From NCBI RefSeq assembly GCF_027595985.1, contig NC_073306.1, positions 155,321,855 through 155,385,854 of the forward strand: 64,000 nucleotides of DNA. The letters run 5' to 3'. This document shows, piece after piece, positions 1-64,000 of this stretch. The translations under genes and the position numbers were made by a program. Each line of letters opens with the position of its first letter. The first letter of the stretch is position 1. The stretch comes from Sorex araneus (Eukaryota; Chordata; Mammalia; Eulipotyphla; Soricidae). The notes beneath the pieces were generated by a model. That model was not told where the DNA came from and did not search any database. It was given only the letters and a program-made list of their open reading frames with translations.

Positions 1-599
1 GCTAACTAATTGCATTTCCATCTGTTAAAATAGCTAGACAGTATTAAAATGTTCATTTTAATTCTTAATGTAATTTTATTAGATCAATAAAGTCCAGATG
101 ACAAAATAAAATTTGTGTAGACTAATTTATCACTTATACCTGATATCTTGAACTTTATGAGTATGTGTATGCACACACATGTTATGTGAGCATGTACATG
201 CAATGCAGGTTATAATTCTTAAGCTTTAGTGTGTATGTTTTAAGGGAACTTCAGAGAACAGGACATGCTGCAGAAATAAAGTCCAGGTTTTTAAATTAAC
301 TATATGGTTAATGAAGAATAGTTATTACTCATTGCTATGGGGTGTCTAATACAATGACTCCAAAATTATCCTCTTAGAAGACTTAGAGATCTCATGCAAT
401 AACACGCAAAGGCTACATGTAAAAGTATAATTAAGCTAAGGTGAAATCATTGCATGTCAGGGTAAAAAGATCCTCTGAGCTATTGTTTACTTTTAAAAGA
501 AACTAACATTTATGTGCCTTCCCTGGGTACTCTGCAAAAATGAAGTTAATTAGGAAATTTCTTCAAAAAAGACTCAGAAATTTTGACCGTCAAATATTC
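1..599. other. AT-rich stretch, no feature recognised
   Basis: No repeat family, exon or RNA was recognised. There is a short alternating purine/pyrimidine patch around 161-208 with TATG and CACA steps, too imperfect to call a microsatellite. Confidence 0.5.
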
Positions 600-641
600 C
601 AGATAGATAGATAGATCAATAGATAGGTAGATAGATAGATT
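600..641. repeat. (GATA)n microsatellite
   Basis: About ten GATA units with two interruptions (at about 617 and 626). The interruptions suggest an ageing, less mutable array. Confidence 0.9.
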
Positions 642-839
642 AAATGAAAAAAATAAAGTATATTCCATGTTGGACCTTTAATTTGTATCCATTTTTTCTA
701 AAGAATGAATTAAAAAAAAGATTTCTTGGGGATTTTGCAATAATAATTTGTCCTCAGCAAAGTTATCAACTAGCCAATGTTCAATAATTGTGAGCCAGTG
801 ATATAGTATAATATTTACAGTAAATAATTAGAAAAACAT

Positions 840-1084
840 TAGCACTATAGCACTGTTGTCCTGTTGTTCATCGATTTGCTCAAGCAGGCACCAGTAATAT
901 CTCTGTTGTGAGACTTGTTACTGTTTTTGGCATATTGAATATGTCACAGGTAGCTTAACAGGGTCTAGCATTTGGGCAGGATACAATGTAGCTTGCCGGG
1001 CTCTCTGAGAGGGATGGAGGAATTGAACCTGGGTCAGCCGCATGGAAGGCAAATGCCCTACCCGCTGTGCTATCGCTCCAGTCC
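840..1084 (-). mobile_element. RTE-tailed tRNA SINE, near full length
   Basis: Read on the minus strand it starts with a tRNA-like head carrying pol III box A- and box B-like motifs, continues through the conserved body (AGAGAGCCCGGCAAGCTAC type), and ends with a block resembling the 3' terminus of the RTE LINE at 22451-23850. The terminal CAGTGCTATAGTGCT is a short tandem tail typical of RTE-mobilised elements. Several changes in the body indicate middle age. Confidence 0.88.
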
Positions 1085-1388
1085 TATTAAAAAAGCATTA
1101 CAAACTAAAAATCTGGCAGATATTATATATTATTCCCTTTCCTTATCTTCCACAAACTTTGAGTCACCATATCCTATTGGTTTTATATCTACAGTTTCTT
1201 ACTACTTTTCTGCCTTCTGATGCCTGGAATCCTTGTTGCACAAGCATTCACTGAATTCTCATTGAATCGTTACCGTTTTTCAATAAGAACATAAATTCCT
1301 TGACGGCAATTTTTTTAAATTTATCTTTATTTATTTTTGCTATTATGCTGCCTACTCTCAGGTATAGCCTGCTTCATAGAAGGCACTC
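1085..1388. other. No feature recognised
   Basis: T-rich spacer between a SINE and the L1 insertion. The open frames here are chance frames. Confidence 0.4.
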
Positions 1389-1404
1389 AGAAATTTCTGT
1401 TTGG

Positions 1405-1715
1405 CAATACCACTGCTGGGAATATATCCCAGAAAAGCCAAAAAGTATAGTCGAAGTGACATATGCACTTATATGTTCACCGCAGCACTGTTTACAATAG
1501 CCAGAATCTGGAAAAAACCCGAGTGCCCTAGAACAGATGACTGGTTGAAGAAACCCTGGTACATCTATACAATGGAATACTATGCAGCTGTTAGAAAAAA
1601 TGAGGTCATGACGTTTGCATATAAGTGGATCAACATGGAAAGTATCATGCTAAGTGAAATGAGTCAGAAAGAGAGAGACAGTCATAGAAAGATTGCACTC
1701 ATCTGTGGAATATAG
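1405..1715 (+). pseudogene. L1 ORF2 C-terminal fragment
   Basis: About 100 codons of the L1 ORF2 protein, which carries endonuclease and reverse transcriptase in full-length elements; neither domain is present here. The fragment holds the C-terminal region recognisable in mammalian L1s: an IPLLGIYP-like start, FTAALFTIARIW, then WYIYTMEYYAAV, ending at a stop just before 1716. There is no internal stop, so the copy decayed little after insertion, but it begins inside the gene and cannot be functional. Confidence 0.92.
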
Positions 1716-2175
1716 AATAATAGACTATAAGACTAACGCCCAAGAATAGTAGAAATAAGTACCAGGAGATTGTTTCCATGGCTTGGAGGCTGGTCTCTCA
1801 TTCTGAGTAACTCAGAGAAGGGAACACCAAATAAAATGTGGTTGGAGGTCATTTGGGGGAAGGGTGAGGCGGGCGGAATACAGACTAGAGACTGAACACA
1901 ATGGCCACTCAACACCTTTATTGCAAACCACAACACCTAATCAGAGAGAGAGAACAAAAGGGAATTCCCTGCCATAGTGGCAGGGTGGGGTGGGGGGAGA
2001 CGGGACTGGGGAAGGGGGGGAGGGATGTTGGGTTTACGGGTGGTGGAGAATGGGCACTGGTGAAGGGATGGGTTATTGAACTTTGTATGGGGGAAGCATG
2101 AGCACAAGGATGTATGGATCTGTAACTGTACCCTCACGATGACTCTCTAATTAAAAATAAACTAATAAAAAAAAA
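1405..2175 (+). mobile_element. L1 LINE, 5'-truncated, young, with TSD
   Basis: A 771-bp 3' end of an L1: the C-terminus of ORF2, then a 3' UTR with a G-rich tract (about 1982-2025), then an A-rich tail. It is flanked by a perfect 16-bp target-site duplication, AGAAATTTCTGTTTGG, at 1389-1404 and 2176-2191. The intact TSD and open ORF2 end mark it as one of the younger L1s here. The same 3' UTR type recurs in antisense at 31332-31670, 32752-33399 and 33540-33808. Confidence 0.95.
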
Positions 2176-2434
2176 AGAAATTTCTGTTTGGATAAATGAA
2201 AATAGACATAGATGTATATTCTAGTTGGGGGTGGGGACATGGGAGAAGCTAATCTGACAATCGAAAACAAATAGGCCATATCAGTTTCATTCTAACACAA
2301 TGACAAAGCAAACAGATGTAAATTTAGGTATAAATTGGTATTAAAAAATAAGGCAAAATAATACCAAATAGTCAAGTATTAAATGTTAACTGCTTTAAAA
2401 ATAAGAAATAAGGAACAAAATCTCAATTAGATGC

Positions 2435-3065
2435 TTTTTAAACAAATAACAGAGAGACTGTGAAATGATATGGCTATCTGAGGAAAAGTATGCAACAGTT
2501 CTAAGGTGAAAACTGACCTTCCATACAATCCAGCAATCCCACCTCTCAGCATCTATGCCAAGGGCTCCAAAACACTATTTCCAAAGAACTTTAGTACTCC
2601 TATATTAATTGCAGTTCTATTCACAAGAGGCAAGATGTGTATAAGGAAACTGTGGTGTACACACCCAATGAAATACTATTCAGTTATTCAAAAGATTTCT
2701 TCCATGTAATTTGTTACTAAGTAGGTGGAACTAGAGGGAACCACATTAAATAAAAAGTCTGTCAGAGGAGAGTGGAAGATACAGAATGATTTCTCTCATG
2801 TGTAGGATATATAGTAAGGAAATAACAAATGAGCAAGTGCAACAGATTCAGATTGGCGTACAGAACTGAGCTTCCTAAGGGTGGATGTGGGTGTGGGGTG
2901 GGGTGAGGGGAGTGGCAGGGAGGTAGAGTAAATAGAAGGGAACCTTTGGAAGGAAGTGGGCACTCTGGTGGTGGGTATGGTATTAGAAGAGTATATTCAT
3001 GAAAAGAGAAACACATTAACAGTATTATAAATCATGGTGTCACAGTAAAAATTAGGAAAAATAAA
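2435..3065 (+). mobile_element. L1 LINE 3' end, older
   Basis: The frame 2506-2709 encodes the L1 ORF2 C-terminal pattern (KTDLPYNPAIPPLSIYAKGS, later MKYYSVIQK) with substitutions and a frame break. The 3' UTR follows, with a G-rich tract at 2878-2925 and an AT-rich end near 3060. It is more diverged than the copy at 1405. No TSD was found and the 5' boundary is approximate. Confidence 0.85.
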
Positions 3066-3541
3066 GAAAAAAGCAATAAACATATCAATTTTCTCTAAGA
3101 AGAGATTTTTATATACCTTTGAAACCTATCCTTGTCACATATTTACAAATATCAGTTTCTAAAAATGATTAAATCAAACATTTCAAAATGACATTTCATT
3201 TTACACTACTCTTGTGGGGAAGTATTATCGCTACATAAATTAGGTAATGTTATATTTTCCCCTATTTTGATCAGTTTGTGAATATATAATATATTAGGGG
3301 TTATAAGCTGTCCTGTTGAAATTAATGAACAGTTGAGGAAAGGAAAGTACGAAGAACTTGAATAATAAGTCTGGGAAAGAAAACCCAGAGAGAGATAAAA
3401 CATACAGGAAGCCCTACATTTTCAAGCCTATCTTGTAAATTCACATTAAACTTGGTTCTAACAAAATGTTGAGCCCCTTCTTAATTGAGATCCAGATAGA
3501 TTAAGCTATTCTATTTTTTTTAATCTTTTAATATCCATTTC
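3066..3541. other. No feature recognised
   Basis: AT-rich spacer between the L1 end and a SINE. No repeat or exon signal was seen. Confidence 0.4.
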
Positions 3542-3543
3542 TC

Positions 3544-3785
3544 TGGGTTGGAGCAATAGCACAGTGGGTAGAGCATTTGCCTTGCACGCGGCTGACCCAG
3601 GTTCGATTTCTCCGTCCCTCTCAGAGCCCGGCAAGCTACCGAGAGTATCTCTCCAGCACGGCAGAGCCTGGTGAGCTACCCGTAACATATTCAATATGCC
3701 AAGAATAGTAACAAGTCTCACAATGGAGATGTTACTGGTGCCCACTAGAGCAAATCAGCAAGCAACAGAATGACCGTGATACACC
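3544..3785 (+). mobile_element. RTE-tailed tRNA SINE, full length
   Basis: The head GGTTGGAGCAATAGCACAG is followed by a box B-like motif, the ctctcagagcccggcaagc body, the atattcaatatgccaag segment, and the RTE-type end beginning GGAGATGTTACTGGTGCCC. All parts are in order, with scattered changes. Confidence 0.9.
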
Positions 3786-3944
3786 AAATTTTCGGTGATT
3801 CTACAAAATACAGTAATTGACTAGTTAAATTAAGACTAACTTACGTAAAGATACATTTTGAGCTCATAGAAATAATACAAATCGATAACTCTTATCTTTG
3901 AAGAATTATAATAGCTGAAACAATTAAAAGGTGAATTACTTTAC

Positions 3945-4375
3945 TGGGAGCCAGGAGATGGCGCAGTGACTATGGTGCCTGCTGTGCAAGTGTGAACTGA
4001 TTCCTAGTGTTGCCATATGCCGAGCAGGATCCTGGGGACTGCTCACTGTGCCTGGCAGCTCAGCTGTCTGAGATTCTCAGCGTCTGGGGTGGTTGCTGGA
4101 TGCACTGCAGCCAGGAGTCTGCAAACACCTCAACTAAAGGAGGCAATTCCCAGCCATCACCTCAAGGAAAGAGATCTATGAGCTCTGTCTCCAGGAGCAT
4201 CACCCCCGCTGAAACAACACAACTAAAGGACTGAAGCCTTGATTCACACCACCGGGTGAGTACTGGAAACCTAACAGGTGATCCCTGGCAACAACTGCAA
4301 TTTAATGTCTGAACTCAACAAGCAAGGCTGTGTGTGACCTTCAGTCATCAAAACAGCATCTATAGGCAAGGGAGA
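3945..4375 (+). other. Unclassified GC-rich sequence with a SINE-like head
   Basis: The first 60 bases (about 3945-4005) resemble a decayed tRNA-SINE head of the gagccaggagatggcgcagtg type. The following 300 bases, to about 4375, are GC-richer than the surroundings and match nothing I recognise. A chance 75-codon frame lies inside. It could be an ancient SINE with an unusual tail or a fragment of another retroelement. Confidence 0.35.
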
Positions 4376-4380
4376 GGAAG

Positions 4381-5250
4381 TTCTTTTTTTTTCTTTTTGA
4401 AAATATTTTATTATTTTCTGCAATCATACCTACATAGGTAAGACCTTACATATTTAATACACTGCATTACCCCTGTACAAATGAGGGGAAAAAAACATGA
4501 TTCGTGTTCGTTATAAACCCTGTTTTTAAAATGGAATCACTTTCATCCTTAAAGCTCAGTAAATTGTTATTATCATAGTTGCGATTTTTTTCTATAAACT
4601 TTTGGTCTTCATTACAATTTATTGACTCTAACAAAAGTATATTATTTCCTTCATTGGGTTCATTCACATATTGAAACTATGGCTTATTGCAATTAAGAAT
4701 TCAGGACATGGACTGGTCTTCATTGCGTCAGTCTTGTCTTAGTTTGTCGCAGATAACCAGCCTCTAAGTTGACAATCTGTGCCATTTTCACAGAATGCTT
4801 TTTTAAGTGCTACAACTCTCACAAGATCTCTCTCTTTGAAACAAATGTGCAAGCCAATAAGTCCTACCTTTGAATAGAATGCCCAGCTTAGAGATTCCTA
4901 TTCAACTATATTTTACTATAAAATTTACTATAAAACTGTCTAATGAAGAAAAGAAGAGGAGAGCCAGGAGCACTAATTATTCATCCCTTGTAAAGAACAA
5001 AACTCAGTGGGTGATAGCACAGAAACTACTTTTGTCTCCTTATTTTCACTCGCAACCATTTTTGACTGACAGAAATTTTCTGTCCACAAGACCTTGGACA
5101 AGCTGAAAGTCATATTGTAGAAAATCATTCCCTTGACAAAACCCCAAGGTTGGGAGCGTCCCCTGGCAACATAGTTGAGGTCTTTTACAATATGAACAGG
5201 CAAGCAAAACCGAAAATAGCACCCAGAAAAAACATAGAAAAAACATAAAA
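4381..5250. other. AT-rich unique sequence, no feature recognised
   Basis: Short chance frames only. No repeat was recognised. Confidence 0.4.
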
Positions 5251-5267
5251 TAAAACAGTTTGAGCCC

Positions 5268-5469
5268 CAGGGCTGGAGCCATAGCACAGTGGGTAGGGCG
5301 ATTGCCTTGCACGTGACCAACCAGGGATCAATTTCCAGCATCCCATATGGTCCCCTGAGCACCGCCAAGAGGAATTCCTGAGTGCAGAGCCAGGAGAAAC
5401 CCCTGTGCATTGCCAGGTGTGACCCAAAAAGTAAAAAAAAAAAAAAGAAGAAGAAGAAAGAAAGAAAGA
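5268..5469 (+). mobile_element. SOR-type SINE, full length, with TSD
   Basis: A tRNA-derived head (gggctggagccatagcacagtggg) with a slightly mutated box B leads into the SOR body (catcccatatggtcccctgag, then ccaggtgtgacccaaaaag) and an A-rich tail that has grown into AAG/GAAA repeats. A 16-bp TSD with one mismatch flanks it: AAAACAGTTTGAGCCC at 5252-5267 and AAAACAGTTTGGGCCC at 5470-5485. The A-rich end and TSD fit L1-mediated insertion. Confidence 0.95.
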
Positions 5470-5609
5470 AAAACAGTTTGGGCCCTTTTAGATGAAGAGG
5501 GCAGACAGGCAAAAACTATAGGACATTGCTACAACTTTATTCCGTACTTCAAGGGTGGTTGCAGGTTGGCTGTGTGATGTACCCCAGGTCTTCATACACC
5601 TATTGAATT

Positions 5610-5819
5610 ATTTATTTATTTATTTATTTATATATTTATTTGTTTATTTCTATTTTTGCTTTTTGGGTCACACCCAGCGATGCACAAGGGTTACTCCTGG
5701 TTTTGCACTCAGATTACTCCTGGTGGTGCTTAGAGGACCATATGGGATGATGGGAATCAAATCTGGGCCCACCGAGTGCAAGGCAAATGCCCTACCCTCT
5801 ATGCTATCACTCCAGCCCC
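5610..5819 (-). mobile_element. SOR-type SINE, full length, with TSD
   Basis: A minus-strand SOR element whose A-rich tail has become a (TTTA)n tract at 5610-5655 on the plus strand. A perfect 14-bp TSD, ACACCTATTGAATT, lies at 5596-5609 and 5820-5833. Confidence 0.95.
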
Positions 5820-5833
5820 ACACCTATTGAATT

Positions 5834-6775
5834 TTAATGCACTCACAAAGTATCCTTAAAGTCTCCGTCAATGCAGACAGTGTGCCCATGCTGGGTGCAG
5901 GGGTGGGGAGTGGTGTGCAATATTGTACTGAATAAATTGCTGGCCTGTGAGCTCACTGAGGGCTGTCCAGTGGAGCCTTCAAGCTCAGACAGTTCTTGTG
6001 TGTTTGTCTTCTTGTGTGTTTTCTGTGTGTTCTCTTTGTGTTTTTTCTGTGACTGACCCCCACTGGACAACAGGTTGAAAGTGTCAGTTTGATTGACTTT
6101 ATTGTGGTAAATGGCCAGGCCTTACTAAGTAACTGGGAGCCCCAGTATTTCTTTAGATTTCAAACTCCTATTGAAATGGAGAAATTAAAATATCAAACCA
6201 AGGTATTTGGGAAAACTGCAAAGAGAGTAGAACAGGAATGTTCTAAGTTTTAGTTTGTGCTTGCCTATTTTTTGTTGCAAAAGTCCAGCTAACTACTTCA
6301 TATATTGTTTTCAGTTTTTATTGTTTTAGTGAGGACAACAAATCCATGGGCCAAAGTAATAAAGATACAATGACAGAAAAATAAATCATGTGAATATGGG
6401 GAAGCGAGGGGAGGGGAGTAAGAATTTCAAACAGGAAGAAGGGAGACCTTGGGAGGGATTTCTGGAATGGAATCCAGAACAGCCAGAACAGCCTTAGGAA
6501 GAGGAAATGTTCACCAGGTGAAGTGGAACAGAGGAAGAATCAAGTAATCCGGATTCTGGAAAGTCATTTTGAACATTGTAGAACTCCAGGGAGCAGGAGT
6601 ACTTTGTCTTATTTCTTACCACAGTTGTGTTGATCGCTCTTACTATGACAGACCAAAGGACATGTGCCAAAGCGAAGAGATTAGAAACTGGGTGATGGAA
6701 ATGCAAGGAAGAGATCATGTGACATAGGGCCAAAGCAACAGCAAAGGTAATGTATGGGCGAAGAAAATGATATTA
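5834..6775. other. Unique sequence with a T/G-rich patch
   Basis: At 5990-6055 a low-complexity patch of ttctTGTGTGT-like units is read as a chance frame on both strands. No other feature was recognised. Confidence 0.4.
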
Positions 6776-6778
6776 GCA

Positions 6779-6955
6779 GGGCTGGAGCGATAGCACAGTG
6801 GGTAGGGCGTTTGCCTTGCATTCGGCCGACCCGGGTTTGATTCCCAGCATCCCATATGGTCCCCTGAGCACCACCAGGAGTAATTCCTGAGCACAGAGCC
6901 AGGAGTAACCCCTGTGCATTGCCAGGTGTGACCACAGAAATGGAAAAAAAAGAAA
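6779..6955 (+). mobile_element. SOR-type SINE, full length
   Basis: A close match to the SOR consensus: box A-like TAGCACAGTGGG, box B-like GGTTTGATTCC, the CCCATATGGTCCCCTGAGC segment and a short A-rich tail. No confident TSD was found. Confidence 0.93.
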
Positions 6956-6999
6956 ATAACAATTGCGTCTAGAGATATTTTGAATGGTATTTAACATGG

Positions 7000-7244
7000 A
7001 GGACTGGAGCGATAGCACGGCAGATACGGCATTTATCTTGCAAGTGGCTGACATGGGTTAGATTTCTCTGTCACTCTCAGAGAGCCTGGCAAGCTACTGA
7101 GAGTATTCTGTCCGCATGGAAGAGCCTGGCAAGCTCTCCATGGCGTATTCGATATGCCAAAAACAGTAACGAGTCTCACAATGGAGATGTTACTGGTGCC
7201 CGAGCAAGCAAATTGAGGAACAGCAGGATGACATGCTAGAGTGC
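7000..7244 (+). mobile_element. RTE-tailed tRNA SINE with TSD
   Basis: Full-length head, body and RTE-type 3' end. TSD TATTTAACATGG lies at 6988-6999 and 7245-7256, and the motif appears a third time at 7261-7271. It stands directly downstream of the SOR element at 6779 in the same orientation, so two different SINE types lie side by side. Confidence 0.92.
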
Positions 7245-7256
7245 TATTTAACATGG

Positions 7257-7709
7257 GTGGATTTAACATGGGGAAGAGAAAAGCAAGAATTGGAACCAAC
7301 CCAGAGGAATTAGGAAGAACAGACTTTCAGACGAGGACACTGGTCCTTTTCTTATTATTCCCTTTGCCCCCAAGCCTAAAGACTGTGTTCCTCATCAAAT
7401 CCTTACTTTTTCCTCCTGTAGGCTTGTGATAAGAGGAAGTGTACCCAGGAAACCAGATAGTGAAGAAAGTCATTGTTCGTGCTGGAGACTTCCAGTCTAC
7501 AACCCACCCTTCCTTCTTTGTTCTTTCCCTGTGAAAACGCTTTCTTCTGAATCTGCAGAGAAGACAGTTGCGCTGAGGGGCTGAGGGCCTGCATCCTCCA
7601 CCTTTCAACCTGCAAGCATGTTGCATTGCTGATAAAACTGTTTCTCAGCCTGCTATGCATTTCTGGCCCTTGTGCATCAGTAGAAACCAACCTTCATGGT
7701 TATAGGATG
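7257..7709. other. Unique sequence, no feature recognised
   Basis: Pyrimidine-rich around 7330-7440. No exon or repeat was recognised. Confidence 0.4.
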
Positions 7710-7722
7710 AGTGCAGAGTATT

Positions 7723-7725
<3 letters not shown>

Positions 7726-7756
<31 letters not shown>

Positions 7757-7919
7757 TTTTGGGTCACACCCGGCAATGCACAGGGATCATTCCTGGCTCA
7801 TGCACTCAGGAATTACCCCTGGCGGTGCTCAGGGGACCATATGGGATGCTGGGATTCGAACCCGGGTCGGCCGGGTGCAAGGCAAACGCCGTATCCGCTG
7901 TGCTATCACTCCAGCCCCT
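7726..7919 (-). mobile_element. SOR-type SINE, young, with perfect TSD
   Basis: A near-consensus minus-strand copy with a long uninterrupted poly(A) tail, read as T at 7726-7753. A perfect 16-bp TSD, AGTGCAGAGTATTTGA, lies at 7710-7725 and 7920-7935. The long pure tail and intact TSD suggest recent insertion. Confidence 0.96.
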
Positions 7920-7935
7920 AGTGCAGAGTATTTGA

Positions 7936-9370
7936 CTTGAGTCTTTTGGAAGGATGGGGGTAAACTGACCCTGACAGAGAAGTAAATTGCTGTGGGTATG
8001 CTGATGGGCCTGACCGAATAAAGAATGAACTGTAGGAGGTGTTGAATTTGCAGTTATCTCATATTGAGAGCTAATGATTTAAAAGGACAGGATGATCAGA
8101 TTTTAAAGAATTTTAAACGCTGGTTGTACTGCTTGCAATTTGTAGCATTCAGGAGAAAAGTTTGGTAAAATGTTTGAGGACTAGAGTGAAAAACTTTAAA
8201 GTTTACAGGTGCTTACCCAGCAGTTTTGAAAGTCCGCAGATAACTACTGCAAAGCTAAGACACAGAGGACGAGGAAATGATGAAGCTCTCTGTATGATGA
8301 GATCCTCTCTGGGAGGTTTTGAAGCCCCAAATAACGAGATGTGGCTTAGTTGTAAAATGCTGAGGAAAATGGCTGCATGCCAAGTTGGTGTATAGTAAGC
8401 AAAGATGCAGTGACTCATTTTGAGCAAAGGTGTCATACAGACTGTGATATACCAAGACATAAGTCACAGATGGCAGATGGCACTTCAAAGAGCATACAAA
8501 CATTAATTTACTCACAGCTCTGTGAGGGAAAGTGATAAATCACTGGTAAAACTCGAGTTGTAGGATGGGAAGCTGTAATGTAGAACTAATTTCACTGTAG
8601 CCCAAAAGAATCTTTAGGTGCAACCTGAGTCTCTCCATGATGGAAGGCAGGAGAGAGAGGAAATTTACCAATGAGAATGAGTTGGCTCCAAGACAATGGC
8701 AAATCTCTTATGTCCTTCATCTGCCGGTTAAATTTCTGTCAACTAAACAGGGATCCTAGTAAAGCATTATTGTTGGATATATCTCTGAAGGCGTTTCAAT
8801 GTGAGATTGGCATTTAAGTCAATGACTTAGTTGAGTTCTGAGATTGGATGTCCTGCGATTGGATTTCTGTGATTGGATATCCTCCTATCCATGGAGGGCT
8901 TAATAGAATATAAAGTGGAGAAAGAAGAAATTTGTTCCATTTTTCCTGCTTCAGTGGCTCATACTAGAGTTATATCATCAGTCCCCATAGTTTTCAGAGA
9001 TTTTGTCTTTCACTGAATTATACCTTGAGCCTTCCTGAGTCTCTAACTTGCAAAGGACAGATCATGGAAGATGATCGATAGACAGGATCAATAGACAGGA
9101 AAGATAGATTGTAGACAGACATATAGCATCGAGATATATGCAAGATCCATTTAAACAATCAGCATCAACCACTTGTGTTCAAAAGAACATAAAAAGTTGA
9201 GCGGTATTTTCATGGAGCAATCTGTGAGCTTAACCATAGCATTCCATACACCTGCATGATTCTTCCTAGAATTTAGAATGTACAGATGATCATTTGGATG
9301 TCTTTTTAAAACAACTGTCTCAAACAACAAAGGTGTTGTTTCTGCTATTTAGATGAAGGAGTCAGTGATA
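7936..9370. other. Unique sequence, no gene recognised
   Basis: Small local repetition only: GATTGGAT-type units at 8838-8882 and degenerate GATAGACAGG-type units at 9070-9125. No repeat family was recognised. Confidence 0.4.
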
Positions 9371-9384
9371 CAAAGCTAATGGGC

Positions 9385-9530
9385 ACAGGTTTTGGGGACC
9401 CACACTTTGTGGTGTTCAGAAGGTACTCCAGCTTCGCAGTTACTCCCGATCTGCTCAGGGGACCATGTGGTGCCAAATGACCAAACTCAGAGCTCCAGCA
9501 TGAAAGCCAGATCCTCTGACCTCTTAAAGA
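9385..9530 (-). mobile_element. Decayed SOR-like SINE
   Basis: It retains the order gggaccatgtggt, then a caaactcag box B remnant, as in antisense SOR copies. It is heavily diverged and the boundaries are approximate. Confidence 0.4.
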
Positions 9531-9716
9531 ATCATTCTGACCTCAGACTTCATGTTATCTTTGGACATAAAGAAGTACTTGATCCATTTTTTACTTCTTT
9601 TGAATAATACTCTACAATTTTTAATCACTTCCATGCATTAATCTTACTCTTTCCGGTGTCACTAAGTGCTACCTGCCTTTTTCGGGCTAGATTTCCCAAC
9701 TCCATTCACAATCATA

Positions 9717-9930
9717 CTGTATCACTGTCATCCCATTGTTCATTGATTTGCTCAAGCGGGCACCAGTAATGTCTCCATTCATCCCAGCCCTGAGATTTTA
9801 GCAGCGTCTCCTTACTCGTCTTTCCCAATGATTGGAGGCTCTTTCAGGGCCAAGGGAATGAGACCTGTTATTGTTACTGTATTTGGCATATTGAATACAT
9901 GACAGGGAGCTTGCCAGGCTCTTCCCTGTG
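9717..9930 (-). mobile_element. Long RTE-tailed element, 3' part
   Basis: Read on the minus strand it ends in the RTE-type tail. Between the body and that tail it carries an extra segment of about 85 bases (9777-9862, including cccaatgattggaggctctttcaggg) that ordinary RTE-tailed SINEs lack. The same extra segment is in the element at 38887-39465. It abuts a 5'-truncated SOR SINE on the opposite strand at 9931. Confidence 0.75.
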
Positions 9931-10058
9931 GGCTGAGTTTGATCACCAGCACCCCATATGGCCCCATAAGCACCACCAGGAGTGATCCTTGAGTGCAGAG
10001 CCAGGAAGCCCCGAGCACAGGCAGGTGTGGTCCAAAGCCAAAACCAAACAAAAATGAA
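9931..10058 (+). mobile_element. SOR-type SINE, 5' truncated
   Basis: It starts in the box B region and runs through caccccatatggccccataag and gagtgcagagccaggaag to an A-rich tail. The first ~60 bases are missing, probably because of its junction with the element at 9717-9930. Confidence 0.8.
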
Positions 10059-10069
10059 CATAATAATAT

Positions 10070-10455
10070 AGAAAGGAGCTGCTTTGGTGAACAATATTTA
10101 TCCTGCATGTATTGAGGGCTTGTTGAACAAATTACTCTGCCCTGGGGGTGCACAGTCTGATGGCAAAAACAGAAGATAAGTTCTGACAGGGTATGATAAA
10201 ATTTGGCAGAGGTCAAATAAGAGGAAGATGAAATGCAAAATTCTTACATAGCAAAGGACTTTGGGGACACACGTTAGGAAGTAATCTAGAGTAACTGAAA
10301 AGCGGTGAGGGAGACTGTTCTGAGAGGAGGTCAGGTCAAGGGGTGTGCAGATCATGATGAAAGTCTGAGTTTATCAAAGTTTCTAAATAAGAGGCAAAAA
10401 GTCCTGGTTATATTTGATAAAGAGGACTGCTGCATCCCATTCCTTAAGACATGGA
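10070..10455. other. No feature recognised
   Basis: Spacer between SINEs with chance frames only. Confidence 0.4.
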
Positions 10456-10456
10456 C

Positions 10457-10635
10457 TTTTATTTATTTTTATTTTGGAGCCACACCTGACAGTGCTCAAG
10501 CTTCACCCGTGGCTCTGTGCTCAGCTGTCATTACTGCAGGGCTTAGGGAACCATACAGAATACCAGGTATCGAACATAGGTTGACCACATACATGCAAGG
10601 TAAGTGCCCTATCAGCTATACTATCTCTGGCCCCA
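10457..10635 (-). mobile_element. Old SOR-type SINE
   Basis: An antisense SOR pattern from an AT-rich tail (tttatttatttttatttt) through ggagccacacctgacagtgctcaa to ctatctctggcccc. Many substitutions and an altered box B indicate an ancient copy. Confidence 0.75.
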
Positions 10636-10689
10636 GACTTTTTTTTTCTTTCAAAGCTTGATAGAGTTGAAGTACTTTAGTATTATTTT

Positions 10690-11205
10690 ATAATCATTTT
10701 ATTATGTGAATACTCCCCCTCCCCTTTCCTCTTTTGATGTCGCTTACTGTGGCATTGTACACATGCTTGGTTGTGATACTTGCACATTTACAGGGGTCAA
10801 ACATCAGGGTATGGTGTGAGCGCTCTTTCCCGTGCAGCGTACTAGGGGCCACTCTCCTTTCCATTACAGGGCCTGCACATGCGCACACCAAGGATCCTGA
10901 TTCTCTAGCTGCTTTCCGGCACATCCTGGTTATATTGCCCATCCGAGGGTTGCTGCTGTTTTTACATGTGCTCATCACGGAAGGTTGCATTCCTGGCCTC
11001 AGTGCTTGCACATTCCTTTATTGCTTATGGTGCTCACTGAGGATCACAGTCCTTAGTTACAATGCTCTCAAACCAGGTTGCCCAAATCAGGATTGTGCCT
11101 GGTATATGAGAGCAGGGCTATCAGGAATGTGTTTGGAAACACTGCACAGGGCCACGAGTGAAGCTTGAGCACTGCCAGGTATGACCCCCAAATAAAAATA
11201 AATAA
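10690..11205 (+). other. Unclassified ~500-bp GC-richer block with SOR-like end
   Basis: The last 60 bases (cactgccaggtatgacccc plus an A-rich AAATAAA tail) look like a SINE 3' end, but the upstream 450 bases match no family I know. A 144-codon frame spans 10734-11168. It has no recognisable domain and its codons read through the SINE-like tail, so I do not call a gene. It may be an old composite repeat. Confidence 0.35.
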
Positions 11206-11217
11206 AAATCTATGTTT

Positions 11218-11385
11218 TAAGGAACGGGATGCAGCTCAGATCTAGTACCTACCTTGCATCTTTGAGACACTGGTTCAATTCCCAGCACTGCATGTTCCCC
11301 TAAGCACTGAATACTGAGTATCTCCTCAACGCTAAGTGGGGAGTAATCCTTAGGCACTGCCAGGTGTGCCCCCGAAACCAAAATT
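11218..11385 (+). mobile_element. Old SINE, SOR-related
   Basis: A tRNA-like head (ggatgcagctcaga...ggttcaattcccagcac), a diverged SOR-type body and the end ctgccaggtgtgcccccg. The box A region reads like an ordinary tRNA (GCAGCTCAG), so this may be an older subfamily than the young SOR copies. Confidence 0.65.
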
Positions 11386-11389
11386 TCAT

Positions 11390-12020
11390 TAAAGTGAACA
11401 GTATTCTATTAGTATGGAGGGATATGTCTACTTTCCAGCTCTGTGTTTTTATTATGCTCTAGTCCATATGATGTTCACCATCCATATAGAATTTTAGTCA
11501 CAATCATACAAAAAGTAATTAATTCAGAGTTCGAGGAGCCAACTCCTGGTTGCACTGACTGTCACATCACTGGTAGGTACAAGTGTCCAATGTATGTTCA
11601 TACTTGGAAGTTCTGTGGTAGTAGAAGAAAGGACACCTCATTTCTAACACTATGTTGACAAAAGCATAGTTTTCACACTCTGGTTATTTTGAATATTTCT
11701 GTTCTGAAGAACTTTGTCTTGTTAGGTGCCCAGAAGCACAATGCCAGCCAGGGTTTCCAGGGATAACTCCTTATTGAAAGTCTTGAAGGAGTTTCTTCTG
11801 TAAGGATGTCCTTGAACATCTCTTTTGTCTCCTGCTAAGACAAAATTTCAGAGAACCTAGAAACTATGGAAACAGATTTATAGAAATACTTCTATATAAA
11901 ATGCGCTCTGTCAAAGCTCTTAACAAGTTGAGAGAGTTAGACAATTTCATCAAAATGAAATCTCCTCAAATAATTGCAATTGGAAACTTGTGCAACCAAG
12001 TCAGACTTTTTAAACTGTTT
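11390..12020. other. No feature recognised
   Basis: Unique AT-rich sequence. Confidence 0.4.
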
Positions 12021-12021
12021 T

Positions 12022-12044
12022 CTTTGCTCCTTTCTCTCTCTCTC

Positions 12045-12080
<36 letters not shown>

Positions 12081-12125
12081 TCTTTCTCTCTCTTTCTCTC
12101 TCTGCCCCACCCCTCTCTCTCTCTC
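12022..12125. repeat. Compound (TC)n/(CA)n microsatellite
   Basis: A (TC)n tract, then about ten CA units at 12061-12080, then interrupted TC-rich sequence to 12125. Confidence 0.95.
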
Positions 12126-12437
12126 ATCACATTAACCACCTACAGAATGTAGGAAATGTCACTTCAGAAGATTCTGGATGACACAATTTTATGTGCTACC
12201 TCACACCTCATCTTCCACTGTTAACTCCTCTATTGTTTGGGAAATACAAGGCCCGTAAAGGTTTGTAGTTCTTTAATGCCTTTCATTCTGTAGCCTAAAC
12301 TACTTAGGAAGATTTTTAGCATGGAAGAAAACTGTCTACTTCGACACTTTATGTATTTACACATATTCAGATTCTTCTACTGATTCATTGAATAACAAAT
12401 CTTATAGATATTTAATGAACTTCTATGTATCAGGTCA

Positions 12438-12592
12438 TATTTTTTTTCTTTTTGAGTTTCTGGCACACACTCTTAGGTGCTCATAGAATGCTCCTGACGT
12501 TTTGGAGATCATAGGTTGTACCAAGGATAGAACTAGGGGAAGCCACTTGCAGGGCAAATACTTTGCCCACTGTACTATCTCTAGGACACCAT
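12438..12592 (-). mobile_element. Old SOR-type SINE
   Basis: Antisense pattern with the remnant order T-rich tail, ggcacacactcttaggtgctca, aactaggggaagcc, and ctgtactatctctagg at the head. Strongly diverged. Confidence 0.65.
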
Positions 12593-12599
12593 ATATATC

Positions 12600-13075
12600 A
12601 GCTATAAATTGTTAAATTTGTAGGGTACAGTGGTTAAAAATTATGTAAATCCTAACAAATTTATTAGTAGTATGTACTTTTGACTAATGTAGTGAAACTT
12701 CCAAACCAATATATTTCTACAGGATTTAATAACTTTATTCCAATCCATACTTCATGAGATTCTCTCCCAGTAATTCATTGACTTTAGCAGTCTCTATAGT
12801 CACAATTAAAATGAAATAAAAACATAGTGTAATTTGTGGCAAAATATAACATGCTGAACTTTATTTCTACATGAATCAGACTTATTAAATAATTATGAAG
12901 AGTTTTCTTTGCCAGCAAATATAAATTGAGGGTAATTAGACCTGTTCCCTGGTCCAGAATCCTAAGTTGGGTAACACAGTGGTCAAAATGATTCACTGTC
13001 AATTTGGGTCAACTAAAGAAAGTTACACAGATGAAAATTTGCTTCACTGTTCTTAGGAAAAACAGAGACCTTATA
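12600..13075. other. No feature recognised
   Basis: AT-rich spacer. Confidence 0.4.
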
Positions 13076-13077
13076 TA

Positions 13078-13255
13078 GTTTTATTGTTTAGGGAGTAATA
13101 CCCAGTGATGCTCAAAGCAATGATGCTGCTCATTTTGTTCTCAGAGATCACCCCTGATGGTACTTAGGGACCATGTAGTGCTGGAAATCAAACTCAGTAC
13201 TCCTTCAGGCATGCAAAGTATGTGTGCAGCTCAGTGATATATTTCTCACTCCAAA
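13078..13255 (-). mobile_element. Old SOR-type SINE
   Basis: Antisense copy retaining atacccagtgatgctcaa, atcacccctgatggtactta and gggaccatgtagtgctgg, with the head eroded. Confidence 0.7.
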
Positions 13256-13555
13256 GTCCATGATAATTTCCTTCAAAGGTTCATTTTTATAAATTTCAAC
13301 AGAAATGTTTTCATTTTAAAAATTAAAGACTCAAGAGGAAAAAAAAGTCAATTTTAAAATATTAATTTGCTGTTCCATTTCCAAAAGGCAGAAGTCCAGT
13401 ATTGACTCTCCATGAAGGTTGGGGATTCAAACAGAAGTGTTGACAAATATCTTTATTATTATAATTTTGTAATATATAAAATAATTATATGATATAGAAA
13501 TATAAGTAAAACTAAAAAACTAAAATATACTTAAAATATATATTAAAGATATTTT

Positions 13556-13667
13556 AGTTTTCAGTTTTATGTTTTCTACTCTCTTGGATAAAAAAAACCC
13601 TCTCAACCTGTAGTTTTCAATTTTATGTTTTCTAGTATCTTGGATAAAAAGTCTCTCAATCTCAAGG
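13556..13667 (+). repeat. Tandem duplication, 56-bp unit, two copies
   Basis: Units 13556-13611 and 13612-13667 both begin AGTTTTCA and share TTTTATGTTTTCTA and CTTGGATAAAAA. They differ at several positions, so the duplication is not recent. Confidence 0.85.
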
Positions 13668-14110
13668 AGAATCTCTTGAAATTTTGCAGGAACTACTTCC
13701 ACAAGGAGCAGGATCAGCTGGGCTAGTCAAATTTTATCAAAACAGCCAAATTTTGGGTGTTCTTAGACCAAAGCAAACATGAGAGCAGTAAATAAAAACT
13801 GAGCTTCAATTGCTAGGGAAACAAATAAGGAAGCAGCCAGGATGAGACCAGCGCAGTAATCTACATACAGCCACATTGGTAGCAAAATCAAAAGGAATTA
13901 ATTAGTTAGCAAACATTCAAATAATTTCAGATTGGAGAAGTCAGTCAGTGCTTGTTTTCTGTGAAAGCATATCAAACAAAAAAATCTGGCTTACCTCTTT
14001 CTAGAATCCCAAGCTACACTTTCGTGACCAAGCCAAATCTTGTTTTTCACCATTATTTCTTTTCTATGAGCTTCCTTTCAGAAGTAAAGTCACATTTTCT
14101 TTCAATTTTC
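13668..14110. other. No feature recognised
   Basis: Unique sequence up to the poly(T)/poly(G) start of the next SINE. Confidence 0.4.
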
Positions 14111-14283
14111 TTTTTTTTTTGGGGGGGGGGTCACACCCGGCGATGCACAAGGTTTACGCCTGGCTCTGCACTCAGGAATTACCCCTGGTGGTGCTCAGGG
14201 GACCATATGGGATTCTGGGAATCGAATCCGGGTCACCGCCTGCAAGGCAAATGCCCTACCTGCTGTGCTATTGCTCCAGCCCC
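14111..14283 (-). mobile_element. SOR-type SINE with T10-G10 tail junction
   Basis: A young-looking antisense SOR copy (gtcacacccggcgatgcac, ggggaccatatgggattctg, tgctattgctccagcccc). On the plus strand the tail reads T10 followed directly by G10, replacing the usual gcttttt; this is either a homopolymer mutation or an assembly artefact. Confidence 0.92.
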
Positions 14284-14811
14284 GAAAAATGAAATTTTCT
14301 GAATTGAAGTCAGAAGCAACACTTACCTTATGTCGACATTTCTTCATGTCTACAAGAAAGTAAACTGACACTAGGCTTTGTTATTTGTTCTTTGTTTTTG
14401 TTTTTGATTTTCTCTGCTGACTACCTTCTTGTGGAAAGCTGATAATTGTCTTCATCACAAATTTGTACTTAAGTCTGCTTAAATCTATCTTGTGAAGTAA
14501 AAAGACAAACTATTAAACACCATTAGCCACCAAGTAACAACCAGGAAATGCTAACATTTCATGGTCAGATGTTATATCATTTTCTGATATACTATCTCAC
14601 CATTAGGAAGGACATGATGTTATATAATCTCACATACTTATCAGAATCTCACTTTTCTCTATGTCTATTCATATTTATCCATTTTTACTATTGTTTCTCC
14701 TCCAGATTAAGAAAATTGAGATGATAAGGTTCCCAGTTATGTTTAAGCATTTGTCAGTGTTCTTAAGAAAACAAATGGTAAAATTGGGGTATCAGATACT
14801 TTTCATCTAAT
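14284..14811. other. No feature recognised
   Basis: Unique sequence. Confidence 0.4.
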
Positions 14812-14821
14812 TGCATCTTGG

Positions 14822-15014
14822 GAGGCTGGAAGGATAGTACAGAAAGTAGAGCATTTGTCTTGCATCTGGCTGATCCAAGTTTGATCCCCAGCATCCCACA
14901 TGGTCTCTCAAGCCTACTCAAAGTAATTCCTGATTGCAGAGCCAGGAGTAACCTAAGCATTGCAGGGTAAGGCCCCAAATCCACCCAACTAGACAAACAA
15001 GCAAAAAAACAAAG
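14822..15014 (+). mobile_element. SOR-type SINE with short TSD
   Basis: Full-length but diverged SOR, with a tail mixing C and A (ccaaatccacccaactagac). TSD TGCATCTTGG lies at 14812-14821 and 15015-15024. Confidence 0.88.
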
Positions 15015-15229
15015 TGCATCTTGGTTCTCCCAGAGGCTATATGCAGACCCTTTCTTTCTCACCCCGACAATGAAGTTTACTGGTGAGTCCATCACCAGGG
15101 CAGTAATCTCTGAGGTCATCTTCGTTTCTCCCACTTTCTAGACCATAAGTTCATCTTCCACTTCTGAGTTCTCTTTCTCCCCTCATCACAATTTTTATTC
15201 ACCTTGTAAGTGATTGTTTTTCTGGATTA

Positions 15230-15590
15230 GAAATTCTCCTTAAAAGATTAATTTTAGGTATTTCTTTTGTCCCCTTCTTCTTTTCATCTCGCCTTATTGT
15301 TGTTGCTGCCAGTGTTATTCTTGATGCAACTACAAGAGCATCACACACTCTTGGTTGTGCCTCTGCAGAGATCTCGCCATCCACAGTGGCACCAGAGATG
15401 CCAAGGAGCAGAATCACAGCCAGCAGATGGTGGCTGGGCCAGGGGATTACAGTCTCACTCAGCCTCTCTGCAGGTCTCTGCCTCTCTGAGAACTCCCACA
15501 ACCCCCCTTGTGAATTCTGAAAATCAAATTTCCCACCTCATTTCTGTCCTGCAAATCCTGTATTGCAATCACCTCCAAGTTTTCTAAATA
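15230..15590. other. Unclassified GC-richer patch
   Basis: Contains a 106-codon chance frame (15267-15587). The segment around 15340-15420 (cacactcttggttgtgcctc) vaguely resembles part of 10760-10810 (catgcttggttgtgatac), so the two may share an ancient repeat origin. Nothing firmer can be said. Confidence 0.25.
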
Positions 15591-16335
15591 ACATGCATAT
15601 CAAGACTTTTTATAATGTTAAGTGCATCTTAACATTTTTCAATCAATTATTATGGTTTTCCTTCCCTTCACATGAAGACACACAAACATACACATTTGTT
15701 CTTTCCACTCTGTTCCTCAAATATAAATGTATAATGTAAATATAACTTCTGGTTTTACTGAGAGTACTACCTTATGGATTCTATCTTATGATAATATTAG
15801 CATTGTTTATATCAGAATCTAGTAATAATCTGTGTCTTTTTCCTTTTATGTTTATTTTGTGTTTTGTTAGCCATAATAAAGCTTCTCATTTATAATATTT
15901 TATCCTTTTAAACACATTTCCATGAATACTGATTTTCACATTATGCTCTCTATGTGATGAATACATCATTTAACGTGACATTTTCAGTATTTTCCTGTTT
16001 ATTATCTGTGTATTTGTGTACCATCCCTCCTAGTCTCCCATTCTGACTGCTCAAGTTTGGACTGTCTTCCAATGCGTGTATGCTTGTTACCTGGGAATTT
16101 CTCTTTTGCCTCTACTTTCTGCTGATGTGTCTAATTTTGCTTCAATTAACACAATGACCTCCTCACTATTTAATTTCTAATTTAGGTATAGTATATGTAG
16201 CAAAACAAATGGCCAAAAAATCAGCACATAGCTAGAACTTGCACTTCAGGAAAAATTGTCAACAGCATAACTTCAAGGACTTCCATCTTGGACATTAGAA
16301 TATCAGAGGAGTTGAACTCATAATAAAATTCATTT
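15591..16335. other. AT-rich, no feature recognised
   Basis: Low-GC spacer with no recognised repeat. Confidence 0.4.
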
Positions 16336-16337
16336 AG

Positions 16338-16463
16338 TGGCCCGGACTTGATCCCCAGAACACATATGAGCTCTCTGAGTACTTCCAGGAGTTATCTCTA
16401 AACACTGAGCAAAAGTAAGCCCTGAGCACCAATGGGTGAGGCACAAATAGCAAGACACAAAAA
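16338..16463 (+). mobile_element. SOR-type SINE, 5' truncated, old
   Basis: Starts near box B (gacttgatccccag) and retains atatgagctctctgagtac, ccaggagttat and an A-rich end. Confidence 0.6.
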
Positions 16464-16650
16464 GAGAGGATGGAAAGATAATACATGGGTAAAGCTACAT
16501 TCTTTACATACTACAACACAGGTTCAATATGAGCACCATAGGGTTTTCTGAAAATCACCACGTATATCCATAGAAACTCCTGAGCACTTCTAAGATGTCC
16601 TAGTAACTTCCAGAACTATCTTGCTGGAGTAGCCATACTCTTGGACACTG
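16464..16650 (+). mobile_element. Old SOR-like SINE
   Basis: Begins agagaggatggaaagataatac and keeps a box B remnant (caggttcaatatgagcacc). The second half is hard to align. It lies head-to-tail behind the previous fragment. Confidence 0.5.
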
Positions 16651-16989
16651 GCATTGAACCATTGGTCCAGTTAGCATATAATCAATGGAACGGACCCTTA
16701 GATTTCCAGAGATTTTTTGGGGATCCTCCTTAAATTCATTATCCCCCCATAATTAAATTTTAGTAATTTAAAATAATTTAAATTATTTTAAAGTCAGTAA
16801 AATAATACCAATACATATGGACATATATAAGATCTGTGGAACAGCAAATAAAAAAATCCCAAAAGCAGCCAGAAAGAAAAATTACTATGAAAATAATAAT
16901 AATCAGAGAGATTATCTATGTTAAAGGCACATGAGAGGAACTCCCCATCTAGAATTATAATTCTGCACACAAGTTAACATGAGGTCAAA

Positions 16990-17300
16990 AGACATATTCA
17001 AAATACCAATCTCTCTTTCCCCCAAAACTAAATTAGATATCATAAAAACCCTTGCTAAAAATATTAGGATAGGGTGATCTAGGCATCCCCTCTTTGAACC
17101 ATTGCATTTTCTTATCGAATTACTCTAAATACCACGTATGAGTAATATCATCCTGTGTTAAATCTGATTTATCTGGATTACTTCATTTATCAGGATAATC
17201 TCCACTTTTATCCATGCTGCAGCAAATTGCATGCTTTCATCATTTCTTACAGCTGTGTAGTATTCCATTGTATGTATCTACCACATCTTCATGATTCACT
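16990..17300 (-). mobile_element. Old L1 fragment, ORF2 3' region, antisense
   Basis: The plus strand shows the antisense L1 ORF2 pattern: tccatgctgcagcaaattgc, then cagctgtgtagtattccatt, then tctaccacatcttcatg. Boundaries are approximate and the coding frame is broken. Confidence 0.75.
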
Positions 17301-17860
17301 GGTGGCAGGATCAGCGGTAGAAAATTGCATGTCTAAAACCCAACTGTGAATCACTGTGCGTTAATAAAAAAAATGCATGGGGGAAATGAAATGAGTAAAG
17401 CATTATCATTTCATTCGTCAGAAATAAAAAAAATAATTAGGACACAGGTAGAGAAAGGATACAAAGTACAGTAAAATATTAGTGATAGTCAAGCAAGAGC
17501 ATTTTCTGAAAAATTCACCTAAGGGTATCTGATTCTCTGTGCAAAGGCAACATTGTTTGTAAGCAGGTTAAGAGAATTATGAAAATGAAATGAATTATGA
17601 AAAATGAAATGAAATTTGGTTTTTGTTCATTAGGGAAAATAGCACTCAATTTATGCTCTCCCCTTTCCTGAATAATTAAATATTAGTTGGCATAGTTTTG
17701 GACCTTTTCTTTCGTTATCCTTCACTCTCTTGTATGACCTAGTCATTCAAGATCATCTCTTGAATAAACTATATTTCAGCTATTACCATAGAGATAAATA
17801 AATTTTTGTTATATGCTCACTATTTTATAGAAAACATTTAAATCTCTTTTTTAAACAGGG
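17301..17860. other. No feature recognised
   Basis: AT-rich. A small ATGAAATGAA-type local repeat lies at 17578-17615. Confidence 0.4.
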
Positions 17861-17862
17861 AT

Positions 17863-18112
17863 GGGCTGGAGCTGGAGAGATAGAACAGCATCTAGGGAGT
17901 TTGCCTTGCACGCCACTGACCCAGGTTCGATTCCTCCACCCTTCTCTGAGAGCACGGCAATCTACCAAAAGTATCCCACCCAAAGGGCAGAACCTGGCAA
18001 GCTATCCATGGCATATTCAATATGCCAAAAACTGTAACAACAAGTCTCATAATGGAGATGTTACTGGTGCCCGCTCGAGCAAATCGATTAGCAAAGGGAT
18101 GAAAGTGATACA
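17863..18112 (+). mobile_element. RTE-tailed tRNA SINE, full length
   Basis: Complete head, body and tail. Its 3' block at 18054-18087 (GGAGATGTTACTGGTGCCCG, then CTCGAGCAAATCGA) matches the RTE LINE end at 23791-23824 at all but one position. It finishes with the short tandem-like AGTGATACAGAGATA. Confidence 0.92.
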
Positions 18113-18213
18113 GAGATATGACAGGGATGCTCTTCAGAAGAACAGAAACAGATTCCAGGAAACAAATGACAGCATCCTATAGGATAAAAATAAGGACATA
18201 GCTAAATGCTAAC

Positions 18214-18305
18214 GGGGACTGGAAATGTAGTTAAACAGTAGAGTATTTGCCTTGCATATAGGAGGCCCTGGATTCTATCTCTGGCACCATAAAAGGTTAA
18301 AATAA
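18214..18305 (+). mobile_element. Short tRNA-head element with TSD
   Basis: About 80 bases of tRNA-like head (ggaaatgtagttaaacagtagag, then a weak box B at tggattctatc) directly followed by an A-rich end. An imperfect TSD (CTAAATGCT) lies at 18202-18210 and 18309-18317. It lacks the SOR body, so it is either a minimal SINE or a tRNA-derived retropseudogene. Confidence 0.6.
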
Positions 18306-19314
18306 TAACTAAATGCTTTTGCATATGGGTAAATCTAAATGACTGTTCCCTATCTGAGATTGCAGTACATTTTTACCCCCAGAGGGATTTTAAAGAAGTG
18401 AAAGAAAAAATTTCTAAAATGGAGAATGAAATTGATGATTATTAATGTACTGCATTTCTTATGTCACTCAGAAGTGGTCTAGAGATCTTGCATAACCTAA
18501 GACTTTATTATGTAAAGTTTATTGTCACTTAGATAACTATAAAAGTAGAAGTTTAAAAGGTCCAAAGTAGTTGGGTAAAACATTGAATTAAGAAAAATGT
18601 TTCAAGCCTTCATAAGAAAAAATGAAGTTGGAGAAATAAACTGATAATTAACTCAAAGTAGACTCCTTCTAATAGTGGCTGAGCTCATCAGAACCAATTT
18701 AAAATTTGTTTTCTACTTACAAGAAACACACATAAAAAAAAGTAAGGATAAGAACACAGAAAACTCAAAGACTGAGACGGTTTTATGGGAATGACCAAAC
18801 AGCAATTTACATCCTTCTATCTGTGGATCCCTGAGTCACCATAAAATGAGAAATCACAAGGAAAATATGAAGAATTTTATTGTTGATTTACCTAGAGTTC
18901 TTGTCATATACAAGGGGGAAAATGGGTAGTACTAACTACAAAAAAGGGATATTTGACTATAACAATCTGAATTATTCATAAACTTAACCTCATCATGCAT
19001 CTCTTTGACTCTCTTTGACTTGTGAGATCAGAGTACCTCATGAAAATTGGTAATGAAAACAATTATTTGAAGGTAAACAGTTCATAAATTTTCCTGCAAG
19101 AAAAAAAATTGTCTACTCTAGGGGGTTGTGACTATAGATCAAACTCTGTCATGCTGATATTTCAGAATAAGGAATTGAGATACTATCGTGTGGCTCAAGG
19201 CTTCTCTCCTCAAGCCATATTTAAGAGATCTGACTTTTCAAAAAGCAAAGAAGTAAATGCTATGAGATCTGAGAAATGAACAGAGAATCCACTTCTTGGA
19301 AATAGTGACATCTG
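18306..19314. other. No feature recognised
   Basis: AT-rich unique sequence. A tiny CTCTTTGACT doublet lies near 19000-19020. Confidence 0.4.
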
Positions 19315-19316
19315 GA

Positions 19317-19375
<59 letters not shown>
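19315..19375. repeat. (AG)n microsatellite
   Basis: About 25 nearly pure AG units, long enough to be highly mutable. Confidence 0.97.
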
Positions 19376-19377
<2 letters not shown>

Positions 19378-20350
19378 ATTGGTGAGTTAGGAGAAGAGAG
19401 AGAGATTCTCACTGCTTAGATGCTCGGGTATGTTGAATATCTGTTCATACTGAATCAGGACTTCCTTGTCCAGTTTGGCAAAATTAAGAGCAGGTAGAAG
19501 GGACCATGGAACAGCAAAGGCAGCAAGAACACTGAACCAAAGCTCCTTCTTCCACTCTGCAAACACCCCAATACCTCAGTCTCTGTGGACTTCAGTGAGG
19601 AAAAAGAACACGAGAGAAAAAATCAAAGTTAAATTGCTAGCGAGTGAGGGCCTCAATAAAAGGCTTCATTTTGGTTTTTGAAAGGGTTACCACATTTCCA
19701 TTCACCAGAGAATTAAAGAGGGCAATTTCGGTTTAATACATATCATGGAGATTTTTCCTGTAAAACACTTTATTGCCAGTGTTTATAGTCTGACATTCTC
19801 CTGAGGACTCCCTTTTAAGACCTCCAGGTCTCGTGAAAAACCCTTTGGTCTAATTGAGATGAATTCTATGCTCGGTTGCCTCTATTTTGCTGAGTCTTTA
19901 CTTTGTTATTTTGTAAAAGAATAAAAATAGCAAAGTAGTTTCATGAATGAGAATATCCTCTATAAACATCAAATATTTTGATTCCCTTGGTATTTGGGAA
20001 GCTCAGGCACTGGTCGATGCTCTGTAAATAATGAATGAACCCGCTGCTGCCTACTTTCTCATTTTTCTGCTAGAGAAACATGCTCGGATGAGTTATATAT
20101 GATTCTACAGACAATGTCAAAGTCAGAATTAAATTAAAAATCTAAGTTAAATGTCTTCTCTTTGTTATTATGCCACTATATTCAACTAAATTTTACTAAA
20201 ATGTAACCATTCACATCACCATCTCCAGTCTGTGACATTTCTTTAAGCTTCCTGTCATATTTCAATGCTTCAAGTTTAGCATTGTTGTTAGCATTGCTAG
20301 TTTAATGCAATCAAGATTATCTTGCTTTGCAGATTCATTTATTTTTTCAT
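19376..20350. other. No feature recognised
   Basis: Unique sequence. The short frames have no recognised homology. Confidence 0.4.
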
Positions 20351-20363
20351 AAAAATTATTTCT

Positions 20364-20539
20364 TGGGGCTGGAGCAATAGCACAGCGGGTAGGGCGTTTG
20401 TCTTGCACTCAGCCAACCCGAGTTCGATTCCCAGCATTCCATATGGTCCCCTGAGCACCGCCAGGAGTAATTCCTGAGTGCAAAGCCAGGAGTAACCCCC
20501 GTGCATCATGGGTGTGACGCAAAAAGCAAAAAAACCCAC
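20364..20539 (+). mobile_element. SOR-type SINE, young, with TSD
   Basis: Box A-like TAGCACAGCGGG and box B-like GAGTTCGATTCC are intact, the body is near-consensus and the tail is gcAAAAAAA-type. A 13-bp TSD with one mismatch (AAAAATTATTTCT and AAAAGTTATTTCT) lies at 20351-20363 and 20540-20552. Confidence 0.95.
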
Positions 20540-20789
20540 AAAAGTTATTTCTCATTTTCATTTAAGAGAGTTTCTGTATTCCCTTCCCAAAGTTTTATCA
20601 TTTTGATTTATCAGATTATCTTTGTTAAATATAAAATATAATTGTCTGGAATGATGTAAAAATTTTCTGTAATTGTCTATGTAACTAGTTAAGAGTCTCA
20701 GGATTATTTATTAATTGTTATTAATTGTTGCTCCTTTTGGACATGATTTCTAGTACAACTTTTTGTCGTCAACCCCCCCCAACCCTGGC

Positions 20790-20930
20790 TGCCTCCCGAG
20801 TGTTGGCATTTGGCCACATTGGTATTGCTGTAGAGGTTACCATAAAAATCAAGGTATCAAACCCAGACCTCCTGCATACAAAGGATGCACTCAGCCATGC
20901 ATTCTCTCACTGGAGCATTAGTGCTATTCT
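20790..20930 (-). mobile_element. Decayed SINE, SOR-like
   Basis: Only the antisense order tatcaaacccagacctcctg, catacaaaggatgcac and ctctcactggagc supports it. Heavily diverged. Confidence 0.4.
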
Positions 20931-20962
20931 AGCGCTATTTTCAATTCTAATGCTACATTCCA

Positions 20963-21165
20963 TTTTTACTTTGAGGAAGGGGAATTTAGGGATGTGGGAC
21001 CACAATGTGCTCTGTCTGCCTAGTGGCTACTCTTGCTCTGAGCTCAGAAGTGACCCCTGATGGTGCTTGGAAGAGCAGATTTACCGATGGGGAAAATAAA
21101 GCATGCAAGGCAAGTGAGTGCCTCCTCCACTCTTCCTCTCCATCCCTCTCTGCAGCCCCACTAAT
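20963..21165 (-). mobile_element. Decayed SOR-like SINE
   Basis: Antisense remnants: ctctgagctcagaagtgacc, ccctgatggtgcttgg, gcatgcaaggcaagtgag and a terminal gcagcccc. The middle is rearranged. Confidence 0.5.
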
Positions 21166-21220
21166 GTTACTTTTAACCAAGTATCCAATTAATGTCAGTT
21201 TTGATTTTCCTGGGTTTTGA

Positions 21221-21345
21221 GATTTTTTTTTCTTTGAGGCTACACCTGGTGATACTCAGGGGACTGTCTGGGGTGTCAGGGATGGAACCTTGGTTGCCAA
21301 CATGCAAGACAGGTGCCTTAACTCCATATTTTCTCTCTGGCCCCG
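21221..21345 (-). mobile_element. SOR-type SINE, internally shortened
   Basis: A T-rich tail, then ggctacacctggtgatactc joined directly to aggggactgtctggggtgtc. The central tgcactcaggaattac segment is missing; the head ends at ctctctggcccc. Confidence 0.7.
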
Positions 21346-21658
21346 GTATTTATTTTCAATTCTATTGCATATATAACAGCTTGCTCCAAATTTTTAGTTA
21401 AAAACTGTAACAATTGAATGGCCATACATTTCTTCCTCTTCCTTAAGAGTGCTTTATTTATTTTAAAACACTGATTCTTAGATTGAAATTTCATAATTTA
21501 CTTTTCAGGCTTCACGAGAAAAATTTTGAAGAAGTTTAACTGAATATGAAGTGAATTTATAGATTAATTTGTGGCTAATTTTTATGTTTAAAACATTGAG
21601 GTTTTCTTTCTCAGAAAATGTCCCAACTTCCTTTATTAAGGTTCATTCTCTTTAGGTT

Positions 21659-21669
21659 TTGAGAGAGAC

Positions 21670-21719
<50 letters not shown>
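21659..21719. repeat. (GA)n microsatellite
   Basis: About 28 GA units with two early CA interruptions. Confidence 0.97.
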
Positions 21720-21721
<2 letters not shown>

Positions 21722-21801
21722 GTTTGGTGCCACTCCCAGTGTTAATCAGACTCTGCATGCCCAGAATAAATTCCAGCACTTTGTACTATCTCCCTGGCCC
21801 T
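21720..21801 (-). mobile_element. SINE fragment, old
   Basis: Resembles the antisense SOR order (tggtgccactcccagtg, ctctgcatgccc, tactatctccctggccc) but is cut down. The adjoining (GA)n may have grown from its tail. Confidence 0.4.
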
Positions 21802-21864
21802 CGGTTTTCATATTTTATTGTAGTCTCAGTAACCTTATAATTTTGCTGTTAAGAATGACCTGGT

Positions 21865-22035
21865 TGAGCCAGGAAACATAGTACAGCAGGAACGGTGCTT
21901 GCCTTGTGCATGACCAATCTGGGTTCAATCCCAACACCCCATATGGGCCCCTGAGCGTTGCCAGTAATGATTCCTAGGCAGAGAGTCATAAGTAAGCCCT
22001 GTGCAACAGCAGGTGTGGACTCCAAACTAAAAATA
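21865..22035 (+). mobile_element. SOR-type SINE, older
   Basis: Head gagccaggaaacatagtacag, box B ggttcaatccc, body accccatatgggcccctgag, end caggtgtggactcc plus an A-rich tail. Complete but diverged. Confidence 0.82.
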
Positions 22036-22084
22036 ACATGATTTATTTTTTTAGATTTTGTTAGAATTTGTATCTTTTGTAACT

Positions 22085-22440
22085 TTTCATTGTTGTTGTA
22101 TAACAAGATGTTTTACTTATCATCCTTTTTCCATATTTACCCAATTATTTTATTATTAAAAACTTCATATAATCTTCTGGATTATATGATTGACAGCATG
22201 TTATTTACAAATGATAAACAGTTTCATCTCTTAGTATTTTAAACTTTTTATCTTTGATCTCTAGATCTTTGGTTAATGTGGCAACTAATTTGTCTACAAG
22301 TCTTTGAATAGGTTCTATGCTAAGCATGTTAATGTCTTTATTCCTAGTGTTAATCACTTATATCATTGGTATTAAATGTTATCATTTTCTTCTACATTTA
22401 GAGAGATGATTATATGCTTCTCTCTTTTAAATTAACGTAG
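22085..22440 (-). mobile_element. Old L1 fragment, ORF2 antisense
   Basis: The plus strand carries the antisense L1 ORF2 pattern (tgacagcatgttatttacaa ... tctttattcctagtgttaat ... gagagatgattatatgctt). The reading frame is destroyed. The RTE copy at 22451 is inserted at its right edge. Confidence 0.7.
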
Positions 22441-22450
22441 TAAAATGTAC

Positions 22451-23850
22451 ATTGCCTGTCCTTCGCCAACTACAAGACAAAGATGACTGCCCCCCGACGT
22501 CCCGATGGATCTATGACATCCTCCAAAAGGCAATGGAGAAAATTATTCACGACTCCTACTCGGATCTCTTTGACAGCCATGTCCACCTGCCCACATACCA
22601 AATTCCGCAGGATGGATATGTCGTTCCCGACATTCTCCCTTCTGAAATCCGACACGCCATTTTGCTGGTAAAGATGCGAACAGCACCTGGTGTAGACAAG
22701 GTCAGACCCAAACACCTGAAGAATCTGCCACCAGTACTCATCAATACACTGGCCCGACTCTTCACACGCTACCTGTCTGAATGCAAGGTTCCATCCCAGT
22801 GGAAAACCAGTAGGACGGTTCTGTTGTACAAGAAGGGAGACATCCACGACATCGGCAACTATCGCCCAATCTGCCTGCTGTCTGTCATCTACAAGTTGTT
22901 CACTTGTGTCATCCTGAATAGAACAGGCAGAACACTAGACGAAGGGCAACCATGCGAGCAAGCTGAGTTCCGAAGAGGATTCAGCACGATCGACCATATC
23001 CACACAGTGACCAAACTCATTGAAGTTTCGAGAGAGTTCAAGATGCCGTTCTGTCTAATGTTCATTGACTTATAGAAGGCCTTCAATTCTGTTGAGACTG
23101 AGGCGGTCATCAAAGCCTTGGTCAAACAGGGCGTTCAAACTCAGTATATCAAAATCCTCTGAGAGCTGTATTGTTGGCTCACCACCAGGATCTCACCATT
23201 CTACAAGGAAGTGATCATTGATGTAAAGAGAGGGGTGCGGCAGGGTGATACCATTTCACCGAAACTCTTCAGTGCTGCCCTTGAGAACATCATGCGACGA
23301 CTGGAATGGGAAGGAATGCGAGTGAAGATAGATGGTCGGCAATTACACCACCTCCTTTTTGATTCCACCATTCTTCCTGCACTAACATATGCCTCAGAGA
23401 CCTGGGCCCTACGCAAGCAGGATGAGAATGCTATTAGGGTATCCCAAAGAGGAATCGAAAGAGCAATGCTGGGAATATCATGTCTCACTCAAGTGAGAGA
23501 AGGAATCCGGAGTTCTGACCTCCATCGATGGTCAAAAATCAGAGATGCTGTCTCATTTGCCAAGGCATCAAAAATCAGATGGGTCGGTCATGTAATGCAA
23601 TTGAGAGACGACCGTTGGACTAGAGCTGTTACAGATTGGATTCCATGGGACGTCAGAAGACCTCGTGGCTGCCCACCAACTAGATGGTCAGATTTCTTTG
23701 TCAAATCTCTGAGTGAACGATTTGAGGCTCTTTCTGTTCCTGGAGTGAGCAGGTATCATTGGGCTACACTAGCTCGCAGCAGGGACAATTGGAGATGTTA
23801 CTGGCGCCCGCTCGAGCAAATCGAAGATCAACGGGACTACAAGTGATACA
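22451..23850 (+). mobile_element. RTE-clade LINE, 5' truncated, internally deleted, with TSD
   Basis: A 1.4-kb copy of a non-LTR retrotransposon of the RTE clade, recalled as like RTE1_Sar of the common shrew. A 12-bp TSD with one mismatch flanks it (AGTAAAATGTAC at 22439-22450, AGTAAAATATAC at 23851-23862). It lacks the N-terminal endonuclease through 5' truncation. There is almost no 3' UTR: the ORF stop (23844-23846) lies four bases from the element end. Its terminal ~65 bases supply the 3' end of the RTE-tailed SINEs in this window. GC content is clearly above that of its surroundings. Confidence 0.93.
22452..23846 (+). pseudogene. RTE reverse transcriptase ORF, inactivated
   Basis: It would encode the reverse transcriptase that copies the element's RNA at the target site. 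In one frame it shows a pre-RT region, GVDKVRPKHL, the NYRPICLLS motif, the GFSTIDHIHTVTKLI motif, motif A as FID followed by a stop (TAG at 23073) then KAFNSVE, a second stop (TGA, about 23160), and GVRQGDTISPKLFSAALE (motif B, about 23226-23285). The text then jumps in frame at about 23355 from LHHL to FDSTILPALTYASETWALR, so the catalytic FADD motif and about 140 residues are absent. The C-terminal half stays open to the stop and ends WRPLEQIEDQRDYK. Both stops and the deletion rule out activity. Confidence 0.92.
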
Positions 23851-23862
23851 AGTAAAATATAC

Positions 23863-24624
23863 TAAGATATTCTATAATATTGACTATTATTTGTCTATAT
23901 ATTTCAAGTTTTTATTTTATACATATTTGATCCATTCATTAGATTCTGGCTACTTCTTAACAAATTATCTCAAGCATAGTACATATATTTATATAGTAGC
24001 ACACATTTATTCCTCAACTTTTCCATAAGTCACTGATGTTACACATTGGCTGGTTGCTCCACTCAAGTTTTACCAGGTTGAAATCAAGGAATTGCTCAGG
24101 ACTGTGACGTAAGCTCAAACTTGTCTCACCTACATTTTGTATTTCACAAATAGGTGGCTTTGACTGACATCTATATTTCTTTCCTCCTTGTTAGCTGAAT
24201 CATGTTCAGCTTTAAGACAGACTTCCACTGACAAGAGACATTCACTTAAGAGTTCACCTGATTAAATCAAATCTGCTTGGAATGATTTACCTTTTGATAA
24301 ACTCAAAGTAAATTGATTAGAGACTTGGGTTACACCTGCAAAATTGTGTTTCCATTATCGTATGATGTCACATAAGCACAAGAGTAATAAACTATTCCAT
24401 TCACAGAATCTATTTGCATGCTAGGCAGAACTGAAAGAAGAGAAAATATTGGAAGATGTCTTAAAGCCCTGCTTAGCACATTTTCCTAAGTTTATGTGGA
24501 AATTTTCTAATTAGGCATGTCACTCCCCAATTCACGCTTAACGTGTCTTTTTGGAACATAAATATAATCCTAATAACCACTATCATGTTAGACTTATTCT
24601 TTGGAGATTCACATTCTGATGTGC
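23863..24624. other. No feature recognised
   Basis: AT-rich. The L1 left of the RTE insertion is not recognisable on this side. Confidence 0.4.
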
Positions 24625-24812
24625 TTTTATTCCCCCCTTACCCCACCCCAGGAATAAGGGCACACCCTACTTTACTCTGGGCTTACTCTGGGCTCTGGGC
24701 ACCAGGATTATCCCTGGTGGTTTGAAGAGAAATTTATGTGGTACAGTAATCTAACTGGGGTCAGCTGCATGAAAAGCAAGTGATGTAATCCCCATACTAT
24801 CTCTCTAGCTGA
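24625..24812 (-). mobile_element. Old SOR-type SINE
   Basis: Antisense copy with cttactctgggctctgggca, attatccctggtggtt and tactatctctctagctg. Diverged and partly duplicated near 24670 (CTTTACTCTGGGCTTACTCTG). Confidence 0.6.
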
Positions 24813-24969
24813 TTTTTTAACCTTTCCAATGTACTGCTTAAGCAACAGCTATCCATCTTCTAGCACATTTCTAGGTCAGATCCATCCTCTTCAGTATCAT
24901 AAAATATCCCCAAACTCCCTGTTTCCTCTGTGACCGCATCAAGAACATGGGATCAGAAAATAGACAATA

Positions 24970-25146
24970 GGGCCAGAGTGATTAGTACAGAGGGTAGGGC
25001 ATTTGCCTTGCATGCAGCCAACCTGGGTTTGACCCCTGGCATCTCATATGGTCCCCGAGCACTGCCAGGAGCAATTCCTGAGGACAAAGCCAGGAGTAAC
25101 CTCAGAGCATGACTGAATACCACCCAAAAAGCCAAAAAATATATAT
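24970..25146 (+). mobile_element. SOR-type SINE with TSD
   Basis: Near-complete SOR (gggccagagtgattagtac, cctgggtttgacccc, catctcatatggtccccgag), with an A-rich tail. TSD TAGACAATA lies at 24961-24969 and 25147-25155. Confidence 0.9.
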
Positions 25147-25587
25147 TAGACAATATTTTAGATTGAAATTCCACATGAACCACAATTATATTGATGTTGT
25201 TTATATAAACTTTCTAATTTATGTTTCTGACTTTTGTGTGTTTTCTGAGCAAAAAAGGAATCATAAACCTTGTTAAACAGTGATTTGATGAGAAATATCC
25301 TTCAGAGCCCTGAGTAGTATACTGTAGAAATATTATCCCAGAGAAATAGAGACTTACCTTGAGCCATCTGCTAGATGCCAAGGCAGAAGTGTTTCTGCCC
25401 CACCCCAGAGACTGTTTACAATTTAAATGTTTACATTTTACATTTATATTCCAGACCCCTCTGTGTAGGGAAGATTGTATGTCAGTCTATGTAAATTCCA
25501 AGCCTGTATACAATGCATGGAATGAGCATCTGGCCCCTACCTTGCAGGAAATCAAGCTATGAGAAATCGGTGATGAAATGTGAGTAG

Positions 25588-25763
25588 GGGATCAGAGAGA
25601 TAGTACAGTGGGTTGGGCACTTGTCTTGTTTATATGGCCAGTCCTGGTTCCATCCTCAATATACCACACGCCCCCGCAAGGCCTCAGGAGTCATTCATGA
25701 ATGCAGAGCCAGGAGTAACCCTTGAGCACTGCAGGGTGTGGCCCAAAGACAACAACAAAAATC
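25588..25763 (+). mobile_element. SOR-type SINE, diverged
   Basis: Head ggatcagagagatagtacag, box B tggttccatcc, body atgcagagccaggagtaacc, end gcagggtgtggccca plus an A-rich tail. Confidence 0.85.
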
Positions 25764-26335
25764 TTCTGAATAGAAGTAGATAAATGTTTTATTAATTGAT
25801 CCAGAGGTCTTGCATTTCTACACACTATGAATGCATATGTAAACTGAAGGATTCTCTGGTCATTTTTGAGAATAAGAAACTGTTTCAATTAAACATGACA
25901 CAGTTTTCCTAATAAGACAAATATTTGTCCTATGTATGTGAAAAGGGCTTTACAGACCAAGACATGACACAGAGTTCAAAGTAATTGGTGATTGCTTTAG
26001 ATTCCAACAGGCCAGTTTTTAAGGTCTTCACTTACAATTGCCTAAAGGCACTTTCATACAAATTTTATTTTTCTAGAGTAATGAGCATCCACTTATATCC
26101 CATTATATGCAAATAGGAATGCTTGGTGATGAGCCCAAAGAGGAAAGCTCTCCTGTTTATTTCCTCCAATTAAAAAGAAAAAACAAAAACTGCTTAAGGC
26201 AGATGGAGGGAAGTCTTCACAAACCTCAACAACACCAAAAATGAAGCAAAATTTAGCTGAAAGTCTGTTATTTGCTCTAGAAGCTGAAGACTTTTAGAAG
26301 AAAAGGATATTATGAAAATGCATTAAGTTAATCAT
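25764..26335. other. No feature recognised
   Basis: Unique AT-rich sequence. Confidence 0.4.
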
Positions 26336-26440
26336 CCTTTTTTAAAAATTTGTTTTATTAAAGTATCATGATTTCTAAAGTTATTCATAGTTGAGTTTTA
26401 CACATACAATGTTCCAGCGTAGGTATCTCTGTTACAGGTA
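26336..26440 (-). mobile_element. Possible L1 3' UTR remnant, antisense
   Basis: The order T-rich start, tattaaagtatcatgatttc, gttattcatagttgag, cacatacaatgttccagc resembles the antisense L1 3' UTR seen at 31332 and 33540 (tcatacaatg). Weak. Confidence 0.35.
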
Positions 26441-26524
26441 TAACAGTTTTGTTAAAATACAGTTTTGTCTGTTCACTTGCCTATGTTCACAAACAGACTT
26501 TAAAATTCATGACAGTGAAAACTA

Positions 26525-26533
<9 letters not shown>

Positions 26534-26568
<35 letters not shown>

Positions 26569-26729
26569 TTTTGGGTCACACCCGGCGATGCACAGGGGTT
26601 ACTCCTGGCTCTGCACTCAGGAATTACCCCTGGCGGTGCTCAGGGGACCATATGGGATGCTGGGAATCGAACCCGGGTTGACCGCGTGCAAGGCAGACGC
26701 CCTACCCGCTGTGCTATTGCTCCAGCCCC
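26534..26729 (-). mobile_element. SOR-type SINE, very young, perfect 16-bp TSD
   Basis: The closest copy to consensus in the window, full length, with a pure poly(A) tail of about 32 bases (T on the plus strand, 26532-26565) before gcttttt. A perfect TSD AAAACTATTTTCTCTT lies at 26518-26533 and 26730-26745. The tail length, intact TSD and intact pol III boxes point to recent retrotransposition, possibly still polymorphic. Confidence 0.97.
26664..26716 (-). promoter_or_regulatory. Internal pol III promoter (boxes A and B) of a young SINE
   Basis: On the minus strand TAGCACAGCGG (26706-26716) fits the box A consensus TRGYNNANNNG and GTTCGATTC (26664-26672) fits box B GWTCRANNC. Type-2 pol III promoters with these boxes drive tRNA genes and tRNA-derived SINEs. 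Both being exact here supports transcriptional competence of this copy. Confidence 0.8.
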
Positions 26730-26799
26730 AAAACTATTTTCTCTTGATCATTCCATAATTACTCTTTCTGGCTTGACCTTTACAGACTTTTGCAGAAAA

Positions 26800-27445
26800 G
26801 ATCTTATTATTGACAATAGCAAGAAAAGATACAGAAATGATTTGTGTCTGAAGTAAATGAAAGGATAAAGGTATTTAATAATGTATAGAAATAGGGTTAG
26901 ATACAGATTTAGATTAAAAGAATGTTGTTCAACCATGAAAAATAAGGAAATTCTGTAATTTGCAGTAGGGATGGAATTTTAGAACACTATGCTAAGTAAG
27001 ATAAGTCATGGAGAGAAAGATAAATACTGATTCATGTCAATTATATTTATGTTCTAAAATAATTAAACTCATAAAACAGATACAAGATAGTTGAGAGATA
27101 CAAACTTTAAAGTAACATTTTTAAATGTTGTGGGAAATAGTGCATAGCATGATTGTTATAGTGATATAACTTCAATATTGTTAAAATAAAACATCAGTAC
27201 TTTTCTGTAACACTATAGCACTGTTGTCCCGTTGTTCATCTATTTGCTCTAGCGGACACCAGTGACATCTCCTTTTTTCTACAAAAATAAGTTTGAAATG
27301 ATAAGATGTATTGCAGATGTTAGAAAATTCTATCAAAGAAATCATCTCAGAATATTAAAAAATATTTAACCAACACCTTGTACACTTAAAATTGACACAA
27401 TAGATTATTATATGTTAATTATATCAAGAGGAAAAAAGATATATG
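26800..27445 (+). mobile_element. Old L1 3' end, split by a SINE fragment
   Basis: L1 ORF2 C-terminal region remnants (tgacaatagcaagaaaag, tgttcaaccatgaaaaataa, gaaattctgtaatttgcag, ctatgctaagtaagataag), then a 3' UTR-like part ending near 27445 (ttgtacacttaaaattgaca). Interrupted at 27208-27272. Confidence 0.75.
27208..27272 (-). mobile_element. RTE-tailed SINE, 3' terminal fragment
   Basis: Only the last ~65 bases of the element (the RTE-like tail: gttgttcatctatttgctct, ggacaccagtgacatctcc), a severely 5'-truncated insertion into the old L1. Confidence 0.85.
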
Positions 27446-29608
27446 ATATGTAAGAAAAATGGAGGGAAATAGAGAAAAAGGAAGGGGACGGCAGAAGAAA
27501 TTCCAATTTCATCTACCAAGAACAAGAACAAAAGAGAACCATGAATTTGAAGTTTTCATATATAAGATCTCACGATTTTATTTTTTTAATAGCCTTCAAA
27601 CACAATTCCCTTCTTTAATTTGCTTTGCGTACAATGCTCCAGAGATCACCGGATGAAAGTTGTGTCTCTGAAACTTACCTTGTTAAACATTGTCAGTGAT
27701 ATATATTCCTGTCTTTTTGTTCCAACCTTTGAGCAAAACTGTCACTTTATAATGAGCTAAAGTGTATTATATTTCTCATGCTCTCTTCAAAGTCTTGTTT
27801 GACACTGAAAATGTGAAAAAAAAATGACTAATTTGAAGGTCTGAAGACATAGCAGGAAAAGAACTACTGACATGGATTTGGGAGTTTGAGCAATGTGTCA
27901 ATATTTTAATTGTTTTGGATTTCGTGTTCACATCCCAAACTGCTTAACTCTGTGCATATTTTAAATTTTTCCTATCAAATAGGTATAGCTGGGCCAAGTA
28001 AGAAAGCATAATATAGTAATATCAGTTTACAGTTTTCTTTTTCTACTTACTTCTCTTCTGAACATCTTGACCTATGGTAGAGTTTTAGTCTCATATAATG
28101 CTTATCTTGTTACTCAAGTTATACTATAAGCTTGTGGCTTGGTTGTTAAACCTATGGTTGAAAACTAAACATTTCTGGAAAAAAATAGATAAGAATATCT
28201 TATATTTATTGAACATAGTCAAGAAAATGATTTTTAATAACGACACCACAGATGGGACACCATCTGTCAGCATATGGCATTGGCTCTTAATGCAATGTTT
28301 ACATATGAGTGATAGGACACTTTCTTTGAGGAACAAGAGACATTATTGGACTAAACATGAAGAGGAGTAATCTGAGATTCATGAATATTGTAAGGATTCA
28401 AGAATATTTGCTAAGGATCGAATCATCATGTTTACATGCATGCAGTTTTCATACATTTGGGTGGATAAAAAGAAGAAAAATCTGTCCATTGAAATTCTGT
28501 TTTGATAATAGAAAATAATTATATTTGGGAATCATTGAGATTTTCTGTTTCCAATGACAGACAAAACTATTGACTTGAAGTGATCTTGGCTTTGAAACAT
28601 TTTCAATTTTACTCAATAAAGCTCCCTATAAAAACACTAATATAGCACTTTAATTTTTGGAAATACATACCCTAAGTTTTATTTTATTATAAAATATGTA
28701 TAAAAGATGTAATATTATTAAGTTTCAGGGACTTTAAATATCTAATTTTTCTTTTATTGTGTGTAAATATTCCTTTTAATCAATTTTGAATTTTAGATAT
28801 CTTTGGAAAACTATCTTATTATAAATGCACTATTGATACTTTATGACTTGTCATGTTGTATGAAGATATTGCATTTTACTTACTTATATTTAACTCTTTT
28901 ATTCACAAACTATTTTAATGAATTCTGACTACCACAAGTGTTTTTCCATTTCATTCTAACTTAAAAACAAATTTGCTCTTCTTCTACCTAATATAACAGA
29001 GTTGATATTTATGATATATAAAAATATACAACTTAAAACTCCATTAGATAGAGATTGTGAACAAAATTTAATAATAACAATGATAAGTATTTTAGAGTAG
29101 TAATTTACTCATGAAGTATTTATAAACTGTTTATTGAATCTTAAAATAACTATTCCAAATTTAAGTTTCAGAAATTGGCAATTGAGAAAATGGGTGTAAA
29201 AAGATATAAGTTCACAGTACCTAAAAAATTATAGTCTTCCTGCTGTATGATATTGTGCCCTGTATGAGAAAGCATTATTAATGAGCAAACATAAAATGTT
29301 TATTAGTTGCTGAATAGCAGAAAATTTTAACAATACTGGAAATTACAATATAAAAGTTGAAACCACAGTGAAAATCCCATTTCTATTTATCAGGCTGAAT
29401 TTTTTAATGTAACTATTACTCTTGTCAAAATCTTAGAAAAGGCTCAATATAGATCAGATTGCACATAAATAGCATTCATTGAAAGAACAGTCAAGATCTT
29501 TAAGTGTTCATAATTTATTATCTATTATCTCATCTTTTGAAGCTTTTATTTTAATAAAAACTGTTTTAAATATTAATGAGTTCAATTGATGAAATTTTGG
29601 TCTTTAAA
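27446..29608. other. 2.1-kb AT-rich block without recognised repeats
   Basis: No SINE, L1 or exon was recognised. Short frames (up to 90 codons) have no recognisable homology. Confidence 0.4.
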
Positions 29609-29621
29609 GTGATCTTGGACT

Positions 29622-29842
29622 GGAGCGATAGCACAGCGGGTAGGGCATTTGCCTTGCACACAGATGACCCGGGTTTGATTCCTCTGTCCCTCTCAGAGAG
29701 CCCAGCAAGCTACCGAGAGTATCCCGCCCCCGTGGCAGGGTCCCGCTACCCAGCTACAACACGCTCCAGATGGCTTTCCAGACACTCGGGCAGAACCTCA
29801 TGCATGAGTGAAGCACCCCAGAACCAGGTAAAGCAGAACTTT
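29622..29842 (+). mobile_element. Chimeric SINE: RTE-type SINE head fused to another element, with TSD
   Basis: The first ~124 bases (29622-29745) are the tRNA head and body of the RTE-tailed SINE, almost consensus. The rest (29746-29842) is unrelated to that SINE's tail and instead aligns to 29991-30040 and to the antisense of about 39264-39346 (shared CCTCATGCATGA). A 13-bp perfect TSD, GTGATCTTGGACT, lies at 29609-29621 and 29843-29855, showing that the chimera inserted as one unit. Confidence 0.82.
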
Positions 29843-29855
29843 GTGATCTTGGACT

Positions 29856-30235
29856 CCAGGCTCAACGAGACCTGGAAACAAGATCCTCTGTCTGCCTCCT
29901 TCAATCTCTTGTGTTCCAGGTATCAAATCCAGACACCTCTCCCTACTGGAGCCAGATAAATACCTCAGCAGCAGACCTCCACTATCTCTACTACCCAGCC
30001 ACCGGCACACTCCAGGCCACTTTCCAGACCGTGTGGCATAAGGCACTTAATACTCATTTCCCATAATTTTCACACCATATTTGGTAGGGTGAAAATATGG
30101 TTTGAACCATGGGAACACCTATAAGGGCAATTGGAGGACGCTGTAAAGGACTCCATCCCTCTCAGAGAACCTGGCAAGCTACCGAGAGTACCCCACCGGC
30201 ACCGCAGAGCCTGGCAAGCTGCTCCGAAGTAAACT
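29856..30235 (+). mobile_element. Long RTE-tailed element, diverged copy
   Basis: Its middle (29991-30040, CTACCCAGCCACC through CTTTCCAGACC) matches the chimeric part of the neighbouring insertion. Its end (30153-30225, ccctctcagagaacctggc and gcagagcctggcaagctgc) matches the SINE body. The same order is seen in reverse in 39465-38887, so this is probably a 3'-truncated copy of that element without its RTE tail. Confidence 0.6.
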
Positions 30236-30239
30236 ATTA

Positions 30240-31080
30240 AAAAGGACGTAAGGGACAGAGAGAAACAATATTTCATTTACAGCACAAATTCAGAGATTTC
30301 TAAGAATTTATAAGTCACAGGTACTGCTTAGGGGAAAATGGTGATTAACTTCTTGGGGAAAAGAGCACAGAGAAGAGGTTAAAGATAGACACAGAGGAAT
30401 GGGAGTGCCTCGGGAGCACTGTGAATGGGTGCAATCCAACAAACCCAAGCTCCTTGTGGCCAGCGAGAAAGACAAACCAATGTCATCCTACATATGAGTA
30501 CATAAAAATGCCACAAAAGAGATGAGAATGAGCCACCTTTACATTACCAGAGATTCTGTAACTGGTAAGAGTCCTTACCAACCAATTCACTTAACCCATA
30601 CCACAGAATAGTGCCACATACATTTTCAAAAATCAAACATCATCAGGACTATTGAATGATTTTTTGCAATCAGGTGAGGACCAATGTCTCTGCACTGGGA
30701 ATTTTCTATCCCAGAATAATAGGTAGACATTCATTAAGAAAAGAGACACATTAGTCCCTTTGGCATTGATCAGAGACTATATGCCCAAAGTGTGTCTCTT
30801 GAGCCTAAATACAAAGGTACTGTGAGATGGCAGACATGCACATATCACCTCAAATCTCCCTCTTACAAATTTTTTTTGTCTTCCCTGGAGTTTTGTTGCA
30901 GAGAACTGAATTTTTCCTAATGGGTTTGAACAGAAAAAACGTTCTTATAGGGTACTGAAAGTTTTTAGAATTCTTGGAAAACAGGAAAAACTGTTAGGAG
31001 AAACAATTCTCAAAGGGACGTCACAGATATGAACAACATAGGAGTTTCAAGACTCTCCAACTATCTGGAGCTTAAGAAAA
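30240..31080. other. No feature recognised
   Basis: Unique sequence. No gene-like frame. Confidence 0.4.
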
Positions 31081-31084
31081 AGAT

Positions 31085-31180
31085 GAGCCAGGGAGGTAGC
31101 TCAAAGGGCGAATAATGCACGTCTAGCTCTGGAAATTGTATCTCCTCCCTGACACCTCCACAAGCCACTCAATGTCTCTA
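31085..31180 (+). mobile_element. Old SINE fragment
   Basis: Head-like gagccagggaggtagctcaa and weak downstream similarity, related to the old copy at 50014 (cagggagatggctcaaaggg). Confidence 0.45.
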
Positions 31181-31331
31181 CTCAAATCCAGTGCAATGGC
31201 TTTAGATTGGTACAGCTTTCATCAGATCTGCAAACTCACTGACAATTAGTCTGAACAAATTTTAGTTTTCCAGCTTGTTTCATTTGAGAAGAAAAACTAG
31301 AAAAGAATTGGGGGAGAAAAGCCTGTTTATT

Positions 31332-31670
31332 TATTTCTATATTTCTATATTTATTTATAAATGAATCACCGTGAGGTATTGTAAGTTACAGACTTACAAA
31401 CTTTCGTGCTTACGTTTCAGTCATACAATGATCAAGTAGCCATCCCTCCACTAGTGCCCATTTTCTACCACAAATGATTCCAGTATCCCTCCCACCACCC
31501 CCACCCGCCTCTGTGGCAGGGCATTCCCTTTTGCTCTCTCTCTTCTTTTGGGTGTTGTGGTCTGCAATAGAGGTATTAAGTGGCCATCATGTTCAGTCTA
31601 TAGTCTACTTTCAGCTTGCATCTCCCACCCTGAGTGGCCCCTCCAAGCACCCTTTACTTGGTGGTTCATG
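31332..31670 (-). mobile_element. L1 3' end, antisense, with TSD
   Basis: A 339-bp insertion consisting only of L1 3' UTR, antisense to the 3' UTR at about 1720-2170 (ggtattaagtggccatcatg, ccaccacccccacccgcctc, cagtcatacaatga). TSD GCCTGTTTATT lies at 31321-31331 and 31671-31681. Confidence 0.93.
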
Positions 31671-31681
31671 GCCTGTTTATT

Positions 31682-32227
31682 AAAGTGCTTTCAATTGGCA
31701 ACTTTTCTAGTCTAATTCAAATTTAAATGCCATGAAAGAAACTTATTCAGAAAATGATTAAATTTCCTATCACAAAACCCTTCCAGTCTTCTTTGTTATG
31801 CTGTATTCCATCTTTCTCATGGAAATACTTTCTCATTCCTCCAAATCACCAGGTCATTCAACTTGTATTCTTATTAGTATGTATCACTTTATACTAAAGT
31901 TCAAAGGACATCAATTATTTTCTTACAGTTCTAGAGAAAAATTTATAGAATCCTTTCACTCCTGATTTACCATAAACTTTCAAACTCTTTTCAAGGCAAG
32001 AAACTTCTTCAAAACAAGTTTCTAAAGGAAGTCTTGAAATTTTGATATGATGTTTTATCTAGAATATCATGATTTAGAATTAATAAACAAATCAATGCTT
32101 ACACTTTGAATATGCTCAGTTGTTGCAGTGCAGTCTATTATTGCAAACTTCTTTCCCAACTCATCTCTTTGTATCCTAAAAACTCCACTCTTGGATAAAT
32201 CAAGTCTCTACTTACTTTACCCTACTT
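31682..32227. other. No feature recognised
   Basis: Unique AT-rich sequence. Confidence 0.4.
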
Positions 32228-32404
32228 TTCTTTTCTTTTTTCTTGCTTTTTGGGTCATACCCACCAATGCTCAAGGGTTACTCCTGGCTCTGCACTCAGG
32301 AATTACTCCTGGCGGTGCTTGGGGAACCATATGGGATGCTGGGGATTGAACCCTGTTCGGACACTTAGAAGGCAAACGCCCTACCCACTGTACTATTGCC
32401 CCAG
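32228..32404 (-). mobile_element. SOR-type SINE, full length
   Basis: Antisense copy, close to consensus in the body (gggtcatacccaccaatgct, ggaattactcctggcggtgc) with several changes in the head (tactattgccccaga). Confidence 0.92.
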
Positions 32405-32751
32405 ACATACCTTATTTTTTCAAACTTTAATTGCTTGGAGAAAAACAACTATTCTGGTTAATGTATTTCTGACCAATAAACTCAGCAGGGATCTTGGGGC
32501 ACCATAACTATGATCATAGTTACTAGAACCTTTTTCCCACTTTCCTTATTGACAATTTCATGCTTATATTTTCTCTTTCCTGCCACCCACCTTCTATTAT
32601 CCCCCAGCCTCATTATCATTTATTACTGTGTTTCTTACAGCAGTACAAATACTAAAGAAAGAATAATAAAATGTTCAGGTTACCAGCCACATATCCATCC
32701 ACCTCCATAGATGGATTTTTTTGCTTCATACTGAGAACCATGCATATTCTT

Positions 32752-33399
32752 TTTTTTCTATATTTAATTTAATTTAATTTAAAAATTATTAGTAAATCAC
32801 AGTTCCAAACTTATGAACTTTCAGGTCTGTATTTGGTTTACATCCCTCCACCAGTGCCCATTCTGCTCCACCAATGTTCCCAGTATCCCTCCCACCACCC
32901 CCACCCTAACCCCCACTACCCCACCCTGCCTCTGCAGCAGGACATTCCCTTTTGTTCGCTCTCCTGTTGGATGTTGTAGTTTGCAATAGAGGTATTGAGT
33001 GGCCATCATGTTTGGTCTATAGTCCACTTTTGGTATGCAACTTTCAACCCAAGTGGGTCCTCCCAATATTCTCTATTAGGTGTTCCCTTCTCTGTCTCTG
33101 CTGCCTTTCTCCCCAGCATCTGAGGCCAGTTTCCAATCTGTGGGGCAGACCTCTTGGTTCTAGTCTCTACTACTCTTGGGTGTTAGTGTCTCATTCTGCT
33201 ACTTTATATTCCACATTTGAGTACGATCTTTCTATGTCGGTCTCTTTCTTTCTGACTGAACATGACACTCTCCATGTTGATCCACTTATAGACAAATTTC
33301 ATGACTCCATCTTTTCTAACAGCTGCATATTGTTCCATTGTGTAGATGTACCAAAGTTTCTTTAACCAGTTATCAGTTTTGGGGCACTCCGGGTTTTCC
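32752..33399 (-). mobile_element. L1 3' end with ORF2 C-terminus, antisense, with 18-bp TSD
   Basis: A 648-bp 5'-truncated insertion with a perfect 18-bp TSD (AGAACCATGCATATTCTT at 32734-32751 and 33400-33417). The minus frame 33407-33204 keeps the ORF2 C-terminal signature (PECPKTDNWLKKLWYIYTME, then WINMESVM) with no stop, but compared with 1405-1715 it lost about four residues between ESVM and SQKERD. The 3' UTR G-rich tract is at 32888-32937 (C-rich on the plus strand). Confidence 0.95.
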
Positions 33400-33539
33400 A
33401 GAACCATGCATATTCTTATCTAAATCTAGCTTGATCTATCTCATTGCCTTTTGTCTCTTCAAAGACTATGTTCCCACTCCATGGAATCAGAATCTCCTTC
33501 CTATGGAAACAGTTACACCAGTTTTACACATATATTTTT

Positions 33540-33745
33540 ACAATTTTTTTGTTAGTGAATCACAGTGAGGTACGGTTACAGACTTAAAAACTTTTATGCT
33601 TGCATTTCAGTCATACAATGGTTGTGTACCCAGCCCTCCACCAGGACCCATTTTCTACCACCAATGTTCCCAGCATCCCTCCCACTACCCCCACCCCTTC
33701 CCCTCCATCCCAACCCGCCTCTGTGGCAGGGCATTCCCTTTTGTG

Positions 33746-33796
<51 letters not shown>

Positions 33797-33808
33797 TTTG
33801 GGTGTTGT
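33540..33808 (-). mobile_element. L1 3' UTR, antisense, carrying a (TC)n expansion
   Basis: The same 3' UTR family as the previous two copies (cagtcatacaatggttgtg, ccaccaatgttcccagcatc, cctctgtggcagggcattcc). A (TC)n array of about 23 units (33749-33795) has grown at the ctctctctt site next to cttttgggtgttg. Imperfect flanking repeats (ttacacatatattttt and ttacatacatttttt) suggest a TSD. Confidence 0.9.
33749..33795. repeat. (TC)n microsatellite inside an L1 tail
   Basis: Nearly pure TC units with a single early TTTC interruption. Sister L1 copies have only 4-5 units here, so expansion followed insertion. Confidence 0.95.
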
Positions 33809-33824
33809 TACATACATTTTTTCA

Positions 33825-34828
33825 CTGTCTAAAAATGGTCTCTTTTGTGACACCTTTTTCTCTCCAATAACCAGAATTCTCTGATTCTCTTAACAAAATA
33901 AACATTTTAACAGAGATTTTCATGCATTATCTGAACTCCTCAACTCTGTCATATTCCAGCAAATGAGAATTTATCCCCCAAATCCTAACAAATGAATTTC
34001 ATTCAGTCATTCATTCCTCTGTTAATAAATCACTTGTTCATTACCAATGACGTACACATTGCAAAATCTAGTGGACTTCTCTTCATCCTTATTCTACCAG
34101 AAATATGAGAAAGAAACACTATTGAGAGGATGAGAATTCCCACCCTCTAAATGACATTTCTATAATTAGAATCTTAGACACTACATTGATTATCTTGCTT
34201 CTCTTTCCATCACACAAATATTACTTAGTATTTTTTTGTCAATTCCGTATGAACCTTTTTTTTTAACCTTTATAGTTCCTAGAGTTCAGGTTTTATCTTT
34301 GCTATCTGTATTTATGTCTGAGTCTAAGGGATTTTTACCATTTTATTAGACTTACTGACATCTACATGAGGACAAGGCATGAAACTTAAACCAGCATGCT
34401 CTCTTGCAGTCTGGGCTACTATATTCAACCCTACTACCACAGTTGACTTGCTAGTAGCATTTCATAATTCTCATACCTAAAACTAGGTTTATTGAGCTCT
34501 CTATATCTTGGCTTTCCAACAATCTTGCCCATGTTACTTTGTAAAAATCCATTTTTCAGCTGATCAAGGAAAAGTCTTTGAATAACTCCTCATTTATACT
34601 CAGGCACTCATGCCTGTCTGAAAGTCCTTGTGAGTCCAGATGTTGAAATATATCCTATACCACACCACTTCCTCATACCTCAACAGAGAACAGTATAGGC
34701 ATAGGAGTTATTTGTTAATATGATCTCGTACCTGAATTATGCTGGTGACCTCTTACCTCCACCTACAATTTAGCCTGATCTTAATGTATTATTAACACAA
34801 TTATCAATAGTTCTTTTAAAATACAAAT
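33825..34828. other. No feature recognised
   Basis: Unique AT-rich sequence. Confidence 0.4.
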
Positions 34829-34965
34829 AAGAGACTAAAGAGATATAACAGAGCTTAAGGCATTCACACTGTATGTGGCCAAGTCTAGTTCAATTCATAG
34901 TACCACATAGTCATCTGAGCACTGTTGGGAGTAACTCCCAAGAACACACCTGAAGTAGCTTTCGA
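34829..34965 (+). mobile_element. Old SOR-type SINE
   Basis: Head agagactaaagagatataac, box B tagttcaattc, body tcatctgagcactgttggga. Diverged. Confidence 0.65.
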
Positions 34966-34989
34966 CCACCGTTGCATATGGTCAACTCT

Positions 34990-36835
34990 TTCACCTAAAT
35001 AACTTAAAATACTAAACAAAGCGTTTTGTTTCTTTTTGTCAAACCCTGTATGACTCACTTTTCACTCATAATAAAAGCCAACATCTTCATTCCAGCCTCA
35101 AAGCCTTAGTTCCATTTATCCACAAAATCTACCTCACACCACTCCACTATTCTTGTCGATTTTTTCACAATGAGAAACAGAAAACATGTATCAATTTCAT
35201 GATGGTTTTTCTGTTTGGACTGCTCTCCTGTAATCAAATAATTTCATAAATGGGTCCTCACTTTTTCCAGTTCTCACTATGAGAACATTCACTCCTGGGC
35301 ACTCTATTCAATAGCGAATCCTCTTCCCCACTATCAATAGACTTCTCTTAATTCTTACTCATCTCTGCTTACTTCTATCTGGTATATTGCATATTTACCC
35401 TTGTACATTTGTATTCATTTAGCATTATCTGCCCTCACTGGTATAAAAGATTCACATTATCTAAACTTATCTTGATCCCTGTTGTATTCCCTGCATCAAT
35501 AATAAATCCACATTATAACAAGTGATCAATAAATTCATGTGGGATGAACAGATAAACACTCTGGCAATTAATTCACTGTCTTCACACTTGCAGCTCTTGT
35601 AGGTTGAGAGGGCACCTGGGAATGAACTGGGCAAGTTATTCACAGCGTTTTGTTCATGTTGAGTGCTTTAGATATGTGACTTGAGCTATTTCAGTTAGTC
35701 TAATGCTTGTGAAGGATGGCTACCCCCTCACCCCAGAGGGCCTCTTTTTAACCTGGACAAGTGAGGGTACACGAAAATGTGGCATCTGCTCCCAGATTTT
35801 ATGTCCTAAAGCCCAAATCAAACAGACAAATCTACAATTGATGGCATTCTTTGCGTCTGGAATCTATCCGTGTTTAAAAGCACTGTATTATTGAACATTC
35901 CTTATACTTATTCAAATATATCAGGGTTCTCTTTTTTAATATTTTAGGGCAGGTTTTGCATCATTTGTCAAAAAATATATAATAACATGCATGTCTATTT
36001 TACACGAACCTTAATGTGCATAAATATATATGGAGCTAAGGATTAAAAACAAAGGTTCACACATGCATTGTATGTAGTCCACCCAAGAGTCACACTCCAA
36101 GTCCTTGGTTAGTGGAGATTTTTTATATGTGCTTCTGTGATATCCTGTAATTTCCATTTTCTTAACATTTTTAAAGTTAAAATTTATTTTTATTTTTACT
36201 TGTTTGTCCTCTTCATTTAGTCTGTATAAATCTCAAAAGAAAAAGCACTCTAAATAATTCATTTTTTATGTCAAATGTTTGATCTAGTATCTATCTCCTG
36301 GTATATGATCAATAAAACCTTGCTAAACAAATGTCATAAATATTCAACTACTTCTAGATGGCATGCATAAAAACATTTTATAAAAGACCTCTATAGTGAA
36401 TATATTTGTGAGAAAAGAATACCATGGAAAATAAAACACAAATATATTGCTTTTTCTTCTCCCCTGTCATATACATTCCTCACTTCAGTTTTCCCCAGAT
36501 AAAAGTGGAACAGTGGAAAGGAAGAAATATCATGGGCTTTGCATTGACATATGAAAACTCTGAATCACTCCTCTATAAGAAAACAAATAATAAATGTGCT
36601 ATTTTTATTATTTATTGACTTTTCTCCATAAAAGGTAGTCACATACTACATACATACTAGAATATATTCAGAAGATGGGGCTAAGCACAGTTGTTTTATT
36701 TTTTAAGAAAAAAATCCCTTTATCGATGTTTGCTAAATTGATAAGTCATTATTAAATGAACTTTTGTGGTGAGATAACATAATAGGTATTACTATGATAT
36801 GAATTATGTGATCCCACAAAGTCCTATACTAAAGT
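34990..36835. other. 1.8-kb AT-rich block, no feature recognised
   Basis: No repeat family or exon was recognised. Short frames at 35703 and 36424 have no recognisable homology. Confidence 0.4.
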
Positions 36836-36837
36836 TG

Positions 36838-36858
36838 TAGCCAAGAAAGAAAGAAAAA

Positions 36859-36909
<51 letters not shown>

Positions 36910-37032
36910 GAAGGAAGAAAGAAGAAATAAAGAAAGAAAAAAAGAAAGAGAGAAAGAAAAAAAGAAAGAAAAAAGGGAGGGAGGGAGGGAGGGAGGGAGG
37001 GAGGGAGGGAGGGAGGGAGGGAGAAAGAGAAC
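36838..37032. repeat. (GAAA)n to (GGGA)n purine microsatellite
   Basis: A pure-purine plus strand of about 190 bases: GAAA units, a mixed zone at 36908-36975 and 13-14 GGGA units at 36976-37022. The three frames across it give only low-complexity peptides. Confidence 0.97.
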
Positions 37033-38328
37033 ACCATGAATGAAAACACTTAGTAGAAGACCATGTGAAGACACAGTGGGAAATAATTATCAGCAAGTCA
37101 AAGAAAGGAAAAAGAAATACAAACCAACAATCCAACATCATAGTGATTTTCCTAGACTTTCAATCATAAGAGCCTGAAATAAATTTCTTATGTTTGACAG
37201 TCACTGAGGTTCTATTTCTAAGTAGCAGAAACATGGACTTCACTCTTTGAAGTTGACTATTACCAAGGAGTACTAATGTACCAATAATTGTACATACAAT
37301 TGTCTCATCATAAACTCAGAACCGGCTGAGAGTGAAACAATCCTGGAAGCTCTCAGAGCACAGTGAGACATGCTGCCTGGTCTAGGGTCATCACACTGAG
37401 AAAGCAACAGTGTCCTTCAGAATTGGAAACAAAACGCATCTAAACAAGAGAAGATAAAGTTTGTGCATTCCACAAAAGCTTAACCAGGATGCCACAGAAT
37501 CTCAATTTAAAAATCTCATTGTCTAAAACTGCTTCTGCAAGGTAGGGAAGGTTCACTGCAAGAATGATGTGACATGTGTGTCACTTGAGCACATAAAAAC
37601 TAGGGGCAGGGTAGAAGTTAGGTCAGGCTCCTTGGGCTCCATGAAAAGCATCTTGAGAACAATGCAAGATACAGCCTGCTAAATGGATAAGGGTTCTAGT
37701 ACTAAATAAAGCTAGAAACTAACTTTTTTGTGTGTGTGTGTGTCCTGAAGGATTGCCAGGAATCCCTGACAGACTCATTCTTTATTATGGCACATTGTTT
37801 TAAATACAACTGGCTGAAAGTAAAAAAATAAAATTGACATCTATTATGATAAGTATAATAGGAAGCCTAGAGATAGAGTGGACTGTCAGACTGATCAATT
37901 CAGGGACTCAGCATTTATCAGGAAAACAGTTCATTCTATTCTGTTCTGGTTCTGACCAAATTAGTTCTATGATTAAAACTCATAATTCTAGGCTACTGAC
38001 CTTGTGTTCAGTTAAGATTTCACATACCTAACCTTCTATTTCTCTTTGGAATGATAAAATAATATTCAGGTGTCTCCCACCAAATTTCTTAAACCCAAAA
38101 GACTAAAGTTAAGTCATATCATTTCCATTTAAGGTGGAAGGAAGGTGATAATTGAGGATAGAATGGATGGTGATTCTCCATTACAGTGACTGTATGTACA
38201 GTTTTAATAACTCTACCATGTACAAGCAGGAATTATAGGACATATGTGATAGAAGTATTAAAACTTAAGAAGGACTTCTCTCCCCACCAGATATGTTGCA
38301 CATGAAAGTCTTATGAAAGGGTAGTGTT
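37033..38328. other. No feature recognised
   Basis: Unique sequence with a short (TG)n run at 37729-37742. Confidence 0.4.
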
Positions 38329-38344
38329 AAGAGTTAAAGTTTCT

Positions 38345-38548
38345 GGGGCTGGACTGATAGTACAGCAGGTAGGGAGTTTGCCTTGCATCCAGCTGACCTG
38401 GGTTTGATTCTCCGTATCCCATATGGTCCTGAGCACTTCCAGGAGTAATTCCTGAGTGCAGAGCCGGGAGTAACCCTTGTGCATCCATTGCTGGGTGTGA
38501 CCTAAAAAGCAATAAATAAATACATAAATAAATAAAAGGTTTTTTTTA
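38345..38548 (+). mobile_element. SOR-type SINE with TSD
   Basis: Full-length SOR with an (AAAT)n-like tail. A 16-bp TSD with one mismatch (AAGAGTTAAAGTTTCT and AAGAGTTAGAGTTTCT) lies at 38329-38344 and 38549-38564. Confidence 0.94.
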
Positions 38549-38886
38549 AAGAGTTAGAGTTTCTTCTATCTCAGGTAGACATGTTCACATATCACTAATA
38601 CTAGAGCGTTGTGGGTCCATTCATCCCTAGCACCTAGATGCAGAATGAAATTAATTTTCTCTTGATTCTTGTGACTGTGTGTGGATCCCAGCAAGACTCC
38701 GTTAATAATAGGACCCCCAGAGGAATCTTTCTGTTGCTCCAAGAATGAACTGGAGAAAAGACTTCAGACTTTTTTGTGGGGTTCCTAGCTAATTCAGGAA
38801 ACTGAAAATGACAAATATTCAGGTAGCCAACTGACTAGACTGGAGTAATACACAAGTCATTTAAAACATAAAGTCATTTAAAATAT

Positions 38887-39465
38887 CTCACGATCACGAT
38901 CACGAAATCGAAATCTCGTTAATCATCGATTTCTCAAGCGGGCTCAGTAACCTCTCATTCATCCTTTTCCTAGGATCTTAGAAGTCTCTCTCAACTCGGC
39001 CCTCCCAATGATGTTGCACTGGAGGCTCTTTCAGGGTCAGGGGAATGAGATCCCGCTTGTTACTGGATTTAGCACATGAATACACAATGGGAATACACAA
39101 TGCAAGGCTGTCCCATGTGGGCAGGCAACTCTCAGAAGCTTGCCAGTTTCTCCCAGAGGGAGAAATAGGCTACAAGACATCGCACGGCCACGAAGCAGCT
39201 GCGTGCTTCTGAGAGCTTGCTTTTAAATCTCTGGATCTTGGCCATTGGTGGGATTACACACACCTGGGTTCCTCTGCCGGTACCTTCATGCATGAGGCCT
39301 GTTCGAACGTGTGGAGAGGGGCCTCGAGCATGGCTGTGGCTAGGTTCCGGTGTTCGCCGCCGGGAGCTCTGCTCGGGGTGGGAAGGTAAGCTGGAGCCAT
39401 CCCCTTCGAGGGGCCCCGGGGAAGACAGCCAGGTGAGTGGGCAAGAGACTCTCTGCCGGAGTGCA
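38887..39465 (-). mobile_element. Long GC-rich element with RTE-like tail (unclassified family)
   Basis: Read on the minus strand: a ~300-base GC-rich 5' region (39465-39165) unlike any SINE I know, then a SINE-body-like part (ctctgggagaaactggcaag, cccacatgggacag), the ~85-base segment shared with 9717-9930, and an RTE-type end (gttactgagcccgcttgag, aatcgatgattaacgag) finishing in a short CGTGAT tandem. Two chance frames of 70-96 codons lie in the GC-rich part; no domain was recognised. The 5' boundary is approximate and no clear TSD was found. Confidence 0.7.
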
Positions 39466-39614
39466 TATATATCTTTTCTACAGTGCTATATATCTATGAA
39501 TAGTTAAAATATTTAATATCTATTTGTACTTTCATATAGGTCAGAATGAAATGCTATGCATGCATTGATCATATACCACCACAAATTCATATGTGAAAGT
39601 CTCAATAATCAAGG

Positions 39615-39702
39615 TGACTCTCTCTCTCTATCACTCTCTCTCCCTCTGTTTCTCTCTCTCTCTCCCTTTCTCTGTCTTTCTTTCTCTCTCTCTGTCTCTC
39701 TC
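39615..39702. repeat. Interrupted (TC)n tract
   Basis: Pyrimidine-rich low-complexity sequence with CCC and GTT interruptions. Confidence 0.93.
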
Positions 39703-39748
39703 TTCAACAAAACCAATATGATGATACAGCAAAAAAGGCAGTTATCTT

Positions 39749-39866
39749 GGGGCTGGAGTGATAGCACAGCGGGTAGTGTGTTTATCTTGCACGTGGCTGA
39801 CCCGGGTTCGATTCCCAGCATCCCATATGGTCCCCTGAGCCAGGTATGACCCAAAAAGCAAAAACA
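39749..39866 (+). mobile_element. SOR-type SINE with internal deletion and TSD
   Basis: Near-consensus head and box B, then the CCCATATGGTCCCCTGAG segment joins directly to CCAGGTATGACCC, skipping about 55 bases of body. TSD AAAAAAGGCAGT lies at 39731-39742 and 39867-39878. The head is young. Confidence 0.93.
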
Positions 39867-39879
39867 AAAAAAGGCAGTC

Positions 39880-40565
39880 ACCTACAGTCCAGTTAAAGAC
39901 CTCTCACCATCACCACCACCAACAACAACCAATTCATGAGCAGAAGGAGGAATAGTCAGAGCACAGATTCTTAGTTTCTTAGAACAAAGGCATGAGTGAT
40001 ACATGGGTGGTTGAAAGGAAAGCAGAGCAAAAGAACTGTGCTCTGTAAAGAGGGTGGGGCAACCTTAGTGGCTCTAGACACATGGGGTGCATTTTACTAT
40101 GATCTGAAGCAGGTATTCAGGGTAGTGTCAGTGGCATGTTGGGCGCTAGGGAGTTTGGGCCATTCTTAATTTGTGTTGCAGATTGTGCCACAGGGTTCCA
40201 GCGGGTGGGGTGGGGTGGGAAAAAGGGTATTGATGTTCTCAGTTTCTCTACCTTCTGGCACATGACCACATAGACTGTCTGGAAGGGGTGTGACAACCCC
40301 AATATGAATGGCCCACAGCCCCTGGCTGACATTCGGCTGTTTTCCCATTATCCTTGTCTCCTGTCTAATGGAGCTACACTTAACACTTCACCAAAACTTG
40401 GCTTATACATTCTTTCCTCTAAATGTGCTGATTCATTCACCAAAATCTAATAAGCACCACATTAAAAGGTTTCACAAAGCAAAGTTATTCATTTTGAAAG
40501 CTGTATGATGATCCCAATACAGCCAGAAAAAAATACTTGATAGAATTTAACATCAGTTCAGGATT
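39880..40565. other. Unique sequence, no gene recognised
   Basis: A small CAC/CAA-rich patch lies at 39906-39932. Confidence 0.4.
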
Positions 40566-40566
40566 T

Positions 40567-40744
40567 TGTTTATTTATTATTTGGGGAGAGTGGACCCATA
40601 ACTACTGGTGCTCAAGGCTTAGTCCTGGCTCTACTCCTGGGTCACCTGTGCTGGTTTTCCTGGACCCTCTGTGTGCAAGAGATTGGAGGCGGGTTGACCG
40701 CTCACAAGGCAAGTACCTTCTAGCTATACTATGTCTCTGGCCCT
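40567..40744 (-). mobile_element. Old SOR-type SINE
   Basis: Antisense pattern with ctactggtgctcaaggctta, gtcctggctctactcctggg and tatactatgtctctggccc. Diverged. Confidence 0.72.
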
Positions 40745-41963
40745 AGAGCAGGATTTCAGAAACCTCTTAAAAATTTAGTAATAGAAGAGAAAATAATTAG
40801 CCTCATGGAAAGAATCTAAAGTTACTAATAACACACTAAGAATAGTCTTTCAAAGATGAGAAATATTTAAATATAACATATTTATTAGTTGGGATTATTT
40901 TTTATTTCTTGCATTTTCATGTTATTGCTGGAAATATTTGTCACTTTCTACCTCCCCCAAATACCTTTTATAAGCTGCTGAAATTTATAATTTGCAAAAA
41001 AAATTGTGATATCATTAGACTTTGTAGGAGAAAATAAAAGATTAAGATTAAAGCTAAAGGGACAGAAAGCAACAAAAAAAGAAAAACAATAAGAAAAATA
41101 TTGAATAAAGAAATAAAGCATCAATAGCTCAATGCAAATTTTATGAAAGCCTTTATGTGGACTAAGAAAGGATGGGCATAAAAACCATTTATATTTTCTA
41201 AATGCTGAAAACATAAAAATCCTCAGATCTATGAAGCCAAATGGAATCTGAGTATAAGAAACATAAAAAAACTACATCAGGGTACATTATAATTAAGTTG
41301 GTTGAAAGAACTTAATGCTGAAAACTTTAAAATTAGCCTGTGGAAAAAAATATAATAGAGTAGCACAGCATAAAAAATGACAAAAGACTTCTCCGGAGGA
41401 AAATTGAGAGGCACATGCATGATAGAGCAAAGTTTTTAAAATGCTGAAATAAAAATAATATTTAATAATGAAATCTGCATCTAGTAATAGTATCCTTCAA
41501 CAAGCAAATCAAGATTTTTCTCAGACCCACAAAAACTGAAATAATTTATAACCAGAAATTATTTATAGCTTCACTACATGAAATTTGAAAGAAAATCCTT
41601 CAAAAAAGAAAGAAATTTATGTCAGATTGAAAGAAGAATTTATATCAAAGACCAGAGACTCAGAAATGGTAACGATGTGGTTGTGTGTAGAAGAGACTTT
41701 TATTAAACATGATTTAGCATCATTATAAAACTTCTTGGCAGTTTTAAGCAAAGTGAATAACAATTCACTGTGAGGATTTTATACTAAATTGAGAACTAAA
41801 CTGTATAACTATAGCACAAAGGCCAGAAGAGAACTAAAAATACACTCATGGAAAATTATTATGCTCTTCGTTAAATATACCACAGATACCTTTAAGCAAA
41901 CAATAATTTGCTGTTTATAAGATATATAATAAAGATATATACTTAAAGCCATAGAGAAAGTAT

Positions 41964-42190
41964 GTCACTGTCATCTCATTGCTCATCAATTTATTCGAGC
42001 GGGCACCAGTAACGTCTCTCATTGAGAGACTTATTGTTACTGTTTTTGGCATATCCAATACGCACGGGTAGCCCGTGCGGGCTTGATACTCTTGTAGCTT
42101 GCCGGGCTCTCCGAGAGGGGCGGAGGAACCGAACTCCGGTTGGCTGATTGAAAGGCGAACACCCAACCACTGTGCTATCTCTCCATCCCA
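41964..42190 (-). mobile_element. RTE-tailed tRNA SINE with short TSD
   Basis: Full-length antisense copy with the complete RTE-type end (tcactgtcatctcattgctc, gagcgggcaccagtaacg). A short imperfect TSD (GAGAAAGTAT at 41954-41963, GACAAAGTAT at 42191-42200). Confidence 0.9.
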
Positions 42191-42449
42191 GACAAAGTAT
42201 AACAAAATAAAAATTTATAGCTGGTACAGCCACAAATAAAATAAAATTGAGAAATATGTAGTATATAATTAAAGTGGAGATGGTGAGAAATGATATAAAC
42301 AACACATTGTAAAAGAATAAATGAAAAGATAATAAATTTATAGCCAAACATAGCAGTTATCATAGTAACTATAAATGGCCTGAATGTTCCAATTAAAATG
42401 CAAAATATTTCACAACAAATGTCAGAGCAAGACCAAACAATACATTCTA

Positions 42450-42695
42450 TGGGCTGGAGTGATAGCACAGTGGGTAGGGCATTTGTTTGCCTTGCATATG
42501 GCTGACCCGGGTTTGATTCCTCCATCAATCTCGGAGAGTCCAGCAAGCTACCAAGAGTATCCATCCTGCACAGCAGAGCCAGTAGCATATTTGATACGCC
42601 AAAAACAATAACAACAAGTCTCAAAATGGAGAGGTTACTGGTGCCCACTCAAGCAAATGGATGGACAATGGGACGACAGTGCTACAGTGCTACCC
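42450..42695 (+). mobile_element. RTE-tailed tRNA SINE with duplicated terminal octamer
   Basis: Full-length plus-strand copy. The tail ends AGTGCTACAGTGCTAC, two copies of AGTGCTAC, the short 3' tandem typical of RTE-dependent elements. A four-base insertion (TTTG) lies in the head at about 42483. Confidence 0.92.
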
Positions 42696-43179
42696 ACAAG
42701 GAATCTAATTTAGGACAAAGACAAAAATAGGGAAAAGTAAAAAGATGGGTTAACTAATTAGGCAACTTCAACAAAATTAAAAATTCCTAAACAGACACCA
42801 AAAATTGAACTCGATAAAAATGAAGAGAATCTAAATTAAAATTATAACAAGCAAATTGATTGGAGTCTTTTTAGAACTTCCAACAAAGAAACCCAGGGTC
42901 CAGTTCCTTTTGTGGTGAATTGCATGGGTAATAAATCCAATACATTTTAAACCCCTTCCCAAAACTGAAGGGGGGACACATTACAGTTTATTGTATGGTG
43001 GCAGAATAGCTGGATACCAGCACCAAAGACAGTCATGAGAAAACTATCTGTGCTAACACAAACATCAAATCCTTAAAATAACATCCCTAGTAAACCAAAT
43101 ATGACAGCATTGAAAACAGATTATGTTCAATGAGCAAATAAAACTTATCCCAGGAATATCACTTGTCACTTGTCATCCC

Positions 43180-44820
43180 GTTGATCTTCGATTTGCTCAA
43201 GTGGGCGCCAGTAACATCTCCAGTTGTCCCTGTCGCGTGCTAGTGCAGCCCAATGGTATCTGCTCGCTCAGGAACATGAAGAGCCTCAAACCATTCGTTC
43301 AGGGTTTTGACAAAGAAGTCTTACCATCTTGTAGGTGGGCGGCCATGCGATCTTTTGACGTCTTGTGGAATCCAATTGGTAACAGCTTTAGTTCAGTGGT
43401 CATCTCTAAATCGCATTATGTGTCCAGCCCATCTGATTTTCGATGCCTTGGCAAACGAGACAATGTTTCTGATTCCTGATTGTAGACAGATGTCAGAACA
43501 CTGGATTCCTTCTTGTAGACAGACGTCAGAACACTGGATTCCTTCTTTCGCTTGAGTGAAGTGTGATATTTCAAGCATAGCTCTTTTGATTCCTCTTTGG
43601 GATACCCAAATAGTGTTCTCATCCTGTTTTTGTAGGGCCCAGGTCTCTGAGGCATATGTTAGTGCAGGAAGAACAGTGGAGTCCAAAAGATGTGCCCACA
43701 GCCGTAGGATCCTCGTCCTCTTAACCACTTCTTCGATGCTCTTGAAGTTCCATTTGAATTTTTGAACATTTGAAAATTTGAACTCTTTTTTGAGCATTTT
43801 GAACATTTGAAAGTGCATTGAACGTTCCACGCTGCTCTCTTCCTCCTGTGTAGTTCTGGCACCAAGTCATTCCTCATGTTGTGTTTTCGACCCAGGTACA
43901 CATAGCTGCTGACTTTGAAGATGTTCTTTCTGTTGAGAGCAAATGGAATGTCAAGGACTAGTTCCTTTTTTATGAACATTGTCTTGGTGAGATTAAGCTG
44001 CAGTCTGACCAGATTCAGTCTGACCACGAGTATGCAGCTGCATACTCGTGGTCAAAGTCGGCCAGCATTTGTGCCACTTGGCTAATGTTTCGTGTTATTA
44101 GAATGATGTCATCAGCGAAGTGGAGGTGGTATACTTGCCAACCATCTATCTTCACTCCTTCCTTCATTCCTTCCCATTCCAGTCATCACATGATCTCGAG
44201 GGTGGCACTGAAGAGTTTTGGTGAAATGGTATCACCCTGCTGAACCCCTCTCTTTACATCGATGATCACTTCCTTGTAGAATGGTAAGATCCTGGTGGTG
44301 AATCCATAATACAGCTCTCAGAGGATCGTGACATACTGAATTTTAACGCCCTGTTTGTCTACGGCTTCGATGACTGATTCAGTCTCAACAGAATCAAAGG
44401 CCTTCTTTAAATCAATGAACGTTAGACAGAGTGGCATCTTGAACTTTTGCAAAACTTCAATGAGCTTGGTCACGTGTGGATAGGGTAGATCATGCTGAAT
44501 CCTTTTCGGAACCCAGCTTGCTTGAATGGCTGTCCTTCGTCTAGTGTTCTGCCAATCCTAGTGAGGATGACTCGAGTGAACAACTTGCAGACGAGAGACA
44601 ACAGGCAGGTTGGGCGATAGTTGCCCATGTCGTGAATGTCTCCCTTCTTGTACAACAGAACGGTCTTGCTGGTTTTGCATTGGGATGGAACCTTGCATTC
44701 TAACAGGTAGCGTGTGAAGAGCTGAATCAGTGTATTGATGAGTACTGGAGGCAGAGTTTTCAGGTGTTCGAGTCTGACCTTGTCTGCACCGGGTGCTGTA
44801 CGCTTCTTTACCAACGAAAT
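43180..44820 (-). pseudogene. RTE reverse transcriptase ORF, frameshifted
   Basis: Pieces in several frames: the NYRPTCLLS motif (about 44580-44640), GFRKGF (about 44500-44520), motif A-like FIDL-KKAFDSV (about 44388-44424, antisense), GVQQGDTISPKLFSATLE (about 44200-44260), and HLHFADDIIL (about 44105-44135), which contains the catalytic FADD. The C-terminal half reads FDSTVLPALTYASETWALQK and includes a duplicated 12-residue block (KESSVLTSVY twice, about 43480-43545). At least three frame changes inactivate it. Confidence 0.88.
44022..44053. repeat. Perfect 32-bp palindrome
   Basis: Left arm GACCACGAGTATGCAG (44022-44037) is followed immediately by its exact reverse complement (44038-44053). 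The left arm is the extra copy: the right arm and beyond continue the RTE coding sequence (antisense of DFDHEY). Confidence 0.97.
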
Positions 44821-44869
44821 GGGAACGACATATCTATCCCAGGAAAGCCAACCTAAAAATTATTATGCC

Positions 44870-45055
44870 CTTGTTTATTGGTCTTTTGGCTAAAATCAAG
44901 CGTAGGGTCTGTTCTTATCAGTTCATATCTAATAGTCATCTATAGAAGGACAATATATAAAATGGATTTTTGGAGCAGGGAGTTGGAATAGGAGTTTTCT
45001 CTGGCCACTCCCTGCATCAAGCTGGCATTGTGGTATCTTCAGAAACAGGGCACCT
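44870..45055 (+). pseudogene. RNU2 pseudogene: U2 snRNA pseudogene, full length
   Basis: Aligned by eye to U2 small nuclear RNA over its whole ~187-nt length. It keeps TCTTTTGGCTAAAATCAAG, CTGTTCTTATCAGTT, GGACAATATAT and the Sm site ATTTTTGG (44966-44973). The 5' end is eroded, and the branch-point pairing element GTAGTA has become GTAGGG (44902-44907), so it could not act in splicing. An A-rich stretch follows (45063-45085), as expected for an L1-made retropseudogene; a clear TSD was not found. It lies within old L1 sequence. Confidence 0.92.
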
Positions 45056-45084
45056 CCGTCATTTTTAAGAGAAAGAAAGAAAAT

Positions 45085-46165
45085 CATATGATTATGCAGA
45101 AAAAAGTTGATAAGATCTTTTGTGATAAAGATACAGAATAAATTAATTAGGAAAGGAATTCCTTGGCTTAATAGAAAGCTGAGGTACAAAATCCCATAGT
45201 TTATAACATAATAAACATGCAGGAAAGATCTAAGCCTCTTTTTCAGGTGATAAACATGATAATAAAACCCCCTCTTGTCACATCTATTTAATATTGCACT
45301 GGAGAGTCTTCTCAAAACCTAAAAGCAAAAAATAAATAAATAAGTCATTCATATTGAAAAAGAATGTTAAATTATTGTTCCTTGAGAATTACTTGCATGT
45401 AGGCAATCTTAGGAATCCACATAAAATTCTATTAGTACTAATAAATGAGTTCAGCAAAATCAATATAAAAATCAATTGCTTTGTATATTAGCAATGAATA
45501 ATACAAAAATAAAATTAAGAAAACAATTTTATTTGCAATAGTCAATATGAATAAAATAGCTCAAATATAAATATTACATTTATATTGCAATGCAAAAATT
45601 GTATCTAGAAAGCTAGAAAATACTGATATTAAAGAATACCCTTCCAATAAATACAAAAACAACTCTAATTAGGAATCTGAAAACTTATTATTGTTAAGAC
45701 ACTGCTCCTCCCATTACTGATCTACAGATTCACTACAGTCTATATCAAAATCCCAAAATAGTTCTCTTAAAAAAAAGACACGCTAATACCAAGATTCATA
45801 AGAAAATTCCAATTATAGATAGCCAAAGTAAGTTTGGAAAAAAAATTTGCAGGGCTGATACATCCTGAATTCAAACAAGATTGCAATAGTCAATACTCGG
45901 TGATGGCAACTTAAGTCTATACATATAAATAAACGGAACTGAATTGAAAACACAGAAGTAAATCTTTATGTTTATGGCCAATTCCTTTTTCACAATGGTC
46001 CTTAGACAGTTTGATGAGGAAATAACTGTCTTTCCAAAAGATACAATCTATGGTGGTGACAGTTTGAAAAATATACAAATTAATATTAAATGGGTATATT
46101 ATATACCTGAAACTAGACTGATGATATAAGTGTGGGTGTGCATGTATCGATTGCATCTCAACTTA
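45085..46165 (+). mobile_element. Ancient L1, ORF2 RT to C-terminal region
   Basis: Ordered ORF2 remnants: tctatttaatattgcactgg (RT), agttcagcaaaatcaatat, aaattaagaaaacaatttta, ctacagattcactacagtc, ttgcagggctgatacatcct, aattcctttttcacaatgg. Many indels; no frame survives. Probably the same ancient L1 as at 41150-42900, separated by the RTE and U2 insertions. Confidence 0.78.
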
Positions 46166-46232
46166 AATTTCTTTAGATTGCTCTAAAAACTTAAAATGAA
46201 TACAGAAAAGTCATAATATAAAAGGTAAGGGT

Positions 46233-46420
46233 CAGGGCTGGAGAGATAGTACGTGGGTTCAGGTGTTGGCCTTGCATGTGGCTGACCTTGTTTTAATCTC
46301 TAATACTGCATACAGTCCCCCATCAATGACAAGTGATCCCCAAGAACAGTATCTCCAGTAAGCCCTGAGCCCTGTTGGGACCAGCTCCCTATACTCCCTC
46401 CCTACTCTGACAAAAAAAAT
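46233..46420 (+). mobile_element. SOR-type SINE, older
   Basis: Head ggctggagagatagtacgtg, body through agtaagccctgagccctgtt and an A8 tail. Diverged, with the body partly replaced. Confidence 0.78.
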
Positions 46421-46824
46421 TGGGAACTTCCAGAGGACCTATGTTCCAGAGGAATCTATGATCCAACTGACTTTTCTCTCACCATCTAACATCACTAGTA
46501 CATATGGCAACTCAAATTCAATCAGGGATTATGATGCAGAATGACGAAGACACTTGGCAAACCCAGGGATGCAAAGAGTGAGAACAAAGAGATTCAAAGC
46601 AGTTTAGCATAGATTAGATTCTAGTGAGTTGGATTGCACTGAATTGGATCAGACCCACACTTAAAGTCTATTATGCCTTGCAAGCAAATATATTTACAGA
46701 TTTAGAATGATAAGCCATAACCAAATTTTCAGGATCATTATTTTCCCTGTCATATTTTTTACTTTCTGTTAAATGATTTTTGATACTTTCATTGTACCAT
46801 AAACAAAATAATTTATATATAAGT

Positions 46825-47030
46825 ATTCAGGGGGAAATTTTATAATATTTACAAAATTACAAATAAACCAAATGTCCATCAATTGATGAAGGAATAAATA
46901 AAATGTGTTTTATCCATTGCAATAGCATTGAGCAATAAGAATTGGGGAAATGCAAGGTCATCTTTCATGATCTTGTGAGTGAATCTGGAAGATATGCTAA
47001 ATAAATGTACCCAGTTCTCTCTTCTGGGGC
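46825..47030 (+). mobile_element. Old L1 ORF2 3' fragment
   Basis: Shows aaccaaatgtccatcaattg and atgaaggaataaataaaatg, a classic L1 ORF2 C-terminal pattern, decaying toward 47030. Confidence 0.7.
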
Positions 47031-47097
47031 AAGAAATCTGAGCAAGATGAGACGTGTGTGCTGATGAGTATTGAACTTCATTTGGGGCTGAAAAACA

Positions 47098-47275
47098 TTT
47101 ATTTTTTTTTTTTGCTTTTTGGGTCACACACAGTGATGCTAAGGGGTTACTCCTGGCTCTTCACTCAGAAAATTACTCCTGGCAGTGCGGGGGACCATAT
47201 GGGATGCCAGGGATCGAACCTGGGCCAGCCGTGTGCAAGGCAAATGCCCCACACTTTGTGCTCTCGCTCTAGCCC
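47098..47275 (-). mobile_element. SOR-type SINE with TSD
   Basis: Antisense full-length SOR with T-rich tail. TSD CTGAAAAACA lies at 47088-47097 and 47276-47285. Confidence 0.92.
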
Positions 47276-47796
47276 CTGAAAAACACTTTCTAAAATAATT
47301 GAATTATATTCTAATAGTTATTTTTTTAAAAGCAGCCTTCCTGACAAATCTAAACTTTTACATAGTGTCAGTGATCAAGAGAACAAGTGTATGTTAGATG
47401 AGAATAAAAAAAGGTGATGTTGGAATGATCTTAATAGAAACTTGCAGCTACATTAATGGGGTCCTGTTTCTCCCCAAGTGCCAGTCTGAATAAACAGTTT
47501 CTGCAGTTCAAAATGGTTAACATTTAGAGTTTTTCTTTGTTTTTGTTTTAGTGAAATGGTTTCATTTAGAGATTATGAAGGAAAAAAGAGAATAACAGTC
47601 AAGAGAAAGACTTTCCTGGAGGGAATTGCTAGAAGTTTGCATCTCAAGTGGACATGCGGATCACCACCCCTGAAAGGGAATCACCTACATTTAGGGTGGA
47701 TTCACTTGACTAGCTCTATGTTTCACTCCAAAATCTAAAAGTCCAAAGATATTTTTCAATAAATAACAAATGTATGTATACCACAACAAAAACCAG

Positions 47797-47839
47797 TAAA
47801 TATATATATATGTATATATATATACATATATATATATAG
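47797..47839. repeat. (TA)n with TG/CA steps, near-palindromic
   Basis: TATATATA blocks interrupted by GTATATATATATAC, so the tract can fold on itself. Confidence 0.93.
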
Positions 47840-49050
47840 CTTGGAAGCATTGCAATAGCAACAATCTTCTGTTAGTGATAGAAAGAAGAAGAAAAGGAAT
47901 ATATGAAATTAAAATCAATTTAAAAATACAACAGGGATCAGAGATGAATTAGAAGGGTAGCATCCTGGATTTCTTTCCGTTTTCCTGCTATGAAGCTGAT
48001 TTTTCAACAGTGAGAGAAATAAGCTTAGGTGAGTGACAATGAATCTATGTTTTACCAGTCTGGAACTGAGCTGCTTTTAAGGAATCCAACTAAAGGTGTC
48101 AAATAAGAGTTCTATCTACAGATTAGAGCTCAAAGGAGACCTCCAATTCAAACATACTCCTAAACTTTTGCTATATATGTCACTAGGTCTATGCCCTCTA
48201 GTTCTCTATATCCAAAGGAGGTTATTTTTATGTCATGAATAAACTATATCTCAATCTCCAGGCAGCTATGCCAGTTAAGTTTGTTCTGTGGGAGAAGACA
48301 GAAGAAAAGAGGTTAGAAAGAGAATAAAGTTCAATCTAGGGATTGTGAAAGCCTCCAGCCTTTTAATTCCCGGGATCTTACCAACTACTTTTGGCTTCTC
48401 TTACCCTCTCCACACTTAGTAAATAGTCCTTTAATGAACTCCCTTAATAGGCCCATTTGAATGCACTATCTCTTTCCTGTCATGATCTTGAGTTATTCAG
48501 TAACTGGCACAAGAAGTGGCTGTAGGAAGCACCCTTAAAATAGGTTTGGGGATTGGGTAGTGAGCACATAAGAGAAACTCACAGATAGCTTCTTTGCTTC
48601 AGGAAATAGGACACTGATAATCTCTGGCATGCTGTGACATCGTGATTAGTCAAATAATCACTGGTGGTGGCATAAGATGAAGTACAGATGCAATGAAGGC
48701 GTTGGGAGATCAAGTGACTGTGGCACTTAGTCTCTATGGTAACAATGGTTATTACAAAGATTGTAGCAAGCAAAAAGAAAAAAATTGGAAGGTCTGCTTC
48801 AGAGCATCATAAATGGAAAAAAAAAAAAAGAATGCTTCTATAGAAGCCGGAATGTCCTTATCTCCAGTTGCCATAGGGGAGATATGAAAAAGAATTGAGT
48901 CCAAGGATGGAAAATAATTGCACACTGGTTAAAACTGACTAAATGTAAAAATTAAAGTCCCATATTTATGCTAAGATAAGGGCACTCATGGGGAGCAGGA
49001 TGAGGAAGACTAAACACATTTGAGTACATACGTGGACATAAAAATATTGA
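47840..49050. other. No feature recognised
   Basis: Unique sequence with an A13 run near 48818-48829. Confidence 0.4.
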
Positions 49051-49054
49051 TCTT

Positions 49055-49225
49055 ACTTTTATTGTTTTTGGGAAAATGTCTAACAGTGCTTATGGGTCAC
49101 TTTCAGTCCTGTGTGTATGTTTCGGGATGAGGGGCACTCCTAATGCACAAGGGGGACGATGTGGTGTCAGGGATTGAACCCATGCCACCTGCACACCAAG
49201 TAGAGCTCTGCTCTCTAATCTGTTC
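49055..49225 (-). mobile_element. Old SOR-type SINE
   Basis: Antisense remnants taacagtgcttatgggtcac, tggtgtcagggattgaaccc and tgctctctaatctg. Confidence 0.6.
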
Positions 49226-49249
49226 CTTTTTGCCTCAAAATAAGAATCT

Positions 49250-49378
49250 GGGGAGATCAATGTGATAATAAAACACGTAGGGCTCTTCTCTTGCCTTGCA
49301 CATGGCTTACCCATGTTTGATCCCTGGTTTGATTTGCATCGGGAGTGCAAATCACACCCTGCCCCACCAAACAACAAA
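49250..49378 (+). mobile_element. SINE fragment with an internal hairpin
   Basis: ggggagatcaatgtgataat, gccttgcacatggcttaccc and gtttgatccctgg resemble a SOR head and box B. The body is replaced by the inverted repeat at 49330-49354, then ends in caccaaacaac. Confidence 0.5.
49330..49354. repeat. Short inverted repeat with octamer-like motif
   Basis: Arms TGATTTGCA (49330-49338) and TGCAAATCA (49346-49354) around a 7-base loop. Each arm with its neighbour gives an ATTTGCAT-like word, but this is more likely chance than regulatory. Confidence 0.6.
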
Positions 49379-49486
49379 TGCCATAAGAATTTTGGTTCTC
49401 CAAATTCCCAATATACTTACTACATAAGTTTTGAAAGGTAATTAACTGGCTATCGGTAACACTGGCGCTTAACTTTGAAGGGTTTA

Positions 49487-49625
49487 TTTTATTTTTATTT
49501 TACTTTGAGGTCAGACCCGGTGGTGCTCAGGGCTTACTTCTGGTACTGTGGTCAGGGATCCACTGCTGGCAGTGGATTGACCTAAACATAGATGTATAGG
49601 CAGGTCCACCCACACAGCATCCTGT
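49487..49625 (-). mobile_element. Old SOR-type SINE, decayed
   Basis: A T-rich tail, then gaggtcagacccggtggtgc, tcagggcttacttctggtac. The head is unrecognisable. Confidence 0.5.
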
Positions 49626-50010
49626 TTTATCGTCCAGGGTATATCCTAAACATTGGGCTTTTGAGGTTTCCTAGGTGATTGCAATGAGAACCAGAGATAA
49701 AATTCATTGATGATATCAGAAAATTCTAAAGTGAGTTAAGAACAACAGAGTACATTTGTTTTGCACCACCTTCAGAGTTTTCTCCTCCAATTTACTCTAA
49801 AAGAATTTAGAGGATAGTCCCCACACCAAAAAATCCTGGGAAATTTCTTTAGTTAATGTCTTCTTCAGGCCAAAAATGACTGATGGTAGACCAGCTGCAA
49901 TGAAAATGGCTCTGTATTTCAGAGTGGATGAAAGGGGATCAGAGTAAAGATGCCAGGTAGAGGGATTTGCCATCAGAAACCAGCAACCTTAAAACCATTA
50001 CTAAGGCAAG
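49626..50010. other. No feature recognised
   Basis: Unique sequence. Confidence 0.4.
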
Positions 50011-50013
50011 CAC

Positions 50014-50145
50014 TGCGATCAGGGAGATGGCTCAAAGGGCTAGAGTATATGCTGTGCATTGACCCTCAGCACTGCCAGGGCTAAGCACTGTGCTGTAATT
50101 AGTGCCTGAGCACTCAAGGATGTGAACCAAAACAAATAATAATAA
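50014..50145 (+). mobile_element. Old tRNA SINE, short form
   Basis: Head gatcagggagatggctcaa, gccagggctaagcactgtgc, end in AATAATAAT. Related to the fragment at 31085. Confidence 0.55.
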
Positions 50146-51985
50146 TATATGAAGTGTTGGCCCAAAAATAGTGTTATGGCCTTGTTTATGAACCTAGTCA
50201 GTGACTTTCTGATACTAGTTTCCTCAAAGTGAAACAGATGAACAACCTTCTCAGGGGATGAATGAATATAGGAAACAGAAATTTTCTAGTGTTAGATGAC
50301 TAACTCACATCATCATCATGGCGAATCCATAGCCTTTCATCCAGTTCCAAAGCCTAATTCAATATGTATGTCTAAAGTCTCCCCATTGATGAAAGCTCAG
50401 TCTAAATAAGGAAAGGATGTACAATGTAGCCATTAACAAATACACAAAGATGGGGTGTATTTCTCAACATTTCCCAGGTGACTATAGTAATTCGCCAGGA
50501 TATTTGTGGAAAGGGGGCTGCTCAGAACTTCCGGGTGATTATTAATGAATGACTGAACTGTGCTAAACGCTGGGAACTAAGCACAGCTTGGTCCACTAAT
50601 ATTGGACTCTTGTTTAAGACACATGACAGATGAAATCTTCACTCAATTCATCTCGAGTGATTGCAATGACTTCTATGTGATACATACATGCATTCTTAGG
50701 GTATAGACAGTGTCTAAACTAAATTCACTGCCAAGATAGTAAATAAGAAGCAACGAACAATCCTTGGGGGGATGCAGAGCTGTATCACCATCAAATGTTG
50801 GAAAGATGTGTAGCTTTAGAAGCATAGATTATTAGTAACTTATGCCCAGTTAAGTCTTTTTTTTTCTAATGAAAAGCCAGGGGAATCTTGGGGTTGACTA
50901 TGGATCATTGTAAGGAAAGCTAGACGTTAACACTGTTCAGGTATCTTGAAACCAATTTCCAACAGGACATAGGGATGCGCAGTCTTTCACCACACCCACA
51001 GTGTATCTGAGAATTCAACCTAAGTGAGTTCTATTCTGAGCATCTCTCTGTTCAGAGGGCGTCAGATGATGCAGTCCAATGGCTCAGTCTGCCACACTTA
51101 CTTCCTCATCAGATGTTATGCACAAGACCAGACACTTCTGACCAACCAGCTCTATATTAGAAGTTATTCAATACCAGCTCAGATCTATGTTCCCATCTTA
51201 TACCCAGATTGCTACCATGCTTCCAAAATACCTGTTACAAATCAATCAAAGATTAACATGAACTCTTGCTCAGGACTAATTCATTGTCCAGAAGAAGTCA
51301 ACGAACTCAAGAAAGCCTAAGAAAACTTTGTCACCAATTTGTTATGAAGAATGGAACACTGAACAGCCAAGGTAGAAAAGGTTCAAAAGGGCAAAGTATA
51401 AAAAGAAGCCCTGATTACCATATGTTTAGCAATGTGGAAGGAAACTCTCCAAAGACCCTCATTTTGGGTTTTATGGAGATTCCATTAATAATAATAATAA
51501 TTGATTAACTCATTAGTGATTGGTGATTGACGGAATCCCCAGTAACTCTCTCTTCCCAAGAGGGCTGGGGGTAAATTCAAACCCTTTAATTATCTTTCTT
51601 CCTCACTTATTAACATAACAAGAGATTCTTTTATTACTCTAAACACTTAGAAAATTCTGTCTTTTGTTGAACCAGGAATATTGGATGAAGAGCAAATATG
51701 TATGTGAAATAATATTTTTATCATCTGAATAATTATACATATATATTAGATTTGTACATATTCTATAAGTCACACTACTGCAAATACTTATGGCATCTCT
51801 ATTTTCTGATTGAATATTTTTACTAGAGAAAATATTACTCTGATATTTGGATATGTTGAACCCAAAACACCAAACCATCTAAAACTTCACTGGAAATGCA
51901 AATTCTTGGACCCCAGTACAAACAGATTAAATCAAAAACTGTAGAAGCAAAGCACTAAAATCTACCTTTTAACAGGACTTACAGG
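50146..51985. other. 1.8-kb unique block, no gene recognised
   Basis: Frames of 98 and 80 codons (51024 and 51266) overlap in different phases without recognisable homology. An (ATA)n run lies at 51487-51503. Confidence 0.4.
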
Positions 51986-51989
51986 CAAA

Positions 51990-52160
51990 TTTTTCTTTGT
52001 TTATTTGGAGTGACACCCAGCTCAGTGTTCAGGACTTAACTCCTGGCTCTGCACTCAGGGATCACTCCCACCTATCTCAGGCACCATAGTGGGTGCCGGG
52101 TATCAAACTCAGATTGGTGGCATGCAAGGCAAGTACCTGCTGGACTATCTCTACAGCCTG
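51990..52160 (-). mobile_element. SOR-type SINE, older
   Basis: Antisense full-length pattern: gagtgacacccagctcagtg, ctcctggctctgcactcagg, ggcatgcaaggcaagtacc and gactatctctacagcc. Confidence 0.78.
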
Positions 52161-52840
52161 TCAACAATAACATTCTGGGGGCACTTTTCTGTTGAGGAAA
52201 CACTTAATTAAATTATATTCCCTCAAGTTTTGTTATGATTATTTTCCCCCACAAGACACTGTCTAGTTAATGCTGATGTTCTCTTTCAAAATATAATCAT
52301 TCAAAAATAAAATGATAACTTAATCATTTTTCTTTAATCTCTAAAATAGCACACTGGTCTTGACATTGATGACCACATGTAAACTGAATTTTTAAGCAGA
52401 AGGAACAGTACAAGAGACATTAGTAAAACAAATGGACACAAAAGTTGAAAGATAAACCTTATAAAAAGTTTAAGATACTGGTTTTGTCAGACTGACAAGT
52501 TTATAAAGTTTTTGTGGTCAGAATAGGACAGGATTAGTTTGTTCTAAAGTCAAAAATAAATTTCTAAAATATTTTAAAATTTCTAAAATATTTACCACCC
52601 ACTTTTAAGAGTAATAAAACTTGCTGACCTTTTTTAAATTATGGAATAAAATGCAGTAAGTCTAGTAATAATCATCTAATTTACTTACTAGTTTACAAAA
52701 AACATTAAGATACTAGATTGAGATCTGAATTTAAGTAGGGATGTAGGTTAAAAAAAAATCTACGTTCTACTGTAAGTCATGCAACAATTTGAATCTTGTG
52801 CCTAGTAAGTAGAAGTAGTTTGAGACAAAGAAATTATATG
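52161..52840. other. No feature recognised
   Basis: AT-rich unique sequence. A small TTTCTAAAATATT duplication lies at 52561-52591. Confidence 0.4.
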
Positions 52841-53010
52841 GGGGACCAGAGAGAAAGTACAGCAGATAAGGCACTGACCTTGCAATCGGTCAACCTGGGT
52901 TTGATCTTCAACACTCCATTTGGTACCCTGGGATAGCAATAAACTAATCCCTGAGTGCAGAGTCAAGTACACCTGCTAACCCCCCACCCCCCAAATACAA
53001 ACACACAAAA
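52841..53010 (+). mobile_element. SOR-type SINE, diverged
   Basis: Head ggggaccagagagaaagtac, box B ctgggtttgatc, body ccctgagtgcagagtcaag. The end became a C-rich/A-rich tract (aaccccccaccccccaaat). Confidence 0.8.
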
Positions 53011-53041
53011 TACCTACTAAATACATTATGTGGAATGTATT

Positions 53042-53222
53042 CACTGTCACGGTCATTTCGTTGCTCATCAATTTGCTCAAGCGGGCACCAGTAATGTCTC
53101 CACTGTGAGACTTGTTACTGGTTTTGATGTATTGAACAGGCCATGGGTAGCTTGCCATGCTCTGCAGTGCAGGCTAGATACTCTCGATAGCTTGCTGGGC
53201 TCTCCAAGAGGGGCGAAGGAAA
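53042..53222 (-). mobile_element. RTE-tailed SINE, 5' truncated, with TSD
   Basis: RTE-type end and body in antisense; the tRNA head is missing. TSD TGGAATGTATT lies at 53031-53041 and 53223-53233. Confidence 0.92.
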
Positions 53223-53248
53223 TGGAATGTATTAAAAGTTTAAAATAG

Positions 53249-53640
53249 CCGGCCCCGCGCGAGATCGACCCCGGAGGCAACTGAACCACTTTGGACATGA
53301 GCGGCGCCCCCAAAATGCCTCCAAACTGTGTGCTCGGAGCTTCTGGCCCAGGCGCTGCCGGCAGGGTATGCTCCTTTCTCTCTCAACTCTTTCTTTTTGA
53401 ACGCAGCGAGGCAATAGCCGATTTTTAGACTATGCAGGAAGCCCGGGAAAGCCGATGGGGCGGGACTTCCGGATCCGCCCCGTGCCGGCCGACATTTAAG
53501 CGCAGAGCCATGTGGGGACACTCCTTTCCGGCCCCGTGCAAGATCGACCCCGGAGGCAACTGAACCACTTTGGACACGAGCGGCACCCCCAAAATGCCTC
53601 CAAACTGTGTGCTCGGAGCTTCTGGCCCAGGCGCTGCCAG
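53249..53640 (+). repeat. CpG-rich promoter-like monomers (1.4 units)
   Basis: The block 53249-53361 recurs at 53528-53640 with about five differences, giving a 279-bp period. It is rich in CpG (CCGGCCCCGCGCGAGATCG, CGGCGCC) in an otherwise AT-rich window. The layout recalls the tandem 5' UTR monomers that act as L1 promoters in rodents, but promoter function is inferred only. Confidence 0.8.
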
Positions 53641-53661
53641 CGAGTGATGCAATTACCAAAA

Positions 53662-54175
53662 GAATTTTCCCTGGACTTCATATAGAAATCCAAAAGATTT
53701 CGAGAGCAGCCGCGCGACCTAATATCTCTTGATTGTCAGCAGCGTGTAAATGTTCCTTTTTGGCAGGGCTTACCGTGGGGGTAAACTCCAAACAATAGTA
53801 CTGAGTTTTTTGTTGAAGGGTAAAAGATTGTAGCGATAGAATTTTAGGCAGAATTTTCCCTGGACTTTATATAGGAACCCAAAACCGCGCGGCCGCGGCA
53901 GCCTAATGCCATCTAATCATCAGCAATATGAAATGGTTCCTTTGTAATGGGTTGGACTTTGGGGGGACCATAATAGGGTTAAAGTTTGTAGCGATGTGTA
54001 ATTTCTGGCTGTACTTTCCCTGGACTTTATACAGAAATTCAAAGCCGCAAGGCCGCTGCCATGGCCGCGCAACCTATTGTCATTTAATCATCACCAATAT
54101 GAAAAGGTTCCTTTTTAACGGGTCGGACTTTGGTGGGAAATCCTAACAAGAATAGTAAATCTTGTGCTGAAATAT
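53662..54175 (+). repeat. VNTR-like tandem repeats, about 160-190 bp, three copies
   Basis: Units start at 53662, 53851 and 54011 with TTTTCCCTGGACTT or TTTCCCTGGACTTTATA, then a GC-rich ccgcgcggcc-type stretch, an ATCTAATCATCAGCAATATG-type stretch, and GGTTCCTTTNNAANGGGT. Unit 1 carries about 29 extra bases. A diverged partial unit recurs at about 54620-54770. Confidence 0.85.
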
Positions 54176-54774
54176 TGAAGGCTACCAAAGTGGTAGCCAT
54201 CTCTATAGACTGAACTAAGCCATATTCCCACGCTGGCTGAGAAAAAATATCCTTCTTTCTCGGGAAGAAACGCGGCGTGGCGTTAACCATAGTATGATGT
54301 CCATTAAGCTGACACGGACCTGGTGGCGTGGGAATGGGATACAAGGGAATAAATTATTATGTACTTAGAACAGCGGGACGCTGGTGGAATCTCGAGCCGG
54401 GGCCGATACCAGCGTATTACTTTTGGTTCCAGAAACTGCTTGCAGACATTCTACTAGACTATCAACTAAGCCAGAGCCCCACGCCGGCTGATGACGGGAA
54501 ATAACCATCTTTTTTGGTTTGTTTTCCCTTTTTCAGGCAGTGTGGTGATTACTAAACAGGTGTGATCTCGGTGGCACGGGACAAGGGGGGAAAAAATAGA
54601 AAAGTTATGTAACAAACAGCGGGACTTAATATCTCTACATTCTCAGCAATGGAGAGCCATCAAATGCTTCCTTGACAGTGGGACTGTCTTCTCTTTTTTG
54701 GGGGGAAACCCTAGCAACAATAGTGAGTTATGTGTTGAAATATGGACTGTAACCAAGATAAAGCATAAACGAAG

Positions 54775-54960
54775 TGAAACTTATCACTTACAAGGGCGGG
54801 GACTGGGGGGGGGCGGGAGGGGGCGGGAGGTATAATGGGGTGGTTGGTGATGGAATATGGGCACGGGTGAAGGGAAGGGTGTTTGAGTATTGTATAACTG
54901 ACATAATCCTGAGAACTATGTAACCCTCCACATGGTGATTCAATAAAATTTAAATTAAAA
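54775..54960 (+). mobile_element. L1-type 3' UTR end of the composite element
   Basis: A G-rich tract followed by ggtgatggaatatgggcac, gggtgaagggaagggtgt, tgagtattgtataactgac and ctccacatggtgattcaata. The same ending closes the insertions at 56587-56816 and 63465-63639, and a related ending closes the L1 at 1405-2175. This links the composite to L1 machinery. Confidence 0.85.
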
Positions 54961-54974
54961 AAAAGTTTAAAATA

Positions 54975-55276
54975 AATAAGCATAATAAATAATAATTGTG
55001 CCTCATCCTACATTTCTTTTACATGGCCAACAATTCAACTCCATTCCAAACTTACAATCGGACATATTTTAATATCAAATTTCTGACCATAGATCTATGA
55101 GTGATAAGCTTCTCATCATGAAATGGTTATTATTTCATTTAATTAAAAATTGATATTAAAGATTAATAGGAAATAGACTTATTTTCTATAGTTCAAATAG
55201 CTAAAACTGTATATTTGACAAAACTATGAAATTATAGGGTATTTTTAATTAACAAAAGCAATGTAAGATAGTTAAG
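54975..55276. other. No feature recognised
   Basis: AT-rich spacer. Confidence 0.4.
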
Positions 55277-55277
55277 T

Positions 55278-55470
55278 GTAGACCTGGTGAGATAGTATAG
55301 GAGGTATTCCTCTTCTCTTGAATGCAGACACATCGAGCCTCTGGTTTGATTCTTCTTGGCATCTCTCATGATGCTCTGAGCACCACCAGGAGTAACTGAT
55401 GAACAGAGCCAAGAATAGCCTCTGAGCATCATCTGATGTGACCCAAAAGCATGAAGGTACAGAAAAAGAA
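55278..55470 (+). mobile_element. SOR-type SINE, diverged
   Basis: Head gacctggtgagatagtatag, body gatgctctgagcaccaccag, end catctgatgtgacccaaaag. Confidence 0.8.
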
Positions 55471-55591
55471 AATTAGGCTCTAGGTATATAAAGTGGAAGA
55501 AGGGAAGTTTCTTCAACAAAAGGTTCTGGAAAAATTAAAGAGAACCATTTTCAAAAAAAATGGTACCATACAACACACTTAAAAGTTCATT

Positions 55592-55757
55592 GAAAGTTCA
55601 TAGCACAGTGGGTAGGGCATTTGCCTTGCACTCAGGTGACCCAGCTTCAATTACCAGCATCCTATGTGGTCCCCTGAGCACCGCCAGGGGTAATTCCTGA
55701 GTGCAGAGCCAGGAGTGACCCCTGTACATCGCCGGGTGTGACCCAAAAAGCAAAAAA
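55592..55757 (+). mobile_element. SOR-type SINE, slightly 5' truncated, young, with TSD
   Basis: Starts at TAGCACAGTGGGTAGGGC (first ~12 bases lost), otherwise near-consensus with an A10 tail. TSD AAAAGTTCATT lies at 55581-55591 and 55758-55768. Confidence 0.94.
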
Positions 55758-55770
55758 AAAAGTTCATTCA

Positions 55771-55956
55771 CAGGTTGGAGACATACTACAGTGGGTAAGG
55801 CACTTGCCTGGTACATAACTGACTCAGGTTCAATCCCCTGTGTTTTCCCCTATCTCACCCAACCAGGAGTAATTGCTGAGTGCAAAGCCAGAAATAAGTC
55901 CCGAGCACTACTGGATGTTGCCCAAAGCCCAAATAAATAAATAAGTAAATAAATAG
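55771..55956 (+). mobile_element. SOR-type SINE, older, with (AAAT)n tail
   Basis: Head caggttggagacatactaca, box B caggttcaatccc, end tactggatgttgcccaaag, tail (AAATAAAT)n at 55929-55956. It directly follows the previous SINE in the same orientation. Confidence 0.85.
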
Positions 55957-55959
55957 TTA

Positions 55960-57360
55960 ATTTGATGAGAATAAAAGATCTTGAATTTAGGTCATAATTC
56001 ATAAAATATACTGAGAAATGCATAGGCAAAACTATGCAGAGTAGGAACTCAGAGATGCCTTCAAGAATTTAACCCCATTGGCAAATATATCAGAAACAAA
56101 ACATATATACAAAAGAATCCAAATGGTATCACATCAGATTGCAGTCTTTATACAGAAAAAAACAAAAAAAAATCCTTCAAGCTAAAATGAAAAGACACCC
56201 TACTGAATGGGAGAAAATATTTATACACAATACATCAAAGAATTAATATCCGTGATACATACACCATACACAAACACCAAGAAGAACAAAAATCAATAAC
56301 CCCATCAAAAATATAGAGAGAGATGAACAGATAGTTCCACAAAGAAGATATATGGAGGACTGTAGACATAAGAAAAGGTATTTATAATAACTTATTATTG
56401 GGGAAACATAAATCAAAACAGAAGTGAGATGTTATTTTATGCCACTGAGAATGGCACATATCAAAGTCTGAATAAATTGGTGGGGATGTCATTAAAAAAG
56501 AATTCTAATTCATTGTTGGTAGATATACTGTTTGGTTAGCCTCCATGGAAAACTGTATGGAAACTGTTTAAAAAAGTTTAACTTTCTGAAATTTATTAGT
56601 CACACAGGCAGGGGGGCTAAGGGTGGGGGGGCTAGGGGCTTGGGGGGTTAGGGGTGTGGGGGGGGCGGGGTGGAGCTATACTGGGATTCTTGGTGGTGGA
56701 ATATGAGCACTGGTGAAGGGATGGGTATTCGAGCATTGTATAACTGAGATTTAAACCTGAAAACTTTGTAACTTTCCACATGGTCACTCAATAAAAAAAA
56801 AATAAAATAAAAATAAAAAAAGTTTAACTTTCATATGCCCTAGTAATTCTACTTCTAGATATATTCCAAAAATATGCAAATATTCATTTGAAAAGATATA
56901 TGAACAGTTATGTTCATTAAAACATTTGTTATAAAAGCCTAAATATGGAAAACAGCCACCCAAATATCCAATGAGAAATGAATGGATAAACATTCTACAG
57001 ACCCAGTGGAATACCATATAGCCATGAGAAAAGATGAACTCACATTTCACTTAATTTTGATGGAACTGGAGGGTAATAAGGTAAGCAAAATTTTATACCA
57101 AAAACAGGAATGATTAATAACCAAGTATCTCAAACATTTGTAGAAATACAAAGTCAGGGGACGGAGAATATCACATGATAAGAAACTTGGTTGGCCCTGG
57201 ATTACACAAATACCAAGCAAAGTAGTGAATTGGGAGGTAAGTAGGAGGATGAAGAAGTGAAGTGGAAATAACACAGGGACATTGATGGATGGCCTTGAGC
57301 ATTTTGGTGATGGTGAAGTTGGTAACACTATTGTAACATGTGACAAAAATTATTAAATTT
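55960..57360 (+). mobile_element. Old L1, ORF2 C-terminal region and 3' UTR, split by an insertion
   Basis: Ordered ORF2 remnants: ctactgaatgggagaaaata, agaattaatatccgtgat, tcattgttggtagatatact, ctccatggaaaactgtatgg, then after the insertion ccctagtaattctacttcta, gaatggataaacattctaca and ggaataccatatagccatg. The 3' UTR ends near 57360. Frames are broken. Interrupted at 56587-56816. Confidence 0.85.
56587..56816 (+). mobile_element. L1-type 3' UTR insertion with extreme G-tract and TSD
   Basis: A 230-bp insertion made only of a 3' UTR: a G-rich tract (56609-56673, many GGGG runs), the ending shared with 54775-54960, AATAAA and an A-rich tail. TSD AAAAAGTTTAACTTTC lies at 56571-56586 and 56817-56832. 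Confidence 0.92.
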
Positions 57361-60300
57361 AATACATTTTTAGATGTGAAATTGTATTAAAAACCAGTAA
57401 TACCTGTTATATAATGTGAACCAGCAATACATTACAAAACAGGTTTGAAATAGTTTTATTTTTAAAAATATTTTGGAAATACTTTTAAATGAGATTTGAA
57501 GACAAAGTACATTAACAATGTAAAAAATCTAGTGCAAATATATTGATACTAAATAGAGTACATTTTTAAACAAAGACTATAACCAAGGGTTAAAAATTAC
57601 TATAATAAATTGGTCGACACACAAAGAGGATATGATATTTGTAAATTATAGTTAAAAATCAATGAAAGTAGAATGGAAAGAATATAAGAAGTCTATAAAA
57701 CAACAATATTTTAATTGAATACAAATGATAAATCTTTACCCAAACTCAGGAAAAGCAATAGAAAGCTTCAAGTGAATCAAGTAATCTTTGGGTACACAAG
57801 ATACTTTGTCCTATAAATAGCATCATGATTTACTTCTCAGCTATTATAGCATTTTTCAAAAGGCCAAGTATAATATGAACAAGATGAAGGCATCGGAGAG
57901 CATTCATAGGGCCCACTCAGCCATCAGCTGACTCCATTTCTGAAGAGTAATATATCACCATCCTCTGAACTTCCAGATAACCTTTAAATAAGTAAAGCAA
58001 GAACTTATTCCAATAAAAATTAATAATGTTCTGCGTATTTGATTATTATCCATGCCAATTTCACCCTAGTCGTCACTACAGTTGAGGGGTTACAATATGC
58101 TATATTCATTGTCAAACATTTCACACCAATCTTCCCAAGAGCCTCATCTTCCAAAGCAACTGGTTGAACAGCCACAGAAGGCTTTGCTATTGGTCAGGTT
58201 AAATATAGTCAAAGTGCCTAGACATGTATTTTCCCAAACAATCAACTAAATAGATTTTTGTTTCCTGTCTTCTAAATATTGGGCATCATGCATTTGTAAG
58301 TAGAGTGTTCAAGAAAAAAAGTCTCTTCTCAGAATGCAACTATAGTTTCTACCATGGAAGATGAGTCTCCTTTCTGACCAGTTTAGTTCCTCATCATAAT
58401 AGAGCACTTATTATGCTATTTCAAGGGACACTGTAATGTATCTCCACAAAGAGAGAAATAATAAAACGAGAAGTTACAGGAATACGGGAGCTCTTTCTTC
58501 ATCAGTCCTGGTTTATAAGAAATCCTAACAGTCTAGCAAAAACATTACAATCAGGGATTCAGAGACAACTGATATTTGTGCTGTTTCATCCAAAGAGCAC
58601 CATCTATGTAATGAGTGAATATAAATATATTGCTAGCAAAAGGAAGCTAACCTTAGGGATCTGCTATAGGAGCAGATACTAAAGCATCTATATTTCACAA
58701 TAACATTTTCTTTTATTTTGAATCTTCTTCCCATATCCATGACATAATAGGAATAACACTGCTTTCAAAGTGCTTAAATTAATGTTAAACATATAATTTC
58801 ATTATCACTATTCACTGATAATACATAGTCTAATCAATTACATGATTTCTATTTTGGGGCCATGCACTTTTTAAAATCTGAACAAAGGTCACAAGTAGAT
58901 ATTTTAGGGAAACACCCTGTACTCCCGTTTCTTTACTTGTTGGTTCAGGTCCACAGTCCAACCTTTTCCCTGATTTACAAATTTGATTGTATTAATGAGT
59001 TCCCTTATGCTGTAGTTGGGATTCAGTCAGTCACCAGCCAAAAGTCAGATGGTAAAGATGAGTGTCATTGATTACTCCCTCAATTTTCTTCTAAGGACAG
59101 AGATTGGCATTGGAGTTTACTTAATAGAAAATTAGAAAGAGTAAAAAATATTAAAACATGGGTAGGTCCAGTACAAAGTTTTTCAGTTTTTATTAGATTT
59201 TTTTATGAACCAATGATACCACTTCGAGTTTCTCAAATAACCCATTGATGTTCAGTGACAGATTTACAGCAATGTAATTTGAGACAAATCAATAAGAAAG
59301 GGGGATGTACCTATATATTTGTCATGTGAAGCCATGAATAGACCTAAGATTAAAGGGGAGGAAATTGGGTAACATGCACTTTCTCCTAGAGAGCTGCTTC
59401 ATGGAATAGAAGTCAAACCATTAGGAGGTAAGATTCTAGAACACAAACACTCTGAAAGCCCAGGCACAGAGGAAGAGGAGGTCAGAATAAGAGAAAGGTG
59501 ATTCAATATCTTAACCTCTTGGGCTTGCTTTTCCCTATCATATTGTGCTTACTTGTTCAAATATGGACAGAATTCAATGAGCTGAAAAATAAAGTGATGC
59601 AATCTATAGAAATCAGAATTTCAGCTTAGATGGCAATGCAGAAATGAATAGAAAATAGGGATCTGGGGTGTGGTTGGGATGGATATGATGAATAAACAGA
59701 TAAAAGTCGGCACACCAATGAAATCAGTTTCAACTGTTGTTGATAATGAGCAAAATGGAAAACAAAAGGCCAAACAAAAATATATTAAGAATCAACATTT
59801 TTTTCCTAAAAAGATTATTTGAGTCAAAAATAATAGTGATGACAAAGATATTTAAAATGTTCTTGAATTCAACATATTTTAACAGTTCCAAGAAATGAAA
59901 TCAAATAGTACACCTTTGATTCTTGATGCCTCATGATCTTGTCGTATGTTATCTTTTATAAGATCAAGAGTAGGGATCTTGTTAATCATTTTATCAATGA
60001 TGTCTCTGAAAGACATAATTACTAAAAATAGCTTCGTTTCAGCTAAAAGTTATGATATGAATATTTTTCAGAAAGGACAATAAATCAACCCAAACAACCA
60101 GCTCACTATTATTCAACAAAACAAATTTACTGTGTAGCCTATTGTAGAGAAATTAATTCTTCTGAGGTACTTCCTTGAATTATTCAAAGCTTCTGTTCTA
60201 GTAATTAATTAGAACACATCATTAAAATGAATCAATGAAAAAAGGGAAATACCGAGAATAATATAAGTGCAGATGTTACTAGTGTTCTAGTTTATTCTTA

Positions 60301-61980
60301 CCATGCTTTATATTTCTGCCTTTCAAAGCAAAAATAAATGTAATAACTTTATGTCCTTTTAAAATGAGTTCTGTCAAAGCCAAATATACATTGGCAAAGA
60401 TGATTTGATATGTATTCCTTATGATATTCTAGAAATATTATGTAGCTAGATAGAGGACAATTTGTGACTCACAAAAATGTGTGGTGAGAAGTGACTCTTT
60501 ATTAAATGCATATTCTTTGAAATGCTGCTTTACTTCCCTAAGACACAACCTATTACACACATTGTATTGTTTAAATCTCTTATACCTAACATACCTCTTC
60601 TTGGTAATATGATAAAATTATCAGAAATAATAAAGTAATCTACCCCAGAATAGAAGACAAAAAGTATTCTTAAATTTATTTCACTAAATTACTAAATTGC
60701 CTTTTCTCAATTAGAGGTAGATGACCCTTTCTAGAACTTCTTTTTGTTTAACTCAATTTTCTGTTCAAATACACTTATAAAAGAAGAGACACTGGCAACT
60801 GAATGCTAATCCATCTCTATCATTAATATATTATATGACTTTGGGCAATATCTCAGCTTCATCTGCTTCATCTAAAAGATGCTGTTTTGATTCACAAGTC
60901 ACTTTGATTCACAGTCCTCTTTAAAGAAATATGTTGTAATATGTGGCCGGTACATCAGAAGCTTTAAACACTAAACACCAATTAAATTATGAGATGAACC
61001 TTTATGACATTGAGATCTTATACGTAAATAAATGTACTGGGAATCAGAGCAATTAGAACTTTTCTTCTTAGGCTAGTCAGAAATTTATGAATAGGACTTT
61101 TTAAAAAACTTTCTCATAGTGCTTGTTTTAGTACATTCAGCAACTTCAACAAAAATGCCATACTTTTTTTATAAAACAAAAAAAAATTATTGAACACAAT
61201 ACTTGAGTCTGGTAAATCCAAGTGCAAGATATATGTTGTTTCTGGTGGTAATCTGTTTTCTGGTACATAGACAACTGTCTCACTGTTCTCTCCTGGCCTA
61301 AGGTGAATAAGGGAACTCTCAAAAGTCTTTTATTCACTTCATCAGGGCTCTACCCACCACATAACAAAACCACCTCCTGTAAACCAACACCATCCCTCAC
61401 AGCACCATCAAATGGGGAAGAAATTTAGCTTTTGAACTTGGGTTACCAGGTGGACAAGGTAAGGAAGGAAGAGTAAATCTCTAGCTGAAATTGTGGCAAG
61501 ATCAAATCAAGAAAATCAAATTTACAATTATAGTTTTTAGGGAAAAAATTCATGCTTCCATAATACGTATCTTGAGGCACAAATTTTTACTGTGTATACA
61601 AATTTGAGGAACATCTGTTTATGACAATTCACGTAAATTTACATCAACAAAAGTTCTGAAACTCTTTTAGCCTGAAAAAAGAATCATAAGTGTAAGATCT
61701 TTCTCCATAATTTCCTCATCTCTTTTTTCTAGGGAGGTGAATAAAGGAAGCAGAGTATATGTGAATTATACTTAATAAAAACAGATACATTTCCAAATTT
61801 AAAAAATCATTTTGAGTTATCAATAAAAAATGTTATTTTGAAAACAGAAATCGGTTTGTCTGTAGACACACAAGTAAGAAATAGAGAATAGAAATTACTA
61901 ATATTATGAATACTAGTTTAAAATAGACAGAAAGCACAAATTGTTAATATTAGCAACAAAAGAATGACACAGCTCTACAG
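57361..61980. other. 4.6-kb AT-rich block without recognised repeats
   Basis: No SINE or recognisable L1 was seen by eye, in contrast to the rest of the window. Frames up to 69 codons have no recognisable homology. Candidate for older unique or conserved non-coding sequence. Confidence 0.4.
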
Positions 61981-61984
61981 ATCC

Positions 61985-62190
61985 TATGGACATTTAGCAA
62001 AGATAATAAAGGAATTACTCAGCTATCAGATAAGACAAAATCAAGCAATTTGCCACTACATGGATGAATTTGAAGAGTATCATGTTAAGAAAAGTTAGTA
62101 AGAAGGATGATAGACACAGAATAATCTCTCAGATATGTGGGATCTAAAGGAATATAGAAATGGAAAAATAAATGGCCAAAGGCAACATAA
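61985..62190 (+). mobile_element. Old L1 ORF2 3' fragment
   Basis: Remnants aattactcagctatcagata, ttgccactacatggatgaat, ttgaagagtatcatgttaag and atatgtgggatctaaagg match the end of L1 ORF2. Confidence 0.72.
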
Positions 62191-62194
62191 ATGG

Positions 62195-62620
62195 GACATG
62201 GTTTGGCAGTTTCATAGAAAATCAAACATGCTTTTACCATTTGGACCAACAGACTTTCTCTTTGTGTTTCTATAAAAAAGAATTTCAAACTTAGGTGTAT
62301 ACAAAAACTTGCACCCAACTTTATTCATAATTCCCAAAGCTTGGAAGTAAGCAAGCTGTATATTGACAGATGAATGAATCAATGAATATTATTCATTACT
62401 GGGATGAAATGTGCTCTCAAGCCATTGAGAGAATAATAAAAGAACTTCAACTGAATGATACTAAGACAAAAAAAGAAAAAATCCCAAGCCAGTCTCATAA
62501 GATTTCATAATGCATGAAGGCCAATATATGTCATTCTGGGAAAAGGCAAACTTGCGGTGCTCGTGAAAAGAAGAGGTGTTGCCAGCGCTTAAAACAAAGA
62601 CTTCAATGAGCGAACATTCC
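62195..62620 (+). mobile_element. Ancient L1 (L1M-like) 3' end
   Basis: Ordered remnants tggcagtttcatagaaaatc, tattcataattcccaaagct, tggaagtaagcaagctgtat, atgtcattctgggaaaaggc and gtgttgccagcgctt follow the old mammalian L1 3' end. A second, separate fragment from the one before it. Confidence 0.75.
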
Positions 62621-62629
62621 AATTCTACA

Positions 62630-63460
62630 AACATCTATTACTGGCTTATTTTGTTTGTTGATTATTTAGTTCTTATGGTTTCTGGATGAGACTAGAGGAA
62701 GGTGCTTATTACTCCAATCCTAGTGAATTGACTGGGTGGCAGATTCAGTATGGAATGTCCTGATAGAGTGAGATCAAGAGCCAGACACTACCCAGTTAAA
62801 GAGAACAGAACAGTTATTTTCCTCTGTTTTTTCCTATTGCAGTACATGTAATTATATTTAATCATCTGATATATAAAATTATACTATATACTGCAATGCA
62901 TTCATTCCTTTTAGAGCCAGTGCCTCACTTAGAAATCTTATGTGGCAAGAGAGTGGGAGAGTAGGAACACAAATGGATTTATTTGAATGTTGATGAAAAA
63001 ACTCTCCAGATAAATCAAATTTCACAATCGATGAGGATTATAACATATGCACACTCCTCACTCAAATTTTAAATCAAAGAACAAAGGCACAAAGCAAAGC
63101 TAGGAAAACCTAGCATAAAAAATGAGTAGAGGTGTACTGAAGACTCAAGTGTATGGAAAGCCCATTTGGAGGATCAAAGACCAAAGGGTTGATGAGCACA
63201 GCTCAGAGAATCATAGTGCTTAAAGTAATATTTTATGAGCTTATCATAAAAGCATTAGAAAATGCTTCAGTTCATTACTGCTGTGGGACCTTACACCTTA
63301 CAGTTTACTGGCTTAAAATTAGATTTTATGGTGAAATGATGGACTCCATGGTGTCTTTAAGGACTATTCTTGTTGCCTTTTTCTTCAACAGTAATCTGGT
63401 CTTTCAGTCTGGTGCTTGGTTTTAAGAGAGACTATCCCCTTCAGAAAGAGATAAAGAAAA
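62630..63460. other. No feature recognised
   Basis: Unique sequence with a 90-codon chance frame at 63153-63425. Confidence 0.4.
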
Positions 63461-63464
63461 AAAA

Positions 63465-63639
63465 TATCAGCCATAGAGGCAGGGGACAGGCAGTGTGGGG
63501 GAAGGGAAGTGGGCAGGAGGGAAATTTGGGACATTGGTGTGGGAGATATGGATTGGTGGAGGGATGGGTGTTGGAACATTGTATGACTGAGATTTCATCA
63601 TGAAGACTTTGTAACTGAATATCTCATGGTGATTCAATT
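63465..63639 (+). mobile_element. L1-type 3' UTR fragment with a GAAA tail
   Basis: Ends like 54775-54960 and 56587-56816: gtgggagatatggattggtg, gagggatgggtgttggaac, attgtatgactgagatttc, tctcatggtgattcaatt. In place of a poly(A) tail the GAAA array begins at once. Confidence 0.85.
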
Positions 63640-63640
63640 G

Positions 63641-63719
<79 letters not shown>

Positions 63720-63814
63720 AGGAAGGAAGGAAGGAAGGAAGAAGGAAGGAAGGAAGGAAGAAGGAAGGAAGGAAGGAAGGAAGGAAGGAAGGAAGAGAGG
63801 AAGGAAGGAAGGAA

Positions 63815-63884
<70 letters not shown>

Positions 63885-64000
63885 AGAAAGAAAGAAAGAA
63901 AGAAAGAAGGAAGGAAGGAAGGAAGGAAGATAGGAAGGAAGGAAGATAGGAAGGAAAGAAAGAAAGAAAGAAGAAGAAAGAAAGAAAGAAAGAAAGAAAG
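63640..64000. repeat. Large (GAAA)n/(GGAA)n microsatellite, runs off the window
   Basis: At least 361 bases of pure purine: GAAA units to 63719, GGAA and GAA-GGAA mixtures to about 63818, GAAA units again to about 63907, GGAA with GATA interruptions, then GAAA to the window end. It probably grew from the A-rich tail of the retroelement directly upstream. Confidence 0.97.

Follow-up and report, generated by a model that had tools for sequence, protein, structure and literature searches.

Introduction

VNTR composite retroelements form families that share a core and differ in their other parts (PMC4432496; PMC5753468), and one of these reports calls SVA-type composites hominoid-specific (PMC4432496). 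Within L1 itself, an account of 5′ UTR evolution gives at least 8 episodes of 5′ UTR replacement in primates and at least 11 in mouse, describes the clustering of mouse L1 5′ ends within a monomer, and names two ideas for such replacement, namely escape from host suppression and avoidance of competition for host factors (PMC9022269).

Here we analyzed a unit of ~1.7 kb from the common shrew, Sorex araneus, that lies in a 64,000-nt stretch of DNA (the window). A preliminary description had taken it for an SVA-like composite, a possible shrew analogue of the L1-mobilized SVA and LAVA of apes. Our results agree with an ORF-less composite, with L1-type insertion and with an SVA-like lifestyle, but not with the parts of SVA: the unit fits the description of an L1 deletion derivative, one with exchanged, putative promoter modules, better than that of an SVA.

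Results

Structure of the unit

The unit spans positions 53249-54960, between perfect 14-nt direct repeats (Table 1). Its body has the layout A-A-A-B-B-A followed by a G-rich 3′ end, without ORF1 or ORF2. The parts named in the preliminary description (CpG-rich 5′ monomers, a block in two copies, a G-rich tract, an L1-type 3′ end, AATAAA and an A-rich tail) are all present, as are the 14-bp target-site duplications (TSDs) around a single 1.7-kb unit. The reported lack of ORF1 and ORF2 was confirmed by tblastn with the ORF1 and ORF2 of this genome, which gave no match at E 1 in the family consensus, in the module-2 element or in the old element described below. The "VNTR-like" repeats were a different matter. 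The tandem-looking blocks are diverged copies, of ~160-200 nt, of the A block of an L1 type II 3′ UTR, plus the two B copies (111 of 141 aligned nt identical between B1 and B2 in the consensus), and Tandem Repeats Finder (TRF) detected no array inside 53248-54960.

Table 1. Coordinates of the unit, its parts and a related insertion in the window
Feature	Coordinates	Strand	Remarks
5′ target-site duplication	53234..53247	+	AAAAGTTTAAAATA; TT before it, giving an L1-endonuclease-like TT/AAAA site
Module-1 monomer	53249..53527	+	Complete, CpG-rich
Module-1 second monomer	53528..53650	+	Partial (leader part), joined to the body
A1	53651..53838	+	First copy of the L1 type II 3′-UTR block
A2	53839..53997	+	Second A copy
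A3	53998..54203	+	Third A copy
B1	54204..54455	+	Absent from the L1 3′ UTRs compared
B2	54456..54614	+	Diverged second B copy
A4	54615..54789	+	Fourth A copy, partial; lies beside the 3′ end, an arrangement shared with type II L1
L1-type 3′ end	54790..54960	+	G-rich tract from 54790, AATAAA, A-rich tail
3′ target-site duplication	54961..54974	+	Same AAAAGTTTAAAATA
5′-truncated insertion	56587..56815	+	Relative of the unit but separate; own 17-nt TSD AAAAAAGTTTAACTTTC at 56570-56586 / 56816-56832

The module-1 monomers that start at 53249 and 53528 (spacing, 279 nt) are 93% identical over 123 nt. Two presumed promoter motifs lie inside the complete monomer. At 53457 it has GGGCGGG/ACTTCCGG, and at 53495, 28 nt upstream of CCTTT, the TATA-like TTTAAG. 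A 145-codon open frame, 53240-53677 (-), runs antisense across the CpG-rich monomers and is probably an effect of composition. At gathering scores, Rfam models gave no Alu-like (SRP RNA) match in the window and none of the tRNA, 7SL or 5S type, so that no SINE-type pol III promoter was detected at this threshold.

The CpG observed/expected ratio was 0.81-0.89 in four segments over 53248-54460 and 0.48 and 0.54 in the last two segments of the unit, against 0.26 for the whole window, and the 12 most CpG-rich 1,713-nt stretches of the window all overlap the unit. Such retention of CpG is as expected of a young insertion.

To judge chance matches between flanks, random pairs from the window were compared: 9 of 20,000 shared at least 14 nt, and among AT-rich pairs 167 of 50,000 did, an excess that we suspect to come from shared simple repeats. 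The paired and mispaired flanks of the 39 further copies described next are a better control than random pairs.

The unit belongs to a young multi-copy family

The genome (2.406 Gb, 65 contigs) was searched with the unit. The best 40 of 5,508 candidates were scored, and comprised the window copy and 39 others with 94.6-96.2% identity to it, all of which were taken with 250-nt flanks. Thirty-six of the 39 are near full length with the same ends (query ≤14 to ≥1705), and the remaining three begin at query 130-204. The alignment starts at 53249 or 53250 in 33 of the 39, and at query 4, 6, 14, 130, 192 and 204 in the rest. The G at 53248, with which the unit began in the preliminary description (53248..54960), is therefore not shared by the copies.

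Of the 39 copies, 27 had exact flanking repeats of at least 10 nt and 26 had repeats of at least 12 nt; the corresponding counts for mispaired flanks were 4 of 468 and 0 of 468. An end-to-end finder missed most copies because the family starts upstream of the query start, and the TSD search was widened. Twelve copies had no exact 10-nt repeat under the strict finder, several of them having one with a mismatch. Insertion sites were of the TT/AA type in 6 of the 27 copies, and looser ones were seen in others. We conclude that the unit belongs to a young multi-copy family with fixed ends and its own TSDs. It is not a single genomic copy, and the many copies with the same boundaries that the preliminary description had named as support for a family do exist. 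The variable VNTR number that it had also named was not seen: internal repeat number was constant in the 36 near-full-length copies (lengths 1,684-1,724), a sample picked by similarity to the window copy, and variation in copy number was seen in the 5′ CpG-rich monomers.

Over 37 copies, including the window copy, mean divergence from the majority consensus was 1.4% at non-CpG and 8.7% at CpG positions; the 40-copy samples and the consensus consist of the nearest relatives of each query, which biases both divergence and structure. Pattern counts over the whole genome, which allowed up to 3 mismatches and gave 0 with reversed controls, revealed 1,256 junctions of module 1 with the body, 691 junctions inside the module-1 array, 639 junctions of module 2 (see below) with the body, and 5,241 family 3′ ends. 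Truncation at the 5′ side would leave more 3′ ends than junctions, and decay of the CpG-rich junction patterns contributes to the difference. That module-body junctions outnumber internal ones is consistent with a partial monomer alone in many copies, with the reservation that the pattern for internal junctions spans a variable stretch and could miss some of them.

At two loci, family copies stand head to tail with copies of other subfamilies, nearly without a spacer (L006, ~3200-3230; L044, ~560-620, reverse complement). Three patterns taken from the unit had no match in viral contigs, and a distant search among phages gave none either; these negatives carry no information, since no other mammalian genome was found in the collections. 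No description of the family was present among the literature matches listed, which is a statement about those matches and not about the literature as a whole.

The body derives from the 3′ UTR of a young L1

Two L1 lineages of this genome are here named type I and type II, terms coined in this analysis. The insertion at 56587-56815 is 94.6-95.2% identical to the 3′ ends of five loci (L084-L088), and type II L1 ORF2 sequence is present in three of the five. At L085, L087 and L088 the ORF2 C-terminus is followed directly by an A block, the G-rich tract and a 3′ end of the 56587 type; L084 and L086 are truncated. L085 carries more than 1.8 kb of ORF2, 84.5% identical to that of the young type I L1. 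In a search for type II L1, all 40 copies scored, of 1,581 candidates, had 98-100% identity, which marks this lineage as young.

All four A copies, A1-A4, match the type II 3′ UTR (z 12-25). Against the type I 3′ UTR no A copy had a match upstream of the G-rich end of type I; the 3′ end of the unit matches that of type I more weakly than that of type II. Both the A blocks and the 3′ end of the unit are therefore of L1 3′ UTR origin. Block B matched neither the type I nor the type II 3′ UTR.

Start sites and exchangeable 5′ modules

The window copy begins at CCGGCC and lacks (G)CCTTT. This sequence, the commonest start in the family, lies 5-6 nt upstream of CCGGCC and 28 nt downstream of the TTTAAG of a preceding monomer; it is where 12 of the 24 copies begin that combine a TSD of at least 10 nt with an intact front. 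Seven of the 39 copies extend ~20-60 nt into an upstream monomer. This pattern would be the picture expected if the promoter of each monomer started transcription at the head of the next.

At L006, an adjoining element has the same type of body (87% over 944 nt) behind a different module of 332 nt (module 2). The best 40 of 4,575 candidates for this element showed 96-100% identity; 39 of the 40 start at query ≤30, and 5 of the 40 carry 1-6 extra 332-nt monomers. The module-2 set looks younger than the module-1 set, each sample being tied to its query copy. A third module, with a spacing of ~295 nt, stands on a short body with a single A block in an old element (L005), for which 39 other copies, scored of 10,679 candidates, had 81-86% identity; 38 of these start at query 42-102 and all end at 795-864.

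Similarity of modules 1-3 to each other and to the type I and type II 5′ UTRs did not go beyond shuffles (z -1.0 to 2.4). Homology of modules 1 and 2 had been suspected from their GC-box/TATA layout and was rejected, local alignment giving z 0.0 against shuffles, a comparison that would miss remote homology. Related bodies therefore stand behind three 5′ modules without detectable similarity.

The 5′ UTRs of L1 elements

We compared the family with 36 ORF1-bearing loci (30 ORF1 loci and six full-length young L1s); L1 5′ UTR sequence was recognizable in 24 of the first 30. Modules 1-3, A1-A3 and B had no match in the 36 loci at E 0.01, and matches of the unit to these L1s were confined to L1-type 3′ ends and to chance matches of 14-30 nt with E >0.1. 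The type I L1 has ORF1 and ORF2, and other UTRs than the unit. Young L1s of this genome also carry short tandem repeats in the 5′ UTR.

Type II copies were probed for ORF1 at the expected distance: 0 of 20 had it there, as against 3 of 12 selected for a longer ORF2, and one further copy (L114) matches the stretch L122. This stretch, which is 441 nt long and placed upstream of ORF1 in a type II copy, matches other L1 5′ UTRs (type I against type II, z 16.5). Against the three composite elements its lowest E value was 0.06. It is the single type II 5′ stretch read, from a copy that was typed by 98% ORF2 identity and not by its 3′ UTR. A second 5′ stretch, L123, is mostly a flanking L1 3′ end and has 61 nt in common with L122. 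Full-length L1s with the same blocks in the 5′ UTR, an alternative raised in the preliminary description, were found neither among the 36 ORF1 loci nor in the one type II stretch. An L1 lineage outside the sample could carry module 1, 2 or 3.

Identity of the lineage of L058 and L075 with type II was ruled out: 40 matches of the one and 40 of the other had no overlap in coordinates, and ORF1 of type II reaches only 76-81% identity with L058 and L075. The three L1 lineages (type I, type II and L058/L075) each have copies at ~97-99% identity or more, and several L1 lineages seem to have been active side by side.

A CpG-rich hairpin in the A block

Both in the L1 3′ UTR and in the composite, the A block contains a CpG-rich hairpin. 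It was aligned in 7 hand-chosen, trimmed sequences, two of them consensus stretches; A2, A4, L087 and an older L004 copy without the hairpin were left out. Pairing holds in 87% of the cells of this alignment, and both sides change in 4 of the 11 pairs. None of 500 shuffles attained the covariation score, but the count of both-sided pairs was reached by shuffles 69 times and the count of pair types 128 times. In the consensus the hairpin is present in A1 and A3 only, A2 having lost one arm and A4 starting after it. A gap or insertion of at least 4 nt falls in the A1 hairpin (columns 458-496) in 14 of 37 aligned copies, including the window copy, which argues against a strict need for it. Decay of CpG could mimic compensation. 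With seven chosen sequences and such decay, conservation of the hairpin is only a lead.

Neighboring sequences in the window

Just upstream of the unit lies a short element, 53032-53233, flanked by GGAATGTATT at 53032 and 53224, and the unit is inserted at its downstream edge. An older L1 3′ end at 1380-2165 comprises an ORF2 C-terminus and a type I-like 3′ UTR. Broken reverse-transcriptase-like ORFs at 22431-23846 (+) and 43393-44859 (-) were taken to be of the RTE type, and are set beside RTE1_Sar by name only. Horizontal transfer of RTE1_Sar between nematodes and the common shrew has been reported in one article (PMC6542046). A U2 snRNA-like match at 44870-45058, which covers the full Rfam model (90.5 bits), is the sole Rfam match in the window at gathering scores.

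Discussion

We consider it highly probable that the unit represents a non-autonomous, L1-dependent family, in which an expanded, ORF-less L1 3′ UTR body is preceded by a CpG-rich tandem front with exchanged modules, and which would multiply by a cycle of the following kind. As judged from its sequence, the front module would most likely be an RNA polymerase II promoter, and transcription would start from one monomer, ~28 nt downstream of the TATA-like box, at (G)CCTTT. The RNA would be polyadenylated at the L1-type 3′ end, and an autonomous L1 would supply proteins in trans for target-primed reverse transcription, which would leave TSDs and 5′ truncations; type I and type II L1s both appear young enough to supply them. 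The family has the hallmarks of L1 mobilization, namely TSDs, A-rich tails, TT/AA-type sites and truncated copies. Over time the lineage would have gone through at least three 5′ modules while its body grew. It probably arose by internal deletion of an L1, and then continued as an independent lineage that exchanges promoter modules as L1 does.

Similar copies would arise if full-length L1s with the same 5′ UTR had lost their ORFs, perhaps by splicing, with no independent lineage involved. The A blocks and the 3′ end are indeed L1 3′ UTR, and young L1s here do have short tandem repeats in their 5′ UTRs. We nevertheless find this improbable: neither modules 1-3 nor A1-A3 nor B occur in the 36 ORF1-bearing loci at E 0.01, the type II stretch resembles other L1 5′ UTRs (z 16.5) and reaches only E 0.06 with the composites, and the internal junctions (691, possibly an undercount) are fewer than the module-body junctions (1,256), which indicates no large pool of module 1 outside the family. 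A true SVA-type composite, with host-gene, SINE and VNTR pieces spliced onto an L1-compatible tail, would likewise be non-autonomous and CpG-rich, with tandem repeats and L1-type insertion, and modules 1-3 and B could be host sequence. However, the lack of an Alu/SRP-like Rfam match at gathering scores, the lack of a TRF array within the unit, and the identity of the A repeats with L1 3′ UTR make such an origin very unlikely. Least probable of all, in our view, is an origin from a host lncRNA gene that gave rise to many retrocopies while its first exons changed. Differing modules on a shared body do resemble alternative first exons, but a mobile element accounts better for tandem monomers that occur in extra copies, for starts 28 nt downstream of an internal TATA-like box, and for the 3′ UTR of a young L1.

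Within the preferred reading of an L1-dependent family, a further proposal can be made tentatively, and we hold it to be somewhat less likely true than false. The family may be an ORF-less L1 offshoot that has kept its own lineage through at least three modules that no sampled L1 uses, that has multiplied a 3′ UTR segment, and whose hairpin, in part of the copies, may attract L1 proteins. If so, it would be a parasite of a parasite, running its own race of 5′ replacement against host silencing, separate from that of the L1 that mobilizes it.

If borne out, the family would offer an independent case of the SVA-type lifestyle in a different order, with enough young copies for statistical analysis. 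It makes no protein, so its own ORFs cannot drive promoter changes, and it could help to discriminate between the two ideas on 5′ UTR replacement named in the Introduction. The L1 3′ UTR blocks that it has multiplied would be a natural experiment on which part of an RNA wins L1 proteins in trans. The three young L1 lineages found here contrast with the single-lineage model that one account gives for human and mouse (PMC9022269).

Like the unit, SVA, LAVA, PVA and FVA have no ORFs, are composite, contain a tandem part and insert in L1 fashion. They differ in having an Alu-like part and a central VNTR of 35-50-bp units, neither of which was found in the unit, and in that the body of the unit derives from an L1 3′ UTR. 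In SVA the 3′ part is a SINE-R derived from HERV-K10; the 3′ part of the unit matches an L1 3′ UTR. The monomeric 5′ UTRs of mouse L1 share with this family tandem monomers, varying monomer number, 5′ ends that cluster within the monomer, and repeated replacement of the 5′ end by unrelated sequence; mouse L1, however, is autonomous, whereas the composite lineage here has no ORFs.

The trypanosome RIME/NARTc elements, Bov-A and HAL1 are, like the unit, non-autonomous elements that kept LINE ends after loss of coding capacity. HAL1 keeps ORF1. RIME and Bov-A are short and keep the 5′ end of the LINE itself, whereas the 5′ modules of the composite match no L1 sampled. In this genome, the A block and the 3′ end are common to the unit and type II L1, which differs from the unit in its ORF2 sequence, in the ORF1 of some copies and in another 5′ UTR in the one stretch read. 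L1-dependent non-autonomous elements are already known, and we place the unit among them as an L1 deletion derivative with its own exchangeable, putative promoters.
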